Assembly: GCA_902605525.1 (NCBI GenBank)
Contig: CACLCV010000008.1
Span: 1 to 38,357, forward strand
DNA from: an uncultured Gammaproteobacteria bacterium
GTDB lineage: Bacteria; Pseudomonadota; Gammaproteobacteria; GCA-002705445; GCA-002716945
Length of the DNA: 38,357 bases
Reading direction: 5' to 3'
Positions 1 through 38,357 of the stretch are shown piece by piece (the stretch's first letter is position 1; every line of letters begins with the position of its first letter). Both the position numbers and the translations under genes were made by a program. A model generated the notes under the pieces. The model had not been told where the DNA came from. It did not search any database and saw only the letters and a program-made list of their open reading frames with translations.

Positions 1-1
1 G

Positions 2-436
2 GGTTATAACTTTATAGAAACAGCAGTGGGTGATAAGAATGTTTTAGAAGGAATTATTCAACATAATGCAAAGATTGGTTCCGAGTCATCTGGTCATGTA
101 ATTCATACCGACTCAAGTAATATACCTATTGGAGATGCCATAATCACACTAATTAAAATAATACATCTACTTGAAGCAAGTAATTCTTCACTTGATGAGT
201 TATATCCTGAATCATTGAAAATACCATCTGAGCTTATTAACATCAAAGTAACCGACAAAGAGTCTTGGATAAAAAATAATTATACAAATTTTAAGAAAGT
301 AGAAGAAATCTTAAATGAAGATGGTAGAATTCTAATAAGAGAATCTGGGACGCAACCACTAATAAGAATTCTCATAGAGCACAGATCTGAGAATACACTT
401 TCCAAAGCAAAGGAAATTATTGATAATATTATATAA
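2..436 (+). CDS. glmM: Phosphoglucosamine mutase, C-terminal part (cut by window start)
   Basis: GlmM interconverts glucosamine-6-phosphate and glucosamine-1-phosphate in the cytoplasm, on the route to UDP-GlcNAc for peptidoglycan and LPS. Only the last ~144 codons are present; the frame is open from base 2, beginning GYNFIETAVGDKNV, so the true start lies upstream of the window. The C-terminal phosphate-binding signature of the alpha-D-phosphohexomutase family is visible as RESGTQPLIRILIE near residue 115 of the visible part; GTEPLIR is more usual, so E is replaced by Q here. The stop codon overlaps the tpiA start by one base (TAATG), which suggests translational coupling. glmM followed by secG and tRNA-Leu is the E. 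coli order. The family call is secure; nothing can be said about the missing catalytic serine region. Confidence 0.93.
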   Translation, partial: GYNFIETAVGDKNVLEGIIQHNAKIGSESSGHVIHTDSSNIPIGDAIITLIKIIHLLEASNSSLDELYPESLKIPSELINIKVTDKESWIKNNYTNFKKVEEILNEDGRILIRESGTQPLIRILIEHRSENTLSKAKEIIDNII

Positions 437-1188
437 TGTCAAAAAAAATAATCGCAGGTAATTGGAAGCAAAATGGAAACATCAAGTCAAGTATTAAGCT
501 TGCACAAGATATTATTCGCGGAGTAAAAAAAAATAATATTAAACACGAAGTAATAATATTTCCGCCAAGCATTTATCTGTTATCAATAAAAAATATTAAT
601 AAAAAAGAAATTATTAATATTGGCTCCCAAAATGTATCTGCATATAATGATGGAGCACTCACTGGAGAGATTTCAGCTACAATGTTGAAAGACTCAAAAA
701 TTCAATATTGTCTTGTTGGGCACTCAGAGAGAAGACATATCCTAGGTGAAAATAACTTATCTTTATGTGAGAAGGTTTCAAGGCTTCATGAAAATAATAT
801 TAAAGTAGTATATTGTATTGGAGAGACTCTAAAAGAGTATAAAACTAAAAGAACTAAATACATCCTCAATAAACAATTACAATCTCTATTTAAAAGCTTA
901 AATAATTCAAAAAGATCCAATCAAGTAATTATTGCTTATGAACCTGTTTGGGCGATAGGCACTGGTCTGATTCCATCAGCCAAAGAATTATCTAATACTT
1001 TTGGTTATATATATAATACTGTTAAGAGATATAACGAATCTAACAAGCCCATTAAGTTGCTATATGGGGGAAGTGTCTCGCCAGAAAATGCACAATCTTT
1101 GATGAAGACACAATACGTTAGTGGGCTTTTAATTGGTGGCGCATCTCTAATAGCAAAAAAATTTATTGATATTTGTTCCACAATTTGA
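436..1188 (+). CDS. tpiA: Triosephosphate isomerase
   Basis: Interconverts dihydroxyacetone phosphate and glyceraldehyde-3-phosphate in glycolysis and gluconeogenesis; a cytoplasmic TIM-barrel enzyme. The 250 residues match the family length. Catalytic residues are all visible: Lys11 in AGNWKQNG, His96 in VGHSERR, Glu169 in AYEPVWAIGTG, and the phosphate-binding YGGSVSPENA loop near residue 211. The N-terminal loop reads NWKQNG where NWKMNG or NWKLNG is common, a mild variation. The ATG overlaps the glmM stop by one base, which fixes the start. Placement between glmM and secG is common outside the enterics. Function is certain by motif. Confidence 0.98.
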   Translation: MSKKIIAGNWKQNGNIKSSIKLAQDIIRGVKKNNIKHEVIIFPPSIYLLSIKNINKKEIINIGSQNVSAYNDGALTGEISATMLKDSKIQYCLVGHSERRHILGENNLSLCEKVSRLHENNIKVVYCIGETLKEYKTKRTKYILNKQLQSLFKSLNNSKRSNQVIIAYEPVWAIGTGLIPSAKELSNTFGYIYNTVKRYNESNKPIKLLYGGSVSPENAQSLMKTQYVSGLLIGGASLIAKKFIDICSTI

Positions 1189-1200
1189 GATAAATACACA

Positions 1201-1512
1201 ATGCAAACAGCGATACTAACTATTCACATCATATTGGCAGTAATTTTGATTATATTAGTGCTCGTTCAACAAGGAAAAGGCGCAGATGCAGGCGCAGCAT
1301 TTGGCTCTGGTGCATCATCTACAGTCTTCGGCGCTAGAGGTAGTGCAACATTCATGAATAAAGTTACAACAGTAATCGCTCTAAGTTTCTTTGTAACTAG
1401 CCTTAGCCTCGCCTATATCTCTTCAAATAAATCATCAGGTTCTAAAAGTTTGATTAGCGATACCGTTCAGGAAGAGACAATTGATAAACAAGAAGAATTC
1501 AATAAACCTTAA
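1201..1512 (+). CDS. secG: Protein translocase subunit SecG
   Basis: SecG is the small accessory subunit of the SecYEG channel that exports unfolded proteins across the inner membrane. The 103-residue protein has the expected two membrane helices: residues ~3-22 and ~52-74. They flank the conserved cytoplasmic loop VLVQQGKGADAGAAFGSGAS and the SATVFGARGS-like segment (here STVFGARGSATFMNK). The C-terminal tail from ~77 is polar and acidic, as in other SecG proteins. It lies 12 bases after tpiA and ends directly at the tRNA-Leu gene, with the tRNA starting on the base after the stop codon, so both are probably on one transcript and separated by RNase processing. Confidence 0.95.
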   Translation: MQTAILTIHIILAVILIILVLVQQGKGADAGAAFGSGASSTVFGARGSATFMNKVTTVIALSFFVTSLSLAYISSNKSSGSKSLISDTVQEETIDKQEEFNKP

Positions 1513-1594
1513 GCCGATGTGGTGGAACTGGTAGACACGCTGTCTTGAGGGGGCAGTGGCGTAAGTCGTGCCGGTTCGAGTCCGGCCATCGGCA
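1513..1594 (+). tRNA. leuU: tRNA-Leu, anticodon GAG
   Basis: Complete class II cloverleaf. The acceptor stem is GCCGATG/CATCGGC, the D stem GTG/CAC, and the anticodon stem CTGTC/GGCAG has loop TTGAGGG with anticodon GAG at 1547-1549. A long variable arm follows, then the T stem GCCGG/CCGGC with loop TTCGAGT. The discriminator base is A1594 and no CCA is encoded, so CCA must be added by nucleotidyltransferase. It decodes CUY leucine codons. It corresponds in position and anticodon to E. coli leuU, which also follows secG; the symbol is used on that basis. It begins on the base after the secG stop. Confidence 0.96.
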
Positions 1595-1626
1595 ATTTAT
1601 GGACTAACCCATAAATCTTCTTTTTT
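1595..1626 (+). terminator. Intrinsic terminator for the glmM-tpiA-secG-tRNA-Leu transcript, inside pdxH-like 3' end
   Basis: A perfect 8-bp stem ATTTATGG (1595-1602) / CCATAAAT (1609-1616) with a 6-base loop is followed by CTTCTTTTTT (1617-1626), so it works on the plus strand only. It starts on the base after the tRNA discriminator, and almost all of it lies inside the last ~10 codons of the convergent minus-strand gene. The stem is AT-rich, so strength is uncertain. Confidence 0.7.
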
Positions 1627-2160
1627 ATCATTTAAGAATATATTTGCTCTTCTATGTCCCTCTCTTTTAAGAAATAGCCAATCTATTTTGCACAATTTTA
1701 TTTCTACCATACAAAAAAAATCGCTTTCTTTATTCTCAATATTCTTTTCAAAGTTATCATAATTATTGATTGGAGTGCCAGGAAGAGGATTTTGAAAATA
1801 ACATTCTTTAGAAATATCACCCATTTTCTTCCATGAACTATCGGATTTTTTATTTTTATGATTAATATTTGCTATACCGAAGCACCTTATTTGGAGCTTT
1901 GACGATTTACTATAGAAAACACAACATACGTCAGGATTAGAATTTAGGTGTTCAACTTTTTCTGCGTGAAAGTTTGTATGAAATATAAGTAGATTATTTG
2001 TAGTATCATAGCCTCGTAAAACTACAGTTCTTCCAGAAGGTACTTCTCCGGTTGTGCAAAGAGTAAAAGTTCTAAAATCAGATTTTCTATTTTTCACACC
2101 ATCTAGAAGATTTGATGATATGTTTTCTCTTACATTTACTAATGTTTCTATGTCTTTCAT
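1597..2160 (-). CDS. Pyridoxamine 5'-phosphate oxidase-family flavoprotein
   Basis: A 187-residue FMN-binding split-barrel protein. The recognisable core is VPSGRTVVLRGYD (about residues 40-52), followed by LIFHTNFHAEKVEHLNSNP and QIRCFGIANI, the FMN-binding pattern of the PNPOx superfamily. The C-terminal KREGHRRANIFL then W-x-SP resembles the PdxH dimer tail. True PdxH proteins are usually ~210-220 residues with a conserved C-terminal ...RL-P ending; this one is shorter, so it may be a PdxH variant making pyridoxal phosphate or a related PNPOx-like (Alr4036-type) oxidoreductase of unknown substrate. I therefore give no symbol. It is transcribed towards the tRNA-Leu and divergently from nuoA, and its last codons are overlapped by the plus-strand terminator. 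Confidence 0.85.
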   Translation of the reverse strand: MKDIETLVNVRENISSNLLDGVKNRKSDFRTFTLCTTGEVPSGRTVVLRGYDTTNNLLIFHTNFHAEKVEHLNSNPDVCCVFYSKSSKLQIRCFGIANINHKNKKSDSSWKKMGDISKECYFQNPLPGTPINNYDNFEKNIENKESDFFCMVEIKLCKIDWLFLKREGHRRANIFLNDKKEDLWVSP

Positions 2161-2174
2161 GAAGGTTATCTGCC

Positions 2175-2214
2175 TATAATGCCTGTTAGTATTTGATTAC
2201 ATATAGGATATAAT
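2175..2214 (+). promoter_or_regulatory. Probable nuo operon promoter and ribosome binding site
   Basis: In the 59-bp gap between the divergent PNPOx gene and nuoA, a consensus TATAAT lies at 2175-2180. It would start transcription near 2187 and leave a leader of about 33 bases that contains AGGA (2205-2208) upstream of the nuoA ATG. No good -35 is visible; a second TATAAT at 2209-2214 is only 5 bases from the ATG and is probably chance in AT-rich DNA. Confidence 0.4.
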
Positions 2215-2219
2215 AAGAT

Positions 2220-2576
2220 ATGTTATTTGAATACCTACCAATTTTAATTTTTTTATTCATTGCTTTGATATTTGCATCTGTAATGATGACCGCGGGTTTC
2301 TTTTTCGGAGGGAGTAATCCTGATTCTGAAAAAAATTCACCATATGAGTGTGGATTTGAACCGTTTGAGGATAGCCGAATGAAATTTGATGTAAGATTCT
2401 ATCTTGTAGCCATACTATTTATAATATTCGACCTTGAGATTGCTTTTTTGTTTCCTTGGGCTGTCGTTCTAGATCATATAGGTCATGAAGGATTTTTAGC
2501 TATGGCTGTATTTTTATTTATTTTACTAATTGGTTTTATATATGAATGGAAAAAAGGAGCTTTAGAGTGGGATTAG
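2220..2576 (+). CDS. nuoA: NADH-quinone oxidoreductase subunit A
   Basis: Small membrane subunit of complex I near the quinone site, holding NuoB and NuoD against the membrane arm. The 118 residues show three hydrophobic helices (about 5-28, 61-80, 88-108). The family signature between helices 1 and 2 is [21 protein letters not shown], whose conserved cysteine (ND3 Cys39 in mitochondria) is present. First gene of the 14-gene nuo operon; its end overlaps the start of nuoB by 10 bases. Confidence 0.97.
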
Positions 2577-3046
2577 AAAATATAAAAAGAGACGGCTTTG
2601 TTTTAGCTGACTCAGATAGTTTATTTGACTGGGCAAGAACAGGTTCGTTATGGCCTATGACATTCGGTTTGGCATGCTGCTCTATAGAAATGATGCATGC
2701 AGGCGCTTCAAGATATGACTTAGACAGATTTGGAATGTTATTTAGACCAAGCCCCAGACAATCTGATGTTATGATTGTTGCAGGCACACTTGTAAATAAG
2801 ATGGCTCCAGCTTTAAGAAAAGTTTATGATCAAATGGCTGATCCTAAATGGGTTATCTCTATGGGTTCTTGTGCTAACGGAGGTGGATATTATCACTATT
2901 CATATTCTGTTGTAAGAGGTTGCGACCGAATCGTTCCGGTGGATGTTTATGTGCCCGGTTGCCCACCAACCGCTGAAGCACTGCTATATGGCATCCTTCA
3001 ATTACAAAATAAAATAAGAAATAAAAATAGAATAAAAATTAAATAA
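2567..3046 (+). CDS. nuoB: NADH-quinone oxidoreductase subunit B (GTG start)
   Basis: Peripheral-arm subunit that carries terminal Fe-S cluster N2, the electron donor to quinone. Using GTG 2567 the protein has 159 residues and starts V(M)[10 protein letters not shown], as in beta- and alphaproteobacterial NuoB. N2 ligands are the adjacent cysteines 37-38 in FGLACCSIE, Cys102 in GSCANGG and Cys132 in PGCPPTAEA. The GTG was chosen because GGAG at 2556-2559 sits 7 bases before it; an in-frame ATG at 2546 would add 7 residues with no family counterpart. The sequence ([30 protein letters not shown]) is the mitochondrial/alpha/beta-type, unlike the E. coli form. Overlaps nuoA by 10 bases. Confidence 0.96.
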
Positions 3047-3049
3047 CTT

Positions 3050-3694
3050 ATGAATAAAATTAGGGAATTATTTCAAGAGTTAGTTATTGATTATGTTGAG
3101 TCTGACATGATTACTCTGACTGTTGATAAATTAAATCTTAGGAAAGTTCTTAAAACCCTCAAAGAAACAAAAGATTTACAATTCAATCAACTAATAGACT
3201 TATGCGCTGTTGATTTAATTGAATATGGGCAATCAGAATGGGAAACAAAAGAGACAACATCCAAAGGTTATAATAGAGGTATAAATCCTCAGTCACACAG
3301 CAGAATTGACTTTGTTACTGAAGATGTTAATGAGGAATACAAATTATGTGTAGTTTATCATCTGCTATCTATTAAATATAATGTGAGGATACGCGTTAAG
3401 TGTAATTTATCTAATGAGTCATTAATTGTTCCGTCAGTAACAGATATTTTTGCATCTGCTGACTGGTATGAGAGAGAAGCTTATGATTTATTTGGTGTAT
3501 TATTCGAAGGCCATCAAGATTTAAGAAGGATACTTACTGACTATGGCTTTATAGGACATCCCTTCAGAAAGAAATTTCCTCTAATAGGTAATACTCAGGT
3601 TACTTATGACCCTGAGCAAAAAAAAGTAGTAAATGTCCCTGTTGATATATCACCAAGAACGCTAGTTCCAAAAGTTATAAGGAAGAGAAAATGA
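3050..3694 (+). CDS. nuoC: NADH-quinone oxidoreductase subunit C
   Basis: The 30-kDa subunit of the complex I peripheral arm, a structural partner of NuoD with no cofactor. The 214 residues carry the family signature [28 protein letters not shown] (about 143-170) and [10 protein letters not shown] variable insert around residues 60-98 precedes VVYHLLS. It is a separate gene rather than fused to nuoD as in enterics, which helps exclude that group. nuoD starts inside its stop codon region (ATGA, 4-base overlap), so the two are translationally coupled. Confidence 0.97.
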
Positions 3695-4944
3695 GCGATT
3701 ATAAAAATTTTACAATGAATTTTGGACCACAACATCCAGCGGCCCACGGAGTGTTGAGATTGATCTTAGAAATGGATGGCGAAGTTATTCGTAGCGCTGA
3801 TCCTCATATAGGACTTTTACACAGAGCAACAGAAAAATTGGCAGAGTCTAAACCTTACAATCAAAATATTGGTTACATGGACAGATTGGATTATGTCTCT
3901 ATGATGTGTAATGAACATGCATATGTTCTAGCAATTGAAAAACTATTAAAGTTAGAAGTTCCAGTAAGAGCTCAATATATTAGAGTAATGTTTGATGAAA
4001 TAACTAGAATTTTAAATCACCTTTTATGGCTTGGTGCCCATGCATTAGACATTGGGGCAATGTCTGTATTTTTATATGCATTTAGAGAAAGAGAGGATTT
4101 AATGGATTGTTATGAAGCCGTATCAGGAACAAGAATGCATGCTACATATTATAGACCTGGCGGAGTAGCAAAAGACTTACCTAATGTTATGCCTAAGTTT
4201 ATGCTAAACAAAAATCAAAATTTAAAGCAAATTGAAACACTTAATTATAATAGGGAAGGCACCTTATTAGATTTTATAGATAGTTTTGTAGATAGATTTC
4301 CTAAAAATGTTGATGAATATGAAAATTTATTAACAGAGAATAGGATTTGGAAACAAAGAACTGTTGGTATTGGTGTGGTATCACCCGAGCGTGCTATTGA
4401 TTTAGGGTTTTCTGGCCCAATGTTAAGAGGGTCTGGCGTAAGTTGGGACCTTAGAAAAAAAGAGCCTTATGAAGTATACAAAAATCTTAAGTTCGACATT
4501 CCAATAGGAACAGAAGGAGATTCGTATGACCGTTATCTAGTAAGAATACAAGAAATGAGAGAGTCTGCAAAGATTATCCAACAGTGTTGTGAATGGTTAA
4601 AAAAAGATGACGGACAACATATCTCGTCTAACTCAAAAATAGCACCACCTGATCGTGATGATATGAAAGATAATATGGAGTCTCTAATACATCATTTTAA
4701 ATTATTCAGTGAAGGTTACTGTGTACCAGAAGGTGAGGTATATGCTGCAGTGGAAGCACCAAAAGGAGAATTTGGGATATACATGATTTCAGACGGCGCA
4801 AATAAACCGTATAGATTAAAAATTAGAGCACCAGGTTTCCCTCATCTTGCGGCACTTAATGAGATGTCTAAAGGTCACATGCTATCAGACGTTGTAGCAA
4901 TAATAGGTACTCAAGATATAGTTTTTGGTGAGATTGATAGATGA
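3691..4944 (+). CDS. nuoD: NADH-quinone oxidoreductase subunit D
   Basis: The 49-kDa subunit that, with NuoB, forms the quinone-binding cavity of complex I. The 417 residues begin with [18 protein letters not shown] and contain [29 protein letters not shown], and the C-terminal [14 protein letters not shown] and [20 protein letters not shown]. It shares ancestry with [NiFe]-hydrogenase large subunits, but the nickel-binding cysteines are absent, as expected for complex I. The histidine of GPQHPAAHG that contacts quinone is intact. It overlaps nuoC and nuoE by 4 bases each. Confidence 0.98.
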
Positions 4945-5441
4945 CGGATGCTAAACATATATTTTCAGAAAATATGACTAAAGAGATTGACTTAATCAGA
5001 AGTAAATTTCCAAAGGATAAAAGTAAGTCAGCAATAATAGAATCATTGTTAATCATTCAGCATGATAATAATGGTTTTCTCAACGATGAACTGATTGCCT
5101 CCCTAGCAAATTACTTAAGCATACAGAAAATTGATGTTTATGAAGTAGCAACTTTTTATTCTATGTTTAATTTGAAGCCTGTAGGTAAAAATACAATATC
5201 CGTATGTACAAATGTTTCATGCATGCTAAGAAATTCTGATGATATTGTTAGTCATATTGAAAAAAGATTGAAAATTAAAATTGGGGAGTCCACTAAAGAT
5301 AATAAATTTTACCTTAAGGATGAAATGGAGTGTCTTGCTGCCTGTAATGGTGCTCCGATGATGCAAGTAAATCATATCAATTATGAGAATCTTACATTTG
5401 AAAAAGTTGATAAGATATTAGATGAGATTGCTAATGACTAA
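4941..5441 (+). CDS. nuoE: NADH-quinone oxidoreductase subunit E
   Basis: Thioredoxin-like 24-kDa subunit with [2Fe-2S] cluster N1a, part of the NADH dehydrogenase module with NuoF and NuoG. The 166 residues show the ligands Cys89 and Cys94 in SVCTNVSC, and Cys131 and Cys135 in [12 protein letters not shown]. The N-terminal helical segment includes the family motif [17 protein letters not shown]. Start ATG is inside the end of nuoD (ATGA). The gene ends within the first codons of nuoF. Confidence 0.97.
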
Positions 5442-6699
5442 CTTATGTACATCAACTTTTTCTCTTAAGAATCCATCAAGTATTGAGACTTATCTGTCTC
5501 AAGACGGTTATAGTTCATGGAAGCAGATAATTTCTAAACAAATACCTAAATCTGAAGTTATAACAATAATAAAAGAGTCTGGGCTTAAAGGCAAAGGAGG
5601 GGCAGGATTCTCTACAGGACTGAAATGGTCATTTATTAATTCAAGTGATCAACAAAAGTACCTTGTTTGTAACTCTGATGAAAGTGAGCCTGGTACATGT
5701 AAAGATAGGGATATACTTAGATACAATCCTCATGCTGTCATAGAAGGAATGTTAATTGCCTCTTATGCTATTGGGGCGTCTGTTGGATATAATTATTTAC
5801 GGGGAGAATTTATCGGTGATCAATGGATTGTATTTAACAAAGCTGTTAAAGAAGCTTATGAATATAATTTTATAGGTGAAAATATTTTGAAATCTAATTT
5901 ATGTATTGAGATAGTACCACTAATTGGTGCAGGAGCTTATATTGTTGGTGAAGAAACTGCAATGTTAGAATCTATTGAAGGCAAAAGAGGAATGCCAAGG
6001 ATAAAACCACCTTTCCCTGCTGTACAAGGACTGTATGGTAAACCTACAATCATTAATAACACTGAAACACTAGCCACTGTTCCATATATTATAAAAAATG
6101 GTTCGGAATGGTATAAAAATCTTGGAGTAAATGATTCTGATGGAGTAAAAATGTTTTGCATGAGCGGACATCTAAATAAACCCTCTGTAATTGAGGCACC
6201 ACTAGGTGTACCATTTTCTAAATTATTAGATGAATGTGATGGTGTACTGGATAATAAAAAACTAAAAGCAGTTATACCTGGAGGATCATCAGTTCCAGTA
6301 GTAAAAGGTGAAGATATCATGGAAACACCAATGGATTATGAATCTCTCATGAAGATAGGCACTATGCTAGGCTCAGGAGGAATTATTATAATGGATGAAT
6401 CTACATGTATGGTCTCCGTCCTTGAGAGAATTTCAAGATTTTACTATGCAGAATCATGTGGGCAGTGTACTCCATGTAGAGAAGGAACTGGGTGGCTATA
6501 TAAAACATTAGTTAAAATTAGATCAGGTAATGGCGATCAATCAGATTTAGATTTACTAAATAAAGTTGCAAATCAGATAGAGGGACATTGTATTTGTGCA
6601 TTAGGAGATGCAGCGGCTATGCCAGTTATAAGTTTTCTTAAACATTTTTGGACTGAATTTGAATATTATGTTGATAAGAAGCAATCAATGGTTATATAG
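5434..6699 (+). CDS. nuoF: NADH-quinone oxidoreductase subunit F (NADH- and FMN-binding)
   Basis: The 51-kDa subunit that oxidises NADH, binds FMN and holds [4Fe-4S] cluster N3. Start 5434 (MTNLCTS) gives 421 residues; an in-frame ATG four codons earlier (5422) would lie deeper in nuoE, and GATGAG at 5421-5426 is a plausible weak ribosome site for 5434. Visible motifs are GKGGAGFSTGLKWSF near residue 54 (nucleotide binding), CNSDESEPGTCKDR (FMN region), GAGAYIVGEETAM, and the N3 ligands in ESCGQCTPCREG plus the later cysteine in HCICALGDAAAMP. Overlaps nuoE by 8 bases and abuts nuoG. Confidence 0.97.
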   Translation: MTNLCTSTFSLKNPSSIETYLSQDGYSSWKQIISKQIPKSEVITIIKESGLKGKGGAGFSTGLKWSFINSSDQQKYLVCNSDESEPGTCKDRDILRYNPHAVIEGMLIASYAIGASVGYNYLRGEFIGDQWIVFNKAVKEAYEYNFIGENILKSNLCIEIVPLIGAGAYIVGEETAMLESIEGKRGMPRIKPPFPAVQGLYGKPTIINNTETLATVPYIIKNGSEWYKNLGVNDSDGVKMFCMSGHLNKPSVIEAPLGVPFSKLLDECDGVLDNKKLKAVIPGGSSVPVVKGEDIMETPMDYESLMKIGTMLGSGGIIIMDESTCMVSVLERISRFYYAESCGQCTPCREGTGWLYKTLVKIRSGNGDQSDLDLLNKVANQIEGHCICALGDAAAMPVISFLKHFWTEFEYYVDKKQSMVI

Positions 6700-8940
6700 A
6701 TGGATATTTATATTAATAATAACAAATACCAGGCATTAGATGATGAGACTATCATACAAGTTGCTGACCGTCATGATATTCATATCCCAAGATTTTGCTA
6801 TCATAAAAGATTAAGTGTAGTAGCAAGTTGCAGGATGTGTCTTGTTGAAGTTGAAGGCGCTAAATACCCTCAGCCAGCATGTTCTACAATTGTAAGAGAT
6901 GGTATGAAAGTTAACACTGTGGGATCGATTACAGAAGATGCTCAAAAAAGTACTATGGAATTTTTGCTAATTAATCATCCACTCGATTGTCCTGTCTGTG
7001 ATCAAGCTGGCGAATGTGAACTTCAAGATATCTCCCTAGATCATGGAGACTATAAATCAAATTATAAAGAGATAAAACGTACTGTAATAGATAAAGATAT
7101 TGGTAATCTTGTCACAACTGAGATGACTCGATGTATCCATTGTAGTCGATGTGTTCGTTTTGGAGAGGAAATTGCAGGCATAAAAGAACTTGGTATGACA
7201 GGCAGAGGAGAGAAGACTAAGATTGAAACATTTGTAAATCAAAGTCTGACTTCGGAACTATCTGGAAACGTTATTGACCTTTGCCCTGTAGGAGCATTAA
7301 ATAACAACCTGTATAAGTATAGCGCTAGAACATGGGACTTAAAGCAAATTAGTTCTATTTCTTCCAATGATTGTTTAGGTTCGAATATTCATTATCATAC
7401 TTATAAAGATGAAATTAAAAGAACTGTTCCTAAAGAAAATGATGAAATTAACTTATCATGGTTAGCAGATAGTGACCGATTTGGGCATGAGGGAATTGAA
7501 TCTGAAGAGAGAATACTTTATCCGCTTATCAGAAGTGAAAATAAGCTCATAAAATCTGATTTGGATACACTTAATGAAGTTGTATCTCAAAAAATACAAG
7601 AATATACATTAAATACTACAGCTGTGATGTCAGCACAGTCATCATGTGAAGAAATGTATTTATTTCAAAAGTTTCTCAGAGACATAGGAATTTCTAATAT
7701 TGATCATAGAAGCAAAGAGAGTGATTTTAAATATCAAGATAAATACCCTGTTATCCCGTCATTCGATATAAAACTTAGTGAAATTGAATCCATGGAAAAT
7801 ATAATTCTTGTAAACGTTAACATTACTAAAGAATTCCCCATACTATCCGTATATTTGAGAAATGCAGTCAAACAAAACTCTACTAACATTATCTCATTGT
7901 CAGCCTATGAATACTTGGAGAATTTTGATATCTCTCATTCAGAAACGTTAAGCCCAAAAGAGCTTGAAAAATATTTTACTACTAATTCAAATAATATTTT
8001 GTCAAACATAAACAAAGATAATAAAAATCTTATAATTATGGGACCATCAACAACTTATTTAAAAAATTATACTAATATTATTAATAATATAAGTAGATAT
8101 GCAAAATCGATAAATTCTAAATTATCTCTTTTAGGTGATCAATGTAATACATCAGGTGCTTGGGCAATGGGCATTTTACCTCATAGATTGCCTGGAGGTA
8201 TAGAAATTGAAGAATTTAAACAGACAGCTTACCTATCGTCATATCCTAAAAATGACTTGTTAATTGTTTATAATCTTGAACCTGAATATGATTTCTCAAA
8301 TGATACAGAAATTATAGATAGATTAAAAAACTCTAAATTCAATATATTTTTTTCTTCGTATATGACAGATTCTATTAATAAATATGCAGATGTTGTTTAT
8401 CCGCTAGCTGTTCAACAAGAATCTCATGGCTCTTATCTAAATACAAATAAACAACTTCAAGTATTTAATCAAGTTATATCACCAAGAGGTGAATCAAAGA
8501 ATGGAATAGAACTCTTATTGGGTCTTTCGAAAAGACTTGGAATTAACATTGATGATAAGCAAATCTCTGAAGATATAAATAAAATTTTATCTAATATAAA
8601 CATTAAAAGTAATTATGTTCTTGTAGACAGTATGGAGATAACAAACGAAAATAATACTCTAGAAAAAATCATTATCAGAAGCTCAAACTCTAATAACCCA
8701 ACACTTAGAAGATGTAAATCTTTACTGACCACACATGATAATGATAGTTTTATGAGTATCCCTAATAGTATGAAAATAAATAGCGAGTCAAAAATTACAA
8801 TTAATGAATTAGAAAATAGTTTGAAAATTAAAGCAAATATTAAAGTTCATGATAAACCTGATAATACTATTTTGGTAAAAATGAACGGAAGATATGAACA
8901 GAAAATTGGTTCTTACAATACTAGCGTAGAACTATCGTAA
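6700..8940 (+). CDS. nuoG: NADH-quinone oxidoreductase subunit G
   Basis: The 75-kDa subunit that conducts electrons from NuoF to NuoI. In 746 residues, ligands are visible for [2Fe-2S] N1b (Cys33, 44, 47, 61), for [4Fe-4S] N5 (His93, Cys97, 100, 106 in [14 protein letters not shown]) and for [4Fe-4S] N4 (Cys145, 148, 151, 195). The extra N7 cluster of E. coli-type NuoG is not apparent. The long C-terminal half is a degenerate molybdopterin-oxidoreductase fold, recognisable at [24 protein letters not shown] and [20 protein letters not shown], and it diverges most from homologues. It starts on the base after the nuoF stop; its stop overlaps nuoH (TAATG). Confidence 0.97.
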
Positions 8941-9953
8941 TGGAAGCAATATTTTATATCATAAAAACCATGATATCTATTTTAGTGGTCATAGTGCCTT
9001 TATTTTTAATAGTTGCATATGTTACTTACTCGGAAAGAAAAATAATCGGATTTATGCAATCAAGAATGGGCCCAATGAGAGTAGGTCCCTCTGGTCTTCT
9101 GCAACCTATTGCAGATGTTCTCAAGCTTGTATCGAAAGAAATAATAATTCCTACTAGTGCTAACAAAGGTATTTTCCTAACAGCCCCTATGCTTATGCTT
9201 ATCCCCTCTTTATTGGTTTGGTCTGTAATTCCGCTTTCAGAATACTTTATTATTTCTAATATTAATGCAGGGTTATTATTTATTCTAGCACTCACGTCAC
9301 TAAGTGTTTATGGTGTGATATTAGCTGGATGGGCCTCTAACTCAAAATATGCGTTCCTAGGTTCTATGAGATCAGCAGCACAAATAATCGCATATGAGAT
9401 TGCAATGGGTTTTGCCTTGGTTGGAGTGTTGATGCTTTCTGGAAGTCTAAACTTGCAAAACATTATTTACGCTCAATCTGGAAGTCTGTTCAATTGGTAT
9501 TGGTTGCCTTTATTTCCATTATTCTTAATATACTTTATTGCTGGAGTTGCAGAAACTAATAGAGCACCATTTGATGTATCTGAAGGTGAGTCTGAGATTG
9601 TTGCTGGTTTTCATGTGGAATATTCTGGTATGGCATTCGCCATGTTCTTTTTAGCCGAATACATGAACTTAATATTAATAAGCATATTATGCAGTATTAT
9701 GTTTTTTGGAGGGTGGTTATCACCATTTCAAGGAACTGTAATAGATTCATATTTATCTTTTATTCCTGGATTCATTTGGCTTTCTCTTAAAACGCTTATA
9801 TTTATTTTTGTATTTCTCTGGCTTAGAGCCACTCTTCCAAGATACAGGTATGATCAAATCATGAGACTGGGATGGAAAGTATTTCTCCCAATTACTTTTT
9901 TTTGGCTTACCATTATTGGAATTTTAATATATCTTGAGTATTTACCACTATAA
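8940..9953 (+). CDS. nuoH: NADH-quinone oxidoreductase subunit H
   Basis: Membrane subunit that forms the entry to the quinone chamber and joins the peripheral and membrane arms. The 337 residues have about eight transmembrane helices. Signatures are [20 protein letters not shown] (about 27-46), [15 protein letters not shown], and the acidic loop [27 protein letters not shown] (about 203-230), whose glutamates are linked to proton transfer. ATG overlaps the nuoG stop by one base; nuoI follows two bases after the stop. Confidence 0.98.
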
Positions 9954-9955
9954 TT

Positions 9956-10441
9956 ATGAACAGTATAATCAAATTCATTAAAAGTTTATTTTTCCTTGAG
10001 ATTTTTAAAGGACTAAGTATTACAGGTAAAAAACTTTATAAGAAACCTATCACCATTCAATATCCAGAAGAAAAAACACCACAATCAACTAGATTTCGTG
10101 GTCTCCATGCACTAAGAAAATACCCAAATGGAGAAGAGAGATGTATTGGTTGTAAACTTTGTGAAGCTGTTTGTCCTGCACTTGCAATAACAATTGATAC
10201 AGAAGAGAGGGCTGATGATAACACTAGGCGAACAACTAAATACGACATAGATCTCTTTAAATGTATATACTGCGGTTTCTGTGAAGAGGCATGCCCTGTT
10301 GATGCAATTATTGAGACAAGCATTTTTGAGTACCATTTTGAAAATAGAAATGATGGAATTATGAATAAAATAGATCTTTTAAAAATTGGTGATTTATATG
10401 AGCAACAAGAGTTAAAAGACAGAAGTGCCAACGACTTATGA
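9956..10441 (+). CDS. nuoI: NADH-quinone oxidoreductase subunit I
   Basis: The 23-kDa ferredoxin-like subunit carrying [4Fe-4S] clusters N6a and N6b, which deliver electrons to N2 in NuoB. The 161 residues have two CxxCxxCxxxCP motifs: Cys63, 66, 69, 73 ([13 protein letters not shown]) and Cys103, 106, 109, 113 ([13 protein letters not shown]). The amphipathic N-terminal ~35 residues anchor it to the membrane arm, followed by [18 protein letters not shown]. nuoJ begins within its stop codon (ATGA, 4 bases). Confidence 0.98.
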
Positions 10442-11034
10442 ATATTGAATTAATAACTTTTTTTATATTTAGCACATTACTTATATTTACTTGTATTAAA
10501 GTTATAACATCATCAAATCCTGTGCTATCAGCGATTAATTTAGTTTTTTCATTTTTTTTATCTGCAGTTCTATGGTTGCTTCTTGGAGCTGAATTCTTAT
10601 CAATCATTCTAATTCTCGTATATGTAGGTGCCGTAATGGTCCTTTTCCTTTTTGTAGTAATGATGCTAGATATAAATATTGCAAAAAAAACAGCAGCGTA
10701 TATAAAATATCTTCCTTTAGGAATAGCAGTTTTTATAGCCTTCAACATACTCATAATTTATTTTTTCATTAACACATTTGAGAATATTGACTACAATGCA
10801 GTTAAAAATATAGAAATTATAAGTGATAGTAATACTCAAAACTTAGGTTATCTTTTATTTACAAAATATATTATTGAGTTTGAGATTGCTGGATTAATAT
10901 TATTACTGGGAATCATCTCAGCGATTGTACTTACTTATAGGAAAAATCCGAAAAATAAATATCAGAACCCTACTAAGCAGATTTCAGCTTCCAAAAAAGA
11001 TAGACTAAAGATAATAACGGATCTCAAAGAATAA
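10438..11034 (+). CDS. nuoJ: NADH-quinone oxidoreductase subunit J
   Basis: Membrane-arm subunit equivalent to ND6. The 198 residues have five hydrophobic helices in the first ~165 residues. Conserved features are [51 protein letters not shown], including the glycine/tyrosine pi-bulge helix ([14 protein letters not shown]). The C-terminal ~30 residues are a lysine-rich soluble tail. Overlaps nuoI by 4 bases and lies one base before nuoK. Confidence 0.96.
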
Positions 11035-11035
11035 T

Positions 11036-11341
11036 ATGATTCCAATAAGTTATTATTTGATATTAAGTACAATTATATTCACTATATCAATAGCTGGTAT
11101 ATTTCTTAATAGAAAAAATATTCTTGTTTTATTAATGTCCCTAGAATTAATGTTTTTATCAGTTAATTTTAATCTAATTACATTAGGCAACTACCTGGGG
11201 GATCTTACTGGACAAGTTTTTGTATTTTTTGTATTGACTGTCGTTGCAGCTGAATCTGCAATTGGTCTAGCTTTATTGATTGTATTATTTAGGAGTAAAA
11301 AATCTATTGATGTAGATGACTTGTCGGAGCTAAAAGGTTGA
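11036..11341 (+). CDS. nuoK: NADH-quinone oxidoreductase subunit K
   Basis: Smallest membrane-arm subunit (ND4L), 101 residues with three helices. The membrane glutamates needed for proton translocation are visible in [15 protein letters not shown] (helix 2, about residue 36) and in [17 protein letters not shown] (helix 3, about 71). Standard length for the family. Its TGA stop overlaps the TTG start of nuoL. Confidence 0.97.
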
Positions 11342-13260
11342 TAAATATTGCTTTGTTACTTTTACTTACTCCATTGATAGGGACACTGATCCTTTTGTAC
11401 TTGCAAAACTCATCAAAAAAACTAACTATTATTATTTCAAACTTATCTATATTATTTTCTTTCTTGCTTTCTGTGTACTTACTAATTCTTTATATATCAT
11501 CCAATGCTTCTACTTTGTCTAAAGATGTATTAGTCTTCGCTGATGTAAAGATATATTCCTTAGCATTTGGACTTTATATTGATTCATTGTCCCTAGTAAT
11601 GTGCACTGTAGTCACCTCAGTCTCCTTTCTTGTTCACTATTATTCTATCTCTTATATGAAAGATGAAAAATCATTTAATAGATTTTTTATTTACACAAAC
11701 TTTTTCACATTCTCAATGCTTCTGATAGTCTTATCAAATAATTTTTTTCAACTATTTATAGGATGGGAGCTTGTAGGGTTATCTTCTTATCTATTAATAG
11801 GTTTTTGGACTAAAAAAAATTCAGCTATTAAAGCAAACTATAAAGCATTTCTGGTTAATAGAGTGGGTGATATAGGATTAATCCTAGGGTTATGCTTGAT
11901 ATTTATTTCATATAATACAACTAACTATAATGAAGTATTTCAACTAAAAGATACTATAAATAATACAAACATAAACATTTTTGGATATACATTTAATACT
12001 CTAAGTTGTATTTGCTTATTGCTATTTATAGGTGCAATGGCTAAATCTGCACAAGTGCCGCTTCATTTTTGGCTTCCAGATTCTATGGAGGGCCCAACGC
12101 CAATATCTGCCCTTATTCATGCTGCTACTATGGTAACCGCAGGTATCTATATGGTCGCAAGGCTATCACCTCTTTATGTTTTAGCGGAGGATGTTTCATT
12201 GTTTATATTGTACGTCGGTTCGATTACAGCATTTTTCCTTGGAATAGTTGCATTAGTGCAGAATGACATTAAAAGAATTATTGCATATTCAACTATCTCA
12301 CAGTTAGGCTATATGACTGCCGCACTGGGCGCATCATTATATTCATTAGCTATATTTCATTTAATCACTCACGCTTTCTTCAAAGCACTATTATTTCTGT
12401 GTGCTGGTTCAATAATTATAAAATGTCATCATGAGCAAGATATTAGGAAAATTGGAGGTTTGAGAAGGTTTATGCCTATTACGTATATGGCATTTTTATA
12501 TGCATCACTATCTTTAATTGGTTTTCCTCTCACATCAGGTTTTTATTCCAAAGAGACAATTATTGATGCGGTGGGATATTATGGTCACACAATTCCATAT
12601 ACAATGCTTTTATTATCCATATTTACCACCACACTGTATACAGCAAAAATATTCTCCAAGGTCTTTTTTGGTGAATCTACTTTACATTTAGATAGTGAAT
12701 TAAAAAATAAAGAAAATGATTTTGAAATGTTGATGCCGCTTGTGGTATTAACCATACCTTCAGTATTTTTAGGTATATTTATTTATGACTCTTTAATGTT
12801 GGGCACATTATTTGGAACTTCGTTAGCAGCACAAGAACTTGTTGTATCATTCTACAACGATTACGTTATTAATTCTCTAAATTTTTTTCTACATTCTTTT
12901 TTAACTATTAATTTTTTAATATTAACGTCAGCTATAATCTTCGGATATTTTTATTACTATAAAAAATCTTTTGTGATAAAGACACCTTCTTTTATCAAGA
13001 ATATCTTAACAGAGGAATATGGTTTTAACATTTTTTCGTCTAAATATATTCCTGAATTTCAAAACTTTATAACTAAATATTTATGGAGACGCGTTGATAT
13101 ATCAGCTATTGATAATGGATTTGTTAATAATACATCATATTTCCTTAATAAAATTTCACATAAGGTGCGCAAAGTACATACAGGTTTCATATATCATTAC
13201 TCACTAACCATAATTTCTGCTTTAATAATATTACTATTAATCATTGGGTATAAGAACTAA
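11338..13260 (+). CDS. nuoL: NADH-quinone oxidoreductase subunit L (TTG start)
   Basis: Distal antiporter-like proton-pumping subunit (ND5). The 640 residues contain the Mrp-antiporter core with [16 protein letters not shown] (Glu of helix 5), [34 protein letters not shown] and [18 protein letters not shown]. The C-terminal section supplies the long lateral helix and a final membrane anchor. The start is TTG 11338 overlapping the nuoK TGA; GGAG at 11326-11329 lies 8 bases upstream, and no ATG in frame is near, so TTG is well supported. nuoM follows immediately after the stop. Confidence 0.97.
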
Positions 13261-14763
13261 ATGTTTGATTATCCTATTCTTAGCTTGTTAATATGGATAC
13301 CAATACTTATAGGACTAGTGCTAATTTTATCAAAAAATATTAGCGACAATATATCTCAACTCATAACATTGCTAACATCATTTTTAATACTGGTTGTTTC
13401 AATAAATTTAACCCAAGCTTATGATCATACTACAAGCCAACTTCAATTTATTGAGCGTATCGAATGGATATCTGGCCTAAATATATTTTATTATCTTGCA
13501 GTTGATGGGATATCTGTTTCACTTATATTACTAACAGCTTTTATAAACTTTTTAATTGCAATTTATGCGTCCTCAGAAAACTATGTCAAAAAGTCTTCAT
13601 TTTTAGGTTACTTTTTAATTTTAGAAGGACTTCTCATAGGAACCTTTTCAGCATTCGATAGCATTCTTTTTTATATATTTTTTGAAAGTTTATTGATTCC
13701 ATTATTTCTAATTATAGGTATATGGGGTGGAGCTAATAGAAAATATGCTACTTTGAAATTCTTTCTTTATACATTATTTGGTTCTGTTTTAATGTTAATT
13801 TCTATAATTTATTTAGCAAAAATATCTGGATCATTTGCAATTCAGGATTTTTATTCTGTTAATCTGTCGTTTCAAGAAGAGATATTGATACTCTTAGCAT
13901 TTCTAATTGGATTTGGAATTAAAATACCAATGTGGCCTGTTCATACATGGCTGCCAGATGCACATGTAGAAGCTCCAACAAGTGGGTCAGTTATTTTGGC
14001 TTCAGTTCTTCTTAAAGTTGGTGGATATGGAATGATTAGATTTATGTTGCCGGTAACAACAGACGCGGGAATTTATTTAAGTGAGTATATGATTTATTTA
14101 TCTCTAATAGCTATCATCTATATTAGTTTTGTAGCTTATGCTCAAGAAGACATGAAAAAACTAATTGCATATTCATCTGTAGCACATATGGGTTTTGTTA
14201 CACTAGGTATCTTCCTGGTATTTAATCTACTTGACAGTAATACATCTGCTGCAATAATTGGCCTCGAGGGTGCAATGGTTCAGATGATATCTCATGGATT
14301 AATATCTGCGGCATTATTTTTTTGTATAGGAATAATATACAAGCATTCCAAATCGAGACTTCTTAAAGATAATTATGGTGTTTCTAAATTCATGCCAATT
14401 TTCTCTTTTATGATGATTTTTTTTCTTATGGCAAACTCTGGCTTACCAGGAACTTCGGGTTTTGTTGGGGAATTTCTTGTAATTACTTCATCTCTAGGCT
14501 CAAGCTTTTTATTCGGTTTTCTTGCAGCGACATCACTACTTCTATCAGCATCTTATTCACTTAAAATGGGTAAAACTGTTTTATTTGGAGATAACCTTAA
14601 AAACATTCAAGGATATACAGAATGTAGTTTTAATGAGAAAATTGTTCTAACAATTCTAATTATATTTATTTTATATCTTGGTATTATCCCAGATTACTTA
14701 TTTAAAATTATTGACCAATCCGTTATTGGTATTGTTGAGTCATTATCAGCAGGTAAAATATAA
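13261..14763 (+). CDS. nuoM: NADH-quinone oxidoreductase subunit M
   Basis: Antiporter-like proton-pumping subunit (ND4), 500 residues and about 14 helices. Key segments are FFESLLIPLFLIIGIWGG (helix 5 glutamate), GIKIPMWPVHTWLPDAHVEAPTSGSVILAS and EDMKKLIAYSSVAHMGFV. It starts on the base after the nuoL stop and its own stop overlaps nuoN (TAATG). No unusual residue is seen. Confidence 0.98.
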   Translation: MFDYPILSLLIWIPILIGLVLILSKNISDNISQLITLLTSFLILVVSINLTQAYDHTTSQLQFIERIEWISGLNIFYYLAVDGISVSLILLTAFINFLIAIYASSENYVKKSSFLGYFLILEGLLIGTFSAFDSILFYIFFESLLIPLFLIIGIWGGANRKYATLKFFLYTLFGSVLMLISIIYLAKISGSFAIQDFYSVNLSFQEEILILLAFLIGFGIKIPMWPVHTWLPDAHVEAPTSGSVILASVLLKVGGYGMIRFMLPVTTDAGIYLSEYMIYLSLIAIIYISFVAYAQEDMKKLIAYSSVAHMGFVTLGIFLVFNLLDSNTSAAIIGLEGAMVQMISHGLISAALFFCIGIIYKHSKSRLLKDNYGVSKFMPIFSFMMIFFLMANSGLPGTSGFVGEFLVITSSLGSSFLFGFLAATSLLLSASYSLKMGKTVLFGDNLKNIQGYTECSFNEKIVLTILIIFILYLGIIPDYLFKIIDQSVIGIVESLSAGKI

Positions 14764-16193
14764 TGTTGAATATTTTATTTATACCCGAAATAATACTTTC
14801 AATTGGAGTGATGATAATTATTCTATTTGACTTATTTTTTCAAAAACAGAAAGGACTCTCATTCACTTTAGTACAGTTTCTATTATTAATAGCTGCCTAT
14901 TACTCTCTTAATAATAAATTTTCACCTAGTTATAGCGCATATACACTTAATGAGTTTACAAATATTTTTAAATTCATTCTTTTAGTTGGCTCTCTTACGA
15001 TATTTCACTATACATATAAGCATCTTAAATTTCTAAAAATTCTTAAAATTGAATACTTCACGATTTCATTACTAGGCCTTATAGGAACTATGATTATGAT
15101 TTCAGCAAATAGTTTACTAATGTTGTATCTTGGCATTGAATTATTATCACTATCTTTATACGCACTCATTGGTTTCAATAAAAAATCATCATTATCATCT
15201 GAAGCTGCAATTAAATATTATGTCCTAGGGGCAATGTCATCTGGCATACTATTGTTTGGTATCTCATTAATTTATGGTTTCACAGGTTCTATAGCCTATG
15301 ATGACATAGCATATCAATTGATTAATATCGATATGAATTCAGTTGATTACATAGCTATTATTTTTGGAATGATTTTTATAACTGCCAGCCTATGTTTTAA
15401 GTTTGGAGCAGCCCCATTTCATATGTGGGTTCCTGATATTTATCAAGGTTCTTTAATAAGTACTACAATATTATTGAGTACTCTTCCAAAGATTGCAGTT
15501 TTTATTGTTTTTCTTAAACTATATTTCATACCATTTATTCTTCTTAGAGAAGTATGGTCAGATATATTAATTTTTGTCGGAATGCTCTCTATAGTAATAG
15601 GGAGTCTGTTTGCTTTAACTCAAGAAAATATAAAAAGACTTCTAGCATATTCTGCTATATCTAATATAGGATTTATCATATTATCACTTGGCCTGATCTC
15701 GATCGACGGCATTCATGCATCACTATATTATACTGTGGTGTATAGTTTAACAGCACTAGCATCATTTGGCATTATTACTCATATTACCTCTAATAGTAAT
15801 GGCATTGAAAAGATAACCGATCTAGCAGGATTATCAAAGACACATCCATACTTTGCTTTTTTAATTTTAATAACTATGCTGTCTTCAGCAGGTATTCCGC
15901 CGTTAATTGGATTTCATGCAAAGTTAATGGTAATTAAGGCATTAATAAGTAGTTCGTATATTATACTTTCAATTATTGTGGTAATAATGACTGTTGTCTC
16001 AGCTTATTACTATTTAAAAGTTATTAAAACAATTTATTTTGATAACAGAGAAGATTTAATCTCAACTTACTCTAATAGTGATATAGTTTTATCGATAAAT
16101 GTTTTATCACTCATAGCTTTAGGAATTTTTCCTTATCTATTATTCAACTTAACTAGTTACCTTATGAGAATATTTTCTGTAATTTCTATTTAA
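14763..16193 (+). CDS. nuoN: NADH-quinone oxidoreductase subunit N
   Basis: Antiporter-like proton-pumping subunit (ND2) next to NuoK, 476 residues and about 14 helices. Recognisable parts are YLGIELLSLSLYALIGF (helix 5 glutamate), the lysine-bearing KFGAAPFHMWVPDIYQGS and ENIKRLLAYSAISNIGF. Last gene of the nuo operon. The downstream 39 bases hold a weak AT palindrome (16201-16218) without a T-run, so nuo transcripts may read into tRNA-fMet. Confidence 0.97.
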   Translation: MLNILFIPEIILSIGVMIIILFDLFFQKQKGLSFTLVQFLLLIAAYYSLNNKFSPSYSAYTLNEFTNIFKFILLVGSLTIFHYTYKHLKFLKILKIEYFTISLLGLIGTMIMISANSLLMLYLGIELLSLSLYALIGFNKKSSLSSEAAIKYYVLGAMSSGILLFGISLIYGFTGSIAYDDIAYQLINIDMNSVDYIAIIFGMIFITASLCFKFGAAPFHMWVPDIYQGSLISTTILLSTLPKIAVFIVFLKLYFIPFILLREVWSDILIFVGMLSIVIGSLFALTQENIKRLLAYSAISNIGFIILSLGLISIDGIHASLYYTVVYSLTALASFGIITHITSNSNGIEKITDLAGLSKTHPYFAFLILITMLSSAGIPPLIGFHAKLMVIKALISSSYIILSIIVVIMTVVSAYYYLKVIKTIYFDNREDLISTYSNSDIVLSINVLSLIALGIFPYLLFNLTSYLMRIFSVISI

Positions 16194-16194
16194 C

Positions 16195-16221
16195 TTGAAA
16201 ATAATTTCCATAAATTATAGA
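16195..16221 (+). promoter_or_regulatory. Possible promoter for tRNA-fMet and the rimP operon
   Basis: TTGAAA (16195-16200) and TATAGA (16216-16221) are separated by 15 bases and would start transcription a few bases before the tRNA at 16233. The spacing is shorter than ideal and an AT palindrome ATAATTT/AAATTAT (16201-16218) lies between them, so this is tentative. E. coli metY has its own promoter at this position. Confidence 0.3.
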
Positions 16222-16232
16222 CTTCATACCAG

Positions 16233-16309
<77 letters not shown>

Positions 16310-16365
16310 TAAAATAATCAAATTCTCTTTCGCATTACTTCTATTTTGATATACAATACACAGAC

Positions 16366-16381
16366 GGCTCCTATTGGGGCC
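16366..16381 (+). promoter_or_regulatory. rimP leader hairpin, possible attenuator
   Basis: GGCTCC/GGGGCC (six pairs, one T-G) with loop TATT is the only GC-rich hairpin between the tRNA and rimP, and is followed by ATTTTAATG. It lies 17 bases before the rimP ATG. It may slow or end transcription after the tRNA, or shield the rimP start region; the T-run is short, so a strong terminator is unlikely. Confidence 0.4.
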
Positions 16382-16398
16382 ATTTTAATGCTCGTTTT

Positions 16399-16854
16399 AT
16401 GAAAGAAGTTGAAGAAAACATAATGAATAAATTGAATGAATTGCTTGTAAATGATTTGAAAGCTATAAATGTTAATATATTTGGTAATAGAGATGCTAGA
16501 AGTATTCAAATAATGATTGAGTCTGATTCTGGTGTATCCATTGATCATTGCTCAAAGGTAACAAAATTAGCTCAAAATATAATCACATTAGAAAAATATA
16601 TTGACGAAAACTATAGCATAGAAGTTTCTTCACCCGGCATAAATAGACCACTATATAATATTGATGATTTTATCAAATACCAGGGAGAAAGAGTATATGT
16701 AGAATTAAAAAAGAATATTAATAATCAGAAAAGATTCAAGGGATATTATGAGGTGATTGGCAATACGATTTGTCTCAATTATAAAAAAGAAAAAGTATCA
16801 ATAACATTCGATGCTATAAAAAAAGCTAATTTAGTTAGGGAGATAAAAATATGA
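16399..16854 (+). CDS. rimP: Ribosome maturation factor RimP
   Basis: Binds the 30S precursor and assists maturation of the small subunit. The 151 residues have the N-terminal alpha/beta domain with SDSGVSIDHCSKVTKL and YSIEVSSPGINRPL (about 75-90), then an Sm-like barrel (about 92-150). ATG 16399 was chosen because the N-terminal length to the DGI-DDC region then equals that of E. coli RimP; no clear ribosome site is visible, and an ATG at 16423 is a possible alternative. Overlaps nusA by 4 bases (ATGA). Confidence 0.94.
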   Translation: MKEVEENIMNKLNELLVNDLKAINVNIFGNRDARSIQIMIESDSGVSIDHCSKVTKLAQNIITLEKYIDENYSIEVSSPGINRPLYNIDDFIKYQGERVYVELKKNINNQKRFKGYYEVIGNTICLNYKKEKVSITFDAIKKANLVREIKI

Positions 16855-18356
16855 ATAAAGAGATACTTCTAATAATTGACACAGTCTCTAATGAAAAAAA
16901 TGTTGATCGAGAAATTATTATTGATGCAATGGAGCATGCATTAGCATCTGCTGTAAAGAAAAAATATAAACTTGATAATAAAACTCAAGATGAAATTGAC
17001 GTGGAGGTTAGTATCAATCAAGATAATGGATCATACACGACTATAAGAAAATGGGAAGTTGTGAATGAAATGTTAGTAGATGATGAGTATGAAAAAAAAA
17101 TGCTTATTGAGTTTGCTAAAGAAAAAAATTCTGATATCAATGTTGGCGAATATATAACTGAAGAAATTGAATCAGTTGAGTTTGGTAGGATTGTTGCTCA
17201 AACAGCAAAACAAAACATAGTTGCTAGTCTCAAGGCGGCAGAGAGAAACAGAATAGTTGATCTATATGCACCCAGAATAGGAGAACTATTATTTGGTATA
17301 GTAAGAAGAGTTGACAAAAATAATGTATTCCTTGACTTGAACTCCAATGAAGGAAGCAGCCTTTCTGATGAAGCTATGATTCTGAAAGAAAATCTTATAC
17401 CCAGAGAAAATATTAAACCGGGCGACAGAATCAGGGGTTACTTGAAGGATGTACAATCAGAGTTGAGAGGTCCTCAATTATATATTTCTAGAAAATGTTC
17501 AGAGTTTTTAATTGAGCTTTTCAGATTGGAAGTACCAGAAGTAGGCCAAGGTATTATTGAGATATTAGGGGCTTCAAGAGATCCAGGACTAAGGGCTAAA
17601 ATAGCAGTTAAATCAAATGATCCAAAACTTGATGCAATTGGAGCATGTGTTGGTATGAGGGGATCCAGAGTACAGTCAGTATCTAATGAACTTGCTGGAG
17701 AAAGAATAGACATCATCCCATGGGATGAAGACCCAGCAAAATTTGTTATTAATGCTATGTCTCCTGCTGAGGTCTTATCAATAGTAGTCGATGAAACGAG
17801 TAAAACTATGGATATAGCTGTTGCAGAAGAGCAGCTATCACAGGCTATTGGACGAGGAGGTCAAAATGTCAGATTAGCAAGCGAGCTAACAGGCTGGAAC
17901 CTTAATGTGATGAGCAAGGATGATGCTGATGACAAAAATACTAAAGAAGAAGAGGAAACTGCAACTAAATTTCAAAATGAACTTAATGTAGACAATGATG
18001 TTGCTAAAATACTTGCTGAAGAAGGTTTTACTTCAATTGAAGAGATAGCATTATGTGAAATTGAAGAACTTGAAAATATAAATGGTTTTGATACAGATCT
18101 TGTAAATGAACTTAGAAAAAGAGCTAATGATGAATATGATAAGAAACAAAAAGAAATAGATGATAAGTCATCATTAAAAAACTTGTCTGATCTTACAGAT
18201 GATCATATAACATTACTTAAAAACAATGATATATTAACTATTAGTGATGTGGCAGATTTATCAATTGATGAATTGCTTGATTATATTGAGTTATCAAATG
18301 AAACTGCCGGAAAGGTTATAATGATGGCTCGTGAGAGTTGGTCTGAAGAGGAATAA
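16851..18356 (+). CDS. nusA: Transcription termination/antitermination factor NusA
   Basis: RNA polymerase-bound factor that controls pausing, termination and antitermination. The 501 residues show, in order, an N-terminal polymerase-binding domain (1-~125), an S1 domain (~135-200), two KH domains (~200-345, with RDPGLRAKIAV, GACVGMRGSRVQSV and QAIGRGGQNVRLAS), and two acidic helix-hairpin-helix repeats (~370-425 and ~440-500) as in E. coli. The final residues ESWSEEE resemble the E. coli acidic tail. Coupled to rimP by ATGA and to infB by TAATG. Confidence 0.97.
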   Translation: MNKEILLIIDTVSNEKNVDREIIIDAMEHALASAVKKKYKLDNKTQDEIDVEVSINQDNGSYTTIRKWEVVNEMLVDDEYEKKMLIEFAKEKNSDINVGEYITEEIESVEFGRIVAQTAKQNIVASLKAAERNRIVDLYAPRIGELLFGIVRRVDKNNVFLDLNSNEGSSLSDEAMILKENLIPRENIKPGDRIRGYLKDVQSELRGPQLYISRKCSEFLIELFRLEVPEVGQGIIEILGASRDPGLRAKIAVKSNDPKLDAIGACVGMRGSRVQSVSNELAGERIDIIPWDEDPAKFVINAMSPAEVLSIVVDETSKTMDIAVAEEQLSQAIGRGGQNVRLASELTGWNLNVMSKDDADDKNTKEEEETATKFQNELNVDNDVAKILAEEGFTSIEEIALCEIEELENINGFDTDLVNELRKRANDEYDKKQKEIDDKSSLKNLSDLTDDHITLLKNNDILTISDVADLSIDELLDYIELSNETAGKVIMMARESWSEEE

Positions 18357-20524
18357 TGTCAGAAAAAGACAATATAAAACTTAAAACAGATACTTTATCC
18401 TCAAGGAAAAGTAGTGCTTCAGTGGGCGTACATGTCAAAAGAAAAAGAAAGATTATTGCTAAGCCAGTATCAAAAGCCACATTGAAAACAAATGACGTTG
18501 CTGTTGTAAAAAAAGAAGTAAAAAATTCCTCTCCATTAAAAAAAACAAATAATGAAAAAAAAGTTAAAACATTAGCTAAAGTTAGTGAACCACCAACACA
18601 AGATATTAAATCTTCAAAAAAACAAAAAATCAATAAAGATGAAAAAATTGAAAAAATGGAAAGCAAAGAGCTTCATCTTAAATCACCTAAACAAAAAAAA
18701 GACAAAAATAAAAAGAACAAAAATCATATCAAAGATATAGCTCCTACTCATAAGTTTGAAAAACCAACCGAACCTGTAAAAAGAGATGTGAAAATAAGTC
18801 AATCTATGACGGTAGCTGAACTTGCAAATCAAATGGCTTTGAAAAATACTGATCTTATATCAAAAATGATGAGCTTAGGAGTTATGGCCACTGTAAACCA
18901 ATCTCTAGATCAAGATACAGCAATTCTTATAACCGAGGAAATAGGACACAATCCAGTTATACAAAAAGAGAATGAAGATGATATTGAACAGCCAGAAAAA
19001 ATAAAAATAACTGATGGAAAAACTCGCGCTCCAATAGTGACAATTATGGGCCATGTAGATCATGGTAAAACTTCACTACTAGATCATATCAGAAAGTCAA
19101 AAATTACTGAGTCTGAATCTGGTGGAATTACACAACATGTTGGCGCATATAGAGTCAAAACTAATAATGGTGAAATAGCTTTTCTTGATACACCTGGACA
19201 TGCTGCATTCACCAGCATGAGGGCTAGGGGTGCTCAAGTAACTGATATAGTTATACTTGTTGTTTCTGCAGATGACGGAGTAATGCCTCAAACTGAAGAG
19301 GCTATTGAGCATGCTAAAGCAGCTGGTGTACCATTAATAGTTGCTATAAACAAAATTGATAAAGAAAATGCAGATCAAGAAAAAGTTAAAAATGATTTAG
19401 CTGCAAAGAATGTAATTCCTGAGGAATGGGGTGGTGAGACAATTTTTATACCTATATCTGCACTTACTGGTCAAGGGGTCGATACTCTTTTAGACTCTGT
19501 TGTCCTGCAGGCTGAAATATTAGAACTTAAAGCTCATGATACGGGCCCTGCTTCAGGCGTTGTAATTGAATCGTCATTAGATAAAGGTAAAGGACCTGTT
19601 GCAACCGTATTGATTCAAAATGGTATATTAAATATGAAAGATTTTGTTCTAGTGGGTCAAACATTCGGAAGAGTAAGAGCTCTTTTCAATGAATTTGGTA
19701 AACCAGTTAACAATGCAGGGCCAAGTACTCCTGTAGTGATTACAGGTTTGTCTGCTACACCAAATGTAGGTGACCAGTTAATATCAACAGATGATGAGAA
19801 AAAAGTTAAAGAAATTGCATCTACAAGAGAAAAAAAACAAAAAGAAATTGACATGCAAAGCAAACAAAAGAATTTCTCAATAGAATCATTTGGTAATGCT
19901 AATGGATCTAAAAAAATTATAAACTATCTAGTAAAGACTGATGTCCAAGGTAGCTGTGAGGCCATTATAAATAGCTTACAATCTATAGAAAATCCAGATG
20001 TTGGTTTGGAGATAATATATAGTGGCGTTGGTGGCATAACGGAATCAGATATCAATCTAGCTTTAAGTGCACAGGCCCATGTAATAGGGTTTAATGTAAG
20101 GGCAGATAGTAAAGCTAAAAAATTAATCGAATCACACGATATACCTTTACAGTACTTTAGTATAATTTACGATTTAATAGATGCTGTGAAATTTGACTTG
20201 TCTGGTGAACTTGAACCCGAAGTTAAAGAAGAAATTATCGGCATAGCTACTGTTAAAGATGTATTTCGTTCATCAAAGCTTGGCGCAATAGCAGGAACTA
20301 TAGTTTCAGAAGGAGTAATTGAAAAAGATCAACCTATAAGAGTATTACGCGAAAATACAGTTATTTATGAGGGAGAGCTAGAATCTTTAAGAAGATTTAA
20401 AGAAGATGTTAAGGAAGTTAAAAGCGGAACGGAATGTGGTATTGGCGTTAAGGACTATAATGATATCAAGTCTGGCGATCAGATAGAAGTTTACAAGAGA
20501 ACTGAAATCAAGCGCTCTATTTAA
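18356..20524 (+). CDS. infB: Translation initiation factor IF-2
   Basis: GTPase that brings fMet-tRNA to the 30S subunit and promotes subunit joining. The 722 residues start with a lysine-rich, low-complexity region (~20-145), then an IF2N domain (~150-200). The G domain has GHVDHGKTS (232-240), DTPGHAAF and NKID, followed by domains II-IV ending in IEVYKRTEIKRSI. Shorter than the 890-residue E. coli protein because the N-terminal region is reduced. It sits downstream of the initiator tRNA it uses. One-base overlap with nusA. Confidence 0.98.
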   Translation: MSEKDNIKLKTDTLSSRKSSASVGVHVKRKRKIIAKPVSKATLKTNDVAVVKKEVKNSSPLKKTNNEKKVKTLAKVSEPPTQDIKSSKKQKINKDEKIEKMESKELHLKSPKQKKDKNKKNKNHIKDIAPTHKFEKPTEPVKRDVKISQSMTVAELANQMALKNTDLISKMMSLGVMATVNQSLDQDTAILITEEIGHNPVIQKENEDDIEQPEKIKITDGKTRAPIVTIMGHVDHGKTSLLDHIRKSKITESESGGITQHVGAYRVKTNNGEIAFLDTPGHAAFTSMRARGAQVTDIVILVVSADDGVMPQTEEAIEHAKAAGVPLIVAINKIDKENADQEKVKNDLAAKNVIPEEWGGETIFIPISALTGQGVDTLLDSVVLQAEILELKAHDTGPASGVVIESSLDKGKGPVATVLIQNGILNMKDFVLVGQTFGRVRALFNEFGKPVNNAGPSTPVVITGLSATPNVGDQLISTDDEKKVKEIASTREKKQKEIDMQSKQKNFSIESFGNANGSKKIINYLVKTDVQGSCEAIINSLQSIENPDVGLEIIYSGVGGITESDINLALSAQAHVIGFNVRADSKAKKLIESHDIPLQYFSIIYDLIDAVKFDLSGELEPEVKEEIIGIATVKDVFRSSKLGAIAGTIVSEGVIEKDQPIRVLRENTVIYEGELESLRRFKEDVKEVKSGTECGIGVKDYNDIKSGDQIEVYKRTEIKRSI

Positions 20525-20525
20525 A

Positions 20526-20855
20526 ATGAGCAGAATGAATAAAATTGAAGATCTTCTTCATAAAGAAATTGCTAGTATAATCGTTACTAGAATAGATAAT
20601 CAGGATATTAAAAATACTGTAACTATCACTGACATAAAGGTTAGCAAAGATATCCGAAGTGCGATCGTGTATTTTACTACATTAAAAAATGATTTTAAGA
20701 AAATTGAAAAAATAATGAATACACTCAAACCAACAATAAAATTCTATCTATCAAAAAATGTTCATCTTAAAAGAGTCCCAGATTTTAAATTTATTTTTGA
20801 TGATACAGTAATTAAAGGACAAAAAATTAATATGCTTCTTGATTCACTCAAGTAA
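20526..20855 (+). CDS. rbfA: Ribosome-binding factor A
   Basis: Small KH-fold protein that binds immature 30S subunits, needed for 16S 5'-end processing and cold growth. The 109 residues fit the compact RbfA family: an N-terminal RMNKIEDLLHKEIASII, TITDIKVSKDIRSAIVYFT in the centre, and HLKRVPDFKFIFDDTVIKGQKINMLLD at the end (the L-R-PE/DF-F--D pattern is diagnostic). One base after infB; truB follows 7 bases later. Confidence 0.95.
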   Translation: MSRMNKIEDLLHKEIASIIVTRIDNQDIKNTVTITDIKVSKDIRSAIVYFTTLKNDFKKIEKIMNTLKPTIKFYLSKNVHLKRVPDFKFIFDDTVIKGQKINMLLDSLK

Positions 20856-20862
20856 TTGATTT

Positions 20863-21744
20863 GTGATTAACGGAATAATCTTACTTAATAAATACAAATT
20901 TGTAACTTCAAACAAGGTCCTCACTCTTTTTAAAAGAAAAATGAAAATAAAAAAAGCAGGATTATTAGGAATATTAGATCCACTAGCTACAGGCGTTCTC
21001 CCTATAGTTATTGGTGAAGCTACAAAATACATTACGTATATCGAAAGTAATAAAAAAAGTTATAATGTTAAATGTAAGCTCGGTATATATAGTGAGTGTG
21101 GTGATTTTGAGTCTGAACCTATCGAATTCGATGATGAGAAATTAATAATACATAATCTGAAAGAACAAACAATTAAAGATACTCTAGCCAAATTTATTGG
21201 TGACTATATTCAGGTCCCTCCAATGTTCAGTAGCACAAAATATAATGGAAAACCTCTCTATACCTATGCTCGAAAAAATATTGAAATTAAGCGTGAACCC
21301 AAAAATAGACAGATTTATAAAATAAAATTTATATCTCTCAAATCAAATATCTTAGAATTTTCAGTTGTCTGTTCTTCTGGTACATATATTAGAACACTTG
21401 TACAAGATATTTCAAAAAAATGGGACTTACATTCATGTTTATATGGTTTGCATAGATCCGATGTAGAACCTTTTGAGAATTTTGATAATGTCACGCTAGA
21501 AAATTTAACTACTAAGAACTTTCATGAGCACTTAATTACAATACCTGATATGTTATCAAAATTGCCAAGATTATTGTGCACTGACGAAGAGATAAATAAG
21601 TTATACAATGGACTCTATATAGAAAAAAATGTAAATACTACATCAAAGTCGCTTCATAGGATTACAAGCAGAGATGACATATTTCACGGTGTTGGATTTT
21701 TTAAAGAAAATTATCTATATCCCAAAAGATTGATGAAAAGATGA
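20863..21744 (+). CDS. truB: tRNA pseudouridine(55) synthase TruB (GTG start, altered GHTGTLD motif)
   Basis: Makes pseudouridine 55 in the T loop of tRNAs and acts as a tRNA chaperone. The 293 residues start at GTG (MINGIILLNKYKFVTSN, matching NGVLLLDKP-G-TS). The catalytic aspartate is Asp39 in ILDPLATGVLP; VPPMFSSTKYNGKPLYTYAR and CSSGTYIRTLVQDI are also intact. However the nearly universal GH(T/S)G(T/A)LD reads GLLGILD here: the conserved His is Leu34 and the Thr/Ala is Ile37. A short C-terminal region (~240-293) is a divergent PUA-like domain. The Asp suggests activity is kept; the loss of His is odd. No clear ribosome site before the GTG. Confidence 0.93.
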   Translation: MINGIILLNKYKFVTSNKVLTLFKRKMKIKKAGLLGILDPLATGVLPIVIGEATKYITYIESNKKSYNVKCKLGIYSECGDFESEPIEFDDEKLIIHNLKEQTIKDTLAKFIGDYIQVPPMFSSTKYNGKPLYTYARKNIEIKREPKNRQIYKIKFISLKSNILEFSVVCSSGTYIRTLVQDISKKWDLHSCLYGLHRSDVEPFENFDNVTLENLTTKNFHEHLITIPDMLSKLPRLLCTDEEINKLYNGLYIEKNVNTTSKSLHRITSRDDIFHGVGFFKENYLYPKRLMKR

Positions 21745-21752
21745 TATTTAGT

Positions 21753-21780
21753 TTGTAATAGTGCAGGGACATGATAGAAT
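21753..21780 (+). promoter_or_regulatory. Candidate rpsO promoter
   Basis: TTGTAA (21753-21758) and TAGAAT (21775-21780) with a 16-base spacer lie in the 65-bp gap between truB and rpsO, predicting a start near 21787 and a ~23-base leader. E. coli rpsO also has its own promoter inside this operon. The leader is too short for the S15-type pseudoknot repression element to be recognised by eye. Confidence 0.45.
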
Positions 21781-21809
21781 CCACACGTTAAAGAAATAGA
21801 AAAGAAAAT

Positions 21810-22079
21810 ATGGCATTAAATAATGAAACAAAAGCTGAAATTATAAAGAAATTTAAACAGTCTGATGATGACTGCGGTTCTAGCTCAGTCCAGATAGCTC
21901 TTCTTACAGAAAATATCAATAAGCTTTCTGATCACTTTAATAAAAATAAAAAAGATAATCACTCAAGGTTGGGTCTTTTAAAGATGATCATGAAAAGAAG
22001 ATCTCTAATGAGATACCTAAAAAGAACAGATATAACTACATATGAAAAGCTAATCAAAGAACTAGGACTAAGAAAATAA
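21810..22079 (+). CDS. rpsO: 30S ribosomal protein S15
   Basis: Primary 16S rRNA-binding protein of the 30S platform. The 89 residues match the fixed family length and carry the signature [49 protein letters not shown]. rpsO-pnp is a conserved pair in most bacteria; the stop overlaps the pnp start by one base (TAATG). Confidence 0.98.
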
Positions 22080-24151
22080 TGCAAACAAAAGAATTTAAAT
22101 TAGGTTCTCAAACAGTAAAAATAGATACAGGTCTCATAGCAAAGCAGGCAAACGCATCGGTAACCGTAGAAATAGATGGTACAGTCATTTTAGGTACGCT
22201 TGTCGCATCATCAGAACCTAACACAAGAGATTTTTTCCCTTTAACAGTAAATTATAATGAAAAATCTTATGCTGCAGGTAAAATACCTGGAAGTTTTTTC
22301 AAACGAGAAGGAAGACCAAGTGAAAAGGAAACATTAATAAGTCGTTTGATTGATAGACCTCTTAGGCCTTTATTTGCCGCGACTTATAACCAAGAAGTTC
22401 AAATAGTTTTAACTTTAGTGTCATACAACCCAGAAATTGATCCTGAAGTTCCAGCATTAATTGCCGCATCAACATGTGTTAAGCTTGCGGGTTTACCATT
22501 TAATGGAACATTGGGTGCAGTTAAAGTTGGTTATGAAAATAATGAATATGTTCTTAACCCTACATCATCACAGCTTGAGACATCTCTCCTAGATTTGACA
22601 GTAGCTGGGACAAACAATGCTGTCTTAATGGTTGAGTCAGAGGCTAAAGAACTTACTGAAAAACAAATGCTAGATGCTGTCAATTTTGGACATGATAAAA
22701 TGCAGGTTATCATAAAAGCTATCGACGAGCTAGTTAGTGAAATGGGTGTAAATGTTATGGAAGCAGAACCTGCAGAAGATAACTCAGAGTTATACAATTT
22801 TATGAAAACAAAATATGGTAATGAAATATCTGATGCATATCAAATAACTATCAAGCAAGACAGATATGAGAAACTATCAACATTAAAAGAGGATATAATG
22901 TCTAATGAAGCTTCTGATGAAGACCACAATTCAGAAAAATTATCCGCAGTTTTTAATGATTTAAAAAAAGATATTGTAAGAGAAAGAATTCTAAGTGGCG
23001 AAAAAAGGATTGATGGAAGAGATAGTTCGACAGTAAGACCTATATCCGTTCAAACAGGTGTCTTACCGAGGACTCATGGTTCTGCGTTATTCACCAGAGG
23101 CGAGACCCAAGCCCTAGTAGTCGCTACATTAGGCACAAATAAGGATGCTCAAATAATTGATTCACTAAATGGCAGGGTTGATGATTCATTTATTTTTCAT
23201 TATAACTTCCCACCATATTCTGTGGGAGAAATTGGAATGATTGGCTCACCAAAAAGAAGAGAAATTGGTCATGGAAAACTAGCTAGAAGAGGTGTACAAG
23301 CAGTGATGCCATCTTTAGAAGATTTTCCATATACAATTAGAGTTGTATCAGAAATTACTGAATCAAATGGTTCTAGCTCTATGGCTTCAGTATGTGGTTC
23401 AAGCTTGGCAATGATGGATGCTGGTATTCCTTTAAAAGGACCTGTTGCAGGTATTGCTATGGGTTTAGTAAAAGAAGGCGATAGACATGTAGTTCTTACT
23501 GATATTCTTGGTGATGAGGATCACTTAGGTGATATGGATTTCAAGGTAGCAGGTACTGAATCTGGTATTAACGCACTTCAAATGGACATCAAGATAGATG
23601 GAATTACTTCTGACATTATGGAGACGGCTTTAAGTCAAGCAAAAGAAGCAAGACTACATATTCTAACTGAAATGAATAAAGAGTTAAGCGAACCAAGAGA
23701 CGATGTATCTCAATTTGCACCTAGATATACTACGATGAAAGTCGATCAATCTAAGATTGCTGAAGTTATTGGTAAGGGTGGTGCAGTCATTAAATCAATA
23801 GTCGAGCAAACAGGTGCAGTTATAGATATAAATGATGACGGTGTTATTAAAATAGCTGCCTCTGATCAATCAAAAAGTGATCATGCAAAGTCAATAATAG
23901 AGGAAATCACAGCTGGTCCACAAGTTGATAAAATTTATGAAGGAAAAGTAGCAAAAATAATGGACTTTGGTGCATTTGTTGCAATCACACCTAATAAGGA
24001 TGGTCTAGTTCACATATCACAAATCAGCGAAGATAGAGTCAAAGATGTTAAAGATGTATTATCTGAAGGTGATATGGTTAAGGTAAGAGTTCTAGAAGTT
24101 GATAAACAAGGAAGAGTGAAACTAACAATGAAAGGTATAGATCAAGACTAG
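22079..24151 (+). CDS. pnp: Polyribonucleotide nucleotidyltransferase (PNPase)
   Basis: Phosphorolytic 3'-5' exoribonuclease, a trimer and degradosome partner in mRNA decay. The 690 residues contain the first RNase PH domain (~11-145), a helical linker, the second RNase PH domain (~315-480, with [16 protein letters not shown] and [13 protein letters not shown]), a KH domain (~555-610, [17 protein letters not shown]) and an S1 domain (~620-690, [15 protein letters not shown]). Standard domain order, but slightly short at the C terminus compared with E. coli, which has an additional tail. Last gene of the rimP operon; seven bases separate its stop from the stop of convergent dksA. Confidence 0.98.
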
Positions 24152-24178
24152 TCCTGCATTAGTCCATCTGAGTTTTTT
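24139..24178 (+). terminator. Probable terminator after pnp, overlapping dksA 3' end
   Basis: Arms AGAT-caa-GACTA (24139-24150) and TAGTC-c-ATCT (24160-24169) can pair with a small internal loop, followed by GAG and TTTTTT (24173-24178). The left arm is pnp coding, the right arm and T-run are the end of dksA on the other strand. Nine pairs, mostly A:T, so strength is uncertain. Confidence 0.45.
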
Positions 24179-24590
24179 CTAACTTTTCATGCCTTTCTTG
24201 AGCTTCGATTGAAAGTGTAGCTATAGGCCTAGCTTCTAATCTTTTTATTCCTATTGGTTCACCTGTATCCTCGCAGTAACCATAAGACCCATCATCTATT
24301 CGATTAAGCGCTTGATCAATTTTTGATATTAACTTTCTCTCTCTATCACGAGTTCTTAATTCTAATCTAAATTCTTCCTCTTGTGTTGCTGCATCATTTG
24401 GATCTGATAATTTAGACGAGTCTTGTTTCATATGATCCATTGTTTTTTCAGCTTCTGACATGAGTAATTTTTTCCATGAGTAAAGAATATTTTTAAAGTG
24501 ATTAATCTGTTCTAAAGACATATAGTTTTCACCTTTTTTAGGTTTATATGGTTTGAAGTTAAGATATTTCTCTAAATTAGATGTAGCCAT
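24159..24590 (-). CDS. dksA: RNA polymerase-binding transcription factor DksA, zinc-finger-less type
   Basis: Works with ppGpp in the secondary channel of RNA polymerase, repressing rRNA and activating amino-acid promoters. The 143 residues keep the coiled-coil tip residues Asp63, Asp66 and Ala68 (SDPNDAATQEEEF) and the conserved RDRERKLISKI. Of the four zinc-binding cysteines of E. coli DksA only Cys106 remains (GYCEDTGEPIGIKRLEARP); the others are Thr109, Ser127 and Ala130. This is the known non-zinc DksA form, common in alphaproteobacteria and some gammaproteobacteria. The N-terminal segment before MSLEQINHF aligns with E. coli, supporting the start. Convergent with pnp, downstream of xseA. 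Confidence 0.94.
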   Translation of the reverse strand: MATSNLEKYLNFKPYKPKKGENYMSLEQINHFKNILYSWKKLLMSEAEKTMDHMKQDSSKLSDPNDAATQEEEFRLELRTRDRERKLISKIDQALNRIDDGSYGYCEDTGEPIGIKRLEARPIATLSIEAQERHEKLEKTQMD

Positions 24591-24637
24591 ACCGATAGAT
24601 TATTTTGCTATTTGTTTGACATCATAGCAAGTCTTTT

Positions 24638-25960
24638 TTACTTTTTTCTTTCAACATGTATTGAACCATCAGATAGTTGTATTTGAAGCTCGCAATGTAA
24701 CGTAACATCATTAATACTTTTTACAATTTTATTATTTTTGTCTCTGACAATGGCGTAACCTTGACTTAATAATAAATTAGGATTAATTTGCTTTATTTGT
24801 TGTAACTTAAGATTAATAATTTCTTTTCGAGTAATAATTTTAGAATTTAAAGTCTTTTTTATATTTCTAAATACTTTATTGATAACAATACTATAATCAT
24901 CAATATTTATTGATAACTCTTTTACTAACCTCATCTGTCTGTATTTATAATCTTCTACAGACTTATTGCTTATTTTAAATTTATTCTCTAAAGCTTTACT
25001 TAATAATTTTCTCTTGTGATTAAATTCTTTTGAAATATCACTAATAATCTTTATAGGTCTACTTATTTTAATAATAGCTAAAAAACCTTTTAATTTATTT
25101 TGTAATGAAGTAATTAAATTATTGCTTAATTTCATAAGTGCAATTTCAATATAATCTATGTCTTGTTTAAGTGTTAGGATGTCAGGAACTGATTTAATAG
25201 CTGCAGCTGTAGGAGTTTCTTGCGCAGAGTCCGATGCGTAATCTGCAAGTGTTACATCCGGTTTATGTCCAATTCCAGTAATGGTGGGTATTGATGAAGC
25301 AGATATCTCTCTTACCAAATTTTCATCATTAAATGCCATTAGGTCTTGAAGTGAGCCGCCACCTCGTACGATTAAAACAACATCCACGAAAGCATCTTTA
25401 TTTATTCTTTTGAGCTGTTTAATTAAATTTCTTGGAGCTAGTTCACCTTGAACTATAGATGGATATATATAAAGCTTTGATAAAGGATATTTTTCATTTA
25501 GTTTAGAGCAGACATCTTTAAGAGCATGGCTATCTTGTGCTGTTAATATTCCTATTGCACCAGGATATCTAGGTAAATCTTTCTTATTATCAAATATACC
25601 TTCATCAGATAGTTTCTTTTTAAGCTTTTCAATTTCTTTTTTTATAAACCCATCACCAAACTCTGATAATTCAATTATATTAAGTTGAAATTGTGCAAAA
25701 CCAGCATAAAAATCTACTTTTGCTGAGACTATTACTTCTTTGTGCAGATATTCGGATAAATCAAGACTATTTAAAGAACCTTTCCACATAACACAACTAA
25801 CTGTACTATTTAAGTTGCTATCTCTTAATTTAAAATATTGATGACCTCTTGAGGATCTATAATCCGATATTTCACCTTTGACCGTAATAGGGTATTGAAA
25901 AGCAAGCAAAATTGCTTCTCTAGCTTCAGTATTAAGTTCAGAAACGCTATATATTTTCAT
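24638..25960 (-). CDS. xseA: Exodeoxyribonuclease VII large subunit
   Basis: With the small subunit XseB (not in this window) degrades single-stranded DNA to oligonucleotides, acting in repair. The 440 residues have an N-terminal OB-fold (~1-95, VKGEISDYRSSRGHQYFKLRD), the catalytic domain (~115-290) with GILTAQDSHALKDV, VDVVLIVRGGGSLQDLMAFND and ITGIGHKPDVTLADYASDSAQETPTAAA, and a lysine-rich helical coiled-coil region (~290-400). Diverges from guaB with a 42-bp shared gap; dksA follows 47 bases downstream on the same strand. Confidence 0.97.
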   Translation of the reverse strand: MKIYSVSELNTEAREAILLAFQYPITVKGEISDYRSSRGHQYFKLRDSNLNSTVSCVMWKGSLNSLDLSEYLHKEVIVSAKVDFYAGFAQFQLNIIELSEFGDGFIKKEIEKLKKKLSDEGIFDNKKDLPRYPGAIGILTAQDSHALKDVCSKLNEKYPLSKLYIYPSIVQGELAPRNLIKQLKRINKDAFVDVVLIVRGGGSLQDLMAFNDENLVREISASSIPTITGIGHKPDVTLADYASDSAQETPTAAAIKSVPDILTLKQDIDYIEIALMKLSNNLITSLQNKLKGFLAIIKISRPIKIISDISKEFNHKRKLLSKALENKFKISNKSVEDYKYRQMRLVKELSINIDDYSIVINKVFRNIKKTLNSKIITRKEIINLKLQQIKQINPNLLLSQGYAIVRDKNNKIVKSINDVTLHCELQIQLSDGSIHVERKK

Positions 25961-25983
25961 TTTTTAACTTTTCGTAAATAGAT

Positions 25984-26004
25984 ATTCTATGTATAATATA
26001 GAAT
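25984..26004. promoter_or_regulatory. Palindromic divergent promoter between xseA and guaB
   Basis: A perfect inverted repeat ATTCTAT (25984-25990) / ATAGAAT (25998-26004) surrounds GTATAAT. The plus-strand -10 TATAAT is at 25992-25997; the minus strand offers TATACA/TATTAT over the same bases. Plus-strand transcription would start around 26003-26005, on the guaB ATG itself. The dyad could also be an operator that governs both genes. No convincing -35 is visible (TTTTCG at 25969-25974 fits poorly). Confidence 0.5.
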
Positions 26005-27493
26005 GGTAGGTAGGACACATCAATCACGAACTAAAGTATTTTCTGAAGAAGCTCTAGCTTTTGATGACGTCTTACTTGTACCATCTTACTCTGATATCTT
26101 ACCTATAAATGTAAATTTATCATCTTTTTTGACTAAATCTTTAGAATTAAAAACTCCTATAATATCAGCTGCAATGGATACAGTTACAGAATCAAAAATG
26201 GCTATCACACTTGCAAGTGAAGGAGGGATAGGAATCATACACAAAAATTTATCTATAGATGATCAGGCTAAACAAGTGAGATTTGTAAAAAAATATGAAA
26301 GTGGCGTCATAAATAACCCTGTTACCGCCAATGCGAGTTCAACAGTCTCTGAGATTAATAAAATTACAGAACGATTTGGTATATCTGGTGTGCCAATAGT
26401 AGATAATAAAAATCTGATTGGCATTGTCACTAATAGGGACCTTAGATTTGTGGAAAACTCAAATACTAAAGTGTCATCTATAATGACTCCTAAAGATAAG
26501 TTGATTACTGTGACAGAAAATTATACTAAAAAGAAAGTTATAGATTTATTAAGAAAAAATAGGATTGAAAAAGTATTAATTGTTAACAGTAAATACCAAT
26601 TAAAAGGAATGATTACTTTCAAAGATATACAAAAATCATCTACATACCCAAATGCATCAAAAGATATAAACGGTAGTCTGTTAGTTGGTGCAGCTGTGAG
26701 CACAAGCAAAGAATCCTTTGAAAGAATTGATGCTTTAGTTAAAGAAAATGTTGACGTAATTACTATTGATACTGCTCATGGACATTCTAAATCTGTTATT
26801 GATACTCTAAAGTATATTAAAAATAAATATCCTGCTCAACAAGTAATAGTTGGAAATATAGCGACTGCTGATGCTGCTGAACTCTTAATTAAGAATGGTG
26901 CAGATGCAATAAAAGTAGGAATAGGCCCTGGCTCAATCTGTACTACGAGAATAGTAGCTGGAGTTGGTGTGCCGCAACTTTCAGCAATCTATCATTGTTC
27001 TAAAATAGCAAATAAACATAAAATACCATTAATAGCAGATGGTGGAATACGATATTCTGGTGATATTGCTAAAGCAATAGCCGCTGGCGCTGACTCTGTT
27101 ATGTTAGGTGGCCTTCTTGCAGGTACGGATGAATCACCAGGTGAAGTAGAGATGTTTGAGGGAAGAACTTACAAGTCTTATCGTGGAATGGGATCAATTG
27201 GAGCTATGCAAAGCGGCTCTAAAGATAGATATTTTCAAGATCATCACAGTGAAAGTAAAAAACTTATACCAGAAGGCATAGAAGGCAGAGTTCCATATAA
27301 AGGAACCATGAAAACAATCCTTCATCAACTAACAGGTGGGTTGCGATCCAGTATGGGATATTTAGGTTGTAAAAATATAAAATTAATGAAAACAAAAACC
27401 AATTTTATAAAAATTTCTAATTCTTCAAAAATAGAGAGTCACACTCATGATGTTGCAATTGTAAAAGAGCCTCCAAATTATCAACCTAAATAA
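26003..27493 (+). CDS. guaB: Inosine-5'-monophosphate dehydrogenase
   Basis: Oxidises IMP to XMP with NAD+, the committed step of GMP synthesis. The 496 residues form a TIM barrel with two CBS domains inserted (~95-215). Visible are [15 protein letters not shown], the catalytic Cys313 in [26 protein letters not shown] and the flap SKDRYFQ, then EGRVPYKG. The N terminus is about nine residues longer than in E. coli, but no ATG, GTG or TTG lies between codon 1 and the conserved [11 protein letters not shown], so ATG 26003 is the only usual start. The -10 box ends 5 bases before it and there is no ribosome site, suggesting leaderless translation. Overlaps guaA by one base. Confidence 0.97.
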
Positions 27494-29037
27494 TGATATC
27501 TGAAAGAGATTTAATTCTAATTCTAGATTTTGGTTCCCAATACACACAGTTGATTGCGAGGCGAATACGTGAACAGGGAATTTATAGTCTTGTAAAATCA
27601 TATGATACTGATATTAGCGAAATAGGGAACTTGAACCCAAAGGGTATAATTTTAAGTGGTGGACCAAATTCTGTAAACTTAAAGCAAACACTCAGGCCCT
27701 GCAAAGAGATATTTTCCTTAGAAATACCTATATTAGGAATATGTTATGGTATGCAATTACTTTCTAAAGAATTCGGAGGGAAGGTAATTAAGTCAAGCAA
27801 AAAAGAATTTGGTGATTCAAAATTCAAAATCAGTAAAAAATCCCAAATATTTAAAGATATCAAAATTAATATAGAACATAAAGTTTGGATGAGTCACTCA
27901 GATAAAGTGATTAATGTTCCTAAAAACTTTACTAAAATTGGAGAAAGCACAAATTCAAAAATTGCAGCATTTGAAAATACAAACGCAGATATTTTTGGAA
28001 TTCAATTTCATCCCGAGGTAACACATACATCTATTGGAAAAAAAATACTCAAAAACTTTATTTTGATTTGTAAATGTAAGAAATCATGGACAGCAAGTAA
28101 AATTAGTAAAGAGATGATTCATAAAATTAAATCAGATATTGGAGATGATAAAGTAATACTTGCGCTGTCTGGCGGTGTCGATTCTTCAGTTGTAGCAGCA
28201 ATATTAAGTAAGGCTATTGGAAAGCAGCTATCATGTATTTTCATTGACACTGGATTATTGAGAAAAAATGAGACAATTGAAGTGAAAAATATTACTTCTT
28301 CATTAAAAATAAATCTTATAACTGTTGATGCTTCAAGAAAATTCTTGTTAGCACTTCGTGGAGTGAAGGATCCGGAGAAAAAGAGAAAAATTATTGGAAA
28401 ATGCTTTATAGATATCTTTAATGCTGAAGCTAAAAAAATTAAAAATGTAAAATATCTTGGTCAAGGAACTATTTATCCTGATGTAATTGAATCATCATCA
28501 AAAAACTCTGAGTCAGATGTTATTAAATCACATCATAATGTTGGTGGTCTCCCTAAAAAAATGAAATTAAAGCTTGTTGAACCTATAAGAGATTTATTTA
28601 AAGACGAAGTGAGAAAGGTAGGTCTTGAGCTTGGTTTACCTAAAGCTTTAATTAACAGACATCCATTCCCAGGTCCAGGTTTAGCGGTTCGAATACTTGG
28701 AGAGATCAATCATGAGAAGATAAAAATCCTTCAAGAAGTAGATCATATCTTTATTGATGAATTAAGAAATCAAAATTTATATAATAAAATAGATCAAGCT
28801 TTAGCAGTCTTAATACCCTCAAAATCTGTTGGTGTTATGGGCGATAAGAGACAGTATGGATATGTTATTGCGTTGAGAGCAGTGAACACGACAGATTTTA
28901 TGACTGCATCAGCTTGTCAGATAAGTCATCAAACTTTAAATAATATTTCTACAAGAATAGTGAATGAAGTCAACGGTGTAGCAAGAGTGGTTTATGATAT
29001 TACATCAAAGCCACCTGGAACAATAGAGTGGGAGTAA
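27493..29037 (+). CDS. guaA: GMP synthase (glutamine-hydrolysing)
   Basis: Converts XMP to GMP with ATP and glutamine. The 514 residues contain the class I glutamine amidotransferase domain (1-~195; catalytic Cys84 in GICYGMQLL and His in FHPEVTHT), the ATP-pyrophosphatase loop LALSGGVDSSVVAA (~220-232) and the C-terminal dimerisation domain ending in the conserved KPPGTIEWE. Forms a two-gene operon with guaB, with start and stop overlapping (TAATG). Nothing unusual. Confidence 0.98.
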   Translation: MISERDLILILDFGSQYTQLIARRIREQGIYSLVKSYDTDISEIGNLNPKGIILSGGPNSVNLKQTLRPCKEIFSLEIPILGICYGMQLLSKEFGGKVIKSSKKEFGDSKFKISKKSQIFKDIKINIEHKVWMSHSDKVINVPKNFTKIGESTNSKIAAFENTNADIFGIQFHPEVTHTSIGKKILKNFILICKCKKSWTASKISKEMIHKIKSDIGDDKVILALSGGVDSSVVAAILSKAIGKQLSCIFIDTGLLRKNETIEVKNITSSLKINLITVDASRKFLLALRGVKDPEKKRKIIGKCFIDIFNAEAKKIKNVKYLGQGTIYPDVIESSSKNSESDVIKSHHNVGGLPKKMKLKLVEPIRDLFKDEVRKVGLELGLPKALINRHPFPGPGLAVRILGEINHEKIKILQEVDHIFIDELRNQNLYNKIDQALAVLIPSKSVGVMGDKRQYGYVIALRAVNTTDFMTASACQISHQTLNNISTRIVNEVNGVARVVYDITSKPPGTIEWE

Positions 29038-29068
29038 GCCTTTAACCTTCAAAATTATTTTAGATTAT

Positions 29069-29422
29069 ATGAGACATAATCTTAATTTTATTTATGATAA
29101 TTGGTTAGTAATTACTGCTGCATTATCAGTTGTCATAATATTCTTCTCATTCTTTTCAGTAACTTCTCATTCTATGATACAAAGCACTGATAAATATTTA
29201 CATACAGCCGCATATTTTTTTTTAAGCTTTTCTGCTTCTCTTAGAAAACCAACTAATTATATTTTAATATTTATTTATTTTATCTTCTTTGGAATTGTAA
29301 TTGAATTGATACAGCCATATTTTGATCGCTATTTTGAATTATCAGACATTTTGGCTAACTCTCTTGGTATTTTTTTAGCAATAACTTTTGCAGATTTCCT
29401 CAGAAAATATTATTCTTATTAA
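29069..29422 (+). CDS. Small VanZ-like membrane protein
   Basis: A 117-residue integral membrane protein with four predicted helices (about 11-30, 42-58, 62-83, 92-112). It shows the VanZ-like pattern: Asp-Lys then His in STDKYLHTAAYFFLSFSA, G-IELIQP followed by R in the loop, and ELSDILANSLGIFLA. The family is named from a teicoplanin-resistance protein, but most members in proteobacteria have no known function, so no role is assigned. It lies 31 bases after guaA with no visible terminator between, and directly before the ArsC-like gene (TAAATG). Confidence 0.75.
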   Translation: MRHNLNFIYDNWLVITAALSVVIIFFSFFSVTSHSMIQSTDKYLHTAAYFFLSFSASLRKPTNYILIFIYFIFFGIVIELIQPYFDRYFELSDILANSLGIFLAITFADFLRKYYSY

Positions 29423-29773
29423 ATGTCAGAGGCACTTTTTTATCATAACCCTAAATGTAGTAAATCCAGAAAAGCCCTTGAAATAATTGGTACTCATAAT
29501 ATTAATACTAAAGTAATACTTTATCTTAAAGATAAAATTACTAAGAGTATGCTTAAAGAGATACTTGATTCATCTGGACTATCGATTAGAGATATTATCA
29601 GAAGTAATGAAAGGGAATATAGAGAGAATAATCTAGATAATCTTAATCTTACCAAAGATGAACTTCTGGATCTTATACTCAAACACCCTAAACTACTTCA
29701 ACGGCCAGTATTTGTTTTCAAAAATAAAGCAATTATAGGTCGACCGCCTGAAGATGTTCTAAAAATTATATAA
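29423..29773 (+). CDS. ArsC-family (glutaredoxin-coupled) arsenate reductase-like protein
   Basis: A 116-residue thioredoxin-fold protein of the ArsC/Spx/YfgD family. All residues used by E. coli plasmid ArsC occur at the same numbers: Cys12 in HNPKCSKSRKAL, Arg60 in DIIRSN, Arg94 in LQRPVFV and Arg107 in GRPPEDVL. This supports a reductase using glutathione and glutaredoxin. No arsenic efflux pump or ArsR regulator is nearby, so it may be a chromosomal ArsC/YfgD-type protein whose true substrate is not known. Starts right after the VanZ-like gene stop. Confidence 0.85.
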   Translation: MSEALFYHNPKCSKSRKALEIIGTHNINTKVILYLKDKITKSMLKEILDSSGLSIRDIIRSNEREYRENNLDNLNLTKDELLDLILKHPKLLQRPVFVFKNKAIIGRPPEDVLKII

Positions 29774-29781
29774 ATTTATAG

Positions 29782-29810
29782 TTGTACCTCTCAAATAGTT
29801 CATATATCAT
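29782..29810 (+). promoter_or_regulatory. lexA-dinB promoter
   Basis: TTGTAC (29782-29787) and TATCAT (29805-29810) with a 17-base spacer is the best-spaced promoter of the window. Expected start is about 29817, giving a leader of only ~15 bases before the lexA ATG, and no ribosome site is seen. Confidence 0.65.
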
Positions 29811-29832
29811 ATGAGAACTTAATGAGAACTTA
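29811..29832 (+). promoter_or_regulatory. Tandem-repeat LexA operator candidate GAAC-N7-GAAC
   Basis: Two perfect head-to-tail copies of ATGAGAACTTA (29811-29821 and 29822-29832) directly follow the -10 box and cover the expected start of transcription. They give GAAC at 29815-29818 and 29826-29829 spaced by 7 bases, which on the other strand is GTTC-N7-GTTC, the direct-repeat LexA box known in alphaproteobacteria. Position between -10 and lexA ATG fits autorepression. Confidence 0.6.
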
Positions 29833-30434
29833 TGAAAGAATATTCTACTTTAACAACCAAGGAACAAAAGACCTATGACTTCATCGTTAGGTATTCAAAA
29901 AAATTCGGAAAATATCCCTTATTAACAGAAATTGCAAAGGGTATAGGGATTACATCAAAAGGTGTAGCGCATAGATATGTAAAATCTTTAGAAAAAGCAG
30001 GTAAAATCTTAAGATTTTCAAATAAACATCGTGGTATTTCTACAATAGATAAAGGCCCTCTTTTTTTAAAATCTTTAGGAAAGATTGCAGCTGGTGGGCC
30101 TATTGAAGCAATAACTGATCAACAAAGAATTGAACTTGAATACTTGTTTACCAATAAAAAATCATACGCGCTCAAGGTAAAAGGAGAATCAATGATAGAT
30201 GCAGGTATAAATGATGGAGATTGGGTAATCATTGAAGAAAGTAAAAAATTCTATAAGTCAAAAGTACATGTAATTTTAATTGACAATCAAGATGTGACTT
30301 TAAAATATATAGAAAAGGCAAGCCCAGGAGAGATAAAATTAATTCCTGCAAACAAAACATATAAAGAAACAATTTACCCTGTTGAAAGAATTTCTATTCA
30401 AGGATATGTAGTTGGACAAGTAAGAATATACTAA
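29832..30434 (+). CDS. lexA: LexA repressor
   Basis: SOS repressor inactivated by RecA-stimulated self-cleavage. The 200 residues have an N-terminal winged helix (~1-70) and a C-terminal peptidase domain. The cleavage bond is Ala87-Gly88 in GKIAAGGPI, the nucleophile Ser120 in KGESMIDAGINDGDW, and the base Lys158 in VTLKYI. The recognition helix region (GITSKGVAHRYVKSLEKAG) is unlike E. coli LexA (FRSPNAAEEHLKALARKG), so a different operator is expected; a GAAC-N7-GAAC repeat overlies the promoter. ATG 29832 is the last base pair of that repeat. Coupled to dinB by TAATG. It could be a second LexA-like repressor if another is encoded elsewhere. Confidence 0.93.
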   Translation: MKEYSTLTTKEQKTYDFIVRYSKKFGKYPLLTEIAKGIGITSKGVAHRYVKSLEKAGKILRFSNKHRGISTIDKGPLFLKSLGKIAAGGPIEAITDQQRIELEYLFTNKKSYALKVKGESMIDAGINDGDWVIIEESKKFYKSKVHVILIDNQDVTLKYIEKASPGEIKLIPANKTYKETIYPVERISIQGYVVGQVRIY

Positions 30435-31651
30435 TGAGTGAAAAAATCTTTATTCACGTAGATATGAATGCATTTTTTGCCTCAATAGAACAAAGAGATT
30501 ATCCAAAACTTTTGGGAAAACCTGTAGCTGTAACTAATGGAGAGCATGGCTCATGTATTATTACTTCTTCATATGAAGCTAGAGCATTTGGCATAAAAAC
30601 AGGAATGAGGATTTCTGATGGAAGAAAAATTTGTCCTCGCTTAGTTCAAAGACCATCAAGACCAAAAGTATACGCAGAAACATCAACAAGAATAATGAAT
30701 ATACTGCATAATATAACTCCTGATATTCAAATATACTCAGTTGATGAAGCTTTTCTAGAATTAACAAATTGTATGAAAATTTATAAGGAAATTAATCATG
30801 TTATATACAAGATTAAAGATCTTATTTATGAATCAGAAAACCTTAAATGTTCGATTGGTATATCATTTAGTAAATCATTAGCAAAATATGCTTCAAAAAT
30901 TAATAAACCAGATGGAATAACTTATATTAATAAAAATAATTATCACGAATATCTAGATAATGCACCAATAGATACTTTGTGCGGGGTATCAACAGGAGTT
31001 AAAAGTTTTTTAAACCATCATGGTGTTCACAAATGTTCTGATATGAAGAAGTTACCTATAAGTATTCTTTCTAATAGGTTTGGTAATATTGGCAAAAAGA
31101 TATGGCTGATGGCAAATGGAAATGATTTTGAAGGACTCATTTCAGACTTAAATCATCCGAAAAGTCTTGGTCATGGAAAAGTATTAAAGCCTAATACAAA
31201 AAGTAGCTATTTAATAAAAAAAGTATTCCTAAGAATGTCAAATAAATTAGCATTACGTTTACGTAAATCTAATTATGAATCAAATATTTTCTTAATAGGT
31301 GTAAAAATAAAAGCAGGGTGGATACAAAAGAAAATCAAAATAGAGAAAGCTACGTGTAATCGAAATGATATATTTAATATTTGTTTATCTTATCTAAATC
31401 TGTTCGAAAAAAATACGGGCATTTATCAAGTTCAAGTTACAGCTTTAAACCCCTTAAAGAAGAATACGCAAATGGACATTTTCAGTGAAGATAATCATAA
31501 GAGTGAAGTTTTAGATCTAGCACTAGAGAACATATATGATAAGTTTGGCCCCGAGACTATTAAGCCCGCTCGCTTAATTAGTGACCATACAGATAGCCCA
31601 GACGTAATAGCCCCAGCATGGAGACCGAGTGGACATCGAAAATCGGTATAA
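30434..31651 (+). CDS. dinB: Y-family translesion DNA polymerase (DinB/Pol IV type)
   Basis: Error-prone polymerase that copies past DNA lesions. The 405 residues have catalytic Asp10 in IHVDMNAFFASIE and Asp104-Glu105 in YSVDEAFLEL, Phe15 as likely steric gate, SSYEARAFGIKTGM in the fingers, and SIGISFSKSLAKYASKINKPDGI in the palm. The little finger (~245-345) is followed by QMDIF (346-350), a good beta-clamp motif, then a ~55-residue tail ending APAWRPSGHRKSV that E. coli Pol IV lacks, so the clamp motif is internal. Being in an operon with lexA implies SOS control. Closed by a strong terminator. Confidence 0.92.
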   Translation: MSEKIFIHVDMNAFFASIEQRDYPKLLGKPVAVTNGEHGSCIITSSYEARAFGIKTGMRISDGRKICPRLVQRPSRPKVYAETSTRIMNILHNITPDIQIYSVDEAFLELTNCMKIYKEINHVIYKIKDLIYESENLKCSIGISFSKSLAKYASKINKPDGITYINKNNYHEYLDNAPIDTLCGVSTGVKSFLNHHGVHKCSDMKKLPISILSNRFGNIGKKIWLMANGNDFEGLISDLNHPKSLGHGKVLKPNTKSSYLIKKVFLRMSNKLALRLRKSNYESNIFLIGVKIKAGWIQKKIKIEKATCNRNDIFNICLSYLNLFEKNTGIYQVQVTALNPLKKNTQMDIFSEDNHKSEVLDLALENIYDKFGPETIKPARLISDHTDSPDVIAPAWRPSGHRKSV

Positions 31652-31683
31652 AAAAAGGCCGAGGGGGTAGATTCGGCCTTTCA
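31651..31683 (+). terminator. Intrinsic terminator of lexA-dinB
   Basis: GGCCGA (31657-31662) pairs perfectly with TCGGCC (31673-31678) around a 10-base loop; flanking A-run and TTTC extend the stem. It begins at the last base of the dinB stop. This is the clearest GC-rich terminator in the window. Confidence 0.8.
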
Positions 31684-31699
31684 TTAAAGGGGTGGGGAT

Positions 31700-31729
31700 A
31701 TGACATCTTGTCTGTATCCTGTCTATAAC
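31700..31729 (+). promoter_or_regulatory. Promoter of the MerR-type regulator with repeats in the spacer
   Basis: ATGACA (31700-31705) and TATAAC (31724-31729) are 18 bases apart, longer than the usual 17, a feature of MerR-controlled promoters. Two direct repeats of TGTCT (31709-31713 and 31720-31724), 11 bases apart, occupy the spacer and the first base of the -10. Expected transcription start is near 31736. Confidence 0.45.
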
Positions 31730-31745
31730 ATTACTCTAACAAAAT

Positions 31746-31822
31746 AGACATGTCAATAATAAATATGAACAAAAACTATACAAATATCAAAAATAATGAT
31801 ACTGTCTGAAAAATAATAGACA
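31746..31822 (+). promoter_or_regulatory. Further TGTCT/AGACA operator-like motifs in the regulator leader
   Basis: The palindrome GACATGTC (31747-31754, within TAGACATGTCA) and the dyad TGTCT-N10-AGACA (31803-31807 and 31818-31822) repeat the same core as in the promoter spacer. They lie between the promoter and the start of the regulator gene and are candidate sites for its own product. The remainder of 31684-31839 shows no ORF or RNA gene that I can recognise. Confidence 0.4.
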
Positions 31823-31839
31823 ATACTTTGACAAATGGT

Positions 31840-32844
31840 ATGGAAAATATAATAATTAGAAACAATGACAAGGATAAGTCCAACATTAGTTTGCAAATGA
31901 AAGAAGATTTAGCTGCTAAACCTAGACATTTAATTCAAGTTGTCAATAGACGGACGGGCTTAAGCTCTGATGTAATTAGAGTATGGGAAAAAAGGTACCA
32001 AGCAGTAATTTCTCATCGAAATGATACAAACAGAAGACTATATTCAGATAAAGATATAGATAAACTAACTCTCCTAAAAAGAGCAATAGCTGCAGGCAGG
32101 AGAATAGGTGATATAGCTGCACTGTCGTACGACGACCTCTTTGAACTCGTAATGGGAGATGAATCAACTGCATCCATAGGCTACAAAAGACCTAGCACAG
32201 GTACTATCATGGAATTGTTTGACGAGGCAGTTTCATGTATCAAAGAAATGAATAGTTGGAAACTAGATAATGTTTTATCAAATGCAGTAGCTATATTAAG
32301 CACAAATGATTTTTTAATTGAGTTCATTAAACCTTTAAGTAATTACATACAAGATGAGTGCTCAAGAGGGAGTATAAGATATTCACATGAAAAGATGTCG
32401 AAGCTTTGTATTAGAACATGTTTAAACAATCTTTATTTGAATCTTCGTTCATCAAAAGAGGATTGTCCTAGACTTGTTATAGCCTCATTGTTATCTGAGC
32501 ATGAGAGTCTAGACACTCTGATGCATATGATTGTTGCTCAAAACATTGGATGGGATCTTACTTATATTGGAAATGGCGTCCCACATGATGAAATAACTTT
32601 TGCAGCATCTAAGGTTAAAGCACAGGTAGTTGTATTAGCCATAAACAACCCAAGAGATATCGCTAGAAAAATTTATGAAATCAAACATATTAGAGATAAA
32701 GCTGATAAAACAGAGGATATAATTTTAATCGGCTCTCAATGTAGTGACTATAAACAGCTCAGTAATGAGTTTAACATCAATATATCAAATGATTTAACAA
32801 GTTTTAGGTTATCTTTGGAAAGGCTCTATAGCTTAATTCGATAA
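31840..32844 (+). CDS. MerR-type regulator with degenerate B12-binding-like domain
   Basis: The MerR DNA-binding domain (about residues 30-100) reads HLIQVVNRRTGLSSDVIRVW, EKRY, then NRRLYSDKDIDKLTLLKRA. A four-helix and Rossmann-like part (~125-334) resembles CarH/LitR cobalamin photoreceptors. The B12 signatures are eroded: the Trp of W-x9-EH is replaced by Cys, EH is EK, and the lower-ligand motif E-x-H-x-x-G reads SEHESL, keeping only the His. So cobalamin binding is doubtful; it may sense something else or act as apo-protein. ATG 31840 gives 334 residues; in-frame TTG 31828 adds four. No ribosome site supports either. No photolyase or carotenoid gene is nearby. The 3' end overlaps valS by 12 bases. 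Confidence 0.82.
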   Translation: MENIIIRNNDKDKSNISLQMKEDLAAKPRHLIQVVNRRTGLSSDVIRVWEKRYQAVISHRNDTNRRLYSDKDIDKLTLLKRAIAAGRRIGDIAALSYDDLFELVMGDESTASIGYKRPSTGTIMELFDEAVSCIKEMNSWKLDNVLSNAVAILSTNDFLIEFIKPLSNYIQDECSRGSIRYSHEKMSKLCIRTCLNNLYLNLRSSKEDCPRLVIASLLSEHESLDTLMHMIVAQNIGWDLTYIGNGVPHDEITFAASKVKAQVVVLAINNPRDIARKIYEIKHIRDKADKTEDIILIGSQCSDYKQLSNEFNINISNDLTSFRLSLERLYSLIR

Positions 32845-32870
32845 AGTATTCTTTAGGCTTTCCAAAGATA
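32810..32870. repeat. 13-bp perfect inverted repeat across the convergent regulator/valS ends
   Basis: TATCTTTGGAAAG (32810-32822) and its exact reverse complement CTTTCCAAAGATA (32858-32870) flank a 35-base centre that contains both stop codons. The left arm is in the regulator gene and the right arm in valS; each is read in the same codon phase, so both proteins contain LSLE near their C terminus. No T-run follows either arm directly. Confidence 0.85.
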
Positions 32871-35568
32871 GAATATCATTTTCAATTTTTTTTCTGTTTG
32901 CAATATTTTGATTAATAATTTCAGCAGGAGCTCTTTCTATAAAGCTTTTATTGTTAAGTTTTGAATCAATTTTACTGATAACACCCTTAAACTGCATAAT
33001 CTTATTTTCGATTTTATTTAATTCATCTTTGACATTAATCATATTTTTAATCTGTAAGTATAAAACAAATTTATCATCTATTAGTTCGATATAATCATGA
33101 TCATCGAATTCAATATCATCAGCAATAGATAGTTCAATACCTGACAGGTTATTTATAAGCTTAACATTCTCAGTGATATCTAGATTAATCACTTCATTTT
33201 TTACAATTATTTTTGCAGCGATGTTAACTTTTGGATGAACACCAAGCTCAGTTCTGCTTTTTCTTATTTTCTTGATAATTTCTTGTATAATACTTACTCT
33301 TTCATATATATCTTCTTCTTTAGAAATTCGAATTTGGGATGGAAATTTACTATTCATTAGGCCTGGTTCATCTACAAGATTCTTATGGTACAGATTACTC
33401 CAAATTTCTTCTGTAATAAAAGGTATAATAGGATGGCAAATTTTAAGTATTCTAATTATAGAATATATTAAATAATTCTTTGTAGTCTCTGTCGTATTAT
33501 TTTTAACTATCTCTAGGTACCAATCACAATATTCATTCCATACAAATTCATAAATACTATTTGCCATTAAATCAAATCTATATGTTGAACTATATTTTTT
33601 AAAATCCTTAGCAACATTATCTAGTCTATACATTATCCATTTATCAAATATTGTAGCAGCTGATGTATTTAGATTTTCTTTGTACTCATAGTCATCACAT
33701 GTAAGCATTATAAATCTTGATGCATTCCATAGCTTATTACAAAAATTTCTATATCCTTCTATTCTATGTAAGTCAAAGTTAATGTCTCTGCCTGTGGAAG
33801 CCATTGCACAGAAATTAAATCGTAATGCATCTGCCCCATACTCTTTTATTCCATTAGGAAAATCTCTTTTTGTTTTTTTGACTATATTCGCTTTCTGCTT
33901 TTCATTGATTAGACTCTCAGTTCTTTTTTCGATAAGTTTTTCAATAGATATGCCCTCTATAATATCTATTGGGTCAATAACGTTACCAATAGATTTAGAC
34001 ATTTTCTTGCCTTCTGAATCTCTAACGAGACCATGAATATAAATTTTATTAAATGGGATCTTTTTTGTAAACTTAAGGCCCATCATAATCATTCTTGCAA
34101 CCCAAAAGAAGATAATGTCAAACCCAGTAACTAAGAGATTAGTGGGATAGTATTTTTCAAATATTCCATTATTCTTTTTCCAATCAAGAGTTGAAAAAGG
34201 CCATAGTGATGACGAAAACCATGTATCCAAAACATCATTATCTCGAGTTAGTTCAGTTTCTTTTTTGATAGCATATTTTTGTCTTACATTTTTTTCATTT
34301 TTACCGACATAAACTTTTCCATCATTATCGTACCAAGCTGGTATTCTGTGCCCCCACATTATTTGCCTACTAATGCACCAATCTTCAATATTGTCTAACC
34401 AGTTGAAATAAATTTTTTTCCAGTGCTCAGGAACAAAACTAATTTTTCCATCCTTAACCACCTCTATACCATCATTTGCTATTTCTTTCATATTCATGAA
34501 CCATTGACTCGTTAGTAATGGTTCGATTATTTCACCCGTTCTTTCTCCTATTGGCACAGTTGTCTTATAAGGTATTTGTTCTACAAAGACACCAATATCA
34601 TCAAGATCTTTAATTAAATTATCTCTTATTTCATGTATATTCATTCCAATATATTTTTCATGAACATTCTCATTCATAGATCCATCCTTATTTAGGATAT
34701 TTATAAACTCTAAATTATGTTTCTTACCAATTTTGTAGTCATTAAAGTCATGTGCTGGTGTAATTTTCAGACATCCAGTTCCAAAATCTATATCTACAAC
34801 TTCATCTTGTATTATCGGTATTTCTTTATCGATCATTGGCAAAATTACTTGTTTTCCTATGAGATGTTTATATCGCTTGTCATTTGGATTAATACATACT
34901 GCTGAATCTCCAAAGAAGGTCTCCGGCCTTGTAGTAGCAACAGTGATAAACTCGTTTGAATCAACAACTTTATATCTTAAATGATACAAGTAACCATCTT
35001 TTTCTTCATTTATAACTTCTAAATCAGATACAGCTGTTTGAAGCTTAATATCCCAGTTAACAAGTCTATTACCTCTATAAATTAATTCACTATCATAAAG
35101 TTCAATAAAGATATCTCTAACATTTTCTGATAAATCATCATCCATTGTGAATCTATTTCTTGACCAATCCGCAGAGGAACCTAGTCTTTTCGTCTGATTG
35201 ATAATTGTGTTTCCAGAAATCTCCTTCCATTTCCAAACCTCATCTATAAATTCATCACGACTAAGGTCTTTGATATTTTTGCCTAAACTTTTAAGTCTAT
35301 TTTCTACCACTAGCTGTGTAGCAATACCAGCATGGTCAGTGCCTGGTTGCCATAAAACGCTCTTACCAAGCATGCGATGATATCTAACAAGAATATCAAT
35401 GATAGTATGTTGGAATGCATGACCCATATGCAACGTTCCTGTTACATTAGGTGGAGGCAACACTATAGAAAATTTAGATGTAGATTCTTTTGCTAAAAAA
35501 GATTTTGTCTTCTCCCAAGAATTATAAATCTTCTCTTCAATTTCTCTCGGCTTATATTGTTTGTTCAT
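32833..35568 (-). CDS. valS: Valyl-tRNA synthetase
   Basis: Charges tRNA-Val in the cytoplasm. The 911 residues have the class I HIGH motif as HMGH at 47-50 (PPPNVTGTLHMGHAF) and KMSKS at 522-526 (GKKMSKSIGNV). The CP1 editing domain lies between (~150-420, with VATTRPETFFGDSAV), followed by DTWFSSSLWPFSTLDW, the helical anticodon domain (~620-780) and the C-terminal coiled-coil arm (~845-905). Slightly shorter than the 951-residue E. coli enzyme. Starts within the holC 3' end (17-base overlap) and ends overlapping the convergent regulator. Confidence 0.98.
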   Translation of the reverse strand: MNKQYKPREIEEKIYNSWEKTKSFLAKESTSKFSIVLPPPNVTGTLHMGHAFQHTIIDILVRYHRMLGKSVLWQPGTDHAGIATQLVVENRLKSLGKNIKDLSRDEFIDEVWKWKEISGNTIINQTKRLGSSADWSRNRFTMDDDLSENVRDIFIELYDSELIYRGNRLVNWDIKLQTAVSDLEVINEEKDGYLYHLRYKVVDSNEFITVATTRPETFFGDSAVCINPNDKRYKHLIGKQVILPMIDKEIPIIQDEVVDIDFGTGCLKITPAHDFNDYKIGKKHNLEFINILNKDGSMNENVHEKYIGMNIHEIRDNLIKDLDDIGVFVEQIPYKTTVPIGERTGEIIEPLLTSQWFMNMKEIANDGIEVVKDGKISFVPEHWKKIYFNWLDNIEDWCISRQIMWGHRIPAWYDNDGKVYVGKNEKNVRQKYAIKKETELTRDNDVLDTWFSSSLWPFSTLDWKKNNGIFEKYYPTNLLVTGFDIIFFWVARMIMMGLKFTKKIPFNKIYIHGLVRDSEGKKMSKSIGNVIDPIDIIEGISIEKLIEKRTESLINEKQKANIVKKTKRDFPNGIKEYGADALRFNFCAMASTGRDINFDLHRIEGYRNFCNKLWNASRFIMLTCDDYEYKENLNTSAATIFDKWIMYRLDNVAKDFKKYSSTYRFDLMANSIYEFVWNEYCDWYLEIVKNNTTETTKNYLIYSIIRILKICHPIIPFITEEIWSNLYHKNLVDEPGLMNSKFPSQIRISKEEDIYERVSIIQEIIKKIRKSRTELGVHPKVNIAAKIIVKNEVINLDITENVKLINNLSGIELSIADDIEFDDHDYIELIDDKFVLYLQIKNMINVKDELNKIENKIMQFKGVISKIDSKLNNKSFIERAPAEIINQNIANRKKIENDILSLESLKNTLSN

Positions 35569-36001
35569 TATATTTATTATGCATTAAAGTAAAATTATTT
35601 TTCTTATATTCTAAAAACTTATTTCTACTTATGGATTTTTTTGATTCATCAGTATCTACGAATTCATAGATATTAATATTATGTTCAAGGTTCACTAAAG
35701 CATTATCATAATTATTTATAATAGAGGTATAATCGTTAAATAATCTGAGTTTATCAAGATTTTGTATAGATAATAATATTATTGGCGTATCAATTACGTC
35801 TCCCTTATTATAAATCTTATGTGGTAAAAAACTATTCTGTTCAAAAGACCAAAGTAATTTATCTAGTTCTTCAAGCTTTTCATAATCATCAATTATGATA
35901 ATATTTTCATCTTTTTTGTATAAACATTTAACAAATTTACAAAGACATAATTTAATATCATGATTTATTTCAATTGAATAAAAATTTACGACTGATTTCA
36001 A
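35552..36001 (-). CDS. holC: DNA polymerase III chi subunit (TTG start)
   Basis: Chi links the clamp loader (via psi) to single-strand-binding protein. The 149 residues align end to end with HolC: VVNFYSIE at the start, the diagnostic LDKLLWSFEQNSFLPHKIY (~46-64), and TPIILLS. The gene starts at TTG 36001, two bases after the pepA stop; the conserved NFY strand begins at residue 6, as in E. coli (MKNATFYLL), so no later start is possible. Sequence conservation is low, as usual for chi. Operon pepA-holC-valS is a well-known gammaproteobacterial order and supports the call. Confidence 0.9.
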   Translation of the reverse strand: MKSVVNFYSIEINHDIKLCLCKFVKCLYKKDENIIIIDDYEKLEELDKLLWSFEQNSFLPHKIYNKGDVIDTPIILLSIQNLDKLRLFNDYTSIINNYDNALVNLEHNINIYEFVDTDESKKSISRNKFLEYKKNNFTLMHNKYNEQTI

Positions 36002-36003
36002 TT

Positions 36004-37446
36004 TTATTTATTTGTCATCACAAAGTCTGTAAGTAATTTTACTGGTCTACCTGTTGACCCTTTGTCATTTCCCGAATCCCATGCTGTACCAGCAATGTCT
36101 AGATGTGCCCATTTTTCTTCCGTTGTGAAATTAGCTAAAAATGCTGCAGCAGTTATGGCGCCACCATACCTACCACCTATATTTTGTATATCAGCAAAAT
36201 TAGTTTTTAGTTCATCAAAATAGTCACTATATAATGGTAATTCCCAAACACGATCACCCGTCTTATCAGCAGAACTTTTAATCTTCTTGGTTAGAACATC
36301 ATTGTTTGAAAATAATCCTGATGGATATTTTCCAAGACCAACTAGGCATGCACCTGTGAGTGTTGCCATGTCTAATATATATCTAGGTTTATATTTTTTG
36401 GAAAATGTTAATGCATCACACAAAACTAATCTTCCTTCTGCATCAGTATTTAGTATTTCGATTGTGATACCTGACATGCTTGTTACTACATCTCCTGGTC
36501 GAGTAGCTATTCCACTAGGCATATTTTCAGCACATGCTAATATGCCTATAACATTATTTTTTAAATTCATTTCAGCACATGCTTGCATAGTACCAATAAC
36601 TGAACCTGCTCCTGACATATCATATTTCATTTCATCCATATTAGGCGATGGCTTTAGAGATATGCCTCCTGTATCAAATGTAATACCTTTACCCACTAAC
36701 ACGATAGGCTGTTTATTTTTTATAGGCATATATTTAATTATTACAAGTTTTGCTGGTTGTGTACTTCCTTGCGAAACAGATAGCAATGATCCCATTTTAA
36801 GAGTACGCATCTGTTTCTCATCCAGTACTTCCACTTTTAAGTTCTTATTTAATTTTTCTAATTTTTTTGATTCTTTTGCTAAAAAAGTTGGGTTACATAT
36901 ATTTGGAGGGGTATCGCCAAGGATTCTTGCTTTATTAAGACCATTAGCTATCGCAATTGAAATATCTATGGTGTTGTTCAGTTGCTTATTAGAAATTTTA
37001 CTTGAAACATTTAATAAACACTCCTTCAAAGATGAAGTATTCGTCTTTTTATAACTATATTGAGTTTTTTCAACCTCTATAATACTAGATTTAATATGAT
37101 CATAATTCCTAATAGCTATGTTATTGAGATCAAGCGAGATTTTTTTAATATTATAACCATTGATTTTCTTTAGCGCAGAATTAAGATTTTTTTCATAATT
37201 TTGAATTGTTAGCTTGTTTTTTTGACCAAGACCAACAAGAAAGTAGTTTTTTTCATACATTTTACTAGAAAACACATTCATTGAACCTGATGTACCAGTG
37301 ACTAATTTACTAGATATCGCTAATTTTACATCTTCAAACACGGCATCGCTGAGGGCAGACTTATTAAGGCTTGATAGTTTATCTTCATAGACGAATAATA
37401 AGTTGTAATCGGCTTTTGAATTTTTGTTGAATCTTAGGTATTTCAT
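36004..37446 (-). CDS. pepA: Leucyl aminopeptidase (M17, PepA)
   Basis: Hexameric metallo-aminopeptidase that removes N-terminal residues; in E. coli also a DNA-binding protein in site-specific recombination and carAB control. The 480 residues have a variable N-terminal macro-like domain (1-~165) and the catalytic domain. Metal and catalytic residues are Lys253 and Asp258 (VGKGITFDTGGISLKP), Asp276 (KYDMSGAG), Asp335 and Glu337 (NTDAEGRLVL). C-terminal HLDIAGTAWD and GSTGRPVKLL are typical. First gene of the pepA-holC-valS operon, divergent from lptF. Confidence 0.97.
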   Translation of the reverse strand: MKYLRFNKNSKADYNLLFVYEDKLSSLNKSALSDAVFEDVKLAISSKLVTGTSGSMNVFSSKMYEKNYFLVGLGQKNKLTIQNYEKNLNSALKKINGYNIKKISLDLNNIAIRNYDHIKSSIIEVEKTQYSYKKTNTSSLKECLLNVSSKISNKQLNNTIDISIAIANGLNKARILGDTPPNICNPTFLAKESKKLEKLNKNLKVEVLDEKQMRTLKMGSLLSVSQGSTQPAKLVIIKYMPIKNKQPIVLVGKGITFDTGGISLKPSPNMDEMKYDMSGAGSVIGTMQACAEMNLKNNVIGILACAENMPSGIATRPGDVVTSMSGITIEILNTDAEGRLVLCDALTFSKKYKPRYILDMATLTGACLVGLGKYPSGLFSNNDVLTKKIKSSADKTGDRVWELPLYSDYFDELKTNFADIQNIGGRYGGAITAAAFLANFTTEEKWAHLDIAGTAWDSGNDKGSTGRPVKLLTDFVMTNK

Positions 37447-37465
37447 GATATTTCCAAATAATAAA

Positions 37466-37493
37466 GTTATACTGATTTAATGGTTTAGATTAA
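37466..37493 (-). promoter_or_regulatory. Possible pepA operon promoter
   Basis: Read on the minus strand, TTAATC (37493-37488) and TATAAC (37471-37466) are 16 bases apart, about 20 bases before the pepA ATG. The -35 fits the consensus only partly. The same 76-bp gap must also carry the lptF promoter; TTGACC at 37503-37508 has no -10 at the right distance before the lptF start. Confidence 0.35.
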
Positions 37494-37522
37494 CACTTTT
37501 ATTTGACCTTGTAATTATTACT

Positions 37523-38357
37523 TTGAATTTAATTAGCCAATATATTTATAAAAACTCCCTTCAGTCAGTGTTATCTGTTTTATTAATTCTTTCGCTTATA
37601 CTTTTTGCAAATACAGGACTAAGATTGATGGAGGACGTTAATGATGGCGGTATTCCATCTGTATTTTTATTACAGTTACTGAGTTTAAAAATAATACAGT
37701 ACTTCTCTTTACTTATACCTATCAGTTTGTTTTTTGGAATAATAATTGCCCTCAATAAGCTGTACGTATCCAATGAGATGGTAATTATGAAGGTAAACGG
37801 CTATTCAAATAAATTAATATCCGTGATTCTCACAAGAATAATTGTTATTACAGCTATCATTGTCATGCTTTTCAATTGTTTTATTACACCTTATACAGTA
37901 GATGTTAGATCTGAAATCGAGCATCGAATCGTTCATGAACAAAAAATATACTCTTTGCGTGATAAAAATTTCACAATTAGCAATGATGGATCAAAGGTAA
38001 TTTATATTAACAATAAAAATAAGCTTACTACAGCTAATGTATTTATTAAATCTAAAAATAATGAATCAAACTCAATTAGTATCTCATCTGGAATATCAAC
38101 AACAGAATCTAATGACGACTTAATTAAATTATTGGAGGGTAAGTCATATTTATTCAATCCTGATGGAAGTTTTAGTTCTACTGAGTATCTCAATCAAGAT
38201 ATTTTATTATCCAATGAAGTTCCTAAAAGTATAAATAATGATCTAGAGTCTAAGTCTATTTTAGAATTACTTCAGCTTGATGATATTTTGTCCTTTTCTG
38301 AAATTCTAAAGAGATTCTCTATGATAATAGCAACATTGATACTTGGCTACCTTGCAA
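37523..38357 (+). CDS. lptF: LPS export permease LptF, N-terminal part (cut by window end)
   Basis: Membrane subunit of the LptB2FG transporter that extracts lipopolysaccharide from the inner membrane. About 278 codons are visible; the frame stays open to the last base. Features are an N-terminal helix pair (SVLSVLLILSLILFANTGLRLM and the SLLIPISLFFGIIIALNKLY region), the SNEMVIMKVNGYSN coupling segment, a third helix ending FNCFITPY, and the periplasmic jellyroll from ~residue 130. A next helix begins at ~262. Start TTG 37523 gives MNLISQYIYKNSLQS, aligned with E. coli MIIIRYLVRETLKS; the only upstream in-frame codons run to a stop at 37478 with no ATG. lptF divergent from pepA is the E. coli arrangement. 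Confidence 0.9.
   Translation, partial: MNLISQYIYKNSLQSVLSVLLILSLILFANTGLRLMEDVNDGGIPSVFLLQLLSLKIIQYFSLLIPISLFFGIIIALNKLYVSNEMVIMKVNGYSNKLISVILTRIIVITAIIVMLFNCFITPYTVDVRSEIEHRIVHEQKIYSLRDKNFTISNDGSKVIYINNKNKLTTANVFIKSKNNESNSISISSGISTTESNDDLIKLLEGKSYLFNPDGSFSSTEYLNQDILLSNEVPKSINNDLESKSILELLQLDDILSFSEILKRFSMIIATLILGYLA

Follow-up and report, generated by a model that had tools for sequence, protein, structure and literature searches.

An operator-like cluster in front of a MerR-type gene

Why do five copies of one five-base word crowd together in front of a MerR-type regulator gene, and what do they control? A first-pass annotation of the window (the whole stretch of DNA analysed here, 38,357 nucleotides from an uncultured gammaproteobacterium) had reported five TGTCT/AGACA words at this locus, and all five are present within 114 bp: TGTCT at 31709, 31720 and 31803, and AGACA at 31746 and 31818. 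Across the whole window TGTCT is not enriched (78 copies seen, 78.0 expected). Shuffling reveals that the clustering itself exceeds chance: the intergenic region, put through 5000 dinucleotide shuffles, never reached five words (mean 0.49), and in 200 dinucleotide shuffles of the whole window the maximum for a stretch of equal length was four. A direct repeat of TGTCT with an 11-bp step (31709 and 31720) and a TGTCT-N10-AGACA dyad (31803–31822) are likewise there as described. The palindrome GACATGTC is present at 31747–31754 but proves to be restricted to this genus; 9 of the 23 species have its TAGACA half.

Aligning the intergenic region among relatives, a check that the annotation had itself proposed, revealed that the motifs are conserved in 23 species; this 23-species alignment underlies the counts of spacing and conservation given below. 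The cluster also has members that had gone unlisted, namely AACA at 31727 and 31738, TGAACA and TATACA at 31766 and 31777, and TTGACA at 31828. Direct repeats of the form TnnACA-N5-TnnACA occur just twice in the 38-kb window, at 31766 and 31817, both within the array. The cluster is a real, conserved feature that had been partly misread.

The regulator resembles CarH and has probably lost cobalamin binding

The gene downstream of the cluster, found in 24 of the 25 genomes of the family, is the following:

31897–32844, plus strand: CarH/LitR-like MerR regulator, 315 aa from ATG 31897

In this genus, the reading frame extends upstream to an ATG at 31840 that falls inside the core promoter. Of these two in-frame starts, ATG 31897 is the more likely.

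Comparison of the protein with Pfam gave a match to MerR_1 (2e-11) and none to a B12 domain, and comparison with the NCBIfam model of CarH gave 64 bits (1.5e-17), short of its equivalog cut-off of 400 bits. The best PDB relatives by sequence are CarH proteins, and the AlphaFold2 model (pLDDT 70, pTM 0.49) predicts a four-helix bundle and a Rossmann-like domain for which the best-matching solved structures are again CarH. A MerR domain close to that of CarH and the predicted bundle plus Rossmann-like fold both place the protein in the CarH/LitR superfamily.

The cobalamin ligands of CarH are a Trp and a His, a Glu-His pair and a lower axial His. In the regulator the Trp is replaced by Cys, the His by Ser/Lys and Glu-His by Glu-Lys, while the axial His aligns with Glu; the protein therefore departs from class I cobalamin-dependent CarH photoreceptors both in its ligands and in falling below the NCBIfam cut-off. 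Homologues form a ladder over the families, from those that keep B12 domains (L178, L183) through sub-threshold ones (L174, L176) to the unmatched proteins of our own group. Judged from its sequence, the regulator is probably of CarH/LitR type with cobalamin binding lost, and cobalamin is unlikely to be its signal.

Half-sites of CarH type are arrayed at constant spacing

CarH operators consist of TnnACA repeated every 11 bp and may include the -35 box (PMC9304148). The half-sites here agree with CarH in both the word and the step, so the annotation's remark that no operator of this form was known does not hold for a CarH/LitR-like gene. The array comprises:

31709–31741, no strand assigned: operator core (tetrad), with TGTC at 31709, TGTC at 31720, AACA at 31727 and AACA at 31738
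31751–31782, no strand assigned: half-sites TGTCA at 31751 (minus strand), and TGAACA at 31766 and TATACA at 31777 (plus strand, 11 bp apart)
31803–31833, no strand assigned: half-sites TGTCT at 31803 (minus strand), and TAGACA at 31817 and TTGACA at 31828 (plus strand, 11 bp apart), with constant spacing in 23 species

The core is a 33-bp TGTC-N7-TGTC-N3-RACA-N7-RACA, that is, two facing pairs. It matches this layout at 16 of 16 positions in the window, a score equalled by none of 400 shuffles, and at 14–16 of 16 in relatives; the layout recurs at alkB (below), and a tetrad scoring 16/16 also precedes the gene for a homologue (L179) that belongs to another family and retains the cobalamin ligands. 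The main half-sites lie 109, 102, 78, 61, 26 and 10 bp from TTGACA 31828 in all 23 species, distances that hold even where the intervening sequence varies freely, and half-sites on the same strand are near whole helical turns apart. TATACA 31777 is found mainly in this genus. Because spacing is constant at near-integer helical turns in 23 species, self-control by several subunits on one face of the DNA is likely, much as the annotation had proposed for several dimers; the binding is what we infer from this layout. A dimer of dimers like that of CarH would have four DNA-binding domains, which could together fill the tetrad. From these comparisons, the words appear to be putative CarH/LitR-type repressor sites in a new operator layout.

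Directly upstream (29832–31651) lies a gene pair for a LexA-like repressor and a DinB-type polymerase of the Y family; other genes replace the polymerase at three of the loci compared (L017, L019, L020). This neighbourhood raises the question of whether the sites belong to another factor, for instance the LexA encoded two genes upstream. We regard such ownership as very unlikely: the array accompanies the regulator gene even where dinB is not upstream, it recurs at alkB and matches CarH half-sites, and alkB is paired with the regulator in other families.

Two conserved promoters overlap the array

Two promoters are conserved in the control region:

31828–31856, plus strand: rightward promoter of the regulator gene, TTGACA-N17-AATAAT, whose -35 is the last half-site; 11/12 match
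31728–31756, minus strand: leftward promoter, TTGACA (31756–31751), N17 and TAATGT (31733–31728)

The rightward TTGACA is present in 23 of 23 species, and its -10 is conserved less. The leftward promoter has its -35 in 22 of 23 species and its N17 spacer and TANTGT in all 23. TANTGT agrees with TATAAT at only 3–4 of 6 positions, and the leftward promoter is absent from the list returned by a simple promoter scan. No half-site includes the invariant TA of this -10, which the operator alone is therefore insufficient to explain.

MerR activators act on long promoter spacers, and the first-pass annotation had accordingly placed the regulator's action at an 18-bp-spacer promoter at 31700–31729, which a MerR-type activator would untwist. 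The letters are indeed there, ATGACA (31700–31705) followed by an 18-bp gap and TATAAC (31724–31729), but just 7 of the 23 species keep TATAAC, and gap lengths of 17, 18 and 20 bp all occur. Moreover, a better promoter lies downstream, and the regulator's relatives are CarH-type repressors. With TTGACA-N17-AATAAT as the best rightward promoter, long-spacer activation in the manner of MerR is left without a basis; both conserved promoters have 17-bp spacers, as opposed to the 19–20 bp of classical MerR activators. We consider activation by untwisting highly improbable. The proposed 18-bp-spacer element is probably not a promoter, and its letters are better explained as the stem of an RNA hairpin together with the operator core.

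The leftward promoter probably drives a small RNA

The RNA in question, supported by its fold, z-scores, conservation, terminator direction and independence from dinB, has these parts:

31650–31721, minus strand: proposed small RNA, about 70 nt
31696–31719, minus strand: first hairpin, GGATA-CA-GACA-AGA-TGTC-A-TATCC, with a loop whose length varies among species
31679–31695, minus strand: unpaired C-rich stretch CCCACCCCUUUAAUGAA, in which ACCCCUUUA is invariant in the alignment
31650–31678, minus strand: terminator hairpin with a C-rich loop and a U7 tail

Its start would lie near 31721, as placed from the -10 box. Every species can form one and the same predicted fold: firstly, a 5' hairpin; secondly, an unpaired C-rich CUCCACCCCUUUA or CCCCACCCCUUUA; thirdly, a GC hairpin whose loop is C-rich and which precedes 7–9 U. 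Folding energies reach z-scores of -4.6 to -6.8 against shuffles; good folding is also seen for the opposite, plus strand (z -3.4). In all species the run of U/T after the hairpin measures 7–9 on the minus strand versus 2–3 on the plus strand. Where species differ by indels, these lie in the first hairpin's loop and not in its stem, and covariation is slight, with one pair altered on both sides. Comparison with Rfam found no family at its threshold. A short open reading frame starting at ATGACA after the GGGGTGG block was considered and rejected: its frame is unconserved, and three species have lost the ATG.

Fold, indels, terminator and conservation together indicate that the ATGACA/TGTCT pair at 31700–31713 is largely RNA stem. 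TGTCT 31709 is also an operator half-site, because its counterpart at alkB is kept without the hairpin.

Alternatively, the array could be the regulator's operator with no small RNA beside it; the hairpin would then terminate dinB, and the GGGGTGG block would be some other DNA element. The hairpin does directly follow dinB in most species, the slight covariation fits, and the promoter scan lists the terminator no more than it lists the leftward promoter. Yet the minus strand carries the T-run, the indels spare the stem, the leftward promoter is conserved and common to alkB, and the block is retained in L017, L019 and L020 although other genes replace dinB there. We therefore think a locus without an RNA unlikely, and favour an unannotated, previously undescribed small RNA that is probably transcribed leftward.

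By its sequence, the C-rich stretch of this RNA may complement ribosome-binding sites rich in purines. When seven start regions were checked quickly for duplexes with it, none was convincing. A literature search for small RNAs controlled by CarH/LitR proteins returned nothing relevant.

A second site lies in front of alkB

A sequence-only profile of the array was used to search for further sites, and the known site was recovered in each of 7 genomes. A second site was found by this profile in our own genome (C21:9163-9286, E 5e-5) and in G006 (6e-5), G017 (7e-4), G022 (0.002) and G014 (0.13, weak by itself); in G001 and G004 the profile found no second site. In our own genome, G006, G014 and G022, the second site lies upstream of a gene, unlinked to the regulator, for a monooxygenase of AlkB type. 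The protein matches solved alkane monooxygenases (4e-33) and keeps their histidine motifs. The alkB promoter is TTGACA-N17-TANTGT, with the tetrad core placed as it is at the leftward promoter.

In G017 (L153 / L194) alkB is gone from the locus and the operator remains, with one spacing extended by 10 bp, roughly a helical turn, and a decayed -35. A fatty-acid-hydroxylase-like gene adjoins alkB in several genomes (L192 4707-5489, L193 4902-5678; PF04116 was tested on the G017 copy).

Homologues of the regulator stand divergent to an AlkB-type gene in G208, G068, G063 and G203, which represent three other gammaproteobacterial families; of these, two were compared and share 61–63% identity with ours. 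Directly after the regulator homologue in G208, G068 and G063 (L174, L175, L176) comes fabA, a neighbour that hints at membrane lipids.

Simpler searches yielded no further targets. Scanning the genome for TGTCT-N6-TGTCT gave two other exact matches, both inside coding genes, and matches to RACA-N5-TTGACA were mostly coding; one recurrent match in front of an fpr-like gene is simply the divergent neighbour's start codon, and the array is absent there. In the photolyase region that we examined, the array was not seen. The genome also carries a five-gene operon (L083 3207-8286, contig C3) for what we take, from the translations, to be proteorhodopsin, phytoene desaturase, lycopene cyclase and a Blh-like dioxygenase, with a phytoene synthase that matches PF00494. 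The promoter of this proteorhodopsin-crt-blh-like operon lacks the array, so a link to light, which releases CarH from operators that it binds in the dark, is unsupported and the operon was set aside as a target.

A candidate regulon

We think it fairly likely that a cobalamin-independent repressor of CarH/LitR type controls itself, a small RNA and alkB. What the analysis shows directly is the sequence conservation, the geometry of the sites, the second site, the gene neighbourhoods and the predicted RNA fold; from these we infer binding and repression by the regulator, transcription of the RNA, the targets of that RNA and the signal. Regulator subunits would occupy TnnACA half-sites at 11-bp steps, filling the 33-bp tetrad and the in-phase half-sites up to the -35. 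Rightward, bound subunits would cover the -35 of the regulator's own promoter, leading to autorepression; leftward, the tetrad would cover the -10 and start of the promoter that makes the ~70-nt RNA ending near 31650; and alkB, an unlinked second target, would be governed by the same promoter-operator layout in front of it. Occlusion is the suggested mode of repression, since the sites cover the -35 at the regulator's own gene and the -10 and start at both the small RNA and alkB.

Since the regulator homologue and alkB are divergent neighbours in other families, the leftward promoter may have served alkB before it came to drive an RNA. More tentatively, we propose that in this marine order a promoter that once drove alkB divergently from a CarH-like repressor became the gene of a C-rich small RNA, such that a regulator without cobalamin sensing might command a membrane monooxygenase together with an RNA whose role may be to mask ribosome-binding sites. 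The regulator, the small RNA and alkB would form a candidate regulon for streamlined marine bacteria that carry proteorhodopsin and few of whose regulators are understood. CarH-type operators, in a layout of facing pairs, appear to have been retained beside a protein whose cobalamin site has decayed. If real, the RNA would be a conserved small RNA family of the order, possibly descended from an orphaned promoter.

Comparison with known systems

The proposed RNA resembles C-rich small RNAs in Rfam (the Betaproteobacteria toxic sRNA RF02278, FsrA and LhrC) in having an unpaired C-rich stretch before a terminator hairpin. Its scores against RF02278, 15.7 bits in the window and 21.6 bits in L010, are far under the gathering threshold of 50, and it is therefore not a member of those families.

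BldC of Streptomyces is likewise a MerR-like protein on several head-to-tail direct repeats, but it consists of the DNA-binding domain alone and its repeat has another sequence (PMC5859096). Class II LitR proteins of Pseudomonas (PplR/PmlR2) share more: they are gammaproteobacterial members of the CarH/LitR family without cobalamin binding, and their repressor sites overlap the -35 (PMC9758184). However, their site is TGTACA-N12-TGTACA, in contrast to the 11-bp-step tetrad here, and they keep the four-helix bundle only (PMC9758184), whereas a Rossmann-like domain is predicted for our regulator.

The closest systems are CarH of Thermus thermophilus and Bacillus megaterium and CarA/CarH of Myxococcus, with which the regulator shares a MerR domain and, as predicted here, the four-helix bundle and Rossmann-like domain (PMC9304148). 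Their operators also place TnnACA at 11-bp steps, one half-site containing the TTGACA -35 (PMC9304148). Compared with these systems (PMC9304148), our locus differs in three respects: the cobalamin ligands are lost; the half-sites form two facing pairs and are spread over about 125 bp; and the likely targets are the regulator's own gene, alkB and probably a small RNA, rather than, as far as tested, carotenoid genes.
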